Origin: Bacteroidota bacterium
GTDB lineage: Bacteria; Bacteroidota; Ignavibacteria; OLB7
Length of the DNA stretch: 64,000 bases
Direction: 5' to 3'
Assembly: GCA_018266795.1 (NCBI GenBank)
Contig: JAFDZV010000013.1
Coordinates: forward strand, 124,001-188,000
Shown here: positions 1 through 64,000 of the stretch, one piece after another
Layout of the letters: every line of letters starts with the position of its first letter
Numbering within the stretch: position 1 is the first letter of the stretch
Notes under the pieces: model-generated
The model's input: only the letters and a program-made list of their open reading frames with translations
What the model was told of the DNA's origin: nothing
The model's database searches: none
Program-made: the position numbers and the translations under genes

Positions 1-278
1 TGCGGCAGGAGGACCGGTCGCAGCGGGATAGCCAAGGTAGCACTTGCGATGATGCGCGTGTTTTTCAATGTGTTGTTAGAGGCTCGTGAACCTTTCGTCG
101 ATTTGGCGGAACGCCTGCATGCGGCTTGGAACTGTGCTCGCTGCCGACCGAAATTCACACCCGTCTGCGTTGCCGAAGTCTCAAGAACTCACCTGCAGTT
201 CCTCACCAACCCGGGCCGCGCGTCGGCGCCAACAGGCCCGGCAGCGCCGATTATCAGCAACTCCTAAACTCTGCGGAC
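1..278. other. Intergenic or unassigned start of window
   Basis: I see no supportable gene here. The reading frame of the next gene stays open upstream to a TTG near 126, but that stretch is rich in Pro, Arg and Ala, resembles no family and looks like random high-GC coding potential. No tRNA or strong hairpin was noticed. Confidence 0.5.
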
Positions 279-1301
279 TTGAAACACACGAAGGAAGAAT
301 ACCTGCAAAAGAAGATCGCGCCGATCTCACCGCGCGACATTTCCAGCATCGACGATCTGCTGCGCCGCATGGGCGGCTGTTCGTTTCAGGGACGTGCGCT
401 CTCGCGCTGCCTGGACGTACTGGAGAACATGGTGCGCGACACGGAGTGCATGATCGTGATGACGCTTGCGGGCGCCATGGTGCCGGGCGGCATGGAGGAA
501 CTGGTAACGCAGTTGATCGAACACGACATCATACAGGCACTGGTTTCCACGGGCGCGAACATCAGCCACTCCATGGTAAACCATGCCGACGATGAGAACC
601 AGGGGCATTACGTCGGCGCGGTAAGCGTGAACGATGCCGAACTGTACGAACATCACATCAACCGGATCTACGATACGTTTCTCCCCGAGGAGGGATATCA
701 CGCCGGCGAGATGCTGCTGGAGGCGATATTGAAGCGGCACTTCGCGGAGCAGGGGATCGATCCCACGCAGCCGTGGCACGTGCGTCCGCAGGAGTTGTTC
801 GCACTGGTGGGCTCCGCGCTCGATGCGCTGGGCAAGCGCGGCATCCTGGCCGCCGCCGCACGCAAGGGAATGCCGATCTTCTGCGGCGCCACAACGGACA
901 GCGAGTTTGCGCTCAACCTGGTGAAGTACAACATGCGCAACAACTGGCGCATCGTTCTCGATGAGCTTGCCGACGTAAGCATCTTCGCCCACAGCCTTCT
1001 TCGAAGCGAGCGCAATGGAACGTTGATCATCGGGGGCGGCGTGCCGCGCAACTGGGCACAGCAGGCGTGGCCGCTGTTGGAGATGACCGGCGCAACGGAC
1101 AGGCATGGCTACGACCGAACGGTGCGCATCTACACAGACTCGCCGGCGTGGGGAGGTTTGAGCGGCTGCACGATCTCCGAATCCGTCTCCTGGGGAAAGT
1201 ATACCGAGAACGCAATCGCGGCGGAAGTGCAGTGCGATGCAACCATTGCGTTGCCGCTCCTGATTACAGGGCTCTTCGAACGCCTGGGCATCGGGACCTG
1301 A
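279..1301 (+). CDS. Deoxyhypusine synthase-like protein
   Basis: This belongs to the deoxyhypusine/homospermidine synthase fold family, which transfers the aminobutyl group of spermidine through an enzyme-linked lysine imine, using NAD. The sequence shows the diagnostic C-terminal SESVSWGKY motif with the reactive lysine near residue 307, a GAMVPGG segment, and LIIGGGVPRN typical of the NAD-binding core. Bacteria lack eIF5A, so hypusine formation is unlikely; a role in polyamine (homospermidine-type) metabolism is inferred. I chose the TTG at 279 (340 aa), because the family similarity begins at about KEEYLQKKI; the open frame back to 126 does not look like protein. There is no clear ribosome binding site. 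A hairpin follows the stop. The family is secure; the substrate is not. Confidence 0.85.
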   Translation: MKHTKEEYLQKKIAPISPRDISSIDDLLRRMGGCSFQGRALSRCLDVLENMVRDTECMIVMTLAGAMVPGGMEELVTQLIEHDIIQALVSTGANISHSMVNHADDENQGHYVGAVSVNDAELYEHHINRIYDTFLPEEGYHAGEMLLEAILKRHFAEQGIDPTQPWHVRPQELFALVGSALDALGKRGILAAAARKGMPIFCGATTDSEFALNLVKYNMRNNWRIVLDELADVSIFAHSLLRSERNGTLIIGGGVPRNWAQQAWPLLEMTGATDRHGYDRTVRIYTDSPAWGGLSGCTISESVSWGKYTENAIAAEVQCDATIALPLLITGLFERLGIGT

Positions 1302-1343
1302 CAGCCCGGGCCTGATGCTCTCTGCGCAGGAACACCTGCATAC

Positions 1344-1373
1344 GGGCTGGCACCGAGTGCCCGGTGCCAGCCC
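1344..1373 (+). terminator. Stem-loop after DHS-like gene
   Basis: A perfect 11-bp stem (1344-1354 with 1363-1373, arm GGGCTGGCACC) closes an 8-base loop, about 40 bases after the stop codon. The following ATTCGTGTTATAT is only moderately T-rich, so this is a probable rather than classical intrinsic terminator. Confidence 0.55.
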
Positions 1374-1536
1374 ATTCGTGTTATATACCGGCGGCCCGTG
1401 CATCATGAGATGTGCGCGCGATGCCGGACTGTTCGTGATGCGGCGAAACGGGAACGTTTAATACGCCTTTAATCCGAACTTAACCGCATGGCCGTAGTTT
1501 CGCGAAAACAACTCCCTTCACAAACGATTCAACACG

Positions 1537-2679
1537 GTGGTGCATCCGAAACGCCCGCGCAGTGTGGCTTCCCATGCAACGTGGCGAGCGGTCCTTGCAC
1601 TGCTTGGCACCGTCCTCCTCTCTCCCGCTGCAGCAACCGCCCGGTCCGGGCCCCTTACATGGCAGCCGAACGTTGACACCACCGTTCGGGTGCCCGGCAC
1701 GCTCGCGGCCGATTCCGCGACTCGGACAGCGGGCACAATCGGCGATCCGGAGGCGGCACGCGCGCGTACCCGTGGGGACACGGCCGGAGCTGCTGCCGCC
1801 CCCGATACGGCACGGCTTGTCCAGGCGGAGTACATGTACGGCGAAACGCCGCGACATACGCTTACCGGGTCACTTCCCTACCGCACCACACAGCTCAGCA
1901 GCAGTACCATCACGATCTTCGGCGGCGCGCTGGTTGCATTGGCTACCGGCATCACCATCTACCAGCAGAAGTGGTACCCGGACAGCACGCTTCAACACTT
2001 CCACTTCATTGCGGACTGGACCTATTCGCGCGAAGTGGACAAGCTTGGCCATGCGTTCGGCGGATGGATGTCGGCCTACTGCAGCCACGAGGCGCTGATC
2101 GCAAGCGGACTCTCGCAGGAGGATGCCGCTCTGTGGGGAGCCGCAGGCGGCCTCTTCTTTCAGACATTCATCGAGGTTCAGGACGGCTTCCATGCCTGGG
2201 GCTTTGATTGGACGGACGAGACCGGAAACATCCTGGGAGCAGGTTACTATCTGGCCCAGCAGCGCGTGCCGATGCTTCAGAACTTCGACCCGAAGTGGTC
2301 GGTTGGTCCGTCGCGCCGCGACTCGGCACGTGATGCCGCGCAGATACGATCGCGGCTGCTTGTCGACGATTACGACCGTCAGGACATATGGCTCTCGGTA
2401 AAGCTGCACAACCTGCTCCCGGCCAATCTGCAACCGTACTGGCCGAAGTGGCTGCAACTGGCAATCGGTGCGGGCGCGCGCGACGTGGAACTTCGCGGCT
2501 ACCGCTCGTATCGCGTAATCCATCTCTCACTGGATTACAATCTCCCCGAACTCCTTCCCGACCTGGGACCGTTCGGCAACTGGCTGGTACAGAGCCTCAA
2601 TGCGTTCCACCTCCCCGCTCCGGCCCTGCAGTTGTGGCCCACAGTAAAGTTCGAACTGATCTATCCGTTTCATTTCTGA
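1537..2679 (+). CDS. DUF2279 (YfiM-like) envelope protein
   Basis: A secreted or envelope protein of 380 aa with an N-terminal hydrophobic signal segment (about residues 15-35), a Pro/Ala/Thr-rich linker to about residue 110, one further hydrophobic segment (about 125-140), and the DUF2279 core. The core carries a DKLGHAFGGW motif near residue 168 and a glycine-rich GAAGGLFFQTFIEVQDG stretch with conserved acidic residues. The biochemical function of DUF2279 is not established. The start used is GTG 1537; GTG 1540 is equally possible. The next gene begins one base after its stop, so the two are co-transcribed. A paralogue lies at 5989-6888 with the same order of motifs (DKYGHFY, HQTFVEIRDGF, LPAPA). 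Confidence 0.75.
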   Translation: MVHPKRPRSVASHATWRAVLALLGTVLLSPAAATARSGPLTWQPNVDTTVRVPGTLAADSATRTAGTIGDPEAARARTRGDTAGAAAAPDTARLVQAEYMYGETPRHTLTGSLPYRTTQLSSSTITIFGGALVALATGITIYQQKWYPDSTLQHFHFIADWTYSREVDKLGHAFGGWMSAYCSHEALIASGLSQEDAALWGAAGGLFFQTFIEVQDGFHAWGFDWTDETGNILGAGYYLAQQRVPMLQNFDPKWSVGPSRRDSARDAAQIRSRLLVDDYDRQDIWLSVKLHNLLPANLQPYWPKWLQLAIGAGARDVELRGYRSYRVIHLSLDYNLPELLPDLGPFGNWLVQSLNAFHLPAPALQLWPTVKFELIYPFHF

Positions 2680-2680
2680 C

Positions 2681-3304
2681 ATGAATCCATCACGTCATAC
2701 AGCCGGTAGCCCATCGCATCGCGGTGCCACTGCGATTGCGTCCGCGCTGTGCATGCTGATGTGTGCCGGAGTCGCCGGAGCCCAGAGTCCGGGACACATC
2801 GCAGCAGACTCGCTTCGTGCAACGAACGATTCCGGCGCCGTTCCGGATTGGACCAGGCGCGGGCTTGCATGGCTCAGTTGCGGCGGCGGCACACATGGGG
2901 TCACAGCCGGGTTCGGATTCCGTTATCGATGGTTTGGTGCGGAACAGTCGGTTGTTACGAACGGCACGGCAACGCCGCCGTACTACCCGGACAATCGCGC
3001 CGTTCCCAACGGCACGTTCACCATTGTTTCGTTTCCGGACCCTGCGATCGGAATCGACGGCCAGCTGTTCTACGACATCGATCGTTTCTCGCTCTTCCTG
3101 GCCGCGGGATATTTCGAACAGACAAATCACCAGCTGCGACGCAGTGACGTGGACGGGCGATTCTACTCCGGACCGGATGACTCTGTGCAGCACTGGTTCG
3201 GCTACGGCGGCGGCATGCAGTATTACATCACGCCGGCCTTTGCAGTGGGTTGCGGGCTCCACTCGTTTCGCGGCGCCTATCTGCTGGTAGGGTTCTGGCC
3301 GTAG
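2681..3304 (+). CDS. Secreted protein of unknown function
   Basis: The 207-aa product has a signal peptide (hydrophobic about residues 17-33, with cleavage expected after GVAGA), then a glycine- and aromatic-rich body with alternating strands such as AGFGFRYRWFG and FGYGGGMQYYITPAFAVG, compatible with a small outer-membrane beta-barrel. I do not recognise a named family. The ATG follows the DUF2279 stop by one base, implying translational coupling and a shared envelope role. The C terminus ends in LLVGFWP, close to but not exactly the aromatic end typical of barrels. Confidence 0.7.
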   Translation: MNPSRHTAGSPSHRGATAIASALCMLMCAGVAGAQSPGHIAADSLRATNDSGAVPDWTRRGLAWLSCGGGTHGVTAGFGFRYRWFGAEQSVVTNGTATPPYYPDNRAVPNGTFTIVSFPDPAIGIDGQLFYDIDRFSLFLAAGYFEQTNHQLRRSDVDGRFYSGPDDSVQHWFGYGGGMQYYITPAFAVGCGLHSFRGAYLLVGFWP

Positions 3305-3331
3305 CGCTGACGCATTCGGCGATACGTACGC

Positions 3332-4228
3332 TCAATGGGTTCGCCCCGGATCGGCAATCGGCACTTCCATTGCATCCAGAATACGTCCCGTGGACAACTG
3401 CTGTGCGTAAAGAATTACCGATGCATGCTCCGGCATCACATCACTCGGCAATACCACACTCTGCAGTACCGAATCCAATCGCGTCCGTGCTTCGACGGCG
3501 GTATGAACGAAGGCCCGGACAACGTTCTCATGAACAAGCCTTCGTCCCTCGTTTTCACCGGAGGCAACGTTGGATCGAAGTCCGCGTTCCACGATGGCGC
3601 AGTTGATCACGAGCTCCCGAGGCCCATCGGGCTGCAGGCTCCGGGGTTCAACGCGGTACCGGACTTCAACCGTATCGTGCCGCGGCGAGATGGACGCACG
3701 CGCATCGGCGATGAGCGGCACCCGCACGGATTGCCGTGCATCGTGAAGAAGTGCCCGCACTCTGCCCGCATCCGAGCCGACGCATTCGGTTGATCCGTTC
3801 ACAACGAGCTGTGGTGTATAGATCCCCTCCAAGCCAAGAATGCCTGCATACCACCGTTGCCGTTCGGAGTATGCGGCATCGCTGAAGCGATCGCGCCACC
3901 CGAGGCGGTTCCAGTAGTCAACGTGGAAGGCAAGAAGGTAGAGATGGTCGCGATTCGCGACCGTGATGCCCGCGTAGGAGTTGAACAACGCATCGGCCGC
4001 AGGGCAGCTGGAACATCCTTCGGATGTGAAGAGTTCCGCCACTGCGACGCCTGCAGGCATCGTATCAACCACACCATCGCGGCTGCGCGGAGACTCTGCA
4101 CGAACACGAGCGGGCTTGCCCCGCCCGGCGATCTGCATCCGCAATGGTTCGCGGCATGCATGGAGTGCAACCACAGCCGGCAGGATCAGAAGCCGGACAG
4201 CCACGCGCGTGATTCGAATTGCTGCCAT
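3332..4228 (-). CDS. DUF1223 thioredoxin-like lipoprotein
   Basis: The 298-aa product starts with a lipoprotein signal (hydrophobic to residue 24, lipobox ALHAC with Cys25). The DUF1223 core follows: ELFTSEGCSSCPAAD at about residues 66-79 gives a CxxC pair (Cys72, Cys75), the signature of this secreted thioredoxin-fold family. The segment HVDYWNRLGWRDRFSD and the PQLVVNGSTE motif are also typical of DUF1223. The family's substrate is not known; a periplasmic thiol-redox role is inferred. It lies downstream of the DinB-like gene on the same strand, separated by a strong hairpin, so it probably has its own promoter. It is convergent with the 2681-3304 gene. Confidence 0.85.
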   Translation of the reverse strand: MAAIRITRVAVRLLILPAVVALHACREPLRMQIAGRGKPARVRAESPRSRDGVVDTMPAGVAVAELFTSEGCSSCPAADALFNSYAGITVANRDHLYLLAFHVDYWNRLGWRDRFSDAAYSERQRWYAGILGLEGIYTPQLVVNGSTECVGSDAGRVRALLHDARQSVRVPLIADARASISPRHDTVEVRYRVEPRSLQPDGPRELVINCAIVERGLRSNVASGENEGRRLVHENVVRAFVHTAVEARTRLDSVLQSVVLPSDVMPEHASVILYAQQLSTGRILDAMEVPIADPGRTH

Positions 4229-4258
4229 GATCGGGATGAATTAGTGTGCGAGAAGAAT

Positions 4259-4282
4259 CGGCGCGCCCGGATGGGCGCGCCG
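4259..4282 (-). terminator. GC-rich terminator hairpin after DinB-like gene
   Basis: A perfect 10-bp stem (4259-4268 with 4273-4282, arm CGGCGCGCCC) with a GGAT loop lies just past the end of the DinB-like gene on the minus strand. The following minus-strand bases (ATTCTTCTC) are moderately T-rich. Confidence 0.65.
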
Positions 4283-4327
4283 CAATAGAAATCTCCCTGC
4301 ACGTATCATTCCGCCAACGGCCACATA

Positions 4328-4873
4328 TCATCCCTCTGCAGCAACAGGCGCGTTCAGCCATTCGTCCAGGCGTCCCTTCTGCGCAAGGTGATGCCGAAAG
4401 TGCATCTCGATCAACTGATACCACTCCTGCGCGTTCAGCTTGCCCAGCCCCGGATGCTGCATCTTCATGTTCGGATCGGCACCGGCCACACGCTCCGGAT
4501 AGGTTCGCAGGTCAACAACCAGCGATCCGAGCCGCGCGGCAACGTCCTCCGGACCTGCCGGCTGCACCGGCGTGTACTGAGGCGATGGCGGAACCGCAAT
4601 GCGAACCGGCGGGAAGCTGTTGGCGGCCAGCGCGCGCTGGCCGTTCTCGTTGGCGGGCTCCTCCGTTCGTTCCCCCTGGCCGTTCAGGCAAGCCTCCACC
4701 ATCCGGAGATGAAAGTTCCGCGTTCCGGAAACGAGGTGCTCGTACACCTGCCCGATGGACCACGCATTCTCCTCCGGAGTGCTGGCGAACTGCTGGCTGG
4801 TGTAGTTGGGAAGCGACTCGATCCATGGCTGAACGGTTGCTTCGAAGTTGGCGAGGACCATATCGGGCGTCAT
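4328..4873 (-). CDS. DinB-like four-helix metal-binding protein
   Basis: The 181-aa protein resembles the DinB/YfiT superfamily, whose members bind a divalent metal with three histidines in a four-helix bundle and include thiol-dependent transferases. His46 (in GQVYEHLVSG) and the cluster His158, His161 and His162 (EMHFRHHLAQKGRLDEWL) are at the expected places on the second and last helices. The substrate is unknown. The window also encodes bacillithiol enzyme BshC, and some DinB-family proteins are bacillithiol S-transferases, so a thiol transferase role is possible but is inference. Its product may act with the WYL regulator gene 60 bases upstream on the same strand. Confidence 0.75.
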   Translation of the reverse strand: MTPDMVLANFEATVQPWIESLPNYTSQQFASTPEENAWSIGQVYEHLVSGTRNFHLRMVEACLNGQGERTEEPANENGQRALAANSFPPVRIAVPPSPQYTPVQPAGPEDVAARLGSLVVDLRTYPERVAGADPNMKMQHPGLGKLNAQEWYQLIEMHFRHHLAQKGRLDEWLNAPVAAEG

Positions 4874-4935
4874 AGCTTCATCCTTGTAGTTGCATCTGCC
4901 GCCTGGATTCAGCGGCGTTGATTGATGTGCGCAAT

Positions 4936-5919
4936 CTACTGCGGCCCTGTTGCCACCATTGTGTCAGCAGTGTTTTCCACGGTGTAGCAGGCAACGATTT
5001 TTTCTGCCTCGCGACGCACGCTCTCGGCAAGAGACAGGGGGGATACCACGCGTGCCTTCGCGCCCCACTGGAGGATCCACGGAATCAGCTCGGCCTGATT
5101 GGGAGCGCGCAGCGTAACAGCCATCCCCTGTTCGGTCTCCACCTGTTGCGCCTTGTAGTAGAAATGCGATTCGCGCACCCACGGTGAGATCTCGTTCGCG
5201 AAGAGAACAATGGCCTCAACGGAACAGTCGTCGTGATCCTCGCGCCTGCCGGCATGCGCGGGACGCGCAAACGTTTCCGCAGTCAGTTCGAGCTCCTCCA
5301 TTCTGCTCAGACGGAAATTGCGGACGCCGTTTCGAAGGTGGCAGAAGGCCATCAGGTACCACGCTCCATCCAGATTACTGAGCGCATACGGATCGGCCTC
5401 GCGAACCGTCCGGCGCGGCGCGGACATCCCTTCACCCCGTGCATTGTATCTGAAGCGCACCCGGCGCGATCCGATGATCGCCTGGCGCAGCAGGCGCAGC
5501 TTCGCCAGGATCTCGGTACGATTCAACGAGCCGAGCTGGATGAATCGGATGCTGCGGATCAATTCCTCCACCTGGGTACGCAACGGTCCCGGAAGCACCG
5601 CCTTGAGCTTCTCCATGGCCGCATGCGCAGCCGTTCGATATTCGTCGTCGAAGTTCTGCGCAACCACATCGCCGCCAACGAGGAGCATCGTTGCCTCCTC
5701 CACCGTGAAGCTGAGAGGGGGAAGGAAATATCCGTCCATGAGCGAATATCCCCTCCCCGGCACGGCCACAACCGGAACACCGGCCTCGCACAACGCCTCC
5801 ACGTCGCGATAGATCGATCGCCGGCTTACTTCGAATATCTCGGCCAGATCCTCGGCCCGCAAGGTTCCCTTCTTCTGCAGTTCCAGAAGAATCGCCAACA
5901 TGCGATCGCTACGGTTCAT
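4936..5919 (-). CDS. YafY-type HTH/WYL transcriptional regulator
   Basis: A 327-aa DNA-binding regulator. Residues 1-60 form a DeoR/HTH_11-type winged helix (DLAEIFEVSRRSIYRDVEAL). A WYL domain follows, with the name-giving DGAWYLMAF at about residues 185-192 and the arginine-rich FRLSRM. WYL domains sense ligands, often nucleotides or nucleic acid. The gene is divergent from the DUF2279 gene at 5989, only about 70 bases away, so it could control that gene, itself, or the downstream DinB-like gene 62 bases away. This arrangement (YafY with DinB or glyoxalase-type neighbours) is common, but the target here is inference. Confidence 0.9.
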   Translation of the reverse strand: MNRSDRMLAILLELQKKGTLRAEDLAEIFEVSRRSIYRDVEALCEAGVPVVAVPGRGYSLMDGYFLPPLSFTVEEATMLLVGGDVVAQNFDDEYRTAAHAAMEKLKAVLPGPLRTQVEELIRSIRFIQLGSLNRTEILAKLRLLRQAIIGSRRVRFRYNARGEGMSAPRRTVREADPYALSNLDGAWYLMAFCHLRNGVRNFRLSRMEELELTAETFARPAHAGRREDHDDCSVEAIVLFANEISPWVRESHFYYKAQQVETEQGMAVTLRAPNQAELIPWILQWGAKARVVSPLSLAESVRREAEKIVACYTVENTADTMVATGPQ

Positions 5920-5975
5920 AGGGTTCTGTTGAAATCAGGACGCAGTTCGCACTGGCCGGAACAGTTGTCGTCGCT

Positions 5976-5983
5976 TACCTTCC
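5976..5983 (+). promoter_or_regulatory. TAnnTTnn promoter element abutting start codon
   Basis: TACCTTCC ends five bases before the ATG at 5989. It resembles the Bacteroidota -7 element (TAnnTTTG). If it works as such, the transcript would start at or very near the start codon, giving a leaderless mRNA. A clear -33 TTG at the right distance was not found. Confidence 0.4.
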
Positions 5984-5988
5984 GCACC

Positions 5989-6888
5989 ATGCACCAAGGT
6001 AGTATTCGTTCAGGCTCCCTTCTGCTTGCAGTGCTTGCCGTTGCAGGAGCGACCGCCCACGCGCAGGGCAATGATCGTGTAGACACTACCACCACACCGG
6101 CCCGGGCAGATACTGCAGATCACATCAGCGTTCCGAAGCTAGCAATCGTTGGCGGCATAACCGGCGCCGGCTTCGTAGCCGGATATTTCTTTCAGACGAA
6201 TCTCTGGTGGAAGGGGGAGAAGAGCGCGTTTCATTTCGACTGGGATCACGACTGGCGCTATGCGCTCGGATCGGACAAGTACGGGCACTTCTATTTTCCG
6301 TATGCGGTTGCCATCGTCTACGGCCAGGCATTTCAATGGTGCGGCATGGACAGCGCAGCAAGCCTCTGGGCCGGCGGAGGGATCGCAATGGCACACCAGA
6401 CATTCGTCGAGATCCGCGACGGTTTCTCGAAGGAATGGGGATTCAGCTGGGGTGACTTCGGCGCCGACCTTCTGGGCTCGGCATATCCAATCGCCCGGCA
6501 CTACATTCCGGCATTGCGCGACTTCACGTTCAAGGTCAGCTTCTATCCTTCAATGAAATTCCGGAACGGCGCCTACCGAGCCATCATCGACGACTATGAA
6601 AGCCAATATCAATGGATGAGCGTCAACGTGAGGAATCTGCTTCCGACATCGTGGCGGGCGGCCTGCCCCGCGTGGCTCAACATCGCAGTCGGGCACTCGG
6701 TAAAGGATCTGGACGAGAAGGGGGGCGGCCGCCACGAATTCTATCTCTCACTCGACTGGAATCTGGAAGGACTTCCCGGTGATGGCTGGCTCTGGAACCT
6801 GCTGAAGAAGAATCTCAACCTGTACCATCTTCCGGCTCCTGCAGTGCGGATATCGCCGGGCGCGATCTGGTACGGAGTACACTTTTAG
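5989..6888 (+). CDS. DUF2279 (YfiM-like) envelope protein, second copy
   Basis: The 299-aa product has a signal peptide (hydrophobic about residues 9-24, cleavage after AHAQ), a second hydrophobic segment at about residues 45-64 and the DUF2279 core. Core motifs are DKYGHFYFPYA near residue 96, AMAHQTFVEIRDGFSKEWGFSWGDFGADLLG, and a C terminus with YHLPAPA. The frame is open far upstream (to 5233), but that part is the antisense shadow of the WYL regulator, and the signal peptide fixes the ATG at 5989. It is a paralogue of the 1537-2679 gene, with DKxGH replacing DKLGHAFGG. The molecular function of DUF2279 is unknown. Confidence 0.78.
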   Translation: MHQGSIRSGSLLLAVLAVAGATAHAQGNDRVDTTTTPARADTADHISVPKLAIVGGITGAGFVAGYFFQTNLWWKGEKSAFHFDWDHDWRYALGSDKYGHFYFPYAVAIVYGQAFQWCGMDSAASLWAGGGIAMAHQTFVEIRDGFSKEWGFSWGDFGADLLGSAYPIARHYIPALRDFTFKVSFYPSMKFRNGAYRAIIDDYESQYQWMSVNVRNLLPTSWRAACPAWLNIAVGHSVKDLDEKGGGRHEFYLSLDWNLEGLPGDGWLWNLLKKNLNLYHLPAPAVRISPGAIWYGVHF

Positions 6889-7253
6889 CGGACCTGTGAG
6901 GCCCGCAATCATGCGGCACACATGTGCTCGTATCGATGCTTCAACCCGATAGTACAGTGCTCACACTTCAATGGGCTCATGTCGCGGCTATCGCGTCGGG
7001 TGGTTCTCAGTCTCGTCATCGGCGGATTCCCGATGGATGCAAGGGTGTTCCTTTGCCGCCCATACGGAACGCAATCGTATCGGCCCGGCTCGCAACGTTC
7101 GGCGTTGCGCTGCACGCAGACGCCAAGACGCGATCCGATTGAGTCAGGATCCACAGACGAACAGGTATGGAAAATGTCGCGGTAAAGCGGCACCACCGGG
7201 GACCCGCCCGGAGCTCGGACGATCCGGTTCGTGATCACTACTATGTCCGCAAT
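6889..7253. other. Intergenic between convergent genes
   Basis: 365 bases between the DUF2279 gene and the convergent metallo-hydrolase gene. Short overlapping frames exist but none has family-like sequence. I see no tRNA and no strong terminator hairpin. Confidence 0.5.
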
Positions 7254-8246
7254 CTATCCCACCCCGGCATACGTCACCAATCTCGACGCTCCATTCTCCA
7301 GTACGAAGAACTCCTCGCGCGCGATGCCCCGTACATCCAACGTCTCGTTGAGCAGTTCGATCGGTTCAAATTCTCCGTCGTCAGCCTGGGCAAAGGTCCC
7401 GAAATGTATCCCCATGCTCTGGCGGGCCTGCAACAGGAGGTGCGCTTCCACCGCCTCATCGGGCCCCATGTGCACCGGCGCCATGAACCATCGCGGACGA
7501 TAGGCTCCAATCGGAAGAAGGGCGAGCGTGATATCGTTGAACCGCTCCCTGATCGCCGTAAAGTGATGTTGCGCCATCCCGGTATCGGCGGCAAAGTAGA
7601 CCGTTCCTCCCTTTCCCTCCACCACGAACCCGCACCAGAGCGTACAGTCGCGATCGCCCAGCCCGCGCCCCGAGAAGTGCTGTGCCGGAACGCACGTCAG
7701 TTGCAGATGACCAGGCAGTTCCGCACCATCCCACCAATCCATGTCGCTCGAGTTCCCGACCCCGATCGATTCCAGGTAGGCAGTGTTGCCGAGTGAGGTG
7801 AATATCCGCGGACCGTGCTCGCGCGCCAGACGCTGCATGGTTGGCGCATCCAGATGGTCGTAGTGATTGTGGCTGAGAAGAACAACGTCGATCGGAGGAA
7901 GATCCTCGAAGCGGATGCCCGCAGGCCGGTGCCGCACAGGACCGGCAAACGACACGGGACTTATCCGATGCGACCAGACCGGGTCCGTGAGAATGTTGAC
8001 GCCGTCCAGCTGAATGAGAACGGTGGAGTGATTGACGAATGTCACCAGCAACTCCCCCTCGCCGGCACGCTCCGGCGGAGGAGGGCCCGGCGGATACTCC
8101 GTGAAGCTGCGCCACGGCCCCGCATCCCGATGAAAGATCCAGCGAAGAAGATCCTTGAAGCCGGTGCGGAGAACCCCCTGATTGAAGAATCGATTGCCAT
8201 CGAAGTGATCCGTGACCGGACCGAGGTACTTTGGAGCCGAGAACAT
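7254..8246 (-). CDS. NAPE-PLD-like metallo-beta-lactamase-fold hydrolase
   Basis: A 330-aa MBL-fold hydrolase resembling the N-acyl-phosphatidylethanolamine phospholipase D / UlaG-like group, which cleave phosphodiester or lactone substrates with a dinuclear metal site. The metal motif HNHYDHLD occupies about residues 126-132, preceded by the TFVNHSTVLIQLDGVNILTDPVW strand pair of this group, and followed by VPAQHFSGRG, YFAADTGM (metal Asp) and IHFGTF (last His). The start at 8246 was preferred over the longer frame to 8402, which adds 52 non-conserved residues. There is no signal peptide, so it is probably cytosolic. The lipid substrate is inferred only from family. Confidence 0.88.
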   Translation of the reverse strand: MFSAPKYLGPVTDHFDGNRFFNQGVLRTGFKDLLRWIFHRDAGPWRSFTEYPPGPPPPERAGEGELLVTFVNHSTVLIQLDGVNILTDPVWSHRISPVSFAGPVRHRPAGIRFEDLPPIDVVLLSHNHYDHLDAPTMQRLAREHGPRIFTSLGNTAYLESIGVGNSSDMDWWDGAELPGHLQLTCVPAQHFSGRGLGDRDCTLWCGFVVEGKGGTVYFAADTGMAQHHFTAIRERFNDITLALLPIGAYRPRWFMAPVHMGPDEAVEAHLLLQARQSMGIHFGTFAQADDGEFEPIELLNETLDVRGIAREEFFVLENGASRLVTYAGVG

Positions 8247-8852
8247 GTGCAGCCGATGTAGTTGAGCAGAGATCGGGCAGGCGCCGGAGTTCACCTCCCG
8301 GGTCGCGCGATTCGGAACAGGCCGTGTACGACGTTCGCCTGTTGACGATCGAATGCAACCGCCAAGTGCAGAGGCCGGCTCCGGGCACGATCGACGGTAC
8401 ACCAGATCTTCTTCATCACTATTCGAACACCACCGCTCTCACCGATCGCCGATTCATAACCGTTTCGGCCTCAATGTTGCTCAATCTTTACTTGATGGTG
8501 TTCAGGAGTGCACCTTATCAACAGAGTTATCCACATATCCACATTCGATCCATTACCTCGGCCCGTTCCCGCACCTGGCCGCCGCCAGCGGCAGCCATCC
8601 CCCTATTGCCAGGCACATCCGCAGGGCCGCCAGGCCGATCCGGCGCGGAACATGTCGCAGCGCGACGTATATGGCACAACCCGTGTGGAGACATTCGGCG
8701 TCAGGTATTCAAATCACCATGTGTCCAACGGACAGAATCGGTATGCAATACCCAACGAACGACGACTGCGATGGAGCATGCTCAACCGGGATCGGTCGGC
8801 AGTCGAACGCCGGAGCGCGCTCCTCCCCGATCCATGTAGCCCGCCCATTACG
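8247..8852. other. Long divergent intergenic region with DnaA-box-like cluster
   Basis: About 600 bases between the divergent hydrolase and barrel genes with no convincing gene. Several overlapping frames are open, but they look like high-GC noise. The one clear feature is the DnaA-box-like cluster at 8515-8543, flanked on the left by a more AT-rich stretch (about 8470-8500). Confidence 0.55.
8515..8543 (+). promoter_or_regulatory. Cluster of three DnaA-box-like 9-mers
   Basis: TTATCAACA (8515-8523), TTATCCACA (8527-8535, exact consensus) and ATATCCACA (8535-8543) lie in the same orientation within 29 bases. The outer two differ from the consensus TTATCCACA by one base each. They could belong to a replication origin, a DnaA-titrating locus or a DnaA-regulated promoter. 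No dnaA or dnaN gene is nearby in this window. Confidence 0.5.
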
Positions 8853-9737
8853 ATGAAATCGATTGCCCTGTTCGCCGCCCTTGTAATCCTTGCCTCCGCC
8901 ACTCTGCACGCGCAGGGGAACTGGCCCTATCACGAGGCCACATCCGGTTCCGACGCAAAGGATTGCTCATGCTTTCGCCTCGGCGTCGAGGCGGGCACAA
9001 CGGTGCTTTCCGGCTGGAGCCAGGACGAGACGTTCAGCCCGTCCGTCCCCGGCTCACCGTTCTATGTTCTCGAAACGAACAACACCGGAGTCCGCCCTTC
9101 GTGGGGCTACTACCTGGGGGCCGACATCGACCTGCGCATCAGCGATCTCTGGAGGCTGCACGTACGCGGCGGTTATGCATACGACCGTGTAACCGCGGGC
9201 GACAAGGATGCCGATGTGGACGTGCAGTCCGCCGGCGGCCCTGTTGTGCTGGGAGGTGTACGCCAGCAGAACGCCCGCGGCAGCGTTGCATACATGGAGA
9301 CTTCACTCGCTGCAGAGTACATGCTGTCGCAGCCCGGAGCCGTTCTTGGCGGACGGCTGTCTGCGTTCGGCGGCATTGCCCTGCGGTCGCGCACATCCGA
9401 TCTGTTGTGGGAGTGGGATGAGACCATCAACAGACCGGAGGGAGCGACGTTCGTCACAACCGTCTCGCAGTCACGGTCCGAGCGGTTGATCCTGACGAAC
9501 GTCGCGCGCGTGCGCGTTGGCCCGATTGCCGGCTTCGCGCTGCGCTGGGAGCTTGGCTCCGGTTTTTCGGTTCCGTTGCTCCTCGGCATCTCGCATTGGT
9601 TCCCGAAGATCGCGGACGATCAGTCCGCCACGGATGGGTCGCGGTCCGTCACGCAGGGAACCTCAACGGTGCAGCTTGCCAACCGCGACCTGCAGAACTG
9701 GCTCTTCCTGCGCCTGGGCCTGTCTCTCACCATCTGA
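8853..9737 (+). CDS. Outer-membrane beta-barrel protein
   Basis: The 294-aa product has a signal peptide (MKSIALFAALVILASA, cleavage after LHAQ). The mature chain has alternating hydrophobic strands (GYYLGADIDLRI, LHVRGGYAYDRV, AYMETSLAAEYML, LGGRLSAFGGIALR) and ends in LFLRLGLSLTI, typical of porin-like barrels of 8-12 strands. No named family was recognised. The ATG at 8853 is set by the signal peptide; the frame is open back to 8508 without similarity. It lies 24 bases before the PD40-OmpA gene, so the two are surely one operon and may form a complex. Confidence 0.75.
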   Translation: MKSIALFAALVILASATLHAQGNWPYHEATSGSDAKDCSCFRLGVEAGTTVLSGWSQDETFSPSVPGSPFYVLETNNTGVRPSWGYYLGADIDLRISDLWRLHVRGGYAYDRVTAGDKDADVDVQSAGGPVVLGGVRQQNARGSVAYMETSLAAEYMLSQPGAVLGGRLSAFGGIALRSRTSDLLWEWDETINRPEGATFVTTVSQSRSERLILTNVARVRVGPIAGFALRWELGSGFSVPLLLGISHWFPKIADDQSATDGSRSVTQGTSTVQLANRDLQNWLFLRLGLSLTI

Positions 9738-9761
9738 CCCGCCATATCTCCAGGAACTTCG

Positions 9762-11564
9762 ATGAGTGAGAGAATCATGCAATCCATGTTTCAACGATAT
9801 GCGCCGGTATGCAGGATCATGATTCTGCTGAGCGCAGGTATCGCGACGGCTCCGGCTGTCATGCGCGGCCAGCCGTGTGCGGACACAACGCGCATTTATC
9901 CGCTGGACGAAATCAACACGTCGGCGAACGAGCTGGCGCCGACGTGGGACGCAAACACGGACCGGGCCAACGGCACGTTCTACTTCGAACGCGGCCCATC
10001 GTGGTACCTGGATACGCTCGGGCACCGACTCTATCAGACAGGAATTCAGAGTCCGCCAACGGCACGCCGTGAAGTGTGGAAGTTGAGCGCATCTGCGACG
10101 CCCCTGGAGCTGCAGGGTATCTCACCGGAGCGGTTCGAGATCGCACCTGCCATGATTCCGAACGGAGGCGGCACGCAACTGTTGTACGTCGGGATATCGG
10201 ACAGCTCCAAGGTGCGGAGCAATTCGCGCGACAAGGCGGACATCGCCTTCTTCCAGAGAGTGAACGGCAACTTCGTCAGGCAGGGGGGCGGTCCGCTGGA
10301 GTTGATCAACAGCGGCCGCTCCTGGGAGTCGCATCCGGCGGTATCGGTCAATCCCCCGGTAATCTTCTTCTCCTCGGACCGGCCCGGCGGCAAGGGGGGA
10401 TTGGATCTGTGGTATGTGGTGCGCATTCAACAGACGTGGTACGGACCGTTCAACGCGTGGGACCTCAACACGCCGTACAACGAAGTGTGTCCCTATCTCC
10501 CGCCGGACAACGCCCGTACGATCTACTTCTCCAGCGACAGGCCGCGGGGCGATTCGCTCCGCTACGGATTCGATATCTACACGGCGCGACGCAACGTGCC
10601 GGTGAACGAGGGGCCGTACCTGGACAGTCTTCTATCGTTCACGCCGCCGGTACTGATGCCCTGCATCAACACGCGCTACAACGAGATGTTCTTCGCAGCA
10701 ATCGACGAGCACAGAGGATTCTATGCGTCGGACTCGCCGCGGCAGCAATGGAACAATGCAGTCAACTTCGATCTCTATCAGGTAATTCCGAACCCAGACC
10801 CCAATCCGCCGAGGCCGCATGTAGAGGATATCGCAACGTACAACCCATGCGACCCGCTACGCCGCGCGGTTGCAACGGAGTTCGATCTCGTGGATGTGAC
10901 AAACGGACGCAATCTGGTGGTGGCCGAAGGGCGTGTCAACGATCGAACGGGTCGCGCCACGATTCGCTTTACCAATGCCTTCCGCAACAACGAAGGTGAG
11001 TTCATTCTGCGGCCGCTCGCGGGCGACGCATACTTCAGCGTTCCGGTGCGCATCTATCCGGATCGTACCGCCTCGCTGGACTCCATACCACTGTGGCCGG
11101 TGTCGTTCGATGAGCGGTGCCCGATTCGATTCAAGTCGCTGGTACAATTCGAAAGCGGCAGCAGCATGATGAGGCCAAGCGACACGGTACGGCTCATGGA
11201 ACTGATCGGGCAGATCACGACGTATCTCCGCAGCCTGCCGCCCGGCATGCAGGCCGCAATTCAGATAGACGGACACACGGACGATGTGCCGACACGATAT
11301 CTCGGAATCAAAAACGGCCGCGTGCAGAACGGCGATCTGAACATGGAGAACAACTGGCAGCTTTCAACGGACCGGACCCGCCATGTGCGCGCCTTCCTGG
11401 AAGAGCATCTCCAGGCCGCTCCCGGCCGCGTTCGATTCTCCGATGCCGCGCACGCATACACCGTTCCTCTTGTGGAGTATCGCAACAGGACCGGCGATGC
11501 ATTGGAGCAGGCCCGCGAACAGAACCGCCGCGTGGAGATTCAGATGACGTTGGAACGGCGGTAG
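9762..11564 (+). CDS. PD40 beta-propeller, OmpA-family envelope protein
   Basis: A 600-aa periplasmic/outer-membrane protein: signal peptide (about residues 15-36); PD40/WD40-like repeats (about 50-350, with FFSSDRPGGKGGLDLWYV and IYFSSDRPRGDSLRYGFDIY); a carboxypeptidase-regulatory-like segment (about 365-430); and a C-terminal OmpA peptidoglycan-binding domain (about 450-600) with IQIDGHTDD near residue 500 and AREQNRRVEI. This order resembles T9SS PorE without its TPR part, and the upstream barrel recalls the PorP/SprF partner. AGGAA sits 6-7 bases before the ATG, an unusually good ribosome binding site for this window. OmpA domains anchor to peptidoglycan; a role holding an outer-membrane complex is inferred. 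Confidence 0.85.
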   Translation: MSERIMQSMFQRYAPVCRIMILLSAGIATAPAVMRGQPCADTTRIYPLDEINTSANELAPTWDANTDRANGTFYFERGPSWYLDTLGHRLYQTGIQSPPTARREVWKLSASATPLELQGISPERFEIAPAMIPNGGGTQLLYVGISDSSKVRSNSRDKADIAFFQRVNGNFVRQGGGPLELINSGRSWESHPAVSVNPPVIFFSSDRPGGKGGLDLWYVVRIQQTWYGPFNAWDLNTPYNEVCPYLPPDNARTIYFSSDRPRGDSLRYGFDIYTARRNVPVNEGPYLDSLLSFTPPVLMPCINTRYNEMFFAAIDEHRGFYASDSPRQQWNNAVNFDLYQVIPNPDPNPPRPHVEDIATYNPCDPLRRAVATEFDLVDVTNGRNLVVAEGRVNDRTGRATIRFTNAFRNNEGEFILRPLAGDAYFSVPVRIYPDRTASLDSIPLWPVSFDERCPIRFKSLVQFESGSSMMRPSDTVRLMELIGQITTYLRSLPPGMQAAIQIDGHTDDVPTRYLGIKNGRVQNGDLNMENNWQLSTDRTRHVRAFLEEHLQAAPGRVRFSDAAHAYTVPLVEYRNRTGDALEQAREQNRRVEIQMTLERR

Positions 11565-11712
11565 TTCCCGCAGGATGTCATGGTGAGAAGGATGGCGCCT
11601 TGGCTGTGCAATGGTGTTCTCACGCAATGCGTAGAGGCGCAGTTGCGCTGAATGTGACAGGCATGCTGCAACAGCCGGCCCGGCGCACCGGTGCAGCCGC
11701 AAACAGGGGAGG

Positions 11713-12906
11713 TCAGGGCTCGAAGAAATTGCATCCCGCGCCGATCCATCGCGTTGTGGAGTTGAAGTCCACACCCATCAGCTTGCCGCGGCCCATGCGC
11801 ACCAGGCCCATCACCGGACGCGGCCTCTCCTCCTCCGGCAGCCAGATCAGCATGAACCGGATCTCCGCCTTCGTAGGCCCTTCCGGCGTGTCGATGGCAC
11901 CGGCATAGGTAATCCGTTCCTGAAGCAGATAGCCCGAGCGCCGGTCGATCGGAATGGCATCGATCTCCGCACGTGACGGCCCCACCACCACACCGGCTCC
12001 CGCAAACGAATAGAGCGGCTTCAGAACGTAGTTCTCCAGGTTGTCCGGGATCTCGTCCAGTTCATGCAGGAACGTCGCCTTCGGCACCAGCGGATGATCC
12101 AGATAGGGAAGCGTGAACTTGCTGATGCGGAAGTACCAGTTCGGATGCCCCGCCCACGCAACATCGAGGTCGTCGCTCCAGCTGAACGGAAGGTCCACAC
12201 CCCTGCGCTGCAACTCATCCACGATAGCCCGGTTGTAGATACGGCGAATGGGAATCAGGCGCCCGTCGCGCGAGTAGTGAAGCATGCGCCCAACCTTCGT
12301 GATGTCGCGGATATCGACCACGGAAATGCCCAGCAGCTCGCGCGTGCAATGGAAGTCCGGGTTGGTCTTCTGATTCCATGGGTCGATCTCCATCAGCACC
12401 ACGTTCTCGGGATCTTCATCGGCCACGACGGCACGACGAAAGATATCCAGGAACTGCCTGCGCGTATGCCCGCCGTTGACGTAACCGAGTTCGGGAGGGA
12501 GGGCATAGTGCTCCTGCGACAACTCCGCATAGTTCAGCTGGAAGCCCATCAGCGACGGGAAGCCCTGCAGTTCGATCAGCTTCGGAACGATGCACCCATC
12601 GGGCCCCTGCGTCATGGCAAAATCCACCGTGAGGAACAGGGCGCGATCCGGCTGGTTGGCAACCGTATACTCCGGCTGCAGTGTTGCATCCGAAAGGGCA
12701 AGATACCCGGGCCGATGCGCCTGCAGCGTAAGCTCGACGGCAGCCTCCTCGCACTGGCGCTGAATCTCCCGGGGAACGAAGCACGGCATCTCGGCCACGC
12801 GGAACCGTATGTCCGTGCGGCAACGATGGTTCAGACGTTCACAGAAGTGCTGATACTTCCGCTCCGTAAATGCCGCGTTGAATTCCTTTCGAAGTTCGGG
12901 GATCAT
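11713..12906 (-). CDS. Conserved hypothetical, ATP-grasp-like protein
   Basis: The 397-aa soluble protein has features that recall circularly permuted ATP-grasp ligases (glutathionylspermidine-synthase-like): an acidic IELQGFPSLMGFQ segment near residue 110, LENYVLKPLYSFAGAGVVVGPS at about 290-311 (a KP lysine and glycine-rich loop), a GYLLQERI strand, and KAEIRFMLIW followed by VDFN, which would supply metal-binding acidic and Asn residues. These enzymes form amide bonds using ATP. No catalytic assignment is secure. There is no signal peptide. It lies 83 bases downstream of the SDR gene on the same strand and may be co-transcribed with it. Confidence 0.6.
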   Translation of the reverse strand: MIPELRKEFNAAFTERKYQHFCERLNHRCRTDIRFRVAEMPCFVPREIQRQCEEAAVELTLQAHRPGYLALSDATLQPEYTVANQPDRALFLTVDFAMTQGPDGCIVPKLIELQGFPSLMGFQLNYAELSQEHYALPPELGYVNGGHTRRQFLDIFRRAVVADEDPENVVLMEIDPWNQKTNPDFHCTRELLGISVVDIRDITKVGRMLHYSRDGRLIPIRRIYNRAIVDELQRRGVDLPFSWSDDLDVAWAGHPNWYFRISKFTLPYLDHPLVPKATFLHELDEIPDNLENYVLKPLYSFAGAGVVVGPSRAEIDAIPIDRRSGYLLQERITYAGAIDTPEGPTKAEIRFMLIWLPEEERPRPVMGLVRMGRGKLMGVDFNSTTRWIGAGCNFFEP

Positions 12907-12989
12907 ACGGAGATCATGAATGAGTTTCGCCGACGTCGGCGAATAACCGGAATGTGCTGCCGGTGCGATGGATACATGTCAGACAGAGC

Positions 12990-13781
12990 TCAGTTGTAGC
13001 CCTGGCAATAGCCGCCATCCACCGGGATGGTGACGCCGGTAATGTAGCTGGCGCGCGCCGATGCCAGGAACGCAACCACATCGGCCACTTCCTCCGGACG
13101 CGCGAAGCGATTGAGCGGGATATCCTCGTTGTGCCGGGCCATGATCTCTTCGTGCGACACACCGAGTTCCCTCGCCTGCTCCATTGCCAGATCGTACACG
13201 CGGTTGGTGAGCGTGTAGCCCGGAGCAACGTTGTTCACCAGAATGCCGAACGGTGCCAGCTCGTTGGCCAACGTCTTCGCGAGGCCGATGACACCGCTGC
13301 GCAGCGAGTTGGAGAGCATCAGATTCTCCAAAGGCTGCTTCACACTTATCGATGCGATGTTGATGATGCGGCCATTCTGATTGGCGATCATGTGAGGAAC
13401 GGCGGCTCGAATCAACCGCACCGTGCTCATGAACACCAGATCGTACGCGGCCTTCCAGTCCGCCTCGTTGAGCGAAATGAACGTGGCACGTTTCGGTCCG
13501 CCGCAGTTGGTAATCAGAATATCCACGCCGCCGAACGCGATTCGTGTCGCATCCACCAGCATCTCGATGTCGCCTGGCTTGGTAACGTCCGCCTGCACCC
13601 ACTCCACACGCCGCCCGGTAGCAGCCGCGATCTCCTCCGCGGTCTCCACGAGATCATCCTTCCCACGTGCACATATCACCACATTGGCCCCCTCGCGCGC
13701 AAGCCGCATGGCGCAGGCCTTGCCGATGCCGTGACTTGCCGCCGCAACAATCGCCGTCTTATCGCTGAGCTCCAGATCCAT
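12990..13781 (-). CDS. SDR-family oxidoreductase with altered active site
   Basis: A 263-aa short-chain dehydrogenase/reductase of the FabG type. The Rossmann motif ASHGIGKA is at residues 15-22, the NAD-related TNCGGP replaces the usual NNAG at 91-96, Ser144 of the catalytic set is present, and the C-terminal FARPEEVADVVAFLASARASYITG is canonical. The usual YxxxK motif is absent: alignment on the following GVIGLAKTLANELAPFGI places Ser157 where Tyr should be and Arg161 where Lys should be. The protein may therefore be a non-canonical reductase or a binding protein. It precedes the ATP-grasp-like gene on the same strand. Confidence 0.85.
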   Translation of the reverse strand: MDLELSDKTAIVAAASHGIGKACAMRLAREGANVVICARGKDDLVETAEEIAAATGRRVEWVQADVTKPGDIEMLVDATRIAFGGVDILITNCGGPKRATFISLNEADWKAAYDLVFMSTVRLIRAAVPHMIANQNGRIINIASISVKQPLENLMLSNSLRSGVIGLAKTLANELAPFGILVNNVAPGYTLTNRVYDLAMEQARELGVSHEEIMARHNEDIPLNRFARPEEVADVVAFLASARASYITGVTIPVDGGYCQGYN

Positions 13782-13947
13782 GGTGTTCGTTGTCAGATGT
13801 CGATATGGGTTTGAAAGAGTGCCGCCGAAGATAAGAAGATCGCGATATCGGCCACGGTACCGAACGCATGTCCAGGCGGAACGAATCGGGGACGCCTGCC
13901 GCCAACATACCGGCCTGCGATTGCGCGCAGACCCGCGGCAGGTGCCG

Positions 13948-14712
13948 TTACTTGTTGCTCATGAAGTTCGCGAGCACCTTCTGCTCGGCCTCGTAGCCAT
14001 CGGCCGCGCGGGCAGCGATCGGCAGCGCGATATACCAGATGGCGCCGCGATCTCGCGGCTCCCATACGAACACCCCGGAGGAATCGGGATTGTCCAGGTT
14101 GGCCGAGACGATTGCGCGCGAGTCCGGGCCACCATGCACGAGCTGATGCGTCCGCATGCTCATCGAATCCAGATTGGCGGTCGTGATCGTGTTGGGAGAA
14201 GTCATCACCGGATCATCGTGGCGCGGCGATGTCAGCGACAGGCGATACTCCACGTCGCGCGGGTACAGCTTGAACGGCAGGGCCTTCGTCGCCTTCACGA
14301 TAGTCGGCGTCTGCTGATACAGCAGAAGAAGGGTCAGGCCGTGTTGCTTTACGTTATCGATCATCGAGGCATAGGCGGCAAAGCCCACATCCTGATCCAG
14401 CGCAAGTTCATCCACCACGAGGATCTGATAGGAGGAAAGATCGGTCTTGGGTATCAGCGCAAGCGGCAGGGCACGAAACGGGATGCCGAGCGCCCGCATG
14501 GCTGTTGGCAGCGGTGACGCCGAATTCGCAAGCACCAGGCCGATGGCGCCGCGCGGTTGCGCCATGATATTCTCGGGGAGATGATGCACCGCAACCGGCC
14601 TCGGCGTGCTGCCGCATCCGAACAGGACAAATGGAAACACCGCCCCTGCAAGGAGAAGTACGAGGCGACCTCGGTGAACGGAACGAATGTTCGGGAGGCG
14701 TGGCGTTATCAT
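13948..14712 (-). CDS. Lipoprotein of unknown function
   Basis: The 254-aa product has a lipoprotein signal ending in LFGCGS, with basic residues followed by a leucine-rich stretch. The mature part contains a GLVLANSASPLPTAMRALGIPF strand-helix unit, YQILVVDELAL and a LTLLLLYQQTP strand, which look like a class I glutamine-amidotransferase-like (flavodoxin-like) fold without its catalytic Cys. No family could be named. ATG 14712 was chosen for a compact signal peptide; ATG 14739 is possible. It is transcribed away from the yicC-gmk-rpoZ cluster terminator and is probably monocistronic. Confidence 0.65.
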   Translation of the reverse strand: MITPRLPNIRSVHRGRLVLLLAGAVFPFVLFGCGSTPRPVAVHHLPENIMAQPRGAIGLVLANSASPLPTAMRALGIPFRALPLALIPKTDLSSYQILVVDELALDQDVGFAAYASMIDNVKQHGLTLLLLYQQTPTIVKATKALPFKLYPRDVEYRLSLTSPRHDDPVMTSPNTITTANLDSMSMRTHQLVHGGPDSRAIVSANLDNPDSSGVFVWEPRDRGAIWYIALPIAARAADGYEAEQKVLANFMSNK

Positions 14713-14864
14713 CGGCAACAACCAGAGTCGGGCAAGCATGAAACAACACGAACTACGGGCAGCATAGCGGTCGAGGCATCAAGATACTGAACATTCGATG
14801 CAGCGAGTACAGGCAATGAACAGAGCGGCCACACAGAGCCGCCATATGCGACAACCGAAAACGA

Positions 14865-14891
14865 CACGGCCCCGACATTGCCGGGGCCGTG
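14865..14891 (-). terminator. Intrinsic terminator after rpoZ
   Basis: A perfect 10-bp stem (14865-14874 with 14882-14891, arm CACGGCCCCG) with a 7-base loop is followed on the minus strand by TCGTTTTCGGTTGT. It ends the yicC-gmk-rpoZ cluster. Confidence 0.8.
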
Positions 14892-14982
14892 AACTATTGC
14901 GAAGAGCCAGGTGGATCGGCCGGGAACTCCGGCAACGCGCAGGCTGCGGTTTCATGAATCCATGTGCACGGCACACGGAGCC

Positions 14983-15288
14983 CTACGCATCCTTCACCGG
15001 GTGCTCCTTGTACTTGAATTCGAGTTCGCCGTCCAGCATCTCATCGAGCGCGAGGAATGTGGGCTTCGGAAAACGATCGAACTCGCGGCTGATCTCGAGC
15101 TGATCGAAATTGGTCACCTCGCCGTCACCATCCTCATTCAGACTGGCGACCGTCTCCAGGCGGCGGTGCAGACTATCCTTCAGCTCATCGTTGATCTGGC
15201 GAGCCCGACGCGACATGATAACGATTGCCTCGTACAGACTTGTCGCCTTGCCCGTAGCCTGCTTCAAATCAACCGGTCGAATCGGCAT
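14983..15288 (-). CDS. rpoZ: RNA polymerase omega subunit (Rpb6-type)
   Basis: A 101-aa omega subunit of DNA-directed RNA polymerase, which helps assemble the beta-prime subunit. It begins MPIRPVDLKQATGKATSLYEA and carries the omega/Rpb6 helix IVIMSRRARQINDELK. The acidic C-terminal extension (FLALDEMLDGELEFKY) is characteristic of the Bacteroidota/Chlorobiota omega. It is the last gene after yicC and gmk, a widely conserved bacterial order. The intervening 130 bases to gmk hold no visible gene. Length and context agree well. Confidence 0.9.
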   Translation of the reverse strand: MPIRPVDLKQATGKATSLYEAIVIMSRRARQINDELKDSLHRRLETVASLNEDGDGEVTNFDQLEISREFDRFPKPTFLALDEMLDGELEFKYKEHPVKDA

Positions 15289-15418
15289 ATCAGTGCTGCT
15301 CCTGTTGTTGGATCCCCCGATCGTTCCTTACACGGGGAACCAGCAAATTTACCACTCTCATTCTCACCAGCAAATCATTCATGTTGCGGATACGCTTTGC
15401 AATCAGTGATTCGCGAAT

Positions 15419-16006
15419 TCAGGCAAGCAGCCCCTCGATTTCCGCAACGGCACGCTCCAACTCGTCGTTCACGACAATCACGTCGAAGTACTGGCGCATG
15501 GCCATCTCCATCTCCGCCCGTGCAATTCGTCGCTCCACTGCCTCCGGGCTCTCGGTCTGGCGCATCATCAGACGCCGGCGCATTTCCTCCATGGTAGGAG
15601 GCGCAACGAAAATCAGGAAGGCATCGGCAGGAAATGCATCGCGGATGGCGAGCGCTCCTTTCACATCCACGTCGAAGATCAGGCGTGTCCCGTCGTACGG
15701 GGCAAGTACGCGCTCCACCTCGCTTTTCAGCGTGCCGTAGAAGTTGCCGAAGATCTGTTCCCACTCAACCAGGTCCCCTCCCTCGATCTTCAGGCGGAAC
15801 TCATCCTCCGTGAGGAAGTGGTAATCCACACCATCCACCTCGTTCGGCCTCATCGGCCGCGTGGTGGCGGAGACGGAGAAACGCCAGCCCGGATTGCGCG
15901 CCAGCAGCCGATGAGCGATCGTGGTTTTTCCGGCACCCGACGGGGCGGAAAGCACAACGATCCGGCGGCTGACGGCTGAATCGGTCTCGGGGCGCTGCAT
16001 TGTCAT
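15419..16006 (-). CDS. gmk: Guanylate kinase
   Basis: Guanylate kinase (195 aa from ATG 16006) phosphorylates GMP to GDP with ATP. The P-loop SAPSGAGKTT is at residues 20-29, followed by FSVSATTRPMRPNEVDGVDYHF (GMP-binding), FYGTLKSEV, LIFDVDVKGA and the lid RRLMMRQTESPEAVERRIARA. The frame is open upstream to 16048, but the extra 14 residues are unlike the family; ATG 16000 is a further option. It lies between yicC and rpoZ on the same strand. A stem-loop sits in the 80-base gap to yicC and could modulate read-through. Confidence 0.95.
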   Translation of the reverse strand: MTMQRPETDSAVSRRIVVLSAPSGAGKTTIAHRLLARNPGWRFSVSATTRPMRPNEVDGVDYHFLTEDEFRLKIEGGDLVEWEQIFGNFYGTLKSEVERVLAPYDGTRLIFDVDVKGALAIRDAFPADAFLIFVAPPTMEEMRRRLMMRQTESPEAVERRIARAEMEMAMRQYFDVIVVNDELERAVAEIEGLLA

Positions 16007-16049
16007 CTGCGCTGGGAGGTTGCTGTGTGGGCGATCGCACAATGGCAAC

Positions 16050-16079
16050 GGGGCACAGCGCCGCCTGGCTCTGTGCCCC
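16050..16079 (-). promoter_or_regulatory. Stem-loop between yicC and gmk
   Basis: A 9-bp stem (16050-16058 with 16071-16079, arm GGGGCACAG) with a 12-base loop lies in the yicC-gmk gap. No T-run follows on the minus strand, so an RNA-processing or attenuating structure is as likely as a terminator. Confidence 0.4.
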
Positions 16080-16086
16080 GGAGAAC

Positions 16087-16968
16087 CTACTCGATGTTCT
16101 GAACCTGCTCGCGGATCTTCTCCAGCTCCTCCTTGGCCTGCACCACGAGGTGAGCGATCTCCGCCTCGTTCGCCTTGGAGCCGATCGTGGTAACCTCACG
16201 ATTGATCTCCTGAAGAAGGAAGCCCAACCGCCGTCCCGCAGGCTCCGGGCCCTTGACCGCCTCCACGAAATACTTCGAGTGGCTGCGATAACGCACGCAC
16301 TCCTCGGTAATGTCCAGCTTGTCCGAAAGCATCACGATCTCGAACTCGAGACGCTGCTCGTCGATCTCGTCGTTCTCGAAGAGGTTCGCAATGCGTTCGC
16401 GCAGACGCTGGCGCTCCGCGGGAATGCGGTTCTTGGCGATCTGCTCCACCTGATCCACCATCCCATCGATTGCGGAGATGCGGCCCAGGATGTCGCGGGC
16501 CAGCTCGTGCCCCTCGTTTCGACGCATCTGATCCAGATCGTGAACGGCCGCCTCCAGCGCCTTCGACACGAACTCCCACTGATCGGCATTGTCGTCAGCC
16601 GCCCGGTTGCGGCCAAGGATCTCATCCTTGAACTCCAGAAGGTTCGCGAGCGTTACCGCCTCCTTCAGCTTCGCATGCTTGCGAACAGCCTCCAGTGCGT
16701 CCTTGTACACGCGCACCACCTCGGGATCCACATCGATATCCTTCATCACCGTCGTCGTCTGCTCAACACTGACGTTCAGGTGAATCTTCCCTCGGTTCAA
16801 TGTCTTGCGAACCATCTCCCGCATGTCGTTCTCACGTGCGTTGAGCTCGCGAGGCATGCGTGTCGAGATCTCGAGGAACCGGTTGTTGACGCTACGAAGT
16901 TCGACGGTTACGGCGACACCATCGCCGGAGACCTCGCCTCGCCCGTAACCTGTCATGCTGATAATCAT
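16087..16968 (-). CDS. yicC: YicC-family endoribonuclease
   Basis: A 293-aa YicC/YloC-family protein (E. coli YicC is 287 aa), reported as an RNA endonuclease involved in RNA turnover. The family N terminus MIISMTGYGRGE and VELRSVNNRFLEI are present, and the C terminus has the family's signature GRRLGFLLQEINREVTTIGSKA. The long frame to 17196 adds 76 unrelated residues, whereas AGGG lies 7 bases before ATG 16968. It is the first gene of the yicC-gmk-rpoZ cluster, and a TATGTTTG promoter element lies about 45 bases upstream. Confidence 0.95.
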   Translation of the reverse strand: MIISMTGYGRGEVSGDGVAVTVELRSVNNRFLEISTRMPRELNARENDMREMVRKTLNRGKIHLNVSVEQTTTVMKDIDVDPEVVRVYKDALEAVRKHAKLKEAVTLANLLEFKDEILGRNRAADDNADQWEFVSKALEAAVHDLDQMRRNEGHELARDILGRISAIDGMVDQVEQIAKNRIPAERQRLRERIANLFENDEIDEQRLEFEIVMLSDKLDITEECVRYRSHSKYFVEAVKGPEPAGRRLGFLLQEINREVTTIGSKANEAEIAHLVVQAKEELEKIREQVQNIE

Positions 16969-17013
16969 ACGCAGCCCTGATAGACAAAGAGTCGGTGTAT
17001 TGTTGAAAGACCA

Positions 17014-17021
17014 CAAACATA
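17014..17021 (-). promoter_or_regulatory. TAnnTTTG promoter element for yicC
   Basis: TATGTTTG on the minus strand matches the Bacteroidota -7 consensus TAnnTTTG and would place the transcript start about 35-40 bases before the yicC ATG. A -33 TTG is not obvious. Confidence 0.45.
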
Positions 17022-17156
17022 CGAAACGATGCGCGATTAGAGGAGCGTTTTCGGCTGGGGCTGCCGCCTGCCGCGCAGATGTGGGAGCGAAGGAATGGAT
17101 CGGCAGAAACATGGTGCCCGGGCAAGGAGAACCACACGCCGCCGGGAAAAACGCAG

Positions 17157-17191
17157 GCGGGAGAATGCACCGGTACGGCGCACCCTCCCGC
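17157..17191 (-). terminator. Probable terminator after OmpA-like gene
   Basis: A 7-bp stem (17157-17163 with 17185-17191, arm GCGGGAG) is followed on the minus strand by CTGCGTTTTTCC. It lies 40 bases past the end of the 17233-18033 gene and just before the yicC promoter. Confidence 0.5.
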
Positions 17192-17232
17192 TTCACGTCT
17201 AGTTCATCGAGCCGGCCTGATTTTTATTTAGG

Positions 17233-18033
17233 CTAGTCGTTGCTCTCGCTCTCGGTCTGAACCGCCGAAATCCGGATGGAGACGTTGTCCGCGGACTTCC
17301 CTTTCGCAAGCGTCACCGGCGGACGCAGGTCGAACACCAGACGTGCGGTGCTGATCCCCTGCGACTTGAACCAGGTCTTCAATGCAGCCACGCGCCCCTC
17401 GCCGAGCACCTTTGCGGGATCCTCGCCGGCAGCCGGGGCAACAGGCTCGGTTGCTGCAGGCGCCGCTCCCTTCTTCGGTTTTTTCGCGGCCGGCTTCCTG
17501 GCCGCCGAGACCACCTGCATGTCCGGGGTTACCGAAACCGCAACCACCACCGATGACTGCTTCTTCATCATGTCCACAACGCCCTGCAGAGCGGGCGTAA
17601 CGTTCAGCTTCGGCGAACCGAGATCGAAGAGATGAGCATTCAACAGCACCTGTCCGATCGGAATCGGATCGAGCTTGAAGTCGTGAACGGACTCCTCGTA
17701 GTTGTTCCCTTCGGCCGAACGCATCGTGAAGGTTCCCACGTAAAAACGGGGCGAGATGATTTCGAAGCGATAATCGGTTGCGGGAGCAAGGATCAACTGA
17801 TAGGCGCCGGTACGCGGATTGATCTTCGAGAACGCGAACGTTTCGGTTGCGGTCCCCTTGTACACGTTCACCCGCCCCCCGTCGGCCGGCTTGCCGCTCT
17901 TGGAATCGGTTATCGTACCCTTGACCAGTTTCACCGGATTGGATTGTGCGAACGCCGCCACATGAGGAACGGCGAGACACAGGAACAGGGCCGTTGCGCC
18001 GATGCGCAACGTGGAGCACAAACGTTGTGTCAT
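17233..18033 (-). CDS. Secreted OmpA-like protein with peptidase-regulatory-like domain
   Basis: The 266-aa product has a signal peptide (hydrophobic about residues 12-27, cleavage after AFAQ). Residues 33-130 resemble a carboxypeptidase-regulatory/CNA-B-like beta-sandwich (KGTITDSKSGKPADGGRVNVY, TGAYQLILAPATDYRFEI). A Lys/Ala/Pro-rich linker (about 180-200) precedes an OmpA-like tail (VLGEGRVAALKTWFKSQGIS). Such proteins bind peptidoglycan in the periplasm; the specific role is unknown. It is followed by a hairpin terminator and is probably monocistronic. A perfect tandem 9-mer lies about 160 bases upstream. Confidence 0.7.
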   Translation of the reverse strand: MTQRLCSTLRIGATALFLCLAVPHVAAFAQSNPVKLVKGTITDSKSGKPADGGRVNVYKGTATETFAFSKINPRTGAYQLILAPATDYRFEIISPRFYVGTFTMRSAEGNNYEESVHDFKLDPIPIGQVLLNAHLFDLGSPKLNVTPALQGVVDMMKKQSSVVVAVSVTPDMQVVSAARKPAAKKPKKGAAPAATEPVAPAAGEDPAKVLGEGRVAALKTWFKSQGISTARLVFDLRPPVTLAKGKSADNVSIRISAVQTESESND

Positions 18034-18193
18034 GAGATTGTCGACGAGTGATTGATTGCCGCAGCAATACCGAGCGGAGTTCGGAATCGGTTCCCGGATA
18101 CGCCGGTGATTGCATCATCCGGAGCAGACGGAGCGGCCGCGTGATCGTTGAACTGTTGAAGACTTCAGGGCGAGCATGCCGCGTGCCGGACGA

Positions 18194-18211
18194 TATGCAT
18201 GCTATGCATGC
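18194..18211. repeat. Tandem 9-bp repeat with ATGCAT palindromes
   Basis: TATGCATGC occurs twice in a row. Each copy contains the palindrome ATGCAT, so the site looks like a possible operator. It lies about 160 bases upstream of the 17233-18033 gene and beyond the end of the enoyl-CoA hydratase gene. Confidence 0.45.
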
Positions 18212-18282
18212 TTCGACGACGCCGGACGGAAGCGTGTCGTGTGACCGAGTCGCCGAGACATAACACGGCAGCAGCCGAAGCG

Positions 18283-19053
18283 TTACGCCTTGTCAAGGAA
18301 CCGAGCGATTCCCTCGCGGCAATCCGGTGTCATTCGCGCCAGCGCGTTCATGCGCGAGGCGTAGTCCAGCGCCGAATCGAGCGGCATGCCGTCCAGTGCG
18401 GCGAGCATCTGTTTGGTCATCGCCACCGCCGTCGGGCTCGCCTTGCAGATCGCTTCCGCTATGGCATCCACGGCAGTGTCCAGCGCTGCCGCATCACCAT
18501 CCACGAGCGTGGTCACCAGCCCCCGTTCGTACGCCTCCTCCGCATCCACGATGCGCCCGCTCAGAAGCAGCTCGCGCGTACGAGCCTGTGTTGCCTTGCG
18601 CAGAAGGAACGCCATGACGATCGCCGGTATGAACCCGATCCGCACCTCGGTGTAGCCGAAGGAAGCCTCCTTCGAAGCAACGACCATATCGCAGACGGTA
18701 GCCAGTCCGCAGCCGCCGGCAATCGCCGGGCCATGCACACGCGCAATTACCGGCTTCGGCGATTGGTAGATCGTCTTCAGCGTTGCGGCCAGTGCGGCGG
18801 AGTCGTCCATGTTGTCGAGCACGGTGAACTCCGCCATGCTGCGCAGATAGGCAAGATCTGCACCGGCACAGAAGGTGGGCCCGCGCCCGCCGAGCACAAC
18901 AACGCGAACCGAATCGTTCGCTATCATTCCCCTCATCGCATCCTGCAACTCCTCAACGAGAGTTCTGTCCAGAGCATTGCGCTTCTCCGGACGGTTGAGC
19001 CAGATGCGACCGATTCCATCGCTCGCTGTTGTTTCAAGCCGAGTATATGCCAT
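18283..19053 (-). CDS. Enoyl-CoA hydratase/isomerase family protein
   Basis: A 256-aa crotonase-fold enzyme acting on acyl-CoA thioesters. The oxyanion-hole motif GRGPTFCAGADLAYLRSM and HGPAIAGGCGLATVCDMVVAS are present, as are RIGFIPAIVMAFLLRK and the C-terminal CREGIARFLDK. The position after FIPA that often carries a catalytic Glu has Ile-Val, and NRPEKRNALD is canonical, so hydratase or isomerase activity on, for example, methylglutaconyl-CoA is possible but not assigned. It stands directly downstream of the T9SS subtilase gene but is likely independent. Two further crotonase genes lie at 28995 and 29848. Confidence 0.88.
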   Translation of the reverse strand: MAYTRLETTASDGIGRIWLNRPEKRNALDRTLVEELQDAMRGMIANDSVRVVVLGGRGPTFCAGADLAYLRSMAEFTVLDNMDDSAALAATLKTIYQSPKPVIARVHGPAIAGGCGLATVCDMVVASKEASFGYTEVRIGFIPAIVMAFLLRKATQARTRELLLSGRIVDAEEAYERGLVTTLVDGDAAALDTAVDAIAEAICKASPTAVAMTKQMLAALDGMPLDSALDYASRMNALARMTPDCREGIARFLDKA

Positions 19054-19105
19054 AGATCCGGATTCATGATAACGCAGAGAACCGGCGAACCGCCGCGGGC
19101 TGCGC

Positions 19106-22069
19106 TCAGCGCATCAGAACAATACGACGCGATTCGACCCCGCTTCGCGATTCGAGTTGAATCTGATAAACGCCCGACGGAAGATTAATTGCGTTGAAGA
19201 CCACGCGCGACACGGCGCCGGTGCGCGGAAGGCGATCGCTCAGATCGGCAACCATGCGTCCCAACGCATCGAACACGCGCAACGTTGCCCCCGCATCGGT
19301 GCCGCCCACGGTGATCGTGGCCATTCCGGTGAACGGATTCGGGGTGACGTCCTGAAGCATGGCCCCGTACGCGCCGGTAGCCGCGACGTTCGCCGAAGTA
19401 TCGGAGTACGGCGGTGCCATGGAATGCATGGCATGTTCGGCATCGCCTGGAACGGTGGAGATGCCGATCACGAAGAGCGTGGTATCCTCGTCACCAGGCA
19501 TCATCCCTGCAACGCGCCTGCCAAGCACCAGGCTCACGTCGCTGCTGTCGGTCATCGGTGCCTTCTTGGAGCCGATGCCGTTGCTCACCGTAAACCACTT
19601 CTCGTCATCGTCGAAGCCGTCGAACAGGCGGATGGGAAGCGAATCGTTCCGGATGGCAAAGAAGATCGGCAGCGGCACCGGGCGCGCAACTCCGTGCGCC
19701 ACGTAGTATCCGGAGGAGCCGGTGATGAGGCCGTAGAACGGCACGTTGGTCTTCGGCGCAGCCTTGTAGTCGATCCCCTGGCCGATCTCCGTGTTGTCCA
19801 GGTCCCAGTCCATGAACATGGCGATCCGCAGACTGTCCAGACGGCTGCCGCTGATATTCTTCGTGCGCAAACGAAGCGCGATGCCATCCGGAACGCTGTC
19901 CAGCGTAACCACGTTCATGCGCATCTCCAGGCCAATGCGACGCTGTGCGGCGCCTGCATCGTTCATGGTAAGCGTGTAGTTGTTCGCGGCTGAGGGATAC
20001 TCCACCACGTTGAAGTCCGCACGCTGCGTGGCCGGATCGCCGGAACGGATGTTGCTCAGCACCTGAACCGCATTGGTGGAGAGAATGAAGCCCCCCTCGT
20101 AGAGGAAGGACGTTCCCTGATACTGCAAACCGTCGCCGATCGTGTTGGCGGAGTAGTCGGCAAACCCGATGCGCCCCTGATCGGTGAGCGACATGGTGAC
20201 GTTCGGTGTCCGGTAGGTGATGTACGGCTGATAGAACAACACCTTGTCGTAGTGATAATCCGTATAGCCGCCATCGGCCGTGATATCGATACGGAAGCGA
20301 AGGCGGCCCGGGGTAGGTTGCTTCAACTGAAAGCGGATGCCGCCATCCACCACCTTCGTCTCATTGGTATTGATCGATGCAAGCGAGAGCGCCGTGTCCT
20401 TGATGAAGAGCGCGGACGAGTCCGTGTTGTACACAGCCATCTTCACGCGAACATTGGTAGCGTTGCCGAGGATGTTCACAAGGCGCACGCGTAGGCGGCC
20501 GAAACGCCCAACACCGGCGCGGTCCTCCATCACTCCGTTGTCGTCCGTCATCCATACCGTGTCCACCATCACGGCGGGATGCGAGAAGGGATCGGTGGTC
20601 ACGGCCCTGAAAGCGTTCACACGGCCGTACCCGGTAAGGCGCTCCTTGCCGGGTACAAGAGGAAGCGGGTCCGATGTCAGACGGATGTGTGCGGCAGCCT
20701 GCTCCGCATTCAGTGCCGGAAACTTGGTGCGCACCAGCCCCATGATGCCGGACACCACCGGCGTTGCGTACGAGGTGGCCGGGCTCAGATCGGCGTAGCC
20801 GTTGTTTGGGTTCGTGGAGAACCCGCCCGGCGAGGCGACGTCCACCTGCTCGCCCCAGGTGGTGGTGAACTGGTCCGACCGGTCGAGCGCACCAACGCCG
20901 AACACATGATCGTAGCCGGCCGGATAGAAGTTTTCATACAGCACGCCGTTCCCGGAGGCCGCAACGATCGCGCAATCGTTCGACGTTGCAAGGTCCGTGA
21001 TCAGATCCTGCAGCGCCTGCGAGTAGGTATCTGCGCCGAAGCTGCAATTGACAATCTTGAAATGGCGCACGCGGATGGCGTATACCAGGCCGTCGTACGC
21101 ACGGATCAGGGAGCCGCCGGACTTCAGCGCCGTCTTGATCGGGAAGAACTTGCAGAGATAGCCTGCGCCTGCAATGCCGATGCCGTTGTTGGTTGCAGCG
21201 GCCGCATAGCCGGAGACCTGGGTTCCATGATCTTCGCCGATCGTCTCCCCCGGCTTCGAGCCGTCGTCGAGGGCCGTAAGGTTTGCACCTCGCCAGTCAT
21301 CCACCGTACCGTTGTGATCGTCGTCGATGCCGTTGGTGGCCTTGTCGTGCCCCTGCGCATCGACGCCGAACTCACCGGGATTCTGCTTGATGTTCGGAGA
21401 AAGATCCTCGTGCGTCTGATCGATGCCGGCATCGACGATCGCGATCACCATGTTGGTGTCTCCCTTCCACACCTCCCACGCCTGCTTCAGCTTCACCTGA
21501 TCGGCCTGATACTGCTGCGAGAGAAGGGGATCGTTGGGAGGCGCAACGCCGTCCAGCCCGCAGGTGTGCGGCACCACGATCGGCTCCGCATACTCCACCT
21601 CGGGAAGCCGGGCCATCAATCGTGCGGCATCGGCGGGCAGCATCGGCGACGTGTAATGGAACTCTATGATGCGGCTCATGTCCTCCTCCGCATCACGCAC
21701 CGCCTGCTGCCCTCGCGAGCTGAGGCGCTGAATCCGTTCGGCCTCTCCCTTGTCCGGCGGAAGCTGCGTGAACGGAATGGGCGATGCCGATCCGGTCTGC
21801 AACCCTGCGCGCGAGGCCAGCGCCAGCACGGCCTGCGACGGGTTGGTTGCAACGCCCTTGCGCAGCTTGACGAAGATGGCGCGTGCCACGATCTCGTCGT
21901 TCCCCCCTGCAGGATTGCGAATGAGCCCGGAAGCAGCAATCGCCTCCATCTTGGCGCTGGGTAGTACGGTTACCGCATCGTTCTGCGCTATCAGAAACGA
22001 TGATGCCGACATCATCAGGACAAACAATGCCGTCAGGGTACGAAGCAAGCGTGTGTTCATGGTATGCAT
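19106..22069 (-). CDS. Subtilisin-like (S8) protease with T9SS sorting domain
   Basis: A 987-aa secreted protease with a signal peptide to about residue 29 and a propeptide-like segment to about 170. The S8 catalytic domain has Asp213 (AIVDAGIDQTHEDL), His281 (GEDHGTQVSG), oxyanion Asn374 (AASGNG) and Ser433 (ATSYATPVVSG). Beta-sandwich regions follow (500-890). The last about 80 residues are a type A T9SS sorting domain (TPNPFTGMATITV, VFDALGRMV, LPSGVYQIQLES, ending RRIVLMR). The product is expected to be exported by Sec, then T9SS, and placed on the surface or released. ATG 22060 (residue 4) is an alternative start. No T9SS machinery gene was recognised with certainty in the window. Confidence 0.92.
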   Translation of the reverse strand: MHTMNTRLLRTLTALFVLMMSASSFLIAQNDAVTVLPSAKMEAIAASGLIRNPAGGNDEIVARAIFVKLRKGVATNPSQAVLALASRAGLQTGSASPIPFTQLPPDKGEAERIQRLSSRGQQAVRDAEEDMSRIIEFHYTSPMLPADAARLMARLPEVEYAEPIVVPHTCGLDGVAPPNDPLLSQQYQADQVKLKQAWEVWKGDTNMVIAIVDAGIDQTHEDLSPNIKQNPGEFGVDAQGHDKATNGIDDDHNGTVDDWRGANLTALDDGSKPGETIGEDHGTQVSGYAAAATNNGIGIAGAGYLCKFFPIKTALKSGGSLIRAYDGLVYAIRVRHFKIVNCSFGADTYSQALQDLITDLATSNDCAIVAASGNGVLYENFYPAGYDHVFGVGALDRSDQFTTTWGEQVDVASPGGFSTNPNNGYADLSPATSYATPVVSGIMGLVRTKFPALNAEQAAAHIRLTSDPLPLVPGKERLTGYGRVNAFRAVTTDPFSHPAVMVDTVWMTDDNGVMEDRAGVGRFGRLRVRLVNILGNATNVRVKMAVYNTDSSALFIKDTALSLASINTNETKVVDGGIRFQLKQPTPGRLRFRIDITADGGYTDYHYDKVLFYQPYITYRTPNVTMSLTDQGRIGFADYSANTIGDGLQYQGTSFLYEGGFILSTNAVQVLSNIRSGDPATQRADFNVVEYPSAANNYTLTMNDAGAAQRRIGLEMRMNVVTLDSVPDGIALRLRTKNISGSRLDSLRIAMFMDWDLDNTEIGQGIDYKAAPKTNVPFYGLITGSSGYYVAHGVARPVPLPIFFAIRNDSLPIRLFDGFDDDEKWFTVSNGIGSKKAPMTDSSDVSLVLGRRVAGMMPGDEDTTLFVIGISTVPGDAEHAMHSMAPPYSDTSANVAATGAYGAMLQDVTPNPFTGMATITVGGTDAGATLRVFDALGRMVADLSDRLPRTGAVSRVVFNAINLPSGVYQIQLESRSGVESRRIVLMR

Positions 22070-22491
22070 TCAGGGTCAGACTCTCGGTTCCGCAATCTGC
22101 CAGTGGGACCCGTGCAGACGGATGCGGCACAATGAACAATGAGACGGAGGCAGTTCCGTTCCGGGAATTCTCCACAGGGAACTGGTCATGCACGGCCGGT
22201 GACCGGCCGGGGAACGCCGAGTAGTGGGAACCACGGATTTGCCGGGCGGGCGGGACGGCCGGCTGCACGTGACAACGCCACAGAGTGGGAATTGCGATAC
22301 TTGAAATCAATGCCAATCGCGATCGACTGCAGACGGGAGTGCGAGGGCCATCTAGGATGACCTTCGCCCACCCATCAATGTCACGGAGCAGACAGAACGC
22401 TCTGCGTGGAGCAACGCCGGAAGGGCCATGAGCTGGCAGCCGGGACGGCATCACCATTGTGTTGTGTGAGGCACTGCGGGTGCACGCGGCG
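22070..22491. other. Intergenic upstream of subtilase gene
   Basis: 422 bases with no recognisable gene. A short GC palindrome GGCCGGTGACCGGCC lies near 22195-22210. The stretch should contain the subtilase promoter and the 3' end signal of the YmdB-type gene, but I could not fix either. Confidence 0.5.
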
Positions 22492-23295
22492 CTATGTCCG
22501 GCGAACGAACTCAGGCACGGAGATCGGCTCGATGGCAACGGCCTTGCCGCTGGCGGTATCAACTTCGAGATAGACGGCCGAGAGGCGGCCATCGTTCTCG
22601 GCCAACTCGAACTTGTGCGGTGTCTGGGTCATGAAGCGTCGGATGGCTACCTCCTTCTTCATGCCGATCACCGAATCGTACGGCCCCGTCATGCCCACAT
22701 CGGTAAGGAAGGCCGTGCCGCCCGGGAGGATGCGGGCATCGTTGGTCTGCACATGCGTATGGGTGCCGATCACGGCGCTCACCCGGCCATCGAGGTGCCA
22801 TGCAAGCGCCATCTTCTCGGCAGTTGCCTCGGCATGGAAGTCCACGACGATCGTGTGCGTCTCCTGCGCAATGCGCCCAACGGCCCAATCCGCACCGCGG
22901 AAGGGGCAGTCGATCGGCTGCATGTACGTGCGCCCCTGAAGATTGACAACCCCGAATCTGGTGCCGTCATCCAGCGTGAAGACAACGTAGCCGTAGCCGG
23001 GGTTCTCGCGCGGATAGTTCAGCGGCCGGAGGACGTTGCGATTGGAGGCAAGCACATCCTTCGATTGCCAGCGCTCCCACACGTGATTGCCCGACGTGAT
23101 CACATGCGCGCCGGCGCGAAAGATCGCGTCCACATCGGAGGTACGGAATCCCTTCCCCTCGTGAGTGTTCTCGCCGTTGACGATGACAAAATCGGCGTTG
23201 TATCGCTTGATAAGAGGTGGAAGATGTTCTCCAAGCAGGCGCAACCCAACTTCGCCCACGATATCCCCAACCATCAGCACATGTTTCACGGTCAT
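22492..23295 (-). CDS. YmdB-type metallophosphoesterase
   Basis: A 267-aa calcineurin-like phosphoesterase of the YmdB family (TIGR00282), with phosphodiesterase activity on 2',3'-cyclic nucleotides reported for relatives. Metal-site motifs are visible: MVGDIVGEVG (Asp10), VNGENTHEGKG (Glu and Asn), TSGNHVWER (Asn/His), DFHAEATAEK and GTHTHVQTND. The ATG at 23295 gives the normal MTVKHVLMVGDIVG start; the longer frame to 23361 is not conserved. The gene is divergent from the cobalamin adenosyltransferase gene, with a 188-base shared upstream region that holds a good Bacteroidota-type promoter for the other direction. Confidence 0.93.
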   Translation of the reverse strand: MTVKHVLMVGDIVGEVGLRLLGEHLPPLIKRYNADFVIVNGENTHEGKGFRTSDVDAIFRAGAHVITSGNHVWERWQSKDVLASNRNVLRPLNYPRENPGYGYVVFTLDDGTRFGVVNLQGRTYMQPIDCPFRGADWAVGRIAQETHTIVVDFHAEATAEKMALAWHLDGRVSAVIGTHTHVQTNDARILPGGTAFLTDVGMTGPYDSVIGMKKEVAIRRFMTQTPHKFELAENDGRLSAVYLEVDTASGKAVAIEPISVPEFVRRT

Positions 23296-23364
23296 TGTAA
23301 TCGCTGTTGCATCAGAGTCCCTTCTGTCCGTTTCGCTTTTTACGGTTTGCGACACCACCATCTG

Positions 23365-23393
23365 TTGTCGTTACAGTGACAAACGTATCTTTG
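23365..23393 (+). promoter_or_regulatory. Bacteroidota-type promoter for adenosyltransferase
   Basis: TTG (23365-23367), an 18-base spacer and TATCTTTG (23386-23393) match the -33 TTG / -7 TAnnTTTG arrangement of Bacteroidota promoters. The transcript would start near 23399, leaving a leader of about 85 bases before the ATG at 23484. Confidence 0.6.
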
Positions 23394-23483
23394 CACGCTT
23401 TGCACCCGGGACACGGCGCGGGAGCGAAGATATGAAGCGCGGCGCGAACCGCGCGCATTTCTCTCCCCCGAACAACCCTGCCG

Positions 23484-24053
23484 ATGGCCGACAAGATCTA
23501 TACAAAAACGGGTGATGACGGCACCACCGGCCTGTTCGGCGGCCGCCGGGTGGCGAAGGATGCATTGCGCATCGAGGGCTACGGCACGGTGGACGAACTG
23601 AACAGCTTCATCGGGCTCGCGCGATCCTCCGGCACCATGCAGGCGGAGCATGACGACCTGCTGGCCACCATTCAGGAACAATTGTTCGTGCTGGGTGCGG
23701 ATCTGGCCACCCCACACGACGCCATGAAAAATTTTTCGCTCCCGCGCGTTACAGCCAGTGAGACCGCGTGTCTTGAACAGGCTATCGACGCCCTGGAAGC
23801 AACGCTCCCCCCACTGAAGAACTTCATCCTCCCCGGCGGATCGCCCGCCGGAGCGGCGCTTCATCTTGCGCGGACAGTCTGCCGGCGTGCCGAACGCAAG
23901 GTTGTCGCGCTGGCGCATGAGGAGCCGGAGATCGGCAGACATCCGGTTGAATACCTGAATCGGTTGAGCGATCTTCTGTTCGTGCTGGCTCGTGCGGTAA
24001 ACCACGCTGCAGGAATTGCAGAGCATCCATGGATGCCTCGCTCGCGAGAATGA
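23484..24053 (+). CDS. PduO-type cob(I)alamin adenosyltransferase
   Basis: The 189-aa enzyme transfers adenosyl from ATP to cob(I)alamin to make coenzyme B12. The family start KIYTKTGDDGTTGLFGGRRV is the ATP-binding N-terminal loop, then YGTVDELNSFIGLAR, and the C-terminal signature CRRAERKVVAL with PVEYLNRLSDLLFVLAR. It is the usual length for the family. The organism therefore uses adenosylcobalamin-dependent enzymes. No corrinoid biosynthesis gene and no visible cobalamin riboswitch were found next to it; the magnesium-chelatase-like genes 28 kb away could in principle serve cobalt insertion, but that is speculative. Confidence 0.95.
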   Translation: MADKIYTKTGDDGTTGLFGGRRVAKDALRIEGYGTVDELNSFIGLARSSGTMQAEHDDLLATIQEQLFVLGADLATPHDAMKNFSLPRVTASETACLEQAIDALEATLPPLKNFILPGGSPAGAALHLARTVCRRAERKVVALAHEEPEIGRHPVEYLNRLSDLLFVLARAVNHAAGIAEHPWMPRSRE

Positions 24054-24347
24054 CAGGCGTAACCCACGCAACTCCCCTCGGCCGCTTACTTATGTGAAGG
24101 GTTGACCGTTGTTCTCTGCACAGGAATCCCGCCTGTCGCATCACGAGCCGATTTGTTGCTCAGGCTAAACCTCGACCCGTTCACTCTCACTAAGAGTCCG
24201 TTGCTGTGATGCACGGCGGTTGCGGGGTTCATGTGAGAAATGCCGTCACGGCAAAACAACGTTCATTCCCAATCAACTTCAATACAACGTACACTCCCTG
24301 CCACCGTGTGTGGAGTGTTCATGTCTCACTTTGTGGAGAACCAGACA
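24054..24347. other. Leader region with hairpin before Fn3 lipoprotein
   Basis: About 290 bases without a gene. A 7-bp stem (24291-24297 with 24312-24318, arm ACACTCC) lies 30 bases before the ATG at 24348. An in-frame upstream ATG at 24321 would add nine residues before the signal peptide. Confidence 0.45.
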
Positions 24348-25325
24348 ATGAAGGTCAGGAACTTTCTGTTGAGCGGTCTCGTCGTTGCCGCAATGGGTCT
24401 CGTAGCCGTTGGCTGTAACGAGAACCCAACTGATAATCCGTCAACCGGCAATTCGCCGCTGGCGCCGACATCGCTGATGGCGTCGTCCACCGGACCGGAC
24501 GCAGTGGCACTGAAGTGGACCCCGGCAACGGACACGGGCACGATCACGTTCAAGGTGGCATGGAAGTCGGCCGACGGTACGGACAGCGGTTCTGTGAGCG
24601 GTCTTACCTCCAGCACACAGACGGTCACGGGGCTGAAGGTCGGCAAGCAGTACACCTTCTCGGTCACCGCCGTGCGCGGCACGCTCTCCTCGACCGCCGC
24701 AACCGTTGATGCAGCCGGCGCAACGCGCTATGGTTCGACAACATCGCTCAAGTTGTACGAGAGCGTCTCGTCGCTCCCGAGCGGCCTCGTAGTGGATCCC
24801 GCACTCGGCGGCCCGGCCGTCGTCAGCGTCAGCTCGTCGAACCCGAACCTCTCGAACGTGCAGCTCGCGATCTACGTGGACACGCAGGATCCTCTCCACT
24901 TCGAGATCGGACCGGCGTATGCATACGATACCACGATCTATCGCAACGCGAACCTGTTCGATCACAACACGTACATCTCGGACTCGACGTTCCCGGCAGC
25001 GAATCTCGACAGCTGGTACGGCACCGGTTCGATCGCCGGCCGGTTCCTCACCACCGGCAACGTCTCCACGTTCGTGCTCCCTGACCTGCAGTCCACTCTT
25101 GGCCAGGGCCTCTACGTCCGCACCGGCACCCCGGGCAACTATCACTATGCGCGCCTGTTCATCAAGAACAACGGCGGCAAGCTCCTTCAGGGATCCGCCC
25201 CGGATCGCTATATCGAGGTGGAGATTTCCTACCAGACTGGTGCAAACCTTCCGTTCGCGAAGGGAAGCGTAGCAGCCACGCCGGCCAACGGCGCCTCCCA
25301 CGTCTTCAAGAAGCACGGCAACTAA
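24348..25325 (+). CDS. Lipoprotein with fibronectin type III-like domain
   Basis: The 325-aa product has a classic lipoprotein signal (MKVRN, then a hydrophobic core, lipobox AVGC with Cys23). A fibronectin type III-like domain spans about residues 38-125 (PTSLMASSTGPDAVALKWTP, TFKVAWKS, LKVGKQYTFSVTAVRG). The C-terminal part (130-325) is beta-rich, with no family recognised. The protein is expected on the outer membrane, perhaps in adhesion or carbohydrate contact, which is inference. GGAG lies about 11 bases before the ATG. A strong terminator follows 56 bases after the stop, so the gene is monocistronic. Confidence 0.8.
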   Translation: MKVRNFLLSGLVVAAMGLVAVGCNENPTDNPSTGNSPLAPTSLMASSTGPDAVALKWTPATDTGTITFKVAWKSADGTDSGSVSGLTSSTQTVTGLKVGKQYTFSVTAVRGTLSSTAATVDAAGATRYGSTTSLKLYESVSSLPSGLVVDPALGGPAVVSVSSSNPNLSNVQLAIYVDTQDPLHFEIGPAYAYDTTIYRNANLFDHNTYISDSTFPAANLDSWYGTGSIAGRFLTTGNVSTFVLPDLQSTLGQGLYVRTGTPGNYHYARLFIKNNGGKLLQGSAPDRYIEVEISYQTGANLPFAKGSVAATPANGASHVFKKHGN

Positions 25326-25380
25326 TCCCGACAGCGTCCGCAAGGGCGTAGTCAGGCCACGTGCCGACACGTAAGAACAG

Positions 25381-25411
25381 AAAGGGGGAAGCTTGAGAAG
25401 CTTCCCCCTTT
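25381..25411 (+). terminator. Strong intrinsic terminator
   Basis: A perfect 14-bp inverted repeat (25381-25394 with 25398-25411, arm AAAGGGGGAAGCTT) with a 3-base loop, followed by CCTTTTCC. It is the strongest hairpin seen in the window and ends the Fn3 lipoprotein transcript. The flanking A and T bases make it possible in both directions. Confidence 0.88.
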
Positions 25412-25534
25412 CCTTTTCCAGCATCCGCGTCACTGGCGCGGAAGAGCTATCACCCAACGCCCGCCACCGCGCTGCAACGATCAGTGCGTGCAGCCTGTGC
25501 GGCATGCAATTGCCGTCACGCCGCTACGTTCTCG

Positions 25535-25542
25535 TATCTTCG
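25535..25542 (+). promoter_or_regulatory. TAnnTTnG promoter element abutting start codon
   Basis: TATCTTCG ends four bases before the ATG at 25547, so the transcript would be leaderless or nearly so. A TTG occurs 22 bases upstream (25510-25512), slightly farther than usual for a -33 element. Confidence 0.45.
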
Positions 25543-25546
25543 CACC

Positions 25547-26359
25547 ATGTACCGGTTCCCTCGCGTTCTTACTGCATGCTGTGCCGTAGCAATCCACCTT
25601 GCCGGATGCGCCTCGGACCGCGTGATGCATTACGTGGTCAGCTCGCACAGTCCGTATCTCTGCTGCCGAACCATACGCTATGCAACCGCCGCATTCGCGG
25701 CCACGCAATCCAGTTCGCTCGCCGGCGACGGGGTGGCTGTCAGGCTGCTCGCAGATACAATCAGGGCCCGCTGTGCGGACGGCGCTCATGTGGACATCGT
25801 GATCGCGAACAACACGGACCAGGCGATCTATGTCCCGTTCTCCAACGATCTCGAGGGAGATCGGATTAAACTCTATCCATTCCGGCTTCTCTACGAAGGC
25901 GATCACCGGATACGGCTGGCGCGCCAGTTGCAGTACAACGACGTTGTGGAACGGCTGGACTCCAAGGTGCTGTTCTACCGGCTTCCTGCCGGGAAACAGA
26001 CAACACTGCACGCGAGCGTTCAGGAACGCTGGCTCTGCTCCGCGCTCACGACGGTCACCAAGGAGTACCTGGCACTGGAGTTGAACCCGACGTTCTATTC
26101 GGACCGGGTACGCGGGCTGCGCGAGGGAACCTACCGGCGCGATCCGAATCTGCTCCGTACCAGCGGCTTCTGCTACGAGATAGCATACACGCGACTGGGA
26201 TATCTGGACTCGCTTCCGGTTCAGCAGCGATCCGTCAACAGCCGCGGCGACACGACAACCGTACAGATCAACGTCAAGGAAGAACCGGGAACGTTCCTCG
26301 ATGCCTCGCAACATGTGGCACGCAGCAACGAAGCAGTGCTGATGATAGAAGACAATTGA
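25547..26359 (+). CDS. Lipoprotein of unknown function
   Basis: The 270-aa product starts with a lipoprotein signal (MYRFPRVLTACCAVAIHLAGC, lipobox LAGC, Cys21). The mature part has a beta-sandwich-like region (ADGAHVDIVIANNTDQAIYVPFSND) that resembles the immunoglobulin-like folds in other periplasmic proteins, but no family is identified. ATG 25547 was chosen over the frame back to 25484 because of the signal and the promoter element just upstream. The DUF1460 gene starts 61 bases downstream on the same strand and may be co-transcribed. Confidence 0.7.
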   Translation: MYRFPRVLTACCAVAIHLAGCASDRVMHYVVSSHSPYLCCRTIRYATAAFAATQSSSLAGDGVAVRLLADTIRARCADGAHVDIVIANNTDQAIYVPFSNDLEGDRIKLYPFRLLYEGDHRIRLARQLQYNDVVERLDSKVLFYRLPAGKQTTLHASVQERWLCSALTTVTKEYLALELNPTFYSDRVRGLREGTYRRDPNLLRTSGFCYEIAYTRLGYLDSLPVQQRSVNSRGDTTTVQINVKEEPGTFLDASQHVARSNEAVLMIEDN

Positions 26360-26420
26360 GATGGTGATGCCGGCAGTCCGCGCGCCGGTACTCCTGCACG
26401 AGAATCAAGACTCCGATACG

Positions 26421-27320
26421 ATGAGCAACCGTAGAGACTTTCTGAAGAAGGCATCCGCCGCGATAGCGGGGAGCCTGGTGCTGCCGTTCACCAACACGTT
26501 CTGCGCCAGCGCACGCGCGGACGTGCCGAAAACATTCACCGGCGCCGAGACATTCAACCGCCTGGTGAGGCTGGCGGCGGAGAAGAACTGGCGCGCGCTG
26601 CCGATCGGCGAGCGCATCGGCGCCATCGGCCTCGAGCTGCGTGGCACTCCGTATGTGGGCTCGACGCTGGAGCTGTTCGACGATCGTGAAGTCTGTTCCG
26701 TGAACCTGCTGGGGCTGGACTGCGTGACGTTCTTCGAGAGCGCGCTCGACTTTGCCCGCATGCTGGACCATGCGGACAACTATTCGCCGCAGGCCATGAT
26801 GGACCAGGTGACCTTCACGCGCTATCGCGACGGGAAGCTCACGGATTATACGTCACGCCTTCACTATACCGCGGACTGGTTCTTCAACAACGAGCAGAAG
26901 CATGTTGTGAAGGTGATCACGCGCGATCTTCCCGGCGCCGTACGGTTCACCCATCAGGTGAACTTCATGAGCACGCACCCGGGAAGCTATCGCCAGCTGA
27001 AGGCCAACCCCTCGCTGGTGGCGGCAATTGCGAAGATCGAGCAGACGATCAACGAGCGCGAGATGTACTACGTGCCAAAGGAGCGGGTGGCCGACGCCGA
27101 ACCGCATCTGATGACGGGCGATATCATCGGCATCACGACCACGATCAGCGGTATCGACTGCTCGCACACCGGGCTCTGCTATCGCGACAACAACGGCCTG
27201 CTTCGCTACATGCACGCCTCCTCCACGAAGAAGGAGGTAACGCTCGACGACGAGCTTGCGAAGTATCTGGCCAGCGTCTCGAAGGATACGGGAATCATGG
27301 TGGCGCGGCCGATCGGCTGA
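26421..27320 (+). CDS. DUF1460 amidase-like protein with Tat signal
   Basis: A 299-aa secreted protein of the DUF1460 family, structurally an NlpC/P60-like cysteine hydrolase thought to act as an N-acetylmuramoyl-L-alanine amidase on cell-wall fragments. The N terminus is a clear twin-arginine signal (NRRDFLKKASAAIAGSLVLP). The catalytic Cys101 lies in GLDCVTFFES, and the family's GTPYVGSTLE, DCSHTGLCY and MHASS motifs (candidate catalytic His) follow in order. The start at 26421 is set by the Tat motif. It is convergent with the frameshifted HAD gene, with a GC palindrome between them. Location is periplasmic by family and signal. Confidence 0.88.
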   Translation: MSNRRDFLKKASAAIAGSLVLPFTNTFCASARADVPKTFTGAETFNRLVRLAAEKNWRALPIGERIGAIGLELRGTPYVGSTLELFDDREVCSVNLLGLDCVTFFESALDFARMLDHADNYSPQAMMDQVTFTRYRDGKLTDYTSRLHYTADWFFNNEQKHVVKVITRDLPGAVRFTHQVNFMSTHPGSYRQLKANPSLVAAIAKIEQTINEREMYYVPKERVADAEPHLMTGDIIGITTTISGIDCSHTGLCYRDNNGLLRYMHASSTKKEVTLDDELAKYLASVSKDTGIMVARPIG

Positions 27321-27324
27321 CCCG

Positions 27325-27340
27325 CCTCGCCGCGGCGAGG
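27325..27340. terminator. GC palindrome between convergent genes
   Basis: CCTCGCC (27325-27331) and GGCGAGG (27334-27340) form a near-perfect palindrome with a 2-base centre in the 26-base gap between the convergent DUF1460 and HAD genes. It may act as a bidirectional terminator, although no T-run is present. Confidence 0.4.
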
Positions 27341-27346
27341 GCCGGA

Positions 27347-28059
27347 TTACCGAAGGCCTGGATGATCGATCAGAGCCTCCAGGCTCTCCACAACCGTTGC
27401 GTCCGCGTTCGCCGGCCGGCCCGAACGCACAACCAGTACGGACTGCATCCCGACGGCTGCCGGCCCGGCCACGTCCCACCGCGGATCGTCGCCGATGAAG
27501 AGAGCATCACCCGCCTCAACGCCAATGCGGCTCAGCACATGATGGAAGATATGCGGCGACGGCTTGCGCCAGCCGCAATCGCGGCAGAAGTATGCGGCGT
27601 TGATATGGTTGGTGATGCCATGACGGAGAAGCTCTCGATGCCAGAGCCCTGACGGGCTTCCCCACGGTGTGTTGGAGACGATGCAGATCCGGTGGCCGGC
27701 GCGCTGCAGGAGAGCGAGCGTTGGAAGCGTGTCGTCGTATCGCATTGCGATAGCGAAGATCGGCCTCATGAAGCGCACGCACAGTTCTTCGATCATGCCG
27801 GGAGCGTGGAGGCCCTCGATGCCGAAGATCGCAGCAAGGCGATCCTCCAGCGGCCGCACCCGATGGTCCGGCGATTCATGATTTTCCGCCGCCACGCGCT
27901 TCGCAATCTCCCGGGCTCGATTCGTTCGGCGCCCCAACGCCCCGCCTGCAGGAATCGCGTGGCCTCGCGGATACCCTCATCCAGAATCGGTTGGAACTCG
28001 GACGGCTGGTAGTACCGTACCAACGTATTCCCCAGATCGAACAACAGAACGCGAGGCAT
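27347..28059 (-). pseudogene. HAD-superfamily hydrolase split by a frameshift
   Basis: The N-terminal part (MPRVLLFDLGNTLVRYYQPS, from ATG 28059) and the C-terminal part (IVSNTPWGSP, WRKPSPHIFHHVLSRIG, ALFIGDDPRWDVAGPAAVGM, to the stop at 27347) belong to one HAD phosphatase but lie in different frames. The switch is near 27935-27958 in a G-rich stretch (minus strand GGCGGGGCGTTGGGG) and fits the loss of one base. Each half is conserved, which points to a recent mutation or a sequencing error. HAD motif I reads DLGNT, with Gly at the usual second Asp, which occurs in some members. It follows the 3-hydroxyacyl-CoA dehydrogenase gene by 14 bases, so it was part of that operon. Confidence 0.75.
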
Positions 28060-28073
28060 TTCGCGGCCTCCGC

Positions 28074-28919
28074 TCAGTAGAATCCCTTGCCGCTCTTCCT
28101 GCCGAGCAGCCCGGACTCCACCATCTTCCGCTGGATCAGATGAGGACGGAACCGCGCTTCGTTGAAGTACTGCTGGTACACGGACTCCGTAACGGCGAAG
28201 TTTACGTCGATGCCGATCAGATCCATCAGCTCGAACGGTCCCATCTTGAAGCCCACGGCCTTCATGCACCGATCGACCTGCTCATGCGTTGCGCACCCTT
28301 CTCCAACGATGCGGAACGCCTCGCCGTAGAAGTTGCGCGCCACGCGGTTGACGATGAATCCCGGCGTATCCTTCGCGCTCACCGGCACTTTCCCGAGGCG
28401 GCGGGAGATGCCTGCCGTACGCTCCATCACCTCTTCCGATGTACGGTACCCCTGGATCACCTCCACCAGCTTCATGATGTGTGCGGGGTTGAAGAAGTGC
28501 ATGCCAACCACACGCTCGGGGTGCTGAAGGCGGGCTGCGATCTCGGTGATTGCGAGCGATGATGTGTTGCTGGCGAGAATCGCATCCGGTGCAACCAATG
28601 CTTCGAGCCGCGCGAAGAGATCCTGCTTCACATCGAGCCGCTCGATGGCCGCCTCCACAACGATCTCCGCGCCGGCCATCGCATCCAGCGAGGCCGACGT
28701 GGCAACACGTCCGCGCAGCTCGGCCGCGGCCTCCTCGGTAAGCTTGCCGCGCTCCACGCTCCCGGCGACGAACTTCGCAATCTGCCCCGCGCCGCGCTCC
28801 AGCGATTCGGGCGTGATGTCGTACAGCACAACACTGTAGCCGGCAAGTGCGGCAGCATATGCAATGCCGGAGCCCATGGTACCGGCGCCGCAGACGCCGA
28901 AGAGAGGTGTATCTGCCAT
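28074..28919 (-). CDS. hbd: 3-hydroxybutyryl-CoA dehydrogenase
   Basis: A 281-aa 3-hydroxyacyl-CoA dehydrogenase, oxidising the 3-hydroxy group of short acyl-CoA with NAD(P). The dinucleotide motif GVCGAGTMGSGIA is at residues 8-20, followed by EAAIERLDVKQDLF, SNTSSLAITEIA, the catalytic His/Glu region VVGMHFFNPAHIMKLVEVI, DTPGFIVNRVARNFYGEAFRI, and MGPFELMDLIGIDVN. It belongs with the two crotonase genes upstream on the same strand, forming hydration and oxidation steps of beta-oxidation or of phenylacetyl-CoA breakdown (PaaH-like role). It ends at the family's usual SGKGFY. Confidence 0.95.
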   Translation of the reverse strand: MADTPLFGVCGAGTMGSGIAYAAALAGYSVVLYDITPESLERGAGQIAKFVAGSVERGKLTEEAAAELRGRVATSASLDAMAGAEIVVEAAIERLDVKQDLFARLEALVAPDAILASNTSSLAITEIAARLQHPERVVGMHFFNPAHIMKLVEVIQGYRTSEEVMERTAGISRRLGKVPVSAKDTPGFIVNRVARNFYGEAFRIVGEGCATHEQVDRCMKAVGFKMGPFELMDLIGIDVNFAVTESVYQQYFNEARFRPHLIQRKMVESGLLGRKSGKGFY

Positions 28920-28994
28920 CTGTGGAATTGGTTGATCGATGCTCGTGATTCCTGTTCTCGCTACCGGACGGCAACACCGTGCCGCAACTGCCTC

Positions 28995-29780
28995 CTACTC
29001 TCCCTTGAACACCGGCTTGCGCTTCTCCACGAACGACTGCACCCCTTCGGTGTAGTCGCCGGTGCGCCCGGCAGCCTCCTGCATGAACACCTCGTAGTCC
29101 AGTGCCTCGTCAAGCGAGGTGGCGCCGGCGCGATAGAGCATCTTCTTGATGTATCCGTACGCGCGCGTGGGTCCGGCGGCATAGCGGGCGGCGAGCGCAC
29201 GCGCCTCCTCCATCAGCGTCTCGGCCGGAACAACCTTGTTCACCAGGCCGAGTTCCAGCGCCTGCGGTGCGAAGATCTTCTCCCCGAGCGTTGCAATCTC
29301 GAAGGCGCGCGCGTAGCCAACCATGCGCGCAAGGAAGTAGGACGATCCGGAGTCCGGCACCAGGCCGATGTTGATGAACGCCTGCAGCAGATAGGAACTT
29401 TCGGCGGCGATGCGGGCATCGCACGCAAGCGCCAGCGAGCATCCGGCTCCGGCCGCCGCACCATTCAGCGCAGCAACAATCGGCTTGGGCATGCCGGTAA
29501 GCCTGCGGATGATGGGGTTGTAGCGTCGCTGCAGCGAATCCGAGAGGGAGCGCCGCGTGCCGGGCGCCGGCGCATCCTTCAGATCCTGACCGGAACAGAA
29601 CGCCTTGCCGGCTCCGGTAAGAATGAGTGCGCGTACGGCCGGGTCGCGCTCGGCGTTCCTCAACGCCTCCTGCAGATCGGTGGTGAGCTGCTCGTTGCAG
29701 GCGTTGTAGCTCTCCGGCCGGTTCAGCGTGATCGTGAGCACGCCGCCGTCGAGTTCGTAGAGAAGGGTATCGAATGCCAT
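28995..29780 (-). CDS. paaG: PaaG-like enoyl-CoA hydratase/isomerase
   Basis: A 261-aa crotonase closest in motif pattern to PaaG, which isomerises the ring-epoxide of phenylacetyl-CoA to the oxepin. The pattern FCSGQDLKDAP, then YNPIIRRLTGMPKPIVAALNGAAAGAGCSLALACD, INIGLVPDSGSSYFLARM and a catalytic Asp in LVPDSG is as in PaaG. It lies between the second crotonase and hbd, with gaps of 67 and 75 bases. No paaABCDE oxygenase or paaK is in the window, so involvement in aerobic phenylacetate degradation is suggested but incomplete; general beta-oxidation isomerase function is the alternative. Confidence 0.85.
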   Translation of the reverse strand: MAFDTLLYELDGGVLTITLNRPESYNACNEQLTTDLQEALRNAERDPAVRALILTGAGKAFCSGQDLKDAPAPGTRRSLSDSLQRRYNPIIRRLTGMPKPIVAALNGAAAGAGCSLALACDARIAAESSYLLQAFINIGLVPDSGSSYFLARMVGYARAFEIATLGEKIFAPQALELGLVNKVVPAETLMEEARALAARYAAGPTRAYGYIKKMLYRAGATSLDEALDYEVFMQEAAGRTGDYTEGVQSFVEKRKPVFKGE

Positions 29781-29847
29781 CTGAGAGATAGAGAATCGTT
29801 GTTCAAAGTGGCCATCGTCGCGGATTCCGGGAGTGTGCGCAACGCGC

Positions 29848-30621
29848 TCAGCGTCCCTTCCACTCAGGCTTCCTCTTTTCCAGGAACGCAGCCATCCCCT
29901 CCTTCATATCGTCCGTGTCGAAGAGGAGATAGAAGTTCTTGCGTTCGAATTCCAACCCGTCGTTCACCGTGGTATCGAACGACTTCAGCACGGACTCCTT
30001 CGCAAGGCGCACGGCGATCGGCGGGCGGGCGGCCACTTCGCGCGCAAGCTTCATTGCCGACTCCAGATAGAACTCCACCGGAACGATCATGTTGATCAGC
30101 CCGCCTGCCTTCGCCTCCTCCGCGGTGATCATCCTGCCGGTGAGAACCATCTCCATCGCGAGCGCCTTCCCCACGGCACGCGTCAGCCGCTGCGTTCCGC
30201 CGGCTCCCGGCATTACGCCGATGTTGATCTCCGGCTGCCCGAAGCGGGCGGTCTCACTTGCAACAATCATATCGCAGATCATCACCAGCTCGCAGCCGCC
30301 ACCGAGCGCAACGCCGGAGACAGCCGCGATGAGCGGCGTCTTCACGCGGCGGATGCGGTCCCAGCGCGTGAACTGGTCGCGCTGAAGCATCTCGGTTGGC
30401 GATGCCGCAGCCATCTCCGTGATGTCCGCGCCGGCGGCGAAGGCACGCTCGCTCCCGTGGATCACGATGCAGCGCACGTCCGGATTCGCGTCGAGCGTCT
30501 CCAGGGCCTCAACCAGTTCAACCATCAGCTCGAGGTTGAGCGCATTCAATACCTTCGGGCGGTTCAACTGCACCGTGGCGATGAATCCCTCGTGGGTTGT
30601 GACAACAATGTTCTCGGGCAT
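29848..30621 (-). CDS. Enoyl-CoA hydratase (PaaF/crotonase type)
   Basis: A 257-aa enoyl-CoA hydratase. It shows the canonical crotonase pattern: LNRPKVLNALN, GSERAFAAGADITEM (oxyanion hole), GVALGGGCELVMICDMIVAS with the first catalytic Glu in GGGCEL, and QPEINIGVMPGAGGTQRLTRAVGK with the second catalytic Glu. Both glutamates are present, so true hydratase activity is expected. ATG 30621 (MPENIVV) was chosen; the frame to 30666 adds 15 non-conserved residues. It is the first gene of the paaG-hbd-HAD operon. A strong terminator separates it from the sigma-factor operon upstream. Confidence 0.92.
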   Translation of the reverse strand: MPENIVVTTHEGFIATVQLNRPKVLNALNLELMVELVEALETLDANPDVRCIVIHGSERAFAAGADITEMAAASPTEMLQRDQFTRWDRIRRVKTPLIAAVSGVALGGGCELVMICDMIVASETARFGQPEINIGVMPGAGGTQRLTRAVGKALAMEMVLTGRMITAEEAKAGGLINMIVPVEFYLESAMKLAREVAARPPIAVRLAKESVLKSFDTTVNDGLEFERKNFYLLFDTDDMKEGMAAFLEKRKPEWKGR

Positions 30622-30743
30622 ACAGGAAGGCGTTTGCTGGATGCGGAGCGGGAAGCCTCGCAGCATGTACCGGCGCGTGGGCCCGGGTCCCGCAACGAAG
30701 GAGGCGAAGTTACGAATCTCCGATCAATGCCGTTGAAACGGCG

Positions 30744-30770
30744 AAGGCTCCGGCAAAGATCCGGAGCCTT
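30744..30770 (-). terminator. Terminator of the sigma/surface-protein operon
   Basis: A perfect 10-bp stem (30744-30753 with 30761-30770, arm AAGGCTCCGG), a 7-base loop, then CGCCGTTTCAACG on the minus strand. It lies 30 bases past the stop of the T9SS IgGFc-like gene. Confidence 0.75.
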
Positions 30771-30798
30771 CCGATGTACACGAGATGTTCGCGGACAA

Positions 30799-33153
30799 CT
30801 ATCTCACAAGAGTCGCGCTGCGCACGCTGCGATTGCCACCATCGGTGAGAACCACGAAGTAGACTCCCGACGGAAGCAGCATGCCGGTACCGTCGGCGCC
30901 GGACCATTCAACGGAGGTGCGGCCGGCAAGCGACTCGCCGTTCATCCGCGCGACGGTATGGCCCACCGGATCGGTGATCACCATCTGCGCATCCCGCCCC
31001 AGCGGCCGCGCAAAGCCGATCTGCATCACTCCGGAGGATGGGTTCGGCACGATGGACATCTTCAACTGCGAAGCCCCCTCATCGAACGCGACGCCGGCAG
31101 CCGGCGACACTTCGATCCGCAGAGGAACCGTGATCGGCGAGGAGTCCGCAACGATCGTGAGCGTGGTTGTGTAGATGCCCACGCTGGCAGCCGCGTCCAC
31201 ATCGATGGTGAGCGCTATCTGATCGTGGCTCGCGATGGTATACGGCAGGCCGCTGTCGAACGAGGTCCGGATGTAGTTCTTGGCATTGCCGGTTCCGGCA
31301 TCGAAGTGGGAGATCATGGCGCTGTTGCCGCAATCGTTGGCGCGGATGATCAGACTGTCGCGCTTTGCCTTGCCGTACGTGGTCTGGATCACGATCGCCG
31401 AGCGATCGGCGTACGCGGTCTTCAGGCAGACGCCGTCGGAGAGCTTCACCGTGTCGATGTTGCCGCTCCGGTCGCTCAACGCCGCGAAGAGCGGGCCGCT
31501 GGGATCGGCGGTGGTCTGGAAGGTCACGTCGGCAATGGCATCGGGAGACGGAGCCTGGAACGGCGTGGCAAGCTTCCAGCCGGGGCTCTGCACCACTTCC
31601 ACGGCGGCAATGCCGCTGTAGTACCCTCCGGTGCTGTCGCTGATGCGAGCCGTGAGCCGCGTGCGGTCGGCCGTCGGTACGGTGGTAACCAGATAGGGCG
31701 CACGCACGTCGGCATCGATTCTCGGAACCCAGAACGGAAGCGGGAACGCATAGAAGTCGCCAAGCAATCCGCTGTTGCCGGCAATCACACCGGTGAACGG
31801 ATAGCCCTCCGGCGAGGAGAGCACATGCCCGCCAGCGGAGACGGTAACGCGTGCATAGAAGTAGTCGCCGTTCAAATGCTGCCACACGGCACCGGCAAGC
31901 GGATGGCCGTCCAGCGTGATGGCACGGATCGGGTTGGCGTCGTCCGATGCCTGCAATGCTCCGTTCCCCTTTGCCACCAGCGTCAGCATGTGCACGCTGA
32001 GCGGGTTGATGCCGATCATGTCGGGGGCAACGAACGGAGAAAACGTTGTCATGCGGCCGGCCGGAGCAACCGGAAGCATCATCGGGGCGTTGGCCGCATC
32101 GCCGTACGCGCCGCTGGTGCGCAGCTGCGTGAGAATCACGGGCGCGGTGGCGGACCAGTGCACGGGACCATTGATCGGCTTGCCGCCGATGGTGGAAGCA
32201 TCGAACATGGTGCCACGGTCCAGATTGACCGTTGCCTTCTGCGTGCTCCCATCCGGCGCGAAGCAGGTGATATCCACCCTGGTGCCGTCGAACGCGGACG
32301 TCATGCGGAAACGATCGGGAGTGCCGGGATTCAGCGGCACGGTGTAATACTCCTGCCCCCAGAGCGAGTCCGGAAGAAGCATCGTGCTGAGATGCGTTGC
32401 CCACTGGTCCAGCGGCATCGTGCCGTTGGCGGTAACCGGTGCACCAACATGACCGCTCACAACACCGATCGGCCGGTTGGCGTGAATCTCCGAGACGCTC
32501 AGGTCCGCAACGCCGACATCACCCGAATGCGCCTGCACCAGGAAGCTCTCCCCCCTGTTCAGCGGCACCGGAATCTCCTGGCCCACATCGCTGTTGATGG
32601 TGCGCGCCTTCGGCGTGATGCGAACGATGGTGTTATCCTCCGATGCGATCACCATGAACTCGCCTACGCGATCGCCGTCGGCGTTCGGCAACGTCATCGG
32701 CAGATAGCCGGTGCGCCACAACTCCACCGGCATCGCTGCATAGCTGCCGCTGGATTGATAGCGGGCATTGATGGCGAAGACCGAGACCGGCGCGCGCGAG
32801 GTTACATGCACGGTCTGCATCGGCGTCTCCTCGCTGAACACCATCTCGCGCGCACGGGGAACCTCAACCGTGATGAACCCGCCAGGCTGCACGAAGAAAC
32901 GCTGCAGCGGCGCTCCGGGAATCTCCACATCCACGCTGGTGGATACCTGCGAGGTGATCATCATCCCCATGAACTTCTGTGCGGCACGGCTGTCCTCGTT
33001 CTGCATGAACGCAACGTAGTACTCGGTGCCCGGCTGCGCCTGCACGCCGCTCTCCTGAGCCTGCACATTCACAACGCGCATGCCGAACAGAAGAGCCGTT
33101 GCCAGCAACGCCCAACCGATCCTGCGATGTAGTCTGGTCATTGTATATCTCAT
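30799..33153 (-). CDS. IgGFc-binding-like surface protein with T9SS sorting domain
   Basis: A 784-aa secreted protein. The signal peptide covers about residues 1-32. An IgGFc-binding-protein N-terminal-like domain follows (GTEYYVAFMQNED, FFVQPGGFITVEVP, VFAINARYQSSGSYAAMPVEL, FMVIASEDNTIVRITPK, IGVVSGHVG), then Ig-like segments. The last about 80 residues are a T9SS type A sorting domain (IVPNPSSGVMQIGF, LPSGVYFVVLTDGG, ending SATLVR). GGAAAGAG lies about 6 bases before ATG 33153. It is the last gene of the operon with the ECF sigma factor, the anti-sigma/barrel hybrid and a lipoprotein. The binding partner is unknown; the domain name does not show antibody binding here. A long antisense open frame crosses the locus and is a shadow. 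Confidence 0.85.
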   Translation of the reverse strand: MRYTMTRLHRRIGWALLATALLFGMRVVNVQAQESGVQAQPGTEYYVAFMQNEDSRAAQKFMGMMITSQVSTSVDVEIPGAPLQRFFVQPGGFITVEVPRAREMVFSEETPMQTVHVTSRAPVSVFAINARYQSSGSYAAMPVELWRTGYLPMTLPNADGDRVGEFMVIASEDNTIVRITPKARTINSDVGQEIPVPLNRGESFLVQAHSGDVGVADLSVSEIHANRPIGVVSGHVGAPVTANGTMPLDQWATHLSTMLLPDSLWGQEYYTVPLNPGTPDRFRMTSAFDGTRVDITCFAPDGSTQKATVNLDRGTMFDASTIGGKPINGPVHWSATAPVILTQLRTSGAYGDAANAPMMLPVAPAGRMTTFSPFVAPDMIGINPLSVHMLTLVAKGNGALQASDDANPIRAITLDGHPLAGAVWQHLNGDYFYARVTVSAGGHVLSSPEGYPFTGVIAGNSGLLGDFYAFPLPFWVPRIDADVRAPYLVTTVPTADRTRLTARISDSTGGYYSGIAAVEVVQSPGWKLATPFQAPSPDAIADVTFQTTADPSGPLFAALSDRSGNIDTVKLSDGVCLKTAYADRSAIVIQTTYGKAKRDSLIIRANDCGNSAMISHFDAGTGNAKNYIRTSFDSGLPYTIASHDQIALTIDVDAAASVGIYTTTLTIVADSSPITVPLRIEVSPAAGVAFDEGASQLKMSIVPNPSSGVMQIGFARPLGRDAQMVITDPVGHTVARMNGESLAGRTSVEWSGADGTGMLLPSGVYFVVLTDGGNRSVRSATLVR

Positions 33154-33173
33154 TGAATCTCTTTCCAGAAATC

Positions 33174-33872
33174 TCAGTTCAGACTCGCCTTCTGCCGATT
33201 CACAAGGGTCCAGCGCTCCTCTATGCCGGTGTACAGAGGGCTCGTAGCATCCCGCCTCGTGGCCGTCTGCCGAACCATCCGAACCGGTCCGTATCCCTGA
33301 GCATACCAGCAGGTCCATGACCACGTCTTCGTCGGCCCGATGCGATCCTCCTCCTTCTTCGGAGCGTATTCCACCACGATCACGTTCGAATACACCGTGC
33401 CGCCGATGTTCTGGTACAGATTGCGCTCGGTGATCCTGGCCTGCCACGTGGCCTGCATCGAGTCATCGAAGGCGCAGTCCCACGTTCGCCCCGTGTCCAC
33501 CGGCGTGGTAAGCGCATAGCGAACGGGCACGATTCCGCTGGCCGTGAAGAGTGTATCCGGTGTGGGGCGGTAGAGACGAAGCGTGGACGTGTTCCCCTGC
33601 CGAAGCACGGACATGGAGTAGGAGCCGGCCATGATGGTGGAATCCAGCACCACGGCACGCACTGTGAGCGTATCCGGTGCGGAGTTCAGGTTCTCCTCCC
33701 TCATGTAGACAAGCGTATCGGCAACCGAGGTTGGCCATGAGAAGGAGGCCACGTTCTGCCACATGGACTCGTCGGGGCCGGTGGTGCCGCACGATGCGGC
33801 GCCCAGCGCTGCCAGAAGAGCCAGACCACAGAGGGTACGATATGTGTTGATCCGAATGTTCATCACCATCAT
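33174..33872 (-). CDS. Lipoprotein in sigma-factor operon
   Basis: The 232-aa product has a lipoprotein signal (hydrophobic GLALLAALGAASC, lipobox AASC, Cys28). The mature chain is rich in Thr and aromatic residues, with paired strands and a C-terminal stretch of conserved-looking Trp residues (TKTWSWTCWYAQGYGPVRMV) in a DUF-like beta fold. No family was recognised. It lies 17 bases after the anti-sigma/barrel gene and 20 before the T9SS IgGFc-like gene, so it is co-expressed and likely acts with them at the outer membrane. ATG 33872 is the first of several nearby Met codons (residues 1, 2 and 4). Confidence 0.75.
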   Translation of the reverse strand: MMVMNIRINTYRTLCGLALLAALGAASCGTTGPDESMWQNVASFSWPTSVADTLVYMREENLNSAPDTLTVRAVVLDSTIMAGSYSMSVLRQGNTSTLRLYRPTPDTLFTASGIVPVRYALTTPVDTGRTWDCAFDDSMQATWQARITERNLYQNIGGTVYSNVIVVEYAPKKEEDRIGPTKTWSWTCWYAQGYGPVRMVRQTATRRDATSPLYTGIEERWTLVNRQKASLN

Positions 33873-33889
33873 TCCAGAACCACTCTCTG

Positions 33890-35449
33890 CTAGAGATGGA
33901 ACAGCACGCCCCAGCGCAATTCGAAGAAGTCGCCCTTGAATGCAGACTTGTAGGTATCATCCACCCTGTCGCCATCGTGTGAAAGGTCGATGGAGGAAAG
34001 ACTCACGCCGTACCTGTACTGGCTGTATCCAACACCCACGTGCACGCCGATCCGATCGGCCACGAAGCCGATCAGCGAGACGTTCCCCCCCGCCTGTGTA
34101 TGCATCGTCGAGCCTCCGAACGTTCCCTCCAGGTTCACCGCGATGCCGCGGCTTATCGGAAGCCGGTAGTTCGCATAGACCTCGGCAACGCCGATCTGCT
34201 TCGCCTCACCGACCATCGTATTGACGCTCGAGCTCCCTTCGCTCACCGGCTTCATCGACTGGTGCAACATGTTGCCGAAGCCCAGGCGCGCGCCAAGCCC
34301 CACGCTGCCGCCGAAGAATCGGTAGCTGACATCGATGTGCGGATCGGAAAGCGTCGTGTTCGAACCGAGCGGAATGCTGGAGCGGTTGAAGCGCCCGAGC
34401 AGATGGCCGAAGCCGACCTCGAAACCGTTGGAGGTAAGCGCCGAGGCGTGTCCCTGATTCTCATCGAGCGGCGACTGTGTGTTGCTGCTGGAGAGAGCCC
34501 TGGTGACTTCCTCCGGCGTAAGCGGGCGGCCACCATTCTCACCGAGCGGCGACTGTGCGTTGCCGCTGGAGAGAGCTCTGGTAACTTCCTCCGGCGTGAG
34601 CGGACGGGCATCAATCCGGCCGGCTTCGTTCGCCTGCGATGTATCCTTACGCTGGGCATCAGGCTGCTCCAGGTGCTGTACGCCGGAACCCAGGCCGAGC
34701 GAAGAATTGTGGTCCGGCAGGTTCGTGGCCGGGTCCGTGAGACCGTTCTGGGCGGCCGTGCGGGAACCGTTCAGCCCATTGCGAGCGGCAGCATCGTTGC
34801 CTGCCGCATCGTTGGCAGAAGCGCCATTGGCGGGAACACTGTTGGGGAAAACGCTGTTGGCCGGCGCCGTGGCAGCGGCAGGCCGGCGGGTCAGCGCTGC
34901 CGGATTGTCGGACGAGGCCGTGCCGTCTGCAGCATCGGCCAGATTGAGAGCACGATGATCGGAGGCGTTACGCGAGACGTTGGAGCGGATGCCGGCATTC
35001 GCCGCAAGCGCCGGCGACTGCTGGGCCGGCGGGACCACAACCGGAACAACGGCCACCAGCGGAAGGCGCGGTGCCGCGGGCGCGGAGGCGGTGGCCGGCG
35101 CAGAACCGGAATCGCCGGAGCCGGTGGAGAGGTGTGTGGTGCCGAGGATGTAGCCCACAACGCCGGCAAGCACGAAAAGGAGGGGCTTGACAACCCATCC
35201 GATCGTGTAACCGCTTCCCGCTCCGGACGCAGCAACTCCCACCCCACTGATCGCACCCCAGATGGCGGCGTCTTCGTCGTTGGTGAGGTTGCTGGCAAGC
35301 CTGTCGGCCCGCAGCGCCCCCTGCAACGCGATGTGGCGCTGGAAGTCGGTGCGCCGCTCCGGGCTCACCGACAGGCCGTGAAAGAGCTCCGCCGCCCGCT
35401 CGTCCGTGAGCGAGCCATCGAAAAGCTCCTGGATATCGTTCGTCATCAT
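33890..35449 (-). CDS. Anti-sigma-like inner-membrane/outer-membrane barrel hybrid
   Basis: A 519-aa protein with an unusual build. Residues 1-60 are cytoplasmic, helical and resemble short anti-sigma N termini (MMTNDIQELFDGSLTDERAAELF). A transmembrane helix lies at about 85-104 (VVKPLLFVLAGVVGYILG). A long Ala/Asn/Pro-rich, disordered linker runs from about 108 to 335, including two 26-residue repeats (RPLTPEEVTRALSS). A barrel-like domain (about 340-519) has alternating strands and ends in FELRWGVLFHL. The gene is immediately downstream of the ECF sigma gene, as anti-sigma factors usually are. If both ends insert, one chain spans both membranes. The function as anti-sigma is inferred from position and layout. 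Confidence 0.7.
   Translation of the reverse strand: MMTNDIQELFDGSLTDERAAELFHGLSVSPERRTDFQRHIALQGALRADRLASNLTNDEDAAIWGAISGVGVAASGAGSGYTIGWVVKPLLFVLAGVVGYILGTTHLSTGSGDSGSAPATASAPAAPRLPLVAVVPVVVPPAQQSPALAANAGIRSNVSRNASDHRALNLADAADGTASSDNPAALTRRPAAATAPANSVFPNSVPANGASANDAAGNDAAARNGLNGSRTAAQNGLTDPATNLPDHNSSLGLGSGVQHLEQPDAQRKDTSQANEAGRIDARPLTPEEVTRALSSGNAQSPLGENGGRPLTPEEVTRALSSSNTQSPLDENQGHASALTSNGFEVGFGHLLGRFNRSSIPLGSNTTLSDPHIDVSYRFFGGSVGLGARLGFGNMLHQSMKPVSEGSSSVNTMVGEAKQIGVAEVYANYRLPISRGIAVNLEGTFGGSTMHTQAGGNVSLIGFVADRIGVHVGVGYSQYRYGVSLSSIDLSHDGDRVDDTYKSAFKGDFFELRWGVLFHL
34452..34607 (-). repeat. Two tandem 78-bp repeats inside anti-sigma/barrel gene
   Basis: Two direct copies (34452-34529 and 34530-34607) encode near-identical 26-residue units carrying RPLTPEEVTRALSS. 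They differ by a few bases, mostly silent, indicating an old but still conserved duplication. Confidence 0.8.
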
Positions 35450-35497
35450 CGTTATCTCAGCGTCTATCGTATGGCGATACGTTATTGACTTTCATTG

Positions 35498-36082
35498 TCA
35501 CGACCCGCGCAGGTCGTCGAGGCCCCAGGAGAGGCGTTCGCGAAGTATCTCGCGCGCCTTGAAGATCCTGAACTTCACGGTGGACATCGCCTGCCCGGTG
35601 ATGTTCACGATCTCCTGGTACGACCTCCCCTCGTATTCACGCAGCACGAGCGCCTCCCGATAGATCTCCGGAAGGCGCGCGATCTCACTGGCAAGCTGCT
35701 CCTGCAACGCAACATCGTGGTCGGCACCAGCCATTCCACTGTATGCGGCAGATTCATCGAAGCTGGTGTGGTCCTTGGAATCGCGGCGCGCGTTCAGACA
35801 GAGATTGCGTGCTATCGTATGCACCCACCCGGCGAAGTTCGTGCCGGGAATGAAGCGTTCGCGGTTTGTATGGACCCTGATGAAAACCTCCTGCAGTATG
35901 TCCTTCGCGGCATCACGATCGTTCACCATGCGCAGGCAGTAGATGAAGAGCTGCGTCTTGTAGCGATCGTAGAGTACACGGAAGGCCTTCCGGTCCTCCT
36001 TGCGGACGCGCTTCATCAGCTCATCGTCGGAGAGAGTCGTCTCGTCCGATTGCCGTCGTATGAACACGTCAGTAAGAGTCAC
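35498..36082 (-). CDS. ECF-type RNA polymerase sigma factor
   Basis: A 194-aa extracytoplasmic-function sigma factor. Region 2 (about residues 18-85) has AFRVLYDRYKTQLFIYCLRMVNDR, DAAKDILQEVFIRVH and the promoter-melting/-10-binding FAGWVHTIARNLCLNARRD. Region 4 (about 130-185) has RLPEIYREALVLREYEGRSYQEIV, ITGQAMSTVKFRIFKAREIL, the -35 helix-turn-helix. It is the first gene of a four-gene operon with the anti-sigma/barrel hybrid, a lipoprotein and a T9SS surface protein, and likely regulates that operon in response to an envelope signal. Confidence 0.95.
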   Translation of the reverse strand: MTLTDVFIRRQSDETTLSDDELMKRVRKEDRKAFRVLYDRYKTQLFIYCLRMVNDRDAAKDILQEVFIRVHTNRERFIPGTNFAGWVHTIARNLCLNARRDSKDHTSFDESAAYSGMAGADHDVALQEQLASEIARLPEIYREALVLREYEGRSYQEIVNITGQAMSTVKFRIFKAREILRERLSWGLDDLRGS

Positions 36083-36526
36083 GGAAGAACTGCCTCAGTT
36101 GGTTAGCGTCGCGAACTCCGCCAGGGGACATCGTTCAGCTTCGCCGGTATGGCGCGTCGGGCCCGAGACGAAGAAGACCTGATTACGCCGCCATCTTAAC
36201 ACGCCATATCCGCTTTTGTTAGTGAGCAGAGTACGGCACGATGGTTATTTTCCGGCGGGAATCGCGTCACGACACGGAACGGCGCGGGCCCGGATGATGA
36301 ATTTGCGGCTTTCACGGTACAGTTCCTATCTGCTTCCGGCCGGCCCGGCCGGTTTTCGGCCGGCAGGATCCGGGGCACCGTCCGGCGCAACGGGCATCGA
36401 AGGAACAGAGTGATACAGCGGCCCTGGCGGCATCCGCACCGTTCCTCATGTATTATGGGTAATGCACGCCCAGGCTTCGGCGCGGATGCGGATGCATCGC
36501 CGAAGGCGGGCGCAGCGATCAATCAC
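36083..36526. other. Divergent regulatory region, sigma operon and rsmE
   Basis: About 440 bases with no gene. It should hold the sigma-operon promoter (perhaps autoregulated) and the rsmE promoter. GC-rich inverted repeats of CCGGCC/GGCCGG occur near 36338-36362. The frame of rsmE is open to 36410 but without family-like sequence. Confidence 0.5.
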
Positions 36527-37282
36527 ATGCCAGGCTTTCAACCCGACATACCGGCGCTCTTCCTGCCGAAACGATATGGGCGTGACGAGATCGTGACTCT
36601 CGATTCCGATGAGGAACGGCACGCGCGCGCGCTCCGGCTGCGCGCGGGAGATCCGCTGCTGCTGCTGGACGGCAACGGCAGCCGCACAGATGCCGTTGTG
36701 GAACGAATAGACCGGAGAAGCGTGGCGGTTCGCATCGGCGAATCGGTATTGGACGGGGCGGAAGGGAGAACGTATATTGTCTTGGGCATTGGCATTCTTT
36801 CCGATCGAGCCCGATTCGAGTGGCTCGTCGAAAAAGCTGTGGAGCTGGGAGTCCGCGAGATTCAACCACTCGTGACGGCGCGCTCCGAAGGCCGCATCCA
36901 GACTGAACGCACAAGGCGAATCGCCATCGCAGCGCTGAAGCAATCGCAGCGCTCGTTTCTGCCGGCGATCCTTGAACCGCTGCCGTTTGCGCAGATGGTT
37001 GGCAGTCTGAGCCGATTCGGCCACTCCTACATCTGCCACGAAACGGCGTCTCCCTCAGATTCGCTTGTCCGATTCCTGTGCGATAGCGCAGTGCCCCCTT
37101 CGCTTGCGATACTGATCGGCCCGGAAGGCGGCTTCAGTAGCGAAGAGGCCTGCAATGCACAGCAGGCGGGAGCAATCGTTGCTTCGCTGGGCGAAGCGCG
37201 GCTCCGCGCAGAAACTGCTGCGCTCGTGGCACTATCCCTTGCCGCGAGTCTGTCCGATGCACGACCGCGGAATGCCGGGTAA
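36527..37282 (+). CDS. rsmE: 16S rRNA (uracil-1498-N3)-methyltransferase
   Basis: A 251-aa SPOUT-class RNA methyltransferase, RsmE, which methylates U1498 of 16S rRNA. The N-terminal PUA-like part has DEERHARALRLRAGD and LLLDGNGSRTDAVV. The SPOUT part has KAVELGVREIQPLVTARSEGR, SAM-binding LIGPEGGFSSEEA and LGEARLRAETAALVAL, all hallmark motifs with the trefoil-knot arginine. ATG 36527 (MPGFQPDIPALFLPK) fits the family start. The oppF gene begins 60 bases downstream on the same strand. Confidence 0.95.
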   Translation: MPGFQPDIPALFLPKRYGRDEIVTLDSDEERHARALRLRAGDPLLLLDGNGSRTDAVVERIDRRSVAVRIGESVLDGAEGRTYIVLGIGILSDRARFEWLVEKAVELGVREIQPLVTARSEGRIQTERTRRIAIAALKQSQRSFLPAILEPLPFAQMVGSLSRFGHSYICHETASPSDSLVRFLCDSAVPPSLAILIGPEGGFSSEEACNAQQAGAIVASLGEARLRAETAALVALSLAASLSDARPRNAG

Positions 37283-37342
37283 CCGCGGGTCATGCCTCGG
37301 TGTTTGTCGTTCCCTCAGACTCACATTCTCACTCTCTGCCGT

Positions 37343-38374
37343 ATGAGCAACGAGACTCTGCTGGAGGTTACCGATCTCAAGAAGTATTTCCCCATCAAGC
37401 GGGGTCTTCTTGCCAAAACGGTTGGTCATGTCAAGGCCGTCAACGGCGTCACCTTCTCGATCAAGCGGGGCGAAACGCTTGGCCTGGTTGGCGAATCCGG
37501 CTGCGGCAAGACCACAGTGGGGCGCTCGATTCTGCGGCTGGTGGAACCCACCAGCGGTTCGGTGAAGTTCGAGGGACGGGAGGTGACCACGATGGAAGGC
37601 TCCGACATGCGGACGCTCCGTCGCGAGATGCAGATCATCTTCCAGGATCCCTACTCCTCGCTGAACCCGCGCATCACCGTGGGGGGCATGCTGAGCGAGA
37701 TCATCAAGTTTCACAAGCTCCGTTCCAGCGATGAGGCGGTGCAGCAGCGCGTGAAGGAGCTGCTCGATGTCGTGGGCCTGCGTCCGGAATATGCGCGCCG
37801 GTATCCGCACGAGTTCTCCGGCGGCCAGCGGCAGCGCATCGGCATTGCGCGGGCACTTTCGGTGGAGCCGAAGTTCATCGTCTGCGACGAGCCGGTCTCC
37901 GCGCTCGACGTCTCCATCCAGTCGCAGGTGATCAACCTGCTCGAGGATCTGCAGAAGGAGTTCGAGCTCACGTATCTCTTCATTGCACATGATCTCTCGG
38001 TGGTTGAGCATATTGCCGACCGTGTTGCGGTGATGTATCTGGGGGAGATCGTGGAGATCGCCGATGCCGGCGAGCTGTACTCCAATCCCAAGCATCCGTA
38101 CACGCGGGCGCTTCTCTCCGCGGTTCCGCATCCGGACCCGCGGTACAAGCCTCACCGGATCGTATTGAGCGGCGACGTGCCCAGCCCGGCGCGTCTGCCG
38201 GACGGGTGCTACTTCCATCCGCGCTGCCCGCAGGTGATGCCGCAGTGCAAGATGGTACATCCGGAACTAGGCGATGATGGCACGGGCCATGTAACCCGCT
38301 GCCTGCTCTATCCTGAAAGCACGCCGTCGGCAGTGGCCGCCGGCAGCCGACCTATACAGATACAGACGTCGTAA
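37343..38374 (+). CDS. oppF: Oligopeptide ABC transporter ATP-binding protein
   Basis: A 343-aa ATPase of the OppF/DppF type, powering peptide import. Walker A is GESGCGKTT near residues 53-61, the Q-loop [13 protein letters not shown], signature [16 protein letters not shown], Walker [13 protein letters not shown], the H-loop [10 protein letters not shown], and the family's C-terminal oligopeptide-transporter domain with [14 protein letters not shown] (cysteine motif). No permease, binding protein or OppD partner is nearby, so it is a lone component here. Its stop overlaps the start of the next gene (TAATG), giving tight coupling to a T9SS-domain protein. Confidence 0.93.
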
Positions 38375-38901
38375 TGAATCACCTCGAGGGTCATCGGAAC
38401 CGGACTCTTCGGCTCTCCGCGATCGTGGCGGGCGCGCTGCTGTTATTTGCCGTGCCTCCGCTGAAGGCCCAACTTCCCGTGCAGTCCCCGGAGGCGGTCG
38501 ACGCCGCCCGGTTCGTGGCCCCGACGCCAGGCGGCGACGGCATCTCCGACGCTCCGGCCGTGTTCGGCTCTCCCGGCATCCGCGGCATCTCCATGCAGGG
38601 CGATCCCACGGTGATCCAGCCCGGAGCACGTGACTACCTGGAGCCGAATCGCCCCAATCCGTTCGGCCCGATCACCAACGGCACAGAGATCGCCTATGAT
38701 CTCGGCCAGCAATCGCACGTCGAGATCTACATTTACGACTTCTTCTATCGTCGCATTTTGACGCTCATCGACGAAGTACAGACGGCCGGGCGCTACTCCA
38801 TCAACTTCGTGCCGGACGCTTCGCTTCCAAGCGGAATGTACTTCTATGAGTTCAAGACCGATCGCTCGCGCGAGCTGCGGCGGATGATGTACATCCGATA
38901 G
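38374..38901 (+). CDS. Small secreted protein with T9SS/FlgD-like C-terminal domain
   Basis: The 175-aa product has a signal peptide (LRLSAIVAGALLLFAVPPLKAQ, cleavage after KAQ), a Pro/Gly/Ala-rich disordered segment (about 34-90) and a C-terminal Ig-like domain of about 80 residues (PNRPNPFGPITNGTEIAYDL, VEIYIYDFFYRRILTL, LPSGMYFYEFKTD, ending RRMMYIR). That domain is the kind used as a T9SS sorting signal. The protein is therefore mostly sorting domain, with no catalytic part. Its ATG overlaps the oppF stop codon by one base. Whether it is surface-exposed cargo or a scaffold is unknown. Confidence 0.75.
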   Translation: MNHLEGHRNRTLRLSAIVAGALLLFAVPPLKAQLPVQSPEAVDAARFVAPTPGGDGISDAPAVFGSPGIRGISMQGDPTVIQPGARDYLEPNRPNPFGPITNGTEIAYDLGQQSHVEIYIYDFFYRRILTLIDEVQTAGRYSINFVPDASLPSGMYFYEFKTDRSRELRRMMYIR

Positions 38902-39132
38902 TCGACGTTCAGCAGCCTTCGAGCGGCAACCACCCGGCGGTTGTCCTCACAATCGGCACCATGCAAGTCCCCGAAGAGACGGTCGACACGGCAGGTTTGC
39001 GCACCGCTTTCTTCATGTTCTTCCCAGCATCAGCTCTCGGCCTTCGTAGCCGCGCCCCCGGCCGGCAACGCTCCGATGATACATACCAGTACCAGGTTGT
39101 GCCCCGCTCCCGCTGGCCACGTAGGAGTAACC

Positions 39133-41541
39133 ATGCAGCTCTATCGCGTTTGTCTACCCCTTGTCCTCCTCGTTGCCGCGGTGAGTATCTGCTCTGCGCA
39201 GGACCTTCCACGCCCTACCCTTCTGGCGCGTCACAGCGACTTCACGACCGAGGGAACGGAGTTCTGGGTTGTCTTCCAGAAGAACTTCCGCGACTACACG
39301 ACCGATGAACGAACGCAGGCGCAGAAGCCTGCGGACGCGCTTCAGCTGGAGCTTTTCATAACCTCCAGCGAGAACGTCACCGGCTACGTGGACATCCACG
39401 GCCTCGGCTTCCATCAGCCGTTCACCGTTGCCGCCGGCAAGGTGATTTCAATCCCGATCGACACCGCGGCACAGGTTCGAAGCAGTGAAAAGATCGAGGA
39501 CCTCGCCGTACACATCGTGGCCGATCACCCGATCGCCGTCTACGGTCTGAACCGCCGCTACCAGACAACCGATACCTACCTGGCGCATCCGGTGAACGTT
39601 CTCGGCACCAGCTATCGCGCAATGTGCTATGCGTGGCTGCAGAACGATCTGCTTGCGCAGGTTGCCATCATCGGCACGCAGGACAACACGCACGTGAAGA
39701 TCACGCCGTCCTGCCGCACGCAGAAGGGGAAGCCGGGGAAGCAGCCGTTCGAGGTGGTTCTGAATCGCGGCGATGTCTATCAGGTAATCCCGAAATACGA
39801 TCCCAGCACCAAGTCCGATCTCACCGGCTCGCTCATCGAGTCGGACAAGCCGGTCTCCGTGTTCAGCGGTCACAACTGCGCGTACGTTCCGGATCCCCGC
39901 GTGAAGGCGTGCAACCTTCTCGTGGAGCAGTTGCCGTCGATCAAGGCCTGGGGCCGTCAGTTCTTCGTCGGCACGCTTGCCGGCCGCTCCAGCTCGGTGA
40001 TCCGCGTCCTCGCCAACGAGGACAGCACGCATGTGTTCGAGAACAATCATCTGGTGGCAACGCTCGGCGCGGGAGAATTCTACGAGAACAAGAACCAGTC
40101 GCAGCACACCATGGTCACCAGCGACAAGCCGGTGCTGGTGGCGCAGTACTCCAAGGGCTTCGACAACGGTGACGACGTGGGCGATCCGATGATGATCGTG
40201 GTTGCCCCCACGGAGCAGTTCCTTGCAGGCTATCGCATCGCAACACCGGTGCGCGGTTCGTGGCATCATTACATGAACCTGATCGTACCCACACGATCCA
40301 TCGAAACGATGCGGCTGGATGAACAACCGATCGACCGGCGGCAGTTCCGCACGTTCGGCCTGAGTCTGTACTCGATTGCGCAGATCGAGGTTGCCTACGG
40401 CACCCACGTGATCACCGGCGACGAGCCGTTCGGGCTCTACAGCTACGGCTTCGGCTACGACGACGCCGCATACGATGCCTACGGAAACGGCGGCGGCCAG
40501 TCCATGGACCAGGTTATCCAGCTTCCCGATACCATTCCGCCTACGCTCACCTACACAACCACACGCGGCCCCGGACGCGAGGTTGTGATCGCGGCAATCG
40601 CCCGCGACGATCGTGTCAACGACAAGGGTATCGATCAGATCACCGTGCTCGATCATGAGAACGTGAACGCCACGATGCAGAAGTTCGAGCCCGGCGTACC
40701 GCAGGTTCCGATTGCCGTCACCATGCCGGTGCCGCGCCAGAACGCCTACATCCGTCTGCGCCTGCGCGACAAGGCGGGCAACACCAGCACGTTCACGATC
40801 TGCGCCAAGTATGAGCCGCGCGGCGACTCGATGCGCATTACGCTGCTGCACGGAAGCGAATCGTGCGACTTCTCCAACAACTTCCTTCTGGGCGGATACT
40901 TCAAGTACTCCGGTGTGGACAACAACGTGGAGCTTCCGATGAACTCCCCCGCCATCAACAACCCGGTGGTACTGAAGGGGAATCACGGCCAGCCGGTGTA
41001 CGGCTTCGGCGCATACGCGGAACAGTCGTACGGTGGGAACTTCTACCTCACGGGCCGCGTGGGCTTCGACTTCCATGTCGGCAACCTGTTCGGCTACTGG
41101 CCGGACTCGCTCGGCACTCGTGCACAGGATGGCACACTCATCATCGAGGAGTTCCATCTGCATCGCCTCAGCGCGATGCTCACACTCTCCCCCGGAGCGG
41201 AGTACTACTTCGCCGAGCGGAAGGCCTACCTGTTCGGGCTTCTCAACGTGGCTCTGCCGCTCATCACCTCGGAGACCTTCACCCGCACGATTCTGCGTCC
41301 GGGAAACTATGTCTACCAGAACGGCACAGGGACCGAGGAGATCTATTCCGGCAGCGGCCCGTCCGGCCTGGCGGTGATGATCACTCCCGAGATCGGCATC
41401 GGCGCTGCGGTGGAGATTCGTTCCGGGTGGCGGATATTCGGCGAGCTGGGCATCGGTACATCGCTTACGTCCGCATCACCGGGACGTGACTGGACCACCA
41501 GCTATATCACAGGACGCGGTGGCGCCAAGATTCGATTCTGA
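39133..41541 (+). CDS. IgGFc-binding-like protein with C-terminal barrel
   Basis: An 802-aa secreted protein. The signal peptide is MQLYRVCLPLVLLVAAVSI, cleaved after CSAQ. The IgGFc-binding-like region spans about residues 35-430 (EGTEFWVVFQKNF, FTVAAGKVISIPID, VYGLNRRYQTTDTYLAHPVNVL, VSVFSGHNCAYVP, VLVAQYSKGF). The C-terminal part (about 610-802) has outer-membrane-barrel strands (GFGAYAEQSYGGNFYLTGRVGFDF, EYYFAERKAYLFGLLNVALPL, GGAKIRF ending in Phe). GGAG lies 5 bases before ATG 39133. It is a paralogue of the 30799-33153 surface protein but carries a barrel in place of a T9SS sorting domain. It is unlinked to a sigma factor. Confidence 0.82.
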   Translation: MQLYRVCLPLVLLVAAVSICSAQDLPRPTLLARHSDFTTEGTEFWVVFQKNFRDYTTDERTQAQKPADALQLELFITSSENVTGYVDIHGLGFHQPFTVAAGKVISIPIDTAAQVRSSEKIEDLAVHIVADHPIAVYGLNRRYQTTDTYLAHPVNVLGTSYRAMCYAWLQNDLLAQVAIIGTQDNTHVKITPSCRTQKGKPGKQPFEVVLNRGDVYQVIPKYDPSTKSDLTGSLIESDKPVSVFSGHNCAYVPDPRVKACNLLVEQLPSIKAWGRQFFVGTLAGRSSSVIRVLANEDSTHVFENNHLVATLGAGEFYENKNQSQHTMVTSDKPVLVAQYSKGFDNGDDVGDPMMIVVAPTEQFLAGYRIATPVRGSWHHYMNLIVPTRSIETMRLDEQPIDRRQFRTFGLSLYSIAQIEVAYGTHVITGDEPFGLYSYGFGYDDAAYDAYGNGGGQSMDQVIQLPDTIPPTLTYTTTRGPGREVVIAAIARDDRVNDKGIDQITVLDHENVNATMQKFEPGVPQVPIAVTMPVPRQNAYIRLRLRDKAGNTSTFTICAKYEPRGDSMRITLLHGSESCDFSNNFLLGGYFKYSGVDNNVELPMNSPAINNPVVLKGNHGQPVYGFGAYAEQSYGGNFYLTGRVGFDFHVGNLFGYWPDSLGTRAQDGTLIIEEFHLHRLSAMLTLSPGAEYYFAERKAYLFGLLNVALPLITSETFTRTILRPGNYVYQNGTGTEEIYSGSGPSGLAVMITPEIGIGAAVEIRSGWRIFGELGIGTSLTSASPGRDWTTSYITGRGGAKIRF

Positions 41542-41699
41542 GCGGACGCATGTTCGTGGCAGGCCGGCGCCGACGCCGGGAACGCGCACTTCAGGCTCCT
41601 GCGCCCGACAACAGAGACCCTGCAGAACGGCCATCGGCTCGTGCTCCGGCATGATATCGATGGCCGCCTGCCGTTTCAGCATCACGGCAAGGGTCGGCG

Positions 41700-42518
41700 T
41701 CACGACGCGCGGCCTGCGAATGCGCTGCTCACGCGCTGGTGCAGCAATTCGGCGAGAGCGCGAGCGGACTCACGAGGCGATTCGAGCTGCGGCGGCACAA
41801 CCGGTTCCAGGAAGGTGATCGTTGCGTGCACGGAGGGAAGCTTCAGCATGCGCCATCCGTGCGTGTGAAACGGCGGCGCGGGATCGTACCAGTAGACGAG
41901 GTTCCTGTTCTCCGGCGCGAGCGGAACGTTCCCGATGCGCGTGTAGCGGATCACGTACGGCTGCACGGTAAAGCCCGCGGCACTGACGGCGCCGAAGAGG
42001 AACGGCTTGAAGTCGCGCACGGTGTCGCCGGACGACGTGCCTCCTTCCGGGAAGAGCGCTATGCGCACTCCCTCACGAGCTCTCTCCGCAAGGCCCGCCG
42101 ATGACTCCACCGCCGAGCGGATCGAGCTTCGGTCGATAAAGACCGTGCCGGCCAGGCGGGCGAAGAGGCCGATCACCGGCCAGTCCTTCACATCGTGCCG
42201 CGATACGAACACACCACCGACGCCGATGGTTGCAACCAGGATATCCAGATAGCCCACGTGATTGCCAACGAAGACCAGAGCATCCGGCCTTCGCTTCCCC
42301 ACCACCCGCACATGGAGCCCGCAGCAGAAGGCCATCACATGGCCGAAGAGCGGCGTCAACGCCAGCACCACCTTGAACCGCGCGCGGCGGCCGCCAAGGC
42401 TGGCAAGCGCAATCGGAATCGATGTGAGCACAAGCAGGGCAACCGAGGCCAGCAGCAACAGCAGCAGCCGGATCGCTCCGCGCAGCGCGCTCTCGTGTAT
42501 GGGTATGGTCCGGGTCAT
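41700..42518 (-). CDS. plsC: 1-acyl-sn-glycerol-3-phosphate acyltransferase
   Basis: A 272-aa membrane-bound acyltransferase of the PlsC family, adding the second acyl chain in phospholipid synthesis. The NHX4D catalytic motif is present (GNHVGYLD, near residues 80-87), followed by GTVFIDRSSIRSAVESSA (FxxR-like motif) and LFPEGGTSSGDTV, the substrate-binding EGT motif in EGG form. Two N-terminal hydrophobic segments (about 13-35 and 45-65) serve as membrane anchors. It is divergent from the TrmH-type gene 72 bases away. Confidence 0.9.
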   Translation of the reverse strand: MTRTIPIHESALRGAIRLLLLLLASVALLVLTSIPIALASLGGRRARFKVVLALTPLFGHVMAFCCGLHVRVVGKRRPDALVFVGNHVGYLDILVATIGVGGVFVSRHDVKDWPVIGLFARLAGTVFIDRSSIRSAVESSAGLAERAREGVRIALFPEGGTSSGDTVRDFKPFLFGAVSAAGFTVQPYVIRYTRIGNVPLAPENRNLVYWYDPAPPFHTHGWRMLKLPSVHATITFLEPVVPPQLESPRESARALAELLHQRVSSAFAGRAS

Positions 42519-42559
42519 GCGGCGTTTGAACCGTGATCGTGCGGCGTCGTGCGCAATCG

Positions 42560-42567
42560 TACCTTTG
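42560..42567 (+). promoter_or_regulatory. TAnnTTTG promoter element for TrmH-type gene
   Basis: TACCTTTG, followed by CC, matches the Bacteroidota -7 consensus, 23 bases before the ATG at 42591. A TTTG exists upstream but too far away (31 bases) to be a normal -33 element. Confidence 0.45.
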
Positions 42568-42590
42568 CCGCTGTATCAACTGGATCGATC

Positions 42591-43130
42591 ATGCGGAAAC
42601 TGATTCACGAGGAGATACTTGCGCAGCGGCTCAACAGCCGTGATGCGCTCCACGGGAAACGTCACCCCGTTGCCGGTATCCTGGAGGATATCCGGTCGCT
42701 CTACAACGTCGGCTCCTGCTTTCGCACAGCGGACGCGATGCTGTTGGACCGGCTGGTGCTCTGCGGCTATACGCCTGCCCCGCCGCGCAAGGAGATCGCA
42801 AAGACGGCGCTCGGAGCAACGGAGTCCGTGCCGTGGGAGCATGTGCACGATACCGCCCAGGCGATCATCGCATTGAAGGGAGAAGGCTATCGCGTTCTGG
42901 CATTGGAGATCACCGATAGCGGCGTGCCACTGGACCGGATCGCACACGATGGACGCCCGATCGCATTCGTCGCCGGCAACGAGATCGCCGGCGTGAGCGC
43001 ACGGGCGCTTGCCGAATGTGACGGCGCCATCGAGATTCCGATGTACGGCGTCAAACATTCGCTCAACGTTGCGGTGGCCTTCGGCATCGCGGCCTGGGAG
43101 CTTGTCAGGCTGACGCGGGCCGGCGGCTGA
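42591..43130 (+). CDS. TrmH-family (SPOUT) RNA methyltransferase
   Basis: A 179-aa SPOUT methyltransferase acting on tRNA or rRNA 2'-hydroxyls. The family motifs are visible: HPVAGILEDIRSLYNVGSCFRTADAM (motif 1 with the catalytic Arg), ALGATESVPWEH, SAM-site FVAGNEIAGVSARALAECD (motif 2) and IEIPMYGVKHSLNVAVAFGIAAWEL (motif 3). This short form without an N-terminal substrate-binding domain is close to TrmH/TrmL-like enzymes; the target nucleotide is unassigned. ATG 42591 follows a promoter element closely and fits the family start. Confidence 0.92.
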   Translation: MRKLIHEEILAQRLNSRDALHGKRHPVAGILEDIRSLYNVGSCFRTADAMLLDRLVLCGYTPAPPRKEIAKTALGATESVPWEHVHDTAQAIIALKGEGYRVLALEITDSGVPLDRIAHDGRPIAFVAGNEIAGVSARALAECDGAIEIPMYGVKHSLNVAVAFGIAAWELVRLTRAGG

Positions 43131-43178
43131 CCGGCCCCGCGAACAGTGTGCATCGCCGGCCGCGCATGCACGGCGCTC

Positions 43179-43484
43179 TCAGACTTCGTTGAACTCGCCG
43201 TGCACCATCGTCACCAGCTTCCCCGCGAAGCCCATCACATCGTTGCCTGCCGTCTTGTTCTCCTCGCTCGCCATCGCAGCCTTGAATGCATCCTTGTCTG
43301 CGAAGTGCATCTCGGCGATCAGATAGTACGGGGAGTCGCCGGCAAATGCGCGCGTGTTGCGGCTCACGACCAGCCTCTCGAGGCCGGGCACCTTCTTCAT
43401 GAGAGGAGCGTGCACCTCGTTGTAGTGCGTATCGAACTCTTCGATGTTGTCCGGCCTGGTAAAGAAGGCAACGAGCTTGTACAT
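43179..43484 (-). CDS. EthD-family dimeric alpha-beta barrel protein
   Basis: A 101-aa protein of the EthD family (ferredoxin-like dimeric barrel), first seen in ether degradation and often of unknown function. MYKLVAFFTRPDNIEEFDTHYNEVHAPLMKKVPGL is the diagnostic pattern, with the conserved His in EVHAPL, followed by YYLIAEMHFADKDAFKAAM. The ATG at 43484 has AGGGAA about 4-5 bases upstream. The longer frame is not conserved. It is convergent with the TrmH-type gene and divergent from the M15-like gene. Confidence 0.9.
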   Translation of the reverse strand: MYKLVAFFTRPDNIEEFDTHYNEVHAPLMKKVPGLERLVVSRNTRAFAGDSPYYLIAEMHFADKDAFKAAMASEENKTAGNDVMGFAGKLVTMVHGEFNEV

Positions 43485-43795
43485 GATTCCCTGTTGATGC
43501 GTTTCTGTTGTTCTGCTGTAAGCCTCCGCCGTTCGGAGCGGGACGCCGAGGTGCGGGATCGATTTCGAGAGAAGCCCTCCACCGCGTTCCGGGCCCGCCG
43601 ATTCGGAGAGCACCCAATATAGCAGAGCCGCATGGTAATGTGGTGGCATACGCGCGGCAATCGCCCGCGCCGGGCCGGGGTTTCGCCTGCGGATTTGCAG
43701 GATAGCCGTTGAACCGTAGTTTGCGCACTGCACGAGCCTTCGTGTGCAACCAGCGTGCGAACGCGCACGCCGATCTTCGTTCATACAGGCATTTC
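43485..43795. other. Divergent intergenic region
   Basis: About 310 bases between the EthD and M15-like genes. No gene, tRNA or strong hairpin is visible. The frame of the M15-like gene is open back to 43709 but without a signal peptide at that point. Confidence 0.5.
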
Positions 43796-44674
43796 ATGGC
43801 ACGCTCCCGCACACAGTTCCCGGCGTCCATTCTTGCTGCGCTCATGATCGTTGCAGCAGGAAGTGCCGCTCTCGCGCGCGACGTCGCGTGGGGCGATTGG
43901 CCGGACGCTCCATGCATCAACGCGTTCTGCCCGAGCTGGCTGAATCGTCCCCTGTTCCCGCCGGTCGACGGCGAGATGAAGATGCGCGCCTACGTTGACG
44001 CCGCCTCGCTCACGCTGGACAATCGTGTACGTGCCACGTTGCCGAAGATCGACGGCCTTCCGCGGCAGTTGCTGGCGTTGAAATACTATCTGGCCCGCAC
44101 TCCCCGCGAGATCCGCCTGGGCTGGGTATGGACGCCACAGCAGGCGCTTCGCTACCGGAGGACGAAGGAGTACGAAGCGGTGATCGCCGAAGTGGAGAAG
44201 GTAAGGGCGAAGTTCGCGGAGTTGAACCCGGGCTATCAGTTGAGAGTGAGCACGGAGATCCGCACGCTGATCGAACAGATCGCGAACTGGAATCAGATGC
44301 CATCGGTTCTGGCGGCATCGCAGGGGCTCGTCACCGAATGCTCGCGTGTGATGCAGGACACGCTGTACCACCTCCCCCCCGCCCCGCCCGATCTGCAACG
44401 GTTCCGGAAATTTCTTGCCAGGTATCGTGTGGTGGTGGTTCCCACGGTTTCCGTGCCGGGCCTCTCGCAGCACGGCCAGTTGAAGGCGTTCGACTTCGTT
44501 GTGATGAAGGGAGACCGGATCGCCGCTGGCACGGAATCGGAGACCATCCGCACCGCCTGGGACCGGGCCGGCTGGACCTCCAAATTGAAGGAGGCCGTGC
44601 GCCAGTCGGGCGCCAAATTTCAGGGGCCGCTCGCCAGCCCTCGCGAGCCTTGGCACTACTCCTACGCGCTTTGA
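43796..44674 (+). CDS. M15-like D-Ala-D-Ala carboxypeptidase family protein
   Basis: A 292-aa secreted protein with a signal peptide (FPASILAALMIVAAGSAALA). The C-terminal third shows the metal-site pattern of M15 peptidases: SQHGQLKAFDF with His226 and Asp233 (the SxHxxGxAxD pattern) and EPWHYSYAL with His287 (the WHFE-like third ligand, although the usual Glu is replaced). The N-terminal part (about 30-200) is of unknown nature, rich in helices. If active it would trim cell-wall peptides; the residue changes leave this open. ATG 43796 is chosen from the signal peptide. The downstream membrane-protein gene starts 74 bases later. Confidence 0.65.
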   Translation: MARSRTQFPASILAALMIVAAGSAALARDVAWGDWPDAPCINAFCPSWLNRPLFPPVDGEMKMRAYVDAASLTLDNRVRATLPKIDGLPRQLLALKYYLARTPREIRLGWVWTPQQALRYRRTKEYEAVIAEVEKVRAKFAELNPGYQLRVSTEIRTLIEQIANWNQMPSVLAASQGLVTECSRVMQDTLYHLPPAPPDLQRFRKFLARYRVVVVPTVSVPGLSQHGQLKAFDFVVMKGDRIAAGTESETIRTAWDRAGWTSKLKEAVRQSGAKFQGPLASPREPWHYSYAL

Positions 44675-44748
44675 GGCTGCGCGCACCGAAGTGGTGCCGC
44701 GAAGCCAGCCCGCCGAACAATCTGCAGCCAGCCCTATCATTGCGCCAC

Positions 44749-45162
44749 ATGGAGATGCCGCCGCACATCGAGAGGTCGACGAACACACGCTTCCGCACGG
44801 CATGGTTCTACTTCACGCTGCAGGGAGCAGGCACCGCATTCTGGTGGTGCGCCATGGTTGCATCGAACGAAGCACGAGCATTCTTCTTCCCCTCCACGGT
44901 AGACTATCGCTTCTTTCTTCTCCCCGACCTGCTCTTCTTCATCGGCGGCTCCCTTGCATGCGCCGTTGCAGTGCGTGCGCGAAGCCCGCGCATGCACATC
45001 ATGATGTGGGCTACCTCCGGCGGAATTCTGTATGCAACCCTTCTCACGATTGCGGTCTGCCTCCAGACGCAAACGGCGCTCCCCGGTGCGCTTGCCATGA
45101 GCGCCGCAGCGGCCGGCACACTCCTCTGTACGATCACTCTCAGCAGGAGAACCCGCACATGA
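44749..45162 (+). CDS. Small multi-pass membrane protein
   Basis: A 137-aa protein with four predicted hydrophobic segments (about 22-40, 53-75, 83-103, 112-130). No family was recognised, though size and layout recall small DoxX-like or unknown inner-membrane proteins. ATG 44749 was chosen because the upstream part of the frame overlaps the M15-like gene. Its stop overlaps the ATG of the next gene (ATGA), so the two proteins are co-translated and may be partners. Confidence 0.7.
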   Translation: MEMPPHIERSTNTRFRTAWFYFTLQGAGTAFWWCAMVASNEARAFFFPSTVDYRFFLLPDLLFFIGGSLACAVAVRARSPRMHIMMWATSGGILYATLLTIAVCLQTQTALPGALAMSAAAAGTLLCTITLSRRTRT

Positions 45163-45719
45163 GATTGAACATGTTCCGTGTTGCCCGGAAGGCATCGCCC
45201 GGCTGGAACGTGGCGAAGTCGCTGGCGCAGATGGCGGTGCTCTGGTGTCTGTTTCTGTTCCTTGGGCCGTTCGTCATCACGCGCGCGGAGGCCGCGCTCG
45301 GGATTGCCGGATTCGCCTTCGCGGCACAACACGTCGCTGGCACGGTGCTCTTCCTCGCGGCAAGCATCGGGGCCGTCTGGAGCTGCGTCACGATGGCACG
45401 CATCGGGCTCGGCACGCCGCTGCCGCTGGACTGCGCCCGCAATCTGGTGGTGAGCGGGCCGTATCGCTTCATCAGAAATCCCATGGCGGTTGTGGCCATG
45501 CTGCAGGCGTTCGGCGTCGGAATCTGGCTGGGGTCGTGGACGGTGTTCGTCTATGGCCTCATCGGTGAGGCGGCGTGGAACTGGATACTGCGTCCGATGG
45601 AGGAACGCGATCTGGTTGAACGCTTCGGTGCCGCATACGAACACTATCGCGACAGCGTGCGGTGCTGGGTGCCGACCTTTCCGGGCTACTTACGAAACAT
45701 GGAGAACGTAGATCGGTAG
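45159..45719 (+). CDS. ICMT/PEMT-like methyltransferase family membrane protein
   Basis: A 186-aa integral membrane protein of the isoprenylcysteine carboxyl methyltransferase-like group (phospholipid methyltransferase superfamily). The C-terminal signature is present: LVVSGPYRFIRNPMAVVAMLQAFGVGIWLGSW (the GPYxxxRNPxY-like pattern), then EERDLVERFGAAYEHYRDSVRCWVP (ERxLxxxFG..YxxY), which binds SAM. The substrate is not predictable. GGAG lies 9 bases before the ATG, which overlaps the preceding stop. Confidence 0.88.
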   Translation: MRLNMFRVARKASPGWNVAKSLAQMAVLWCLFLFLGPFVITRAEAALGIAGFAFAAQHVAGTVLFLAASIGAVWSCVTMARIGLGTPLPLDCARNLVVSGPYRFIRNPMAVVAMLQAFGVGIWLGSWTVFVYGLIGEAAWNWILRPMEERDLVERFGAAYEHYRDSVRCWVPTFPGYLRNMENVDR

Positions 45720-45795
45720 CCCCGGCGGCGTTGCACGCTGCACGAAGCCTTCTGCGATGCGTCACCCGGATCGTGGCCATCTGTCACCCGGCCTG

Positions 45796-46803
45796 TTAGA
45801 AGATAACGGAGAGGCCAAGGCCGCCGCCATCCCCCGTGAGAAAGGGATACGCTCTAAGACGATATCGTTCGGGTACGATCAGTTCCGATCGACGGTCCGG
45901 CCCCTCGCCTCCATGCGCCACGACGTCCTTTGCACAGAGGTACCCAATGCATGCTCCAACGAACACATCGGACATCCAGTGATCGTGCTCCACGACACGG
46001 CTCAGGCCCACCATGGTTGCGAGTGTGTAGGCGATCACCGGAACGGCCGGTGTCCTGCCGTAACGCTCCGCAAACACTGTGGCAAGCGCGAACGCAGTGG
46101 AGCTGTGCCCGGACGGGAACGACTCGAAGTAGCCGGAGGAGAGGTGGTTCGGATTCCGAATGTGTTGAAGCGGGCCCAGCCATTGCGAGCCGGCATCGTA
46201 ACCCTGCGCATCGAATGTGTACGGGCGGCGACGCCCGCCGACGTACTTCAGCAGACGCACCCAGACTGATGTGGTGATCAAGGCCTCGCCCAGCAGCTCG
46301 CTTGTCCGGCGATCGTAATCGTTTCCGAACAGGAAGCTGTACCCGGCAAACAGTCCTGCACCAACGATGCCGGGCGTGCTGCCGAGCTGCGTCACCACGG
46401 AGCTTCCATCGGAAATCCACTGGTTGTTCGCACGGAGGTTGCGCGCAGTGATGTCGAATGCACGGTCCTCCAGCATCAGGCCGGTCACGATCACCGCTCC
46501 GCCGCCGAGCGTGAGGGCATCAGCCCGATCCATGTGAAACGGCGTCGTGGCCTGCCGGCCGAAGTCGGCAACCAGTCGCGCAGGGAAGCCGCGCGATGCC
46601 GCTGGCGCAACTGACGATGAATCGAGTGATGCCGTCTGCGGTGTTGACGCAGCGGTATCCGCCGTCGCCTGTGCGGCAAGCCATCCAGGGCCGCACAGCA
46701 GCATCAGCATGAACAGGGCTACACGTATCCCGCGGCCGCGAACATCGTTCATCCAATTGAACCGGAACGGAGCATTCATTGATCGGTTCATAGCATGAGG
46801 CAT
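45796..46803 (-). CDS. PAP2-family phosphatase, secreted (copy 1)
   Basis: A 335-aa PAP2/phosphatidic-acid-phosphatase-type enzyme. A signal-like segment (RVALFMLMLLCGPGWLAAQ) leads to the catalytic part with all three motifs: KYVGGRRRP (C1, KX6RP), FPSGHSSTAFA (C2), SRVVEHDHWMSD (C3). Hydrolysis of lipid pyrophosphate or lipid phosphate (for example undecaprenyl-PP or lipid A) in the periplasm is expected. It ends with the aromatic GLGLSVIF, resembling barrel-like C termini of fused PAP2 proteins in this group. The gene lies directly downstream of its paralogue with a 34-base gap, so the pair is an operon. Confidence 0.9.
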   Translation of the reverse strand: MPHAMNRSMNAPFRFNWMNDVRGRGIRVALFMLMLLCGPGWLAAQATADTAASTPQTASLDSSSVAPAASRGFPARLVADFGRQATTPFHMDRADALTLGGGAVIVTGLMLEDRAFDITARNLRANNQWISDGSSVVTQLGSTPGIVGAGLFAGYSFLFGNDYDRRTSELLGEALITTSVWVRLLKYVGGRRRPYTFDAQGYDAGSQWLGPLQHIRNPNHLSSGYFESFPSGHSSTAFALATVFAERYGRTPAVPVIAYTLATMVGLSRVVEHDHWMSDVFVGACIGYLCAKDVVAHGGEGPDRRSELIVPERYRLRAYPFLTGDGGGLGLSVIF

Positions 46804-46837
46804 ACCACCCGGCTGCAGTGGCCGGGTGCGGGATCGA

Positions 46838-47893
46838 TCACCAGCGCCATGTCAGCCCCAGACCGGTGGCTCCGCTCGGCATGACGCTCAGCCCGAGCTC
46901 CGGCCCGGCCGGGAGATCGGACTCGCGATTGTGCCGCGACACCAGACGGCCGAAGGAGTAGCCGAGCGCCAGCCCCAGCGGGATATCGCTCCACCAATGG
47001 ATGCTGGTTGCCACCAGTGCAACGCCAACCATGCCGATCGCGGGATAACCGATCCACCCAATCCACTTCTGCTCCGGGTAATTCTCCATGATCACCGTGA
47101 GCGTTGCGAATGCAGTCGCGATATGCCCGGACGGAAACGCATCATAGTGCGGAACGTGCTTCGCGTACTGAACCTGATTGGGGAACAGGGCCCATCGTCC
47201 GGTGGGCGTCGTCGCAGTGAACGGACTCTCACGTCCGGTGAGGTGCTTCAGCAACTGCACCACGGCACCACAGGCAAGTATCACCTCCACCGTCTGGCTG
47301 GCGGTACGGATCGCCGTGGTGTCGCGCGTCAGAAACCCGTACACTCCGAAAAGCCCCGCCAGCCCAAACTGGAACTTCCCGTCCCCCACGCCGACGAACG
47401 CATCGCTCACATCGTGGAAGAGCGAATACCTGTCGTATAGTTTCTTGAACGGCTGCCACGATTCGTAGTCCGTTATCACCAGACCGGCGGTCAGCGCGGC
47501 CATGCCGCCGATCAGCGGAATGTTGTCCACCGTGAACGTCTCACGCCCGTAGGTATACCAGTCGTGCGGCAGATTCGTGATCATGTCCAGCGGCCCCGGC
47601 AGCGGATCCAGGTGGTTGACACCGGTCACAGCGCCGGCGCTGTCGGCCGGTGTCACCGGACGGACCGGGGTTGAATCGGCAGTCTGAGCTGCGGAGTCCG
47701 GCAGCACCATTGCTGCAGGTGAGGCGCCGGGCCTGGCCGCAACGGGAAGCGTGTCCAGCGCGACGACAACCGGCGGACGCGTGGTATCGTACGCGGGAAG
47801 TGTGCCACGCCCCGTATGGAGCGTCACCTGGAACGAGCAGAGCAGTGAGGCAATCAGCATTCTTCTGGCAACGAGACTAAGAGTCCCTAACAT
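46838..47893 (-). CDS. PAP2-family phosphatase, divergent (copy 2)
   Basis: A 351-aa PAP2-type protein with a signal segment, a Pro/Ala linker (about 30-90) and a PAP2 core. Motif C2 is intact (FPSGHIATAFA), but C1 reads KHLTGRESP, with Ser for the Arg of KX6RP, and C3 reads ATSIHWWSD, keeping His and Asp but lacking the leading SR. These Arg residues normally hold phosphate, so activity may be reduced or altered. ATG 47893 gives a normal signal peptide; the frame to 48115 is not conserved. It is upstream of the canonical PAP2 paralogue and divergent from the Rieske oxygenase gene. Confidence 0.85.
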   Translation of the reverse strand: MLGTLSLVARRMLIASLLCSFQVTLHTGRGTLPAYDTTRPPVVVALDTLPVAARPGASPAAMVLPDSAAQTADSTPVRPVTPADSAGAVTGVNHLDPLPGPLDMITNLPHDWYTYGRETFTVDNIPLIGGMAALTAGLVITDYESWQPFKKLYDRYSLFHDVSDAFVGVGDGKFQFGLAGLFGVYGFLTRDTTAIRTASQTVEVILACGAVVQLLKHLTGRESPFTATTPTGRWALFPNQVQYAKHVPHYDAFPSGHIATAFATLTVIMENYPEQKWIGWIGYPAIGMVGVALVATSIHWWSDIPLGLALGYSFGRLVSRHNRESDLPAGPELGLSVMPSGATGLGLTWRW

Positions 47894-48128
47894 TCGGCGC
47901 TGCAAGGCCTGCAGGCTCTGAAGCGCATCCCGGTTTTGATAGGAACTGTAAAGAGAGCGAAGGGATGAACCTACGGATTTTGCGATGTATTGGAAATCGA
48001 TGCGAGGGCAACGATTGCAACAGATAGTCAGCGACGCCAATGATCGCCGGCCGCACGATACGGGCGCCGATGATAAATTGCACGGCGCTTCAGCCGCACG
48101 CATCAACGATCCCATGCACGGTTCCCAT

Positions 48129-49217
48129 ATGCAGACGCCCTACCGCTTCGAGCCCGATCTTGCCAATGCCTCGACGATCCCGGCAGCCTGGTACACCGAT
48201 CCCGCCATGCTGATCCGCGAGCGTGAGCGCATCTTCCGCCGCACGTGGCAGTTCGCCGCGTCGCTGGAGGATCTTCGCAGCCCCGGCGATTTCGTTGCCG
48301 TAAATGTTGTTGATGTTCCAATTGTGATAACACGCGACGGCAACGGCACGCTGCGCGCGTTTTACAACATCTGCCGCCACCGTGCAGGCGTTGTGGCACG
48401 CGGCTGCGGAAACAGGCGGACGCTGCAATGCCAGTACCACGGGTGGACCTACAACCTGGACGGCTCGCTCCGTCACGCTCCGGAGTTCGAAGGCGTTCAG
48501 GCATTCAATAGGAACGACTTCGGCCTCGTGCCGATTCGCGTGGAGACCTGGGGGCCGTTCGCATTCGTGAACATGGATCATGCGGCCATGCCGCTGGCGG
48601 AGATGCTTGGTGCGATCACGAGCGACACGGCGCGCTTCGACTTCAACGCGATGCATCGCGTCGAGCGCCGAGAGTATCCGCTGGCCGCGAACTGGAAGCT
48701 CTACATCGACAACTACCTGGAGGGCTATCACGTGCCGGTGGGGCACCCCGGGCTGCATCGCGAGCTGGACTACGACAATTATCGCGTTGAGACCTTCCGC
48801 TACTACTCCAAGCAGCACGCGCCGTTTCGCGAGGCGCGCGCGAACGAGCCGCAGGCGCGCCGGTACAACGAGGTTGATGGCGACGACAGGGCACACTACT
48901 ACTGGATCTTCCCGAACTTCATGTTGAACATCTACATGGGAATGGTGCAGATCAATGTGATCGTTCCGCTGAGCCACGATCGCACGGTCACGATCTTCGA
49001 ATGGTATCTGCCGCGCGATGCATCGAGCCAGGCGATCGACCGCATGTACGGCTCGATCCCGTTCAGCGAGGAGATTCAGGAGGAGGATATCCAGCTCTGC
49101 GAGGATGTGTGGCGCAACCTTCAATGCGGCGTCTACGATCGCGGCCGTTTCAGCGTGAAGCGTGAGAACGGCGTGCACCACTTCCACGGACTCTACGCGG
49201 AGTTCATGGAGCTGTAG
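48129..49217 (+). CDS. Rieske-type ring-hydroxylating oxygenase alpha subunit
   Basis: A 362-aa Rieske non-heme iron oxygenase. The [2Fe-2S] ligands are Cys82, His84 (CRHRAG), Cys101 and His104 (CQYHGW). The mononuclear iron site has the bridging Asp194, His201 and His206 (DNYLEGYHVPVGHPGL) and a C-terminal Asp in EDIQLCEDVW. The pattern resembles aromatic-ring dioxygenase or choline/carnitine monooxygenase-like alpha subunits. No beta subunit, ferredoxin or reductase is adjacent, so it must take electrons from an unlinked partner. The start is uncertain: ATG 48114 would add five residues. The substrate is unknown. Confidence 0.92.
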   Translation: MQTPYRFEPDLANASTIPAAWYTDPAMLIRERERIFRRTWQFAASLEDLRSPGDFVAVNVVDVPIVITRDGNGTLRAFYNICRHRAGVVARGCGNRRTLQCQYHGWTYNLDGSLRHAPEFEGVQAFNRNDFGLVPIRVETWGPFAFVNMDHAAMPLAEMLGAITSDTARFDFNAMHRVERREYPLAANWKLYIDNYLEGYHVPVGHPGLHRELDYDNYRVETFRYYSKQHAPFREARANEPQARRYNEVDGDDRAHYYWIFPNFMLNIYMGMVQINVIVPLSHDRTVTIFEWYLPRDASSQAIDRMYGSIPFSEEIQEEDIQLCEDVWRNLQCGVYDRGRFSVKRENGVHHFHGLYAEFMEL

Positions 49218-49432
49218 CAGACTGCAGGATCATCTCGCCGCAACGTTGCAACTCTGCCAGCGGCAACAGGCAGTGGGCATCATGTGCACCGAACCATACC
49301 GGCCGCCTGAGGCCGGCCCGCACGGATTGCCGCGGCGTGTGAATCCTGCCCGGCGACAACCGCCGGCAGCGATTCAACGGCATCGAGGCGCCAGCATGCC
49401 GGCGCCCGCAATCCCTGCACCCTATCGTGTCG

Positions 49433-49440
49433 TATCTTTC
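49433..49440 (+). promoter_or_regulatory. TAnnTTTn promoter element for GDSL gene
   Basis: TATCTTTC, 22 bases before the ATG at 49463, is a one-base variant of the TAnnTTTG element. Confidence 0.35.
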
Positions 49441-49462
49441 ATCGGACGTACTGATTCAATCG

Positions 49463-50182
49463 ATGCGTGCTACGATGATGACGATGCTTGCTTCCATCCT
49501 ATCCATCGGCCTGGCTCTGTTCCTGGGCCACATGGCCGCAGGCTCAAACACGATGTCCACCACTGCTTCGGATACCGACACGCTGCGCTATCTCGCGCTT
49601 GGCGACTCCTACACGATCGGCGAGAGCGTGACACATGACGAGCGCTGGCCGGTGCAGCTTGCCGCAGAGCTGCGGACGCACGGCATCCCCTGCGGCGAGC
49701 CCGAGATCGTTGCACGGACCGGCTGGACCACGGACGAACTTTCCGCCGCGCTCGATTCGGCCCCCCCGCGCGGTCCGTTCGCTCTCGTCTCGCTGTTGAT
49801 CGGTGTGAACAACCAGTATCGCGGACGCGATACCGACAACTACCGAATGGAATTCAGGGCGCTGCTGCGGCGCGCCGTTGGCTACGCAGACGGCAAGGCA
49901 CGGCACGTGCTTGTGGTCTCGATTCCCGACTGGGGCGTAACGCCGTTCGCTGCCGGGCGCGATCGCGAACGGATTGCCCGCGAGATCGACGCGTTCAACC
50001 TGATCAATCATGAGGAGGCGCTGAGCGCCGGTGCGGGGTATGTGGATATCACTCCAGGCTCGCGGCATGCGGCAAACAACCGGGGGCTCGTGGCAAAGGA
50101 TGGCCTGCATCCTTCCGGAACGATGTACAGGGCGTGGGTGGAGGCGGCACTGCCGGTGGTTCGCGGCATGCTGGAGAGATAG
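49463..50182 (+). CDS. SGNH/GDSL-family hydrolase
   Basis: A 239-aa SGNH-type esterase or lipase with a hydrophobic N-terminal segment (MRATMMTMLASILSIGLALFLG), probably a signal peptide or anchor. Block I is YLALGDSYTIGESV with the catalytic Ser; block III has LLIGVNNQYRG (the conserved Asn); block V is KDGLHPSGTMY with Asp and His. All catalytic elements are present. The substrate, perhaps an acyl ester in the envelope, is not defined. It follows the Rieske gene by 245 bases that hold a short GC hairpin near 49299-49316. Confidence 0.88.
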   Translation: MRATMMTMLASILSIGLALFLGHMAAGSNTMSTTASDTDTLRYLALGDSYTIGESVTHDERWPVQLAAELRTHGIPCGEPEIVARTGWTTDELSAALDSAPPRGPFALVSLLIGVNNQYRGRDTDNYRMEFRALLRRAVGYADGKARHVLVVSIPDWGVTPFAAGRDRERIAREIDAFNLINHEEALSAGAGYVDITPGSRHAANNRGLVAKDGLHPSGTMYRAWVEAALPVVRGMLER

Positions 50183-50234
50183 ATCCGATGCATGCAGTGC
50201 GATGACGGGAGCGGATCGTTGATGCGATCGCTTT

Positions 50235-50978
50235 TCAGCGCGGCGTGCGCCCGATCCGCATCGTCAACGGCCAGCGCACCGTTCGCAGTCCGTTCCCCCA
50301 GGCACGCTCCAGTTCCTCGCGGATCTGGTTCAGCGGATGCTCGCCATTCACCTCGATGAACTTCTGCGTTGCGGACCAACTCCCCAGATAGCCCAGGATA
50401 TCGCGTGCGCTCCACTCCACTTCGATCACGAACGGCGGCGCATCGATCTCCTCGAATGGGAACGGCAGATCACGGTATGTTCCATGCACCTTCACGATCC
50501 TGGGCGACCAGTACGGCCCCACGATCTCGCGCGAGTATCGTGTGAGAATCGGATCGATGTCGCTGCCGACCGTATGGCCGAAGTAGCTCCATGCTGCAAG
50601 CACGCCGCCCGGTTTCAGTACGCGGTGCACCTCCGCAAAGAACCGATCCAGATCGAGCCAGTGTAATGCCGTTGCAATCGTGACGATATCAACCGAACCG
50701 CACGGCAGGCCGCTCGCATCGGCCGGTGCAACCCGATAGCGAATGCGTTCGTGCGGACGCGCATGGGCAATCTGATCGCTGCTGGCATCGGTTGCAATCA
50801 CCTCGCGAACATACCCGGCCATGCCGTGCGCGGCCTGCCCGTTCCCGGTGGCGCAGTCCCATGCACGTTCCAGCGCCGGCGCCTTCTCTGCAATGAATGC
50901 GAAAAGCCCTTCCGGATATACCGGACGGTGCAGCGCATACTGGCCTGCCTGTCGCGAGAAGTTGTCCTCGAACGTCAT
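50235..50978 (-). CDS. Class I SAM-dependent methyltransferase
   Basis: A 247-aa methyltransferase of the UbiE/Methyltransf_11-like type. The motif I region is AWDCATGNGQAAHGMAGYV (the usual GxGxG is ATGNGQ), followed by VREVIATDASSDQIAHA (motif II), VDIVTIATALHWLDLDRFFAEVHRVLKPGGVLAAW (motifs post I to III). It resembles trans-aconitate methyltransferase-like or TAM proteins. The substrate is unknown. ATG 50978 gives the usual MTFEDNFSRQAGQYA start. It is convergent with the GDSL gene. Confidence 0.9.
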   Translation of the reverse strand: MTFEDNFSRQAGQYALHRPVYPEGLFAFIAEKAPALERAWDCATGNGQAAHGMAGYVREVIATDASSDQIAHARPHERIRYRVAPADASGLPCGSVDIVTIATALHWLDLDRFFAEVHRVLKPGGVLAAWSYFGHTVGSDIDPILTRYSREIVGPYWSPRIVKVHGTYRDLPFPFEEIDAPPFVIEVEWSARDILGYLGSWSATQKFIEVNGEHPLNQIREELERAWGNGLRTVRWPLTMRIGRTPR

Positions 50979-51039
50979 CGATCCTCTGACTGTTGACTGC
51001 CGTTCATAGGATGCCGGAACCGCAGGCCAGCGGCCGACC

Positions 51040-51336
51040 CTACAGTTCCCGGCGCTTCTGCTGTACCTGCCAGCTGAACAGGGTGGCTCCTCCAAGCACG
51101 ATGATGCCGATGAGCCCGAAGATGTCCGGAAGGATATGGACGGCTCCGAGCAATGTCATGGTTCCGGCAACGCCGGGAAGGAGCGCCCAGAAGAGGAGGC
51201 CATGACGCTTGCGCCAGCGCTGTTCGGCTCGGCTCTCGCCCTTGCGTGCATAGCTCAGCGTCATGACGAACCCTACGATCGGGATCAGGAGAGCGATCAC
51301 CAGAAGCCCGAGTCTCGACAATTCCAATTGGTCCAT
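51040..51336 (-). CDS. Small inner-membrane protein
   Basis: A 98-aa protein with three predicted hydrophobic helices (about 10-25, 47-64, 68-83), separated by a basic stretch (RKGESRAEQRWRKRHG) expected in the cytoplasm. I recognise no family. ATG 51336 has AAGAGA immediately upstream; ATG 51363 would add nine residues. It lies between the methyltransferase and thioesterase genes on the same strand and could be in one transcript with either. Confidence 0.65.
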   Translation of the reverse strand: MDQLELSRLGLLVIALLIPIVGFVMTLSYARKGESRAEQRWRKRHGLLFWALLPGVAGTMTLLGAVHILPDIFGLIGIIVLGGATLFSWQVQQKRREL

Positions 51337-51405
51337 TCTCTTCAAGGCGTGTTGAACTACCATGCACCGGCCGGCCCTTCAAGGCGGGACCGGCCCGGCG
51401 CACGG

Positions 51406-51780
51406 CTACGCATCCGGCTGTTCGCTGTACAGCGCCGCGATCCGCTCCTCCAGTCTGCGCTTGGACACCACGCGCTGGCGCTGCGTTCCTTCGGCGATTA
51501 CTCCGTTGCGATTGCTCGCGGTAATTCTGCAGACGATCGAACGTCCATCGCATTCGATCACGCGGGCCGTGATCTCCACAATCCATCCCACCGGAGTCGG
51601 AGCAACGTGCTCCAGTTCAACATGCGCACCAACGGCATCGTCGCCGGGTTCCAGGAACGGCAGGATGGCCTGGCGCGACGCATACTCCGCATGCTCGATC
51701 AACGCAAACGTGGCATAGAGCGGATGGATGGTGCAGTCGAAGAAACGTGCAGTCATCTCCGCAGTCACGCGGAGCCGCAT
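51406..51780 (-). CDS. FlK-like acyl-CoA thioesterase
   Basis: A 124-aa hot-dog-fold thioesterase resembling the fluoroacetyl-CoA thioesterase group. The motifs YATFALIEHAEYASRQAILPFLEPGDDAVGAHVELEHVAPTPVG match its central helix and strands, including the Glu in IEHAE and the His in ELEHVAPTP. The C terminus RQRVVSKRRLEERIA is also typical. ATG 51780 gives the usual length; the frame to 51888 has a non-family extension. The natural substrate is a short or unusual acyl-CoA, to be inferred only from family. It is divergent from the magnesium-chelatase-type genes. Confidence 0.83.
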   Translation of the reverse strand: MRLRVTAEMTARFFDCTIHPLYATFALIEHAEYASRQAILPFLEPGDDAVGAHVELEHVAPTPVGWIVEITARVIECDGRSIVCRITASNRNGVIAEGTQRQRVVSKRRLEERIAALYSEQPDA

Positions 51781-51849
51781 CGTAAACTCATGGTGTAACG
51801 GAATGGGTCGCACAGGGAGCAATCTACAAAACGTCGGCGCGTCCTTTCC

Positions 51850-51857
51850 TATCTTCG
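51850..51857 (+). promoter_or_regulatory. TAnnTTnG promoter element for chelatase genes
   Basis: TATCTTCG, 47 bases before the ATG at 51905, in the divergent region with the thioesterase gene. It matches the element seen at 25535. Confidence 0.35.
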
Positions 51858-51904
51858 CGCCGGCTGGCGGGCCTGCCATGCCGTGCATACAGACTCACTG
51901 AAGT

Positions 51905-52936
51905 ATGACCAACGATTCGAACATTCCGATCTATCCGTTCGTCGCCATCGTGGGGCAGGAGGAGTTGAAGCGTGCGCTGACGCTGGCTGCGATCGAGCCG
52001 GCCATCGGTGGGGTGATGATCATGGGGCACCGCGGCACCGGCAAGTCCACAACGGTCCGTGCGCTCGCCGGCACCATGCCGCGTATCGCCGCCGTTGAAG
52101 GATGTGCGTTCAACTGCGCCCCGGAGGCGACCGCAGGGCTGTGCGAACGATGCAGCGATGCGGGGAAGCCGTTTGCCACAACGATCGAGGTTCCGATGGT
52201 GGACCTGCCGCTCGGCGCCACGGAGGATCGCGTTGCCGGCACCATCGACATCGAACACGCGCTGATGCACGGCGCCAAGCGCTTCGAACCCGGACTGCTT
52301 GCACGTGCAAACCGCGGCTTCCTCTATGTGGACGAGGTGAATCTGCTGGAAGATCATCTGGTAGATCTGCTTCTCGACGTTGCGGCGAGCGGAATCAACG
52401 TGGTGGAACGTGAGGGAATCTCCGTTCGGCATCCCGCCCGGTTTGCGCTGGTGGGAAGCGGCAACCCGGAGGAGGGGGAACTTCGCCCTCAGCTGCTGGA
52501 CCGCTTCGGCCTTCATGCGGCGATCGAAACGGAGCACGACATCGAACGGCGCGTAGAGATCATCAGACGGCGCATGGCTTTCGATGACAACCCTGCAGCG
52601 TTCATTCGCGACTGGCAGGCGCCCACAGAGGAGTTGCGTGAACGCATCGGATCGGCACAACGGTCCGTGCGCGAGGTTCGCATCAACGATGGCTTCCTCT
52701 CGATGATTGCCGCGCTCTCCGCGGCGCTGGATATCGACGGGCACCGCGGCGAGCTGGTGATGACCCGCGCCGCCAGGGCCAACGCCGCGCTGGACGGACG
52801 CGATGCCGTCACCGCCGATGACGTGCGGCTGGTGGCGCCGATGGCGCTGCGGCATCGGCTGCGCAAGGATCCGCTGGAGATGACCGACCCTGGAAGCCGC
52901 ATCGCACAGGCCGTTGAGAAGATCGTGATGGAGTGA
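51905..52936 (+). CDS. bchI: Magnesium chelatase-type AAA+ subunit I
   Basis: A 343-aa AAA+ ATPase of the ChlI/BchI type, which with subunits D and H inserts Mg into protoporphyrin IX; relatives serve cobaltochelatases. IYPFVAIVGQEELKRAL is the conserved start, Walker A is GHRGTGKST at 41-49, PLGATEDRVAGTIDIEHAL is the family insert, Walker B is GFLYVDEVNLLEDHLVDLLLDVAASG, and GSGNPEEGELRPQLLDRFGL is sensor 1 with the family's arginine. All match photosynthetic BchI well. No H subunit or other bacteriochlorophyll gene is in the window, so the metal and tetrapyrrole remain open. It is 42 bases from subunit D. Confidence 0.93.
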   Translation: MTNDSNIPIYPFVAIVGQEELKRALTLAAIEPAIGGVMIMGHRGTGKSTTVRALAGTMPRIAAVEGCAFNCAPEATAGLCERCSDAGKPFATTIEVPMVDLPLGATEDRVAGTIDIEHALMHGAKRFEPGLLARANRGFLYVDEVNLLEDHLVDLLLDVAASGINVVEREGISVRHPARFALVGSGNPEEGELRPQLLDRFGLHAAIETEHDIERRVEIIRRRMAFDDNPAAFIRDWQAPTEELRERIGSAQRSVREVRINDGFLSMIAALSAALDIDGHRGELVMTRAARANAALDGRDAVTADDVRLVAPMALRHRLRKDPLEMTDPGSRIAQAVEKIVME

Positions 52937-52964
52937 TGCGGCGATCGATGGATACTCATACACC

Positions 52965-52982
52965 ATGAGCACCGGCGCGTGA
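52965..52982 (+). other. Five-codon reading frame overlapping the bchD start
   Basis: ATGAGCACCGGCGCGTGA encodes MSTGA and stops on a TGA that overlaps the GTG start of bchD (GTGA). The first bases nearly repeat the start of bchD (MSTGA against VSTPA), as if a short duplication placed the true start out of frame. It could be a coupling mini-frame or a remnant. Confidence 0.4.
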
Positions 52983-54931
52983 GCACACCGGCACCATATT
53001 ACTTTCCCCTTACCGCGTTCGTTGGCTATGCCATCGCACGGCGTGTACTGCTTTGTACGCTGGTCGATCCCGCGCTCCGCGGCGCCCTCCTCTCCGGACC
53101 GGTCGGCACGGGCAAGTCGGAGTTGATGCGAAGCTTCGGCAGGTTCGTGCAGCATCATGTGGACCCGGATGCACCGTTCGTACAGGTTCCGTCCGGCGTC
53201 ACGGACGACCGGCTTCTGGGCGGGTTGGATCTCGACACGTCGCTGGCATCGGGCGAGCGGCGTGAGCGGCGCGGACTTCTCGCCGAAGCAGACGGCGGAA
53301 TGCTCTTCGTTGACGATCTGCCCCTGCTCGATGAGCACGCCATCGCCTCCATCGCCGGTGCGATGGAGCTGGGCACGGCGATCTGCGAGCGGGAGGGGCT
53401 GAGCGTGCGGCATCGGGCACGGTTCATTCTCCTTGCCACCGCCGTCCCTTCGGAGCGCGAAGCTCCGTTCTGGCTGGCGGACAAGGTGGCATTCCTCGTG
53501 ATGCAGGAACGGCGCATCGATGCCGACCTCGCGCACATGATGATCACACGGCGCGAACGCTACACGCACTCGCCGGCAATGCTTGTCCGCGAGTATCACG
53601 AACGCGAAGCGGCGCTCGCGGCTCAGGTTGCAACGGCGCGCATGCTTTACCCGTTCGTGGCGGCGGGACCGGTTGTACTGCAGCAGATCGTGGAGGCGTC
53701 AGCCCGGTTCGGCGTTGAAGGGAACCGGGCGGATATCCTTGCCACGAAGGCGGCACGGGCGCATGCGGCGCTGCGAGGGTCGCGAACGATCGAGGAGCGC
53801 GACATCACGTTCGCGATCGCAACGGTGCTCGTCCCTCGAAGCCAGGCGATTGCGGCGGACGCGGAGCGCGCGCCGCACGATCGCCCAACGCCCCCCACAC
53901 CGCAGAGCGAGCAGATGGCCCGGGAGGAAGGTGCAGGGGATGCCCCCAGCAACGAGAACGGAGAGCAGAGCGAGCGCGTACAGGAGGAGCCGCAGGATGG
54001 GAACGACGGAGGAGCCAGCGACGATCCCTCCGCCGACTCCGAACGGGTACACGATCCGCTGGGCTTCAACGGTGAGATGCCGGATGTGGAGCAGTTCATG
54101 GATGGCCCCCGGCGCTCCATGACATCGGGCAATCGCGGCGTACGCCTGCAATGGCAACGCGGACGGCACACGCGATCCGTGCAGACAGATCCTTCGGGAA
54201 GGAGGATTGCAATCGGGGCAACGCTGCGCGCTGCGGCTCCGCATCAACGAACGCGGCGGCGCAAGGGTGAAGAGCGCATCCACGTGCGGTGGGAGGATGT
54301 CCGTGTGAAGCGCTTCAGCGAGCGCGCCGGCACGCTCTTCATCTTCTGTGTGGATGCATCGGGCTCGATGGCGCGGAATCGGATGCGGGAAGCGAAGGGG
54401 GCGGTAACGCAATTGCTTCAGGAAGCGTACGTCAATCGCGACTCGGTGGCGCTGATAGCGTTTCGCGGTGACGACGCGGAACTGCTGCTGCCGCCGACGC
54501 CATCCGTGGAGCGTGCGAAGCGTTCGGTGGATATCCTTCCAACCGGCGGAGGCACCCCGCTGGCCGCGGCGCTGATGAAGGCGCTCGGCCTGGTTGCTGC
54601 GGCACGACGTTCCGGCTCGGAGCGCGCACTGGTGATCATCCTTACCGATGGCCGCGCGAATGTCCCGATGAGCGAGAACGCCGCCGGGATGATTCGCGAG
54701 ATACGCCGGCAGCATGTGCAGCAGGAGATTGACCGCATTGCGCTCGTCTATCGGCGTGAAGGAGTCAGCTCTCTCGTTGTGGACACCCGGCAGACATACG
54801 GCGTGCAATCGGACGCCGTGCGGCTTGCCGAGAAAATTGGAGCACGATATTATTTCCTCCCGCGCGTCGATGCGCTTGGTCTGGCAGCCGTTGTGCGGGC
54901 AACGAATGCCGGTGCATCCCCGACACGTTGA
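52979..54931 (+). CDS. bchD: Magnesium chelatase-type subunit D
   Basis: A 650-aa subunit D of the ChlD/BchD type. An AAA+-like domain (about residues 1-280) has GPVGTGKSELM (P-loop 40-48) and a Walker-B-like GGMLFVDDLPLLDEH. An acidic Pro/Glu-rich linker (about 300-365) precedes the integrin-like VWA domain, with MIDAS DASGSM at residues 459-464, GGGTPLAAAL and ILTDGRAN. The VWA domain links subunit I to subunit H. The start is GTG 52979, and VSTPAPYYFPLTAFVG fits the family. It forms an operon with bchI. The role could be chlorophyll or cobalamin chelation; see findings. Confidence 0.92.
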   Translation: MSTPAPYYFPLTAFVGYAIARRVLLCTLVDPALRGALLSGPVGTGKSELMRSFGRFVQHHVDPDAPFVQVPSGVTDDRLLGGLDLDTSLASGERRERRGLLAEADGGMLFVDDLPLLDEHAIASIAGAMELGTAICEREGLSVRHRARFILLATAVPSEREAPFWLADKVAFLVMQERRIDADLAHMMITRRERYTHSPAMLVREYHEREAALAAQVATARMLYPFVAAGPVVLQQIVEASARFGVEGNRADILATKAARAHAALRGSRTIEERDITFAIATVLVPRSQAIAADAERAPHDRPTPPTPQSEQMAREEGAGDAPSNENGEQSERVQEEPQDGNDGGASDDPSADSERVHDPLGFNGEMPDVEQFMDGPRRSMTSGNRGVRLQWQRGRHTRSVQTDPSGRRIAIGATLRAAAPHQRTRRRKGEERIHVRWEDVRVKRFSERAGTLFIFCVDASGSMARNRMREAKGAVTQLLQEAYVNRDSVALIAFRGDDAELLLPPTPSVERAKRSVDILPTGGGTPLAAALMKALGLVAAARRSGSERALVIILTDGRANVPMSENAAGMIREIRRQHVQQEIDRIALVYRREGVSSLVVDTRQTYGVQSDAVRLAEKIGARYYFLPRVDALGLAAVVRATNAGASPTR

Positions 54932-55091
54932 CGTTGTTCTGCGAAGTGAACACCCCGCCTGCGACCAACATTTTCCTGCATGATGATGCATTACTGCTCC
55001 ATATCAGGCAACATCACATGTTGAGACAGCTTCAAATCCGCATGATATCGGCTCTTTTGTTCCCTCGCGATAAAAAAATCGTGATGCAGTC

Positions 55092-55122
55092 TTGCATCGC
55101 CCTCGGTGATGCCTTAAGTTTG
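55092..55122 (+). promoter_or_regulatory. Bacteroidota-type promoter in nth leader region
   Basis: TTG (55092-55094), a 20-base spacer and TAAGTTTG (55115-55122) fit the -33/-7 promoter pattern. Transcription would start near 55128. Confidence 0.55.
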
Positions 55123-55127
55123 TATGT

Positions 55128-55370
55128 GCGTTTGCGCGTAAGTAGCTCAACAGCGCATGCACATTGACATAGAAAGTTGATACCTCTTCGCTGCGTAATA
55201 CAGCGTGAGATATATCAGGAAAGCCTCTCTATGATGATCTTGCACGCATGGGGACAGTGTAAGGTTGTCAGGACTTCTCTCTCATATATACTCCTTTCGT
55301 TGTGGTGGTGAAACAAAAGAGGTAGGGGAATGCCCCTTGACGTGTGGTGACGTCAAGGGGCATCTCATTT
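55128..55370 (+). ncRNA. Candidate small RNA or structured leader
   Basis: From the predicted start near 55128 to the end of the hairpin tail at about 55370, a transcript of roughly 240 bases would carry no sensible reading frame and several short stems. It could be a free small RNA ended by the 55330-55363 hairpin, or the leader of nth-bshC with an attenuator. It does not match a family that I can recall (not tmRNA, RNase P, SRP or 6S by recognisable motif). Confidence 0.35.
55330..55363 (+). terminator. Terminator or attenuator hairpin before nth
   Basis: A perfect 13-bp stem (55330-55342 with 55351-55363, arm ATGCCCCTTGACG), an 8-base loop and then CTCATTTTA. It lies 58 bases before the nth start codon, so it either ends a small RNA or controls read-through into nth. 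Confidence 0.75.
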
Positions 55371-55421
55371 TATGGAACCCGATCTCCGGTTCCCGATCTT
55401 GAACGGCAGGAATACACGCCG

Positions 55422-56258
55422 ATGGCTTCGACGACACCCGCCCCATCCACGGACGACTTCCAGGAGCGCAAGCGCCACACCGCAACGATCGCACGCCTGC
55501 TCCGTTCCTTCATTCACGTGAAGAATGCCATCGAGACCGATGCCAGCTTCATGGAAACGCTTGTTGCCACGATCCTTTCACAGAACACTTCCGACATCAA
55601 CAGCGCCCGCGCGTATCACGCCCTCCGCGAACACTATCCAACCTGGGACGACGTCGCCAAGGCCAAGCCGCATGCACTGGCACAGGTTATCAGGAGAGGT
55701 GGGCTTGCCGATCAGAAGGCTCGCACGATTCTCGATGTTCTGCACGTCATACACGCGCGCCATTCCAGCTACGATCCCGATCATCTGGAAGGAACCTCGG
55801 ACAACGAACTGCTCGCGGAGCTGACCTCGTTGAAGGGAGTTGGATTGAAGACCGCGGCATGCGTGCTGATGTTCTCGTTGCATCGCGATATCTGCGCCGT
55901 GGATACCCACATCCATCGTGTGGCCAATCGCCTGGGTCTGGTTCATACCTCGAACGCAGACAAGACCTTTCATGCGCTGCGCCCACTGATCCCGAAGGGG
56001 AAGGGGCGGCAGTTCCATGTGGATACCATCCTCTTCGGGCGCCGTATGTGCAAGGCTCAGCGCCCGCACTGCTTCGAATGTCCGCTGTACGATGAATGCG
56101 CCTGGCCCGAGAAGGAAGCCCATGCCGAGGCAGCGCAGCGAGGCCCGGCGCCGGCCAGCGGCGATCTGCTCCTTACCGACATGTTTCCCGAACGGAAGCG
56201 GCCGGCCGCCGAACGCACGAATGCTGCGGCAGCAGCAAAACAAACACGCGACGATTGA
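55422..56258 (+). CDS. nth: Endonuclease III (DNA glycosylase/AP lyase)
   Basis: A 278-aa endonuclease III family enzyme, which removes oxidised pyrimidines and nicks abasic sites. The helix-hairpin-helix LTSLKGVGLKTAACVL carries the catalytic Lys, and AVDTHIHRVANRLGLV carries the catalytic Asp. The [4Fe-4S] ligands are C-x6-C-x2-C-x5-C (CKAQRPHCFECPLYDEC), all present. The C terminus is about 40 residues longer than E. coli Nth and is Ala/Arg-rich. ATG 55422 was chosen; the longer frame runs through the hairpin. Two bases separate it from bshC, so both are co-translated. Confidence 0.94.
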   Translation: MASTTPAPSTDDFQERKRHTATIARLLRSFIHVKNAIETDASFMETLVATILSQNTSDINSARAYHALREHYPTWDDVAKAKPHALAQVIRRGGLADQKARTILDVLHVIHARHSSYDPDHLEGTSDNELLAELTSLKGVGLKTAACVLMFSLHRDICAVDTHIHRVANRLGLVHTSNADKTFHALRPLIPKGKGRQFHVDTILFGRRMCKAQRPHCFECPLYDECAWPEKEAHAEAAQRGPAPASGDLLLTDMFPERKRPAAERTNAAAAAKQTRDD

Positions 56259-56260
56259 CC

Positions 56261-57916
56261 ATGGAACAACCCTCAGCAGCGGTGGCAGTGCCGCAGACGC
56301 CGGCACACCGCACTCTTCCATTGGCAGACATCCCCGGCTATCCTCCCTTCCTTTCAACCGGCTCCGGCAACGACATCGTGCTGCTCACGAACGGACTTGC
56401 ATCGCTCGAGCATCTCCGATCGCTCGAGCGGTTCACCCCGGAGCATCGCGCGGCACTGGCCGAGGCGATCGCACTCGATCTCGAACGATGGAACGCACCG
56501 CATGCCGCAACGGAAGCTGCGGCCGCTCTTCGTTCCCCCGAAACGTATGCCGTAATAACCGGGCAGCAGGCCGGGTTGGCCGGAGGCCCGCTCTATACGC
56601 TCTACAAGGCGATTGGAGCGATACGAGCGGCCGAAGATCTGGCACGGCTTCATCCGGAGCACCGCTTCGTTCCGGTGTTCTGGATCGAGGCGGACGATCA
56701 TGATTTCGATGAAGTCCGCATGCTGACGCTGCTGGATCGCAGCGGAGCACCCGTGACCGTTGCCTACGACGATGGCGACAGACGGCCGCTTCACGTTGGC
56801 GAGCGGCGCATCAGCACTGCAGGACTTGCCTCTTTCCTCGAGGAGGTGCGCACAGCACTCCCTGCTACCGAGTTCGGTGATGAAGCGTTGGCGATGCTGC
56901 AGCACGCGTACGACGCGACCGACAATGCAACGCTTGCCGATGGGTTTGCGCGCGCGCTGTACGCGGTTCTCGGCGAAACGCCATTGGTGCTTCTCTCCTC
57001 GCGCAACGCGGGATTGAAGCGGCTTGCAGCCGATGTCTTCGCGCGTGAGCTGAGCAATCCCACCCTGCTGTTCGATGCGCTCATGGCCCGCACGTCCGCA
57101 CTTGCGGCGGAAGGGCTGCCCACGCCGATCGAACCGAAGCCCGGAGCGCTGTTCATCACGCACAACGGCGAGCGGCGAGCACTTGATTACGACGGCAGCG
57201 GCTACACGATCCGCGGCGCCGGCGAACGGATGACAATTGCACGGGCAGCGGAGCTTGCCGCCACGCAGCCGGAACGCTTTTCGCCGAAGGTCGCGCTGCG
57301 ACCTATCGTGCAGGACGCAATCCTCCCAACGGCCGTCTACCTCGGCGGGCCGAGCGAGGTGGCATATCTGCGTCAGATCCGGGATGCCTACGGCGCGTTC
57401 GGCATCGAGGCACCGGCCACGGGGCCGCGTCCGTTCGTGCTCATCACCGACCCTAAGTCGCGCCGCGCGCTGGATGCCGCGAAGCTGGAGCTTACCGCTC
57501 TGCTTGAGCCGGACTTCGATGCCGCCGCTCTACTCGTTGACAGGGAGATGGAGACTCGTCTGGAAGAGGCGCACGCGCGTGCGATGGAGAAGGTGGAGGA
57601 GGCACGGCTGGAACTGGAGGAGATCGTGCGCGCGATCGACCCCACGTTGGAGAAGTCGCTGGGCGCCGCGGCCGCGGGGGCAACGAAGTCCTTCGACGAT
57701 CTTGCGAAACGTGCCGGCTCGGCTCTGCGGAAGAAGCAAAGCACGGAGATCGAACGGCTCAACGCAGCGCGCGCCTTCCTGATGCCGCGCGGTGAACTGC
57801 AGGAGCGGTCGCTCAACGCGCTCACGCTTATTGCACGGTTCGGCGTGGAGCGATGTCGTCTGGCGTTGAACGCAATTACGATGGATGTGGGTGTGATCCA
57901 GGTGGTGGATATGTAG
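56261..57916 (+). CDS. bshC: Bacillithiol biosynthesis cysteine-adding enzyme
   Basis: A 551-aa BshC-family protein (typical length about 540), which joins cysteine to glucosaminyl-malate in the last step of bacillithiol synthesis. The family pattern YAVITGQQAGLAGGPLYTLYKAIGAIRAAEDLA (nucleotide-binding-like motif) and PVFWIEADDHDFDEV are clear, along with PTAVYLGGPSEVAYLRQI. The C terminus has a coiled-coil stretch (about 430-530). bshA and bshB are not in the window. It follows nth by two bases, linking oxidative DNA repair with a redox buffer in one transcript. ATG 56261 is fixed by the family start. Confidence 0.93.
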   Translation: MEQPSAAVAVPQTPAHRTLPLADIPGYPPFLSTGSGNDIVLLTNGLASLEHLRSLERFTPEHRAALAEAIALDLERWNAPHAATEAAAALRSPETYAVITGQQAGLAGGPLYTLYKAIGAIRAAEDLARLHPEHRFVPVFWIEADDHDFDEVRMLTLLDRSGAPVTVAYDDGDRRPLHVGERRISTAGLASFLEEVRTALPATEFGDEALAMLQHAYDATDNATLADGFARALYAVLGETPLVLLSSRNAGLKRLAADVFARELSNPTLLFDALMARTSALAAEGLPTPIEPKPGALFITHNGERRALDYDGSGYTIRGAGERMTIARAAELAATQPERFSPKVALRPIVQDAILPTAVYLGGPSEVAYLRQIRDAYGAFGIEAPATGPRPFVLITDPKSRRALDAAKLELTALLEPDFDAAALLVDREMETRLEEAHARAMEKVEEARLELEEIVRAIDPTLEKSLGAAAAGATKSFDDLAKRAGSALRKKQSTEIERLNAARAFLMPRGELQERSLNALTLIARFGVERCRLALNAITMDVGVIQVVDM

Positions 57917-57973
57917 AGCTGCCGGAAGTCCGTGCGTGAGAACACCGGGAGCGCGGCCCCACTCCTGCAATGT

Positions 57974-57998
57974 GGTCGGCAGCGGGGAGCTGCCGACC
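57974..57998. terminator. Bidirectional hairpin between bshC and ispG
   Basis: A perfect 10-bp stem (57974-57983 with 57989-57998, arm GGTCGGCAGC) with a 5-base loop between the convergent bshC and ispG genes. There is no strong T-run on either side. Confidence 0.6.
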
Positions 57999-58065
57999 GA
58001 TCTCCAACGGAAACCACGGCGCGCGGGCACCTGTGATGCTTCGGCGCATCATCCTGCTCGGCCCA

Positions 58066-59205
58066 TCACTCCGGCTGAAACTTCTCCACTTCCTCCAGCA
58101 CCGCGGAAACGATCTCATCCTCACGAATGCGGCGCACCACCTCTCCCCTGCGATAGAGTATTCCCACTCCCTTGCCGGCTGCGATGCCGATATCGGCCTC
58201 GGAAGCCTCGCCGGGACCATTGACCACGCAGCCGAGCAGCGCGATCTTCACCGGCTTCTTCACACCGTGAAGAGCATCCTCCAGCTCCTTCGTCACCTTG
58301 AAGAGGTCGATCTCCAGTCGGCCGCACGTGGGGCAGGCGATGATCTCCACTGCACGCGATGCGAGGCCGAGCGAACGGAGAATCTCCTTTCCCACCTCCA
58401 CCTCGCGCTCCGGCTGATCGGTCAGCGATACACGGATCGTATCGCCTATCCCTTCGGCGAGGAGCGTGCCGATTCCCACGGCGGACTTGATGGTGCCGAC
58501 GCGCGCGGTCCCGGCCTCGGTAACGCCAAGATGCAACGGGTAGTCCGTGCGCTCGGCGATGAGACGGTAGGCCTCGATCATCAGGCGGACGTCCGTGGAC
58601 TTCACCGAAATGATCAGATCGCTGAAGCCGACATCCTCCGCAATCCCTGCATGCCGCATCGCGGATTCGAAGAGCGCCTCCGCCGTCGGGTAGCCATGCT
58701 TCTCGAGGATATCCTCCTCCAGCGAACCGGAGTTCACGCCGATGCGGATCGGTATCCCGCGATCCTTGGCAGCGGCCAGCACCTGATGAATACGCTCCTG
58801 CCTGCCGATGTTCCCGGGATTGATGCGAACCTTCGCAACGCCTGCCTCGATCGCCTTGAGCGCGAAGATGTGGTTGAAGTGAATGTCCGCAACGATCGGC
58901 ACGTTCGATCCGCGTACGATCTCACCGATCGCATCGGCCGCCTCCTTGTCGTTGACGGTAACACGAACGATGTCGACGCCTGCCTCCTCGCAGCGGGCGA
59001 TCTGTGCAATCGTTCCCTTCGCGTCCGCCGTCTTCGTCTTGGTCATCGTCTGAACCGAGATCGGAGCACCGCCGCCAACCGGAATCGATCCAATCACGAC
59101 GCGCCTCGTTGCACGCCTGCGGTATGGCGCCGTTGCAATCGGTTGTTCCTGATGCGCAGCGCCGTTCTGTCCGAGAATGGGAATGTCGACGGAGTTGGTC
59201 TTCAT
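58066..59205 (-). CDS. ispG: (E)-4-hydroxy-3-methylbut-2-enyl-diphosphate synthase
   Basis: A 379-aa IspG (GcpE) of the MEP isoprenoid pathway, reducing ME-cPP to HMBPP with a [4Fe-4S] cluster. TIM-barrel motifs GGGAPISVQTMTKTKTAD, VADIHFNH and VRINPGNIGR are present; the cluster Cys residues lie in IIACPTCGR and LLGCVVNGPGEASEADIG. It is the compact form; many Bacteroidota/Chlorobiota enzymes carry a large central insert, absent here. ATG 59205 starts MKTNSVDIPIL, whereas the longer frame is not conserved. It is downstream of the rhomboid gene on the same strand, with a 163-base gap. Confidence 0.96.
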   Translation of the reverse strand: MKTNSVDIPILGQNGAAHQEQPIATAPYRRRATRRVVIGSIPVGGGAPISVQTMTKTKTADAKGTIAQIARCEEAGVDIVRVTVNDKEAADAIGEIVRGSNVPIVADIHFNHIFALKAIEAGVAKVRINPGNIGRQERIHQVLAAAKDRGIPIRIGVNSGSLEEDILEKHGYPTAEALFESAMRHAGIAEDVGFSDLIISVKSTDVRLMIEAYRLIAERTDYPLHLGVTEAGTARVGTIKSAVGIGTLLAEGIGDTIRVSLTDQPEREVEVGKEILRSLGLASRAVEIIACPTCGRLEIDLFKVTKELEDALHGVKKPVKIALLGCVVNGPGEASEADIGIAAGKGVGILYRRGEVVRRIREDEIVSAVLEEVEKFQPE

Positions 59206-59368
59206 CAATCGGTTCCGATGATCTGGTCCGGAAAATCTTCGCCGCAATATACGCGGCCCCCTTCGCCCCGGCAGCACACTCAGGTGCGCGGTGCCGGTTG
59301 TTTGGAGTCCGTTGCCAAGTGGTTTGAAAAGATATCTTCCCAACCGACCATTGACAACCGACCAATCG

Positions 59369-60283
59369 TCACTTCAACCTCTTGCTCGCCTCAACCAGCA
59401 TCGCCTTCTCGTCATCGGTGAGGCTGTTGTAGCCGTTACGGCTTGCCTTGTCCAGCAATGCATCGATCAGTTCCTGATCGTCGCCGAACTCCAGCAGTGG
59501 AAGGGTTCTGCGTTTCGGCACAACGGGCTCCGCCTCGCGATGCCGCACATCCATCACCTTCAGATCCACGACGCGCGGAGGCGGCATCGGCGGCGGCTGA
59601 ACCGTGCCGACCCCGGGCACATTCGGCATCATGGTCTTGGCCGCACGCTGGCGCGCAATCAGCAGGAGGATTACTCCGACAATAACACCGCCTACATGTG
59701 CAAAATGGGCAATGCCGTCATTGGTGCCGGTAACGCCCAAGAAGAGATCGATGCCGAGCATGAGCAGCGCGGCATAGCGAGCAGGCATCGGCGGGAACGG
59801 AAAGATGATAACGATACGGCGTGGAAGCAGCAGGCCGAAGGCGGCGATAACTCCCATCACGGCGCCTGATGCACCAACCGTGGGAGCAGGGCTGTGAATC
59901 AGGTAGGTAACCAGCGAGTGGAACAGGCCGGCCCCGATGCCGCACAGCATATAGTAGGTAAGGAAGCGGCGCCAGCCCCACATGTTGGCGATCTCGACGC
60001 CAAACATCCAGAGCGCCAGCATGTTGAAGAAGACGTGCGCGACGTTCGCATGAAGGAACATCGAGGTTACGTACTGCCACGGCGCAAAGCCGTGGCCGTT
60101 CACCGGCCACAGCGCACCATAGTAGAAGAACAGCCCATTCAACGGCTCGGGCGCCGAGCCTGGCGGTGTCCACACGAACAGCCCCGCTACGAAGAGAAGA
60201 ATATTCGTCGCGATCAACCACCTGAGAACAGGCGGAAACATCGTGAACGGAGCACTGCGTATATGTTGTCCATCAGGCGGCAT
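59369..60283 (-). CDS. Rhomboid-family intramembrane serine protease
   Basis: A 304-aa membrane protease with six or more hydrophobic segments. The catalytic Ser139 is in TVGASGAVMGV and the catalytic His196 in IAHFAHVGGVIVG; the L1-loop WxR-like element and HANVAHVFFNMLALWMFG (helix 2 with conserved His/Asn) are present. The cytoplasmic C-terminal tail (about 215-304) has a conserved end (ELIDALLDKASRNGYNSLTDDEKAMLVEASKRLK), seen in Bacteroidota rhomboids as an extra helical domain. Met15 is an alternative start. Substrates are not known. Confidence 0.92.
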   Translation of the reverse strand: MPPDGQHIRSAPFTMFPPVLRWLIATNILLFVAGLFVWTPPGSAPEPLNGLFFYYGALWPVNGHGFAPWQYVTSMFLHANVAHVFFNMLALWMFGVEIANMWGWRRFLTYYMLCGIGAGLFHSLVTYLIHSPAPTVGASGAVMGVIAAFGLLLPRRIVIIFPFPPMPARYAALLMLGIDLFLGVTGTNDGIAHFAHVGGVIVGVILLLIARQRAAKTMMPNVPGVGTVQPPPMPPPRVVDLKVMDVRHREAEPVVPKRRTLPLLEFGDDQELIDALLDKASRNGYNSLTDDEKAMLVEASKRLK

Positions 60284-60618
60284 CGTTCTTATCCTGAGCC
60301 ATCAAGTAGTTCGAGTCATCGATCAACGTAGCTGTCCCTCTTCAAAACGCCAGCATGTGCATGGTTCTGCGGGAACTTCAAACATGTGGGAATGACGAGC
60401 GGGAGGGGGACCGATTGTCGGCAACGCCGCTGTACGGCCACGAACGCCATGGCATGCTCACGACGAGAGCATGCACAAGTTATTGAATCGGCGCGCGCCG
60501 CAACCTCACGTTATCGGACTATTGCACGTCGAGGAACGGAATCCCCATTTCGCGAACAAACCGCCTTCGGATGCACGAACCGGGGCAGCAGGCGTTTCTG
60601 CGCGGGTTCGGTACCGCG
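60284..60618. other. Intergenic region upstream of rhomboid gene
   Basis: 335 bases without a gene. An 8-bp hairpin (60452-60459 with 60467-60474, arm GCATGCTC) with a 7-base loop could end pgk on the minus strand, but no T-run follows. The rhomboid promoter should be near 60290-60340 and is not identified. Confidence 0.45.
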
Positions 60619-61809
60619 TTACACCTCGAGCGCCGCAACACCCGGAAGCTCCTTCCCTTCCAGGAACTCCAGGGAAGCGCCGCCTCCGGTGGAGACATGC
60701 GAGACTCCGCTCTCCAGGCCGAACTGTGCGATGGCGGCCGCAGAGTCACCCCCGCCGACAACGGTGGTTGCACCATGCTTCGTGGCCTGCACCATCGCCT
60801 CGGCCACGGCCCGTGTCCCGGCCGCGAACGGCTCCATTTCGAACACGCCCATCGGGCCGTTCCACACCACCGTACCCGCCTTCGTCACGATATCCGAAAA
60901 CACCTTCTGCGTCTCCGGCCCGATATCCAGTCCCATCCAGTCCGCCGGAATCGCGTCCGCATCAACCGTGCGCGTTGCGGCATCGGCGGCGAAACGATCG
61001 GCGATCACCACGTCCGTGGGAAGAGCAATCGTCACGCTCTTCGCAACGGCGGCATCGAGAACGTTGCGTGCCATCTCGATCCGGTCATCCTCCACCATCG
61101 ATGCACCGGTCTGCTTCCCCTGTGCCCTGAAGAAGGTGAACATCATCCCCCCTCCAACAAGGATGGTGTCGCATGTATCCAGCAAGGCGTTGATCACGTC
61201 GATCTTGCCGGAGATCTTGGAGCCGCCGAGTATCGCAACAAACGGGCGCACGGGCGTGCGCAGCGCATCCCCCAGAAATCGCAGTTCCTTCAGCATGAGA
61301 TAGCCGGCCGCGCGCTCCGGAACAAGGTGGGCCACGGCCTCGGTGGAGGCGTGCGCACGGTGGGCCGTGCCGAAGGCGTCGTTGACATATACATCACCGA
61401 GCGCAGCAAGCGCACGGGCAAACGTTTGATCGTTCGCCTCCTCCTCCTTGTGAAAGCGGAGATTCTCCAGCAGCAGAATATCGCCCGGCTGCATCGCATT
61501 CACCATCGCAACGGTCTCGTCGCCGATGCAGTCGGGAGCCAGCGGCACCGGACGCCCGAGCAGCCGGGAGAGGCGCTCGGCAGCGGGACGCAGGCTGTAC
61601 TTCATGTTGCGCTCCCCTTTCGGCCGCCCGAGATGCGACATCAGAATCGCCTTCCCCCCGGCGGCGATCACGGCCCGAATCGTTGGAAGCGACTCCACGA
61701 TCCGCTTGTCGTCGGTCACCTCGCCCGCATCGTTCAGCGGCACATTGAAGTCCACGCGTATCAGAACGCGCTTGCCATGGCAATCAAGCTGGTCGACCGA
61801 ACGAATCAT
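60619..61809 (-). CDS. pgk: Phosphoglycerate kinase
   Basis: A 396-aa phosphoglycerate kinase (usual length about 395), making ATP from 1,3-bisphosphoglycerate. [21 protein letters not shown] is the canonical start with the substrate Arg and Asp, SHLGRPKGE and [16 protein letters not shown] (catalytic Arg region) follow, and [44 protein letters not shown] gives the nucleotide-binding C-terminal end. It is downstream of gap on the same strand, with 242 bases between, so a shared glycolytic regulation is likely, although each gene may have its own promoter. Confidence 0.97.
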
Positions 61810-62051
61810 ACTCGTGTGGGTTTAGAGTTCCTGTCTATAGTCGCTGCAAGGCCGGTAGCAGGTTATTGTCACCCGGTTCTGTGAGGAACTTTTAGACTCG
61901 AAGTTCCCGATCATGTTCGCGTACGGCGTCTGCAAAACTGTGTGGCCGGAGATTATCCGCACACTGCCACGCCATCAATGCAAGAGCGGGTGGCGCCCGG
62001 AACAACACGCGTCGTGCACCGGATCGTCCACCCGCCTTCACTTCCGGCCGG

Positions 62052-63050
62052 TTACAGAGCGCCCAGGCGCTCAACGAGGTCCACGATTCGCATCGAGTAC
62101 CCGAACTCGTTGTCGTACCAGCCAACCACCTTCACCAGGTCGCCGATCACCATCGTGGAGAGCCCGTCGATGATGCAGGAGTGCGGATCGCCCACGATGT
62201 CGGTCACCACAACCGGATCCTCGATGTACGAAAGGATCCCCTGCATCGGGCCGCTTATCGCCGCGTTCTTGAACGCGGTGTTGATCTCCTCCTTGCTCAC
62301 GGTACGTTCCAGCACCGCATTGAAATCGGTAATGGAGCCATCCGGCGTCGGAATGCGGAGCGAGTAGCCGTCCAGCCTTCCCTTCACCTCCGGAATCACC
62401 AGGCCCAGAGCCTTCGCCGCGCCTGTGGACGTTGGAATGATGTTGAGGGCGGCAGCACGTGCACGGCGCAGATCGCTGTGCGGAAGATCGAGGATGCGCT
62501 GGTCGTTGGTGTAGGAATGTACCGTGGTCATGAAACCGTTCTTGATCCCGAAGTTGTCCAGAAGGACCTTCACCATCGGAGCAAGGCAGTTGGTTGTACA
62601 GCTGGCGTTGGAGACGATCTTCACCTCCGGCGTCAGCACATGATCGTTGACGCCAAGCACCACCGTGGCATCCATCTCGTCCTTTGCCGGCGCGGTGAGC
62701 GCCACGCGCCTGGCTCCATTCGCAATATGCTTCTCGAGATCGGCACGCTTGGTGAACTTGCCGGTAGCCTCCACAACGACATCGACATCTCCCCACGTCA
62801 GTTCCTCGATCGTCTTCGAGGCGCTGATCGTCACACGCTCTCCGTTTGCAATGATGTCGCTTCCATCAACCTCTATCGTCCCCTGGAAACGCCCATGCAC
62901 GGAATCGTACTTCAGAAGGTGCGCCAGTGTAGGTGCGTCCGTCAGATCGTTGATGCCCACAATCTGAACATTCCCCTTGCGCGCCATCGCATGACGGAAC
63001 ACGAGGCGGCCGATGCGGCCAAACCCGTTGATTGCGATACGGACTGCCAT
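62052..63050 (-). CDS. gap: Glyceraldehyde-3-phosphate dehydrogenase, type I
   Basis: A 332-aa GAPDH that oxidises glyceraldehyde-3-phosphate to 1,3-bisphosphoglycerate. The NAD-binding start is AVRIAINGFGRIGRLVFRHAM, the catalytic Cys is in SNASCTTNCLAPMVKVL, and the catalytic His in TTVHSYTNDQRILDLPHSDLRRARAAALNIIPTSTGAA. WYDNEFGYSMRIVDLV is at the C terminus. AAGG sits near ATG 63050; the 68-residue longer frame is not conserved. A TAnnTTCG element near 63191-63198 could be its promoter. It forms the glycolytic gap-pgk pair. Confidence 0.97.
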   Translation of the reverse strand: MAVRIAINGFGRIGRLVFRHAMARKGNVQIVGINDLTDAPTLAHLLKYDSVHGRFQGTIEVDGSDIIANGERVTISASKTIEELTWGDVDVVVEATGKFTKRADLEKHIANGARRVALTAPAKDEMDATVVLGVNDHVLTPEVKIVSNASCTTNCLAPMVKVLLDNFGIKNGFMTTVHSYTNDQRILDLPHSDLRRARAAALNIIPTSTGAAKALGLVIPEVKGRLDGYSLRIPTPDGSITDFNAVLERTVSKEEINTAFKNAAISGPMQGILSYIEDPVVVTDIVGDPHSCIIDGLSTMVIGDLVKVVGWYDNEFGYSMRIVDLVERLGAL

Positions 63051-63564
63051 AGAACCTTGCTTGCTCCTTGAAGATGAGCCCGAAACAGCTTCGGCCGGGA
63101 ACAGGCCGCACCCCGCGCCAACGGGCTGTACGGTGCTCGACGGCAGAAACCCAACAGGCCTTCGATGGAAAATGTCTGAGAAAAACCGTACGAACTTACG
63201 AAGAATGGGGTAGCTCCTTATGACAGTCGGTAACAGCCGAAAGGCTGCAACCATGGGCCTTCCAGGGATATGATGGCTTCGCTGTGCAGCACGGCGGACG
63301 CACGCGTCGGAAGGAACATCGCAGCAGGAAGCCCGCCCTTCATGCGGACATCATCACCGCAACGCACATCCGGATTGCGCACGCGAGCGGCCTGCCGGAA
63401 CGGACTCAACGGTAACAGCGTGCGGCACCGGACATCGGAGGTGGATCATTGTAGTAGATTCGCATGAAGAACATTCACCTGGTCGTCTCCGGGATGTGGC
63501 GCAGCCTCCGTTCGGGCCTGCCACGGATCCCGGCTTCGAATGGAACTGAAAAGGGCGAGCGTAC
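63051..63564. other. Divergent promoter region, gap and MBL gene
   Basis: About 510 bases with no supported gene. TAAGTTCG on the minus strand (63191-63198) is a likely gap promoter element. A short frame from ATG 63464 has no family similarity and is rejected. No tRNA or strong hairpin was seen. Confidence 0.5.
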
Positions 63565-64000
63565 ATGCAGATTGGTCGTTACTCCGTGGAGATCATCGAG
63601 ACCTGCCGGTTCGGACTGGACGGCGGCGCAATGTTCGGCGTAGTGCCGAAGAACCTGTGGGCGAAGGCCTACCCGCACGTGGACGAGCAGAATCGCATTG
63701 CGATGTCCGCCAGAGCGCTTCTGATTCGCGGCGAGGGGCGCACCATCGTGGTCGATTCCGGTTGCGGAGAGAAGATGGGGGCCAAGCTGGAGGCGATCTA
63801 CGCCATCGACAACAGCCGCTTCACGCTGGCCGGCGAGCTTGCGATGCGCGGCGTCTCGCCACTGGATGTCACGCACTTCATCTACACGCATCTGCATTTC
63901 GATCACGCCGGCGGCTCAACCCGGTTCGATGAATCGGGCCACGCCGTTCCCACCTTTCCGAATGCACGCCACTATGTGCAGCGCGACCATGTTCGCTGGG
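63565..64000 (+). CDS. Metallo-beta-lactamase-fold protein, cut by window end
   Basis: The first 145 codons of an MBL-fold protein running off the window. Visible features are the N-terminal strand MQIGRYSVEIIETCRFGLDGGAMFG, VVDSGCGEKMG (first metal-site region) and THLHFDHAGGSTRFDE with the HxHxDH metal motif, then a HYVQRDHVRW stretch of the kind seen in AHL-lactonase-like and related hydrolases. The pattern GAMFGVVPK recalls quorum-quenching lactonase-like or general hydrolase groups, but the C-terminal ligands are outside the window, so the type is open. AGGG lies about 10 bases before the ATG. Confidence 0.85.
   Translation, partial: MQIGRYSVEIIETCRFGLDGGAMFGVVPKNLWAKAYPHVDEQNRIAMSARALLIRGEGRTIVVDSGCGEKMGAKLEAIYAIDNSRFTLAGELAMRGVSPLDVTHFIYTHLHFDHAGGSTRFDESGHAVPTFPNARHYVQRDHVRW

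Follow-up and report, generated by a model that had tools for sequence, protein, structure and literature searches.

The stretch of DNA analysed here (the window; 64,000 nt, G000:C4:124001-188000) is part of a 5.97-Mb genome of 71 contigs. The named genomes closest to it come from metagenomes and carry the labels Chlorobiota, Kapaibacterium, Ignavibacteria and Bacteroidetes; Kapaibacterium lies within Bacteroidota by NCBI placement. The minus strand of the window carries an operon in the order ECF sigma factor, 519-aa barrel fusion, lipoprotein and IgGFc_binding protein. An earlier note on this DNA had read it as an ECF sigma operon, and the ORFs bear this out: the first product (35498-36082; 194 aa, GTG start) matches Sigma70_r2 (6.9e-16) and Sigma70_r4_2 (1.4e-12). 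The second gene (33890-35449) encodes the 519-aa protein, a predicted membrane-bridging anti-sigma factor with orthologues in four other genomes (G001-G004). The third (33174-33872) encodes a predicted 232-aa lipoprotein, in which a hydrophobic stretch is followed, by inspection, by AASC with the Cys at residue 28, in agreement with the earlier assignment.

The fourth gene (30799-33153, with a start at 33153 or 33141) encodes an exported protein with an IgGFc_binding domain (PF17517, 1.2e-39) and a FlgD_ig/T9SS-like tail. It had been described as a T9SS-exported IgGFc-like protein; the IgGFc part of this description holds, but the window's own tail stays under both Pfam cut-offs (FlgD_ig 24.2 and Por_Secre_tail 17.3, each against 27). 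The orthologue in a sister genome lies above the FlgD_ig cut-off (30.6 vs 27), and SprA is encoded in the window genome. A 1,099-aa ORF on the plus strand (29833-33132) was rejected as a gene; it is taken to mirror the reading frame on the coding strand. Downstream of the fourth gene, a strong minus-strand hairpin (30743-30771; -22.5 kcal/mol, z -3.57, 0 of 200 shuffles as good) without a T run is the probable end of the operon. The four genes make up its whole content, and a separate TonB-dependent receptor is absent from it.

This arrangement is conserved. All five family genomes (the window genome G000 plus G001-G004) have the four genes in this order, each with an orthologue of the IgGFc protein at the same position. 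As for the fusion of a sigma partner with a barrel, which the earlier note proposed to seek in related genomes, it recurs, and the sigma gene lies directly upstream in 20/20 homologue loci examined. At the more distant loci the third gene again encodes a lipoprotein, most of them detectably related (family HMM 5e-13 to 2e-6). One group (L098-L101) has a third-gene lipoprotein of another type, and VWA proteins with T9SS-like tails come next.

Predicted architecture of the 519-residue protein

The AlphaFold2 model of the window protein, built with 22 sequences, divides the chain into four parts. Residues 1-72 (35234-35449) form a predicted four-helix, anti-sigma-like domain (helices 2-11, 16-28, 30-53 and 57-72; pLDDT ∼80-91 to residue 50), which would be cytoplasmic. 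A single predicted inner-membrane helix follows at residues 87-108 (35126-35191), with a hydropathy peak at 83-101. Residues 109-335 (34445-35125) are modelled as a disordered periplasmic tether, with pLDDT below 50 across most of 102-331. At its C-terminal end lies a tandem repeat of two ∼26-aa copies (RPLTPEEVTRALSS...; 34457-34607), for which TRF gave a period of 78 nt, 1.9 copies and a 90% match, and each copy has one short predicted helix (286-294 and 312-321). Residues 342-519 (33893-34426) form a predicted eight-stranded outer-membrane beta-barrel, with strand blocks reaching pLDDT 92-94. The overall pTM is low (0.40), in keeping with the disorder of half of the chain.

The layout thus agrees with that drawn earlier from the sequence: an anti-sigma-like N terminus, one inner-membrane helix, a disordered linker of about 225 residues (∼230 in the model) with tandem repeats, and a C-terminal barrel-like domain. 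A structure prediction of residues 340-519 had been named as the check on the barrel; the model places eight strands between 342 and 518, and therefore did not return the barrel-less C terminus that would speak against it. Nor did any homologue modelled or aligned have a soluble C-terminal domain in place of the barrel. One detail was wrong, since the window protein ends not in an aromatic residue but in Leu (FHL); the homologues end in FHF, FQF, FRF or YRF, and the last residue among the 22 proteins is Phe in 19, Leu in two and Trp in one.

Fold searches, which matched the barrel domain, gave outer-membrane barrels as the best PDB matches (OmpA, NspA, OprF and OmpW; Z 15-16). By VIA-align, the window barrel superposed on OprF (4rlc) with Z 16.1 and an rmsd of 2.3 over 122 residues, on NspA (1p4t) with Z 15.2 (2.6 over 138) and on OmpW (2f1t) with Z 15.1 (3.5 over 153); PsbO, avidin and other natural barrels that are soluble scored a Z of ∼10 or less, with a maximum of 10.7. 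Foldseek matched the window model to OmpA, NspA and Ail at E 6e-5 to 4e-4. The model of a homologue at 17% identity agreed in layout, its eight strands falling in the region 261-417, and matched OmpA and NspA at E 2e-7 to 4e-6. In sequence comparison, a profile of the 22-row alignment had no match among PDB sequences (best E 0.35), and Pfam and NCBIfam had none in the window protein. Across the 22 proteins, 23 K/R residues precede the membrane helix and 13 follow it, a weak positive-inside bias that was not seen in the window protein's own helix flanks as counted.

Full-length orthologues of the 519-aa protein are present in all four other family genomes at ∼27-33% overall identity. Compared pairwise between four genomes, the N domains are 52% identical, the tethers 17% and the barrels 33%. 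The tether is unconserved in sequence but never short, at 117-240 residues in the 22 homologues when the end of the membrane helix is set by a simple hydropathy rule. If extended, it would be long enough to cross the periplasm.

The probable anti-sigma domain and its sigma factors

The N domain of the window protein is probably an anti-sigma domain for the neighbouring ECF sigma factor. Its homologues match two anti-sigma domains, RseA_N in six of 22 proteins (counted at E up to 1, best 1.9e-4; none in the window protein) and zf-HC2 in three. The same N domain also occurs in short, barrel-less proteins adjoining sigma factors of the same clade (L153 and L155), which supports this reading. That clade comprises 26 sigma factors (support 94/94), of which 24 are paired with barrel-type anti-sigma factors and two with these short proteins.

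The architecture recurs across the class. More distant loci were found with a profile of a seven-row alignment, and of 149 genomes in the class, 52 match a whole-protein profile, with as many as nine hits in one genome; since the profile also picks up barrel-less proteins, the number is a ceiling for this sample. Among the 32 sigma loci of the window genome that we examined, at least seven encode a protein with a barrel-like C terminus right after an ECF sigma factor (L140, L141, L144-L147 and the window protein). The family barrel profile detects five of the six paralogues (7e-12 to 2e-6) and misses L147, and the N-domain profile detects all six, L140 weakly. Two of the barrel-paired sigma factors of this genome (L145 and L147) fall outside the 26-member clade, a position that is not firm since joining them to it was not rejected (AU test, p 0.147).

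A promoter motif at the operon and at genes for exported proteins

A motif shared by the family lies upstream of the sigma gene, CTAACAAA-N12/13-GTGTTA. It stands at the same place in 5/5 family genomes; in the window, the copy with an N12 spacer occupies 36222-36197 on the minus strand, ∼115 nt before the sigma start codon, and is the predicted operon promoter. Its shape, an AAC core followed after ∼15 nt by GTGTTA, is like that of an ECF promoter. This is the only copy in the window, and 100 shuffles contained none. The five genomes, of 3-6 Mb, contain 22 copies in total (2-6 per genome), against 0, 0, 0, 0 and 2 for a backward control pattern. The spacer bases differ between genera.

As the motif was derived from the operon, its five operon copies (one in each family genome) are not independent evidence, but its other places are. 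Six copies precede genes of a ∼1,450-aa exported protein family, one in each genome and a second in the window genome, where both genes run off contig ends; in the two complete members that were tested, FlgD_ig and T9SS type A sorting signals score above the Pfam/NCBIfam cut-offs. Another exported protein family, in the genus of G003 and G004, follows five copies of the motif, and the member tested has FG-GAP repeats. Three copies precede a rhodanese-domain protein and three lie at other places in G002. The motif is missing upstream of one cargo orthologue (G004:C77). Chance was rejected as the source of the motif in view of its return in front of the cargo gene in each of the five genomes; the product of the per-genome chances for one named gene is ∼5e-20, before correction for gene choice and shared descent.

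We infer that the ECF sigma factor of this operon reads the motif, whose placement predicts autoregulation together with control of surface proteins. The conserved motif provides a defined regulon with a simple readout, through which it becomes testable what the barrel senses.

Known systems and the proposed signalling

Parts of the design resemble well-known pathways. As in E. coli RseA/sigma-E, the homologues match RseA_N, the anti-sigma factor is predicted to have a single inner-membrane helix and, by that precedent, the signal may be the state of the outer membrane. The E. coli protein, however, stops in the periplasm and lacks a barrel, and the outer-membrane signal arrives through other proteins. 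In FecR-type cell-surface signalling, a TonB-dependent transducer acts on an inner-membrane anti-sigma factor and thereby on an ECF sigma factor (PMC9249621). The system proposed here would likewise run from an outer-membrane barrel through an inner-membrane anti-sigma factor to an ECF sigma factor, but in FecR-type signalling a TonB-dependent receptor, a protein of its own, supplies the barrel, whereas here a predicted eight-stranded barrel is fused to the anti-sigma factor itself.

The closest likeness is to the Dma proteins, for which a 2024 study by Pardue (PNAS) is reportedly the founding paper on Dma1/Das1. Dma1, Dma2 and Dma3 of Bacteroides thetaiotaomicron have a “dual membrane-spanning anti-sigma” architecture, and in that work, in which three were studied, such proteins are confined to Bacteroidota (PMC13088901). 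Traits of the family are a TM helix, long disordered tether and barrel, an ECF sigma neighbour and a Dma-type N domain, and further an ECF21 partner sigma and increased vesicle production upon loss. The window protein shares the predicted succession of N-terminal anti-sigma domain, one membrane helix, long disordered tether and C-terminal beta-barrel, and its sigma gene is also directly upstream. The third gene of the dma2 operon is lipoprotein-like too, although it encodes a DUF4943 protein and that of the window differs. Using DUF4943, the family of this published third gene, we located Dma2-type operons in Bacteroidia genomes; two of them (L107 and L108) consist of a sigma factor, a barrel fusion, a DUF4943 protein and further genes. 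In Phocaeicola, the P. vulgatus sigma/anti-sigma pair M0N98_03761/03760 has an anti-sigma factor predicted to cross the periplasm to an outer-membrane barrel, with the sigma gene upstream, and this sigma factor is induced by the toxin BcpT, the signal probably being envelope stress (PMC9308784). That protein, likened here by description, differs in being from Bacteroidales and in a regulon that affects O-antigen length; the predicted targets in our system are exported T9SS-type surface proteins, which also sets it apart from Dma. Our literature search found nothing coupling Kapabacteria with anti-sigma factors.

Whether the window protein shares its origin with these proteins is a separate question, and shared descent would be compatible with the mechanism proposed below. 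Descent as a true but very diverged member of the Dma family is a real possibility, if short of an even one: architecture and gene order are the same, HMM comparison gave weak barrel hits to Bacteroidia Dma-type proteins (0.004-0.02, marginal at best), and although the Das2-like sigma factors fall outside the 26-member clade, joining them to it was not firmly rejected (AU test, p 0.058), so the position of the window sigma outside the Das2-like branch is not firm either. Against it, the anti-sigma domain here is a ∼72-aa RseA-like domain of four predicted helices rather than the ∼45-aa Bacteroidia type with a W-x-x-L motif; between the two there was no HMM hit and an hhalign probability of 0.2%, in a comparison with few Dma sequences, and hhalign gave 3.9% for the barrels. 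We do not file the protein in the Dma family because this comparison detected no homology between the N domains and its sigma factor has no firm place relative to the Das2-like ones. It may be Dma-like in its working and a separate version of a known kind, judging by sequence comparison. What is new relative to the known systems is the presence of at least seven ECF-linked barrel proteins in one genome, the conserved third-gene lipoprotein and the promoter motif.

Turning to function, it is likely that one chain bridges the cytoplasm and the outer membrane, holds the sigma factor and releases it upon a change at the surface, upon which the sigma factor reads the motif promoters. At rest, the RseA-like domain would hold the sigma factor at the inner membrane, and the membrane helix and periplasm-crossing tether would connect it to the OmpA-like barrel. 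The trigger would be a change in the outer membrane or at the surface, either failed or altered assembly of the barrel or a change relayed by the operon's lipoprotein. Release would most likely proceed through cleavage of the tether and membrane helix, and an M50 (RseP-like) protease is encoded in the window genome. The freed sigma factor would then read CTAACAAA-N12/13-GTGTTA at its own operon and in front of one gene or a few genes for large, exported surface proteins. The relay of surface state to the sigma factor, which had been suggested from the sequence, has two supports: the motif linking the sigma factor to exported proteins, and the precedent of Bacteroides and Phocaeicola, in which the same design has been tied experimentally to sigma control (PMC13088901, PMC9308784). 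Counted against the scheme were the route by which an inner-membrane-anchored chain would reach the BAM machine, the missing Pfam match, the weak positive-inside bias and the motif-less G004:C77.

In an attractive version of this scheme, the barrel's own C-terminal strand would report its failed assembly. A bolder form, which we find somewhat unlikely, is that RseA-like and OmpA-like parts make up a second, independently assembled kind of bridging anti-sigma factor, which has multiplied in this bacterial class into several parallel lines in each cell, at least seven of them here; the insertion state of the barrel, maybe via an unassembled C-terminal F-x-F/Y-x-F strand, would trigger cleavage of the same chain, and the present line would control T9SS cargo. 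We give slightly less weight to the idea that the barrel merely anchors the tether and stays unchanged while the lipoprotein or another envelope protein senses. The third-gene lipoprotein is indeed conserved with the sigma/anti-sigma pair, as the lipoprotein-like gene in dma2 operons would parallel, but the barrel is itself conserved between genera at a pairwise identity well above that of the tether, and the short anti-sigma factors of the same clade (L153, L155) imply that a barrel is unnecessary for basic function. Improbable, in our view, is a processed chain, in which the barrel is cut from the inner-membrane half after export and the halves act apart, with no bridging molecule. The encoded RseP-like protease and a tether that is long, disordered and repeat-bearing, hence easily cut, are in its favour; yet the fusion is kept across the class with a tether never under ∼117 residues, and the split into two genes expected in some lineages was not seen in the loci examined. 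A last reading, in which an unusual anchor at the N terminus of an outer-membrane protein binds no sigma factor and lies beside a sigma gene by chance, would fit the missing Pfam match but is very improbable given the RseA_N and zf-HC2 matches in homologues, the sigma neighbour at every locus examined and the same N domain in short proteins adjoining same-clade sigma factors.

If the bridging reading is true, a single protein contacts the sigma factor at one end and the outer membrane at the other, all intermediates are gone from surface-to-gene signalling, and the cell could pass the condition of its surface on to its genes directly. Barrel-type anti-sigma factors are common, several per genome, in a line other than Bacteroides. 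Their anti-sigma domain may have been recruited independently, in which case the design has more than one origin and represents a general solution.

Boundaries of the operon

Two GC-rich mirror frames lie opposite genes of the operon, one of 1,099 aa facing the IgGFc gene (29833-33132 of the window, + strand) and one of 482 aa facing the anti-sigma gene; both are probably not genes. Beyond the hairpin downstream of the operon, two enoyl-CoA-hydratase-like genes (28995-30666, - strand) were judged, by inspection only, to form a separate unit.

Related operons, paralogues and motif copies

At the more distant homologue loci L098-L101, the lipoprotein encoded by the third gene is unrelated, and the fourth gene codes for a VWA-domain protein whose tail is T9SS-like. 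Therefore, the layout is constant while the partners vary. The operon at L084 (JADZEY010000127.1), which bears the label Armatimonadetes, is almost the same as that at L083, whose genome belongs to the same genus but is labelled Chlorobiota; the L084 label is probably wrong. Within the window genome, the longest of the barrel-like paralogues (L147, G000:C15; 749 aa) is predicted to have a tether several hundred residues long, and the barrel profile left its C-terminal part unmatched. In G002, another genome of the family, three copies of the predicted ECF promoter motif had no clear target behind them (G002:C65, L192; G002:C91, L199; G002:C107, L202). A masked stretch adjoins one of the three.

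Sigma-adjacent proteins with T9SS tails

Elsewhere in the window genome, two single-membrane-helix proteins encoded beside ECF sigma genes carry a C-terminal T9SS sorting domain (G000:C49, L157:1961-3376, - strand; G000:C43, L160:1931-3538, - strand). The Por_Secre_tail match was over the cut-off for the L157 protein (3.5e-8) and slightly under it for the L160 protein (7.3e-6). In the sigma tree, their sigmas group as a separate pair (support 100/100). A putative anti-sigma factor whose distal end carries a secretion signal would be an alternative route to the surface.

Follow-up and report, generated by a model that had tools for sequence, protein, structure and literature searches.

The element described here lies in a 64,000-nucleotide stretch of Bacteroidota DNA (the window), between the end of an upstream VWA/AAA gene at 54931 and the ATG of nth at 55422. 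Labels beginning with L, G, f and g are our handles for loci, genomes, families and genera. The following features were assigned.

55092–55122, plus strand: sigma-A promoter of the Bacteroidota type, with TTG at 55092–55094, TAAGTTTG at 55115–55122 and 23 nt from TTG to TA; assigned from the sequence and from homologous loci
55128–55372, plus strand: predicted small RNA transcript of about 245 nt, both ends predicted from the promoter and terminator; fold z −5.2; kept in G001, G003 and G004
55181–55324, plus strand: putative family-specific 5′ domain (a weak assignment), with a closing helix TACCTCTT (55181–55188) / AAGAGGTA (55317–55324) that forms an inverted repeat
55295–55313, plus strand: hairpin A, TTTC and GAAA around the loop GTTGTGGTGGT, with the first UGGUGA at 55306–55311
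55324–55329, plus strand: purine bulge AGGGGA, separating hairpin A from the terminator
55330–55371, plus strand: terminator hairpin B and T-rich tail; 14 bp, perfect, arms 55330–55343 and 55350–55363, 6-nt loop GTGGTG, tail CTCATTTT at 55364–55371
55422–56258, plus strand: nth, endonuclease III-like HhH-GPD protein (Pfam PF00730, 6.6e-16)
56261–57916, plus strand: bshC, bacillithiol biosynthesis (Pfam PF10079, 3e-74; PF24850, 2.3e-17)

A conserved transcription unit ahead of nth

The −7 box of flavobacterial sigma-A promoters is given as TAnnTTTG (PMC9723704). The promoter that an initial annotation had placed at 55092–55122 stands, since the same layout of TTG and TAAGTTTG recurs in homologous loci. 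With a consensus match, rather than transcription, as the criterion, all six −7 box positions matched in 28 of 55 homologous loci compared with 0.6% of shuffles, and at least five matched in 38 of 55 compared with 10% of shuffles. Two further points of that annotation were borne out: a visible drop in GC content (0.455–0.49 in 200-nt windows over 54900–55399, versus 0.575–0.705 in the other windows of 53000–57999) and a stretch of about 240 nt with no reading frame. The non-coding stretch amounts to some 245 nt, and the ORFs inside the element, 30–80 aa in length and overlapping in several frames, include none that is convincing.

Folding of the RNA from 55122 to 55371 gave −94.9 kcal/mol against a mean of −70.5 kcal/mol for 200 shuffles, a z of −5.2 to which the terminator hairpin contributes much. 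A scan of the region returned four terminator-like sites where 0.5 were expected from shuffles, with the hairpin at 55330–55363 among them. This hairpin had been described as a perfect 13-bp terminator 58 nt before the start of nth; its perfect pairing, its terminator character and its distance from the nth ATG were all as described, whereas the stem has 14 bp. Because no promoter of the form TTG-N-TAnnTTTG was seen by eye in the 58-nt gap, nth–bshC is probably expressed by read-through of hairpin B or by transcription from the upstream gene.

A DNA search of the window's family located the 3′ part of the element in four of five genomes. In the genus-mate G001, identity reached 93% over 55173–55371, and over the last 153 nt it was 96% at the DNA level, compared with 65% amino-acid identity for Nth; since this segment is kept far above Nth between genus-mates, the element is more than a product of chance. 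The same 153 nt were about 80% identical in another genus of the window's family, and the flanks outside approximately 55092–55372 did not align between genera. The interval originally delimited, 54932–55421, thus holds a real element, but the conserved unit is narrower, at about 55092–55372. In genus g3, uvrB replaces the VWA gene upstream and nth lies at another distance, with the RNA still present. Another member of the window's family, G002, has nth without a confident copy of the RNA ahead of it. A weak model match in that genome (L167, 1025–1125, minus strand; 19.7 bits), about 380 nt behind nth, is possibly a diverged copy of the RNA that has moved.

Distribution and architecture of the core

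Searching 294 class genomes by blastn gave matches in 38, many of them confined to the last 80 nt and the weakest of them short and probably due to chance. A pattern scan recovered 30 contigs, which by their record titles were Ignavibacteria(e) (14), Kapaibacterium (6), Bacteroidetes/Bacteroidota (4), Chlorobiota (2), 'bacterium' (3) and 'Bradyrhizobiaceae' (1). The contig titled Bradyrhizobiaceae (L063, JAGFIZ010000066.1, 2924–3019) carries the RNA together with an f14-like amidohydrolase/S9-hydrolase pair; because RNA and gene pair are the same as in family f14, this genome bin is probably mislabelled or contaminated. A phage or virus origin of the element was rejected, the consensus pattern having no matches in viral contigs.

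For covariation analysis, 60 candidates (30 + 30) were reduced to 58 by dropping L057 and L064, which were cut off, and these held 35 distinct cores. In a MAFFT alignment of the 35 (A4), which was not fitted to any structure, 11 pairs of the proposed structure showed changes on both sides, against a mean of 6.2 in shuffles, and double-changed cells numbered 45, against 11.8; slid controls all fell far below the proposed structure. RNAalifold, run alone on A4, returned the terminator hairpin with nine doubly changed pairs and did not predict hairpin A; at the base of the stem it paired the nearer GAG with CUC, not the GUGAG/CUCAC helix that we had drawn.

A covariance model built from A4 (R1) was run with the stricter filters that apply in searches of more than 40 genomes, so that misses are possible in both of its counts: among the 391 class genomes it matched 57, which belong to 24 of 190 genera and to the families f1, f6, f14, f15, f24, f25, f27, f28, f29 and f30, and, over the phylum, 25 of 395 genomes, 24 of which are class members. 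The one match outside the class, in G505, was weak (E 0.006) and lay inside a long open frame. As a rule R1 matched one place per genome, the exception being a weak antisense echo in G374. From 79 matches in 61 sources (20 of the 30 named loci from the pattern scan, the rest genomes), a set of 55 loci was assembled after removing antisense echoes, L056, L054 and L077 (the same copies as L158, L151 and L130, respectively), L146 (at a contig end), L058 (identical to L055) and L155 (inside a 981-aa frame and probably a chance match). Matched by contig coordinates, the set comprises 52 of the 57 class carriers (all except G171, G201, G239, G261 and G287) and three named contigs.

Fitting the 55 loci to the model (alignment A6) yielded 123 double-changed cells against 31.7 in shuffles, a count to be read with the leaning of a model-fitted alignment towards structure. 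Pairs of the G-U type were frequent, for example at one position with GC in 29 loci, GU in 18 and AU in 8, and this suits an RNA better than a DNA site. Whether relatives keep the structure had been proposed at the outset as a check; it was examined in this way, and the structure survived, with covariation on A4 as well as on the 55-locus alignment. A conserved peptide was rejected as an explanation, frames through the core stopping at different places in different families.

From 5′ to 3′, the family consensus consists of the promoter, a 5′ part variable in both length and sequence, hairpin A, the segment GGUGAG, the purine bulge, hairpin B and the tail. Between its predicted ends at promoter and tail, the RNA of the window has some 245 nt; copies from f6 have about 105 nt, and those from genus g16 about 60 nt. 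The helix closing the 5′ domain of the window's RNA is plausible; a counterpart can be drawn in G003 and G004 at a similar place in a shifted register, and the helix draws on four sequences, whose consensus fold by RNAalifold (alignment A3) did not include it.

Hairpin A usually takes the form CUUUC-GUUGUGGUGGU-GAAAG. It is invariant across four family-f1 sequences, its pairs are formed in 77% of the cells of A6, and the string [AT]TGTGGTGGTGA is present in 38 of the 55 loci. The purine bulge, (A/U)AGGGGA in the consensus, follows GGUGAG; its GGGGA occurs in 46 of 55 loci and is gone from one genus, g16. In hairpin B the stem varies with compensation (10 of 13 pairs showed changes on both sides in A6), and the loop, usually AGUGGUGA, is followed by the short GUGAG/CUCAC helix and the T-rich tail. 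The hairpin was found at all 55 loci and a tail with at least four T in 9 nt at 42; the tails of the remaining 13 had fewer than four, and termination is doubtful in several f14 and f6 copies, whose T-tracts are poor.

The motif UGGUGA, whose second copy in the window (55345–55350) is carried by the loop of hairpin B, occurred at least once in all 55 cores, partly through ascertainment as the covariance model was seeded and trained on motif-bearing copies, and at least twice in 33. Loop B has lost it in f29 and f25, and so has the 5′ part in f27 and in a number of f14 genomes; judged from these sequences, either single position is dispensable. The shorter GGUGA recurs, with as many as three or four copies in one RNA (in the window, within 55306–55350). 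GGUGA can pair with the UCACC that lies close to the 3′ end of 16S rRNA, and ribosome binding through it might be a further role of the RNA.

Genes behind the RNA and competing explanations

The gene behind the RNA was an amidohydrolase at 35 of the 55 loci (33 by ORF clustering, and L060 and L127 by tblastn), an S9-type hydrolase at five, obgE at four, nth–bshC at four, a putative flagellar gene at two and a cytochrome c assembly gene at one; at three the next gene was convergent, and one locus ended with its contig. At L019, L060 and L127 the true gene was hidden by the largest frames of the ORF caller, and L019 was assigned by a search for nth. The convergent loci are L134, L135 (ATP synthase epsilon) and L137 (polysaccharide flippase), and neither the amidohydrolase nor the S9 hydrolase was found there within 3 kb or the stretch examined. 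Genus g79 has all three of obgE, the cytochrome c assembly gene and a convergent neighbour behind the RNA. An amidohydrolase followed by an S9-type alpha/beta hydrolase occurs as a pair in f14, f15, f25 and f29 (for example L161, L148, L125 and L141), so the order RNA–amidohydrolase–hydrolase may be ancestral. The changing downstream genes and the convergent loci indicate that the RNA is kept as its neighbours are exchanged. In some f6 and f14 genomes, a tRNA gene on the opposite strand lies about 0.2–0.3 kb from the RNA (L027, L028, L030, L042, L043, L048, L049, L038 and L024).

These neighbourhoods bear on the two functions first suggested for the element. A switch of the attenuator or riboswitch type that controls oxidative DNA repair and the making of bacillithiol could not be upheld, as nth–bshC lies behind the RNA solely in the window's family and G002 has nth with no confident copy ahead; a private nth–bshC switch was accordingly rejected as the function, other families having other genes in this place. 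The second suggestion, an independent small RNA, agrees with what was found, namely a promoter and terminator of its own, a single copy as a rule, ten families, and neighbours that change and are at times convergent. We consider that 55128–55372 is probably the gene of a free-standing small RNA belonging to a so far unregistered family: it has its own promoter consensus and intrinsic terminator, it occurs independently of the downstream gene (L134, L135 and L137), and its core of hairpin A, purine bulge, and hairpin B with tail is kept in sequence and structure across ten families of one Bacteroidota/Chlorobiota class. Among the observations against this reading are the poor T-tract of 13 copies and the co-directional gene that lies close behind the RNA in most loci, as it would behind a cis-acting leader, with no more than three of the 55 loci convergent.

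Such a leader, an attenuator or riboswitch-like element, is the strongest rival, although on balance we judge it unlikely. It would sense some general signal and switch hairpin B for whichever operon lies behind, and the AGGGG bulge might act as anti-terminator by pairing with CCCCU of the terminator stem. The next co-directional gene starts within about 100 nt in most loci, so close that in the window and in genus g16 no consensus promoter of its own would fit, the amidohydrolase/S9-hydrolase pair looks ancestral, and GGGGA is widely preserved, all of which would suit a leader. However, the downstream genes share no common pathway (DNA repair and thiol synthesis, amidohydrolase, GTPase, flagellar, cytochrome assembly), the three convergent loci lack both usual genes over 3 kb, and no riboswitch of Rfam matched even at E up to 10. 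Nor does the proposed switch hold up: AGGGG stays G where its would-be partner shifts from C to U, with no supporting covariation, and in genus g16 the AGGGG/CCCCU alternative is gone with the terminator still in place. The alternative hairpin AGGGG-AGUG-CCCCU was rejected on the same grounds, its loss in g16 and its want of covariation.

The remaining explanations are all very improbable. A plain promoter combined with the plain intrinsic terminator of the upstream gene, devoid of RNA function, would account for a hairpin and T-rich tail typical of any intrinsic terminator, and terminator stems covary too; yet the promoter lies beyond that gene and ahead of the hairpin, and the unpaired GUGGUG loops, the AGGGGA bulge and GGUGAAAGGUGAG persist through ten families, much better conserved than the coding sequence nearby, which a plain terminator would not lead one to expect. 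Still less probable is a micro-leader peptide acting by ribosome stalling or tryptophan sensing. The window has a possible micro-ORF inside hairpin A, TTG TGG TGG TGA at 55300–55311, and the corresponding 12-mer ([A/T]TG UGG UGG UGA, fMet-Trp-Trp-stop) has a legal start in 38 of 55 loci (36 with TTG and two with ATG, the latter in different families), but it is missing from 17 loci that retain the remainder, the identified downstream genes include no tryptophan gene, and the UGGUGA motif accounts for these letters just as well. We give the least credence to a diverged 6S RNA regulating RNA polymerase. The single copy per genome and the promoter of its own would fit, as would the result that RF00013 matched in none of five genomes of the family and 6S-Flavo (RF01685) in none of 61 of the class, although the control for RF01685 was silent in every genome, so that 0/61 does not show absence. 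6S RNA is defined by a long rod with a large central bubble, whereas the RNA found here shrinks to about 60 nt in g16 and 105 nt in f6 and has one or two hairpins without a long rod or central bubble. SRP RNA (RF00169) was set aside, as it lies elsewhere in all five family genomes (in the window's genome, on contig C47).

Mode of action and relation to known RNAs

As a free-standing small RNA, the element would be transcribed from the promoter at 55092–55122 and would stop at hairpin B, producing a short stable RNA. This RNA may act mainly in trans by presenting UGGUGA in loops A and B to a partner, most likely an RNA-binding protein and less likely complementary mRNAs, without involvement of Hfq. 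Incomplete termination would probably also feed nth–bshC in the window's family. Hfq (PF17209) was found in none of the 25 carriers searched (control genomes were positive in 5 of 14), which makes a classical Hfq-dependent small RNA unlikely.

Pairing in trans was examined by searching six genomes for sequences complementary to loop A (pattern ACCACCACAACG). Of 17 exact matches, six were the RNA's own complement and 11 were non-self matches in unrelated places, no excess over the 11 found with the reversed control. This argues mildly against perfect antisense pairing of loop A with mRNAs, and protein binding is the simpler guess. The only recurrent antisense candidate was at L186 and L178 (G003 and G004), where the loop A complement lies 57–72 nt behind orthologous genes for small secreted proteins, on the same strand.

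CsrB and RsmZ are decoy RNAs that carry a GGA motif in many copies for a CsrA-like partner. The RNA described here resembles them in having a short motif repeated in hairpin loops, a single-copy gene and its own terminator; it differs in that its motif is UGGUGA and not GGA, present in the window's RNA in two copies and not many. Attenuator leaders and riboswitches also have a promoter and a structured leader whose terminator closely precedes a co-directional gene, as the RNA does in most loci; here, however, the gene that follows varies and at 3 of 55 loci is convergent, and no known class matches. More tentatively, the family might constitute a new trans-acting UGGUGA-loop decoy or regulatory hub in a large, Hfq-less, uncultured group, with an RNA-binding protein as partner and a terminator reused as an expression valve for operons that include nth–bshC.

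Searches of Rfam 15 at the gathering score gave no match in the window, which has no tRNA gene anywhere in its 64 kb either, none in L019–L021, and no non-tRNA match in 20 related loci; relaxing the threshold in the window to E up to 10 added nothing but a weak match to a CRISPR repeat, which falls outside the core. Literature searches for small RNAs of the group found no published description of this RNA. As neither Rfam nor these literature searches returned anything relevant, it is, on the basis of the two, a new family of a known kind, the structured bacterial small RNA.

The Chlorobi-1, Chlorobi-RRM, 6S-Flavo and Flavo-1 motifs (RF01696, RF01697, RF01685 and RF01705), as presented in Weinberg 2010 (PMC2864571), are likewise candidate structured RNAs of the same bacterial branch, but none of them reached the gathering score in the window or in the 20 related loci. 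A further parallel is Rfp18, an independent flavobacterial small RNA that regulates metalloprotease mRNAs and is conserved within its genus and in related species (PMC9723704). Like Rfp18 and other independent flavobacterial small RNAs, the RNA found here is free-standing and structured, belongs to the same phylum, has a TAnnTTTG promoter and is kept in relatives; unlike Rfp18, it reaches beyond one genus and its related species, and the two are likened by description.

Single-copy, conserved RNAs outside the housekeeping set are uncommon over ten families of a mostly uncultured class. For a hairpin found ahead of a gene pair, relatives are to be checked before it is called a private switch of that pair. 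With its promoter, terminator, invariant loops and changing neighbours, this RNA offers a handle on RNA regulation in bacteria without Hfq.
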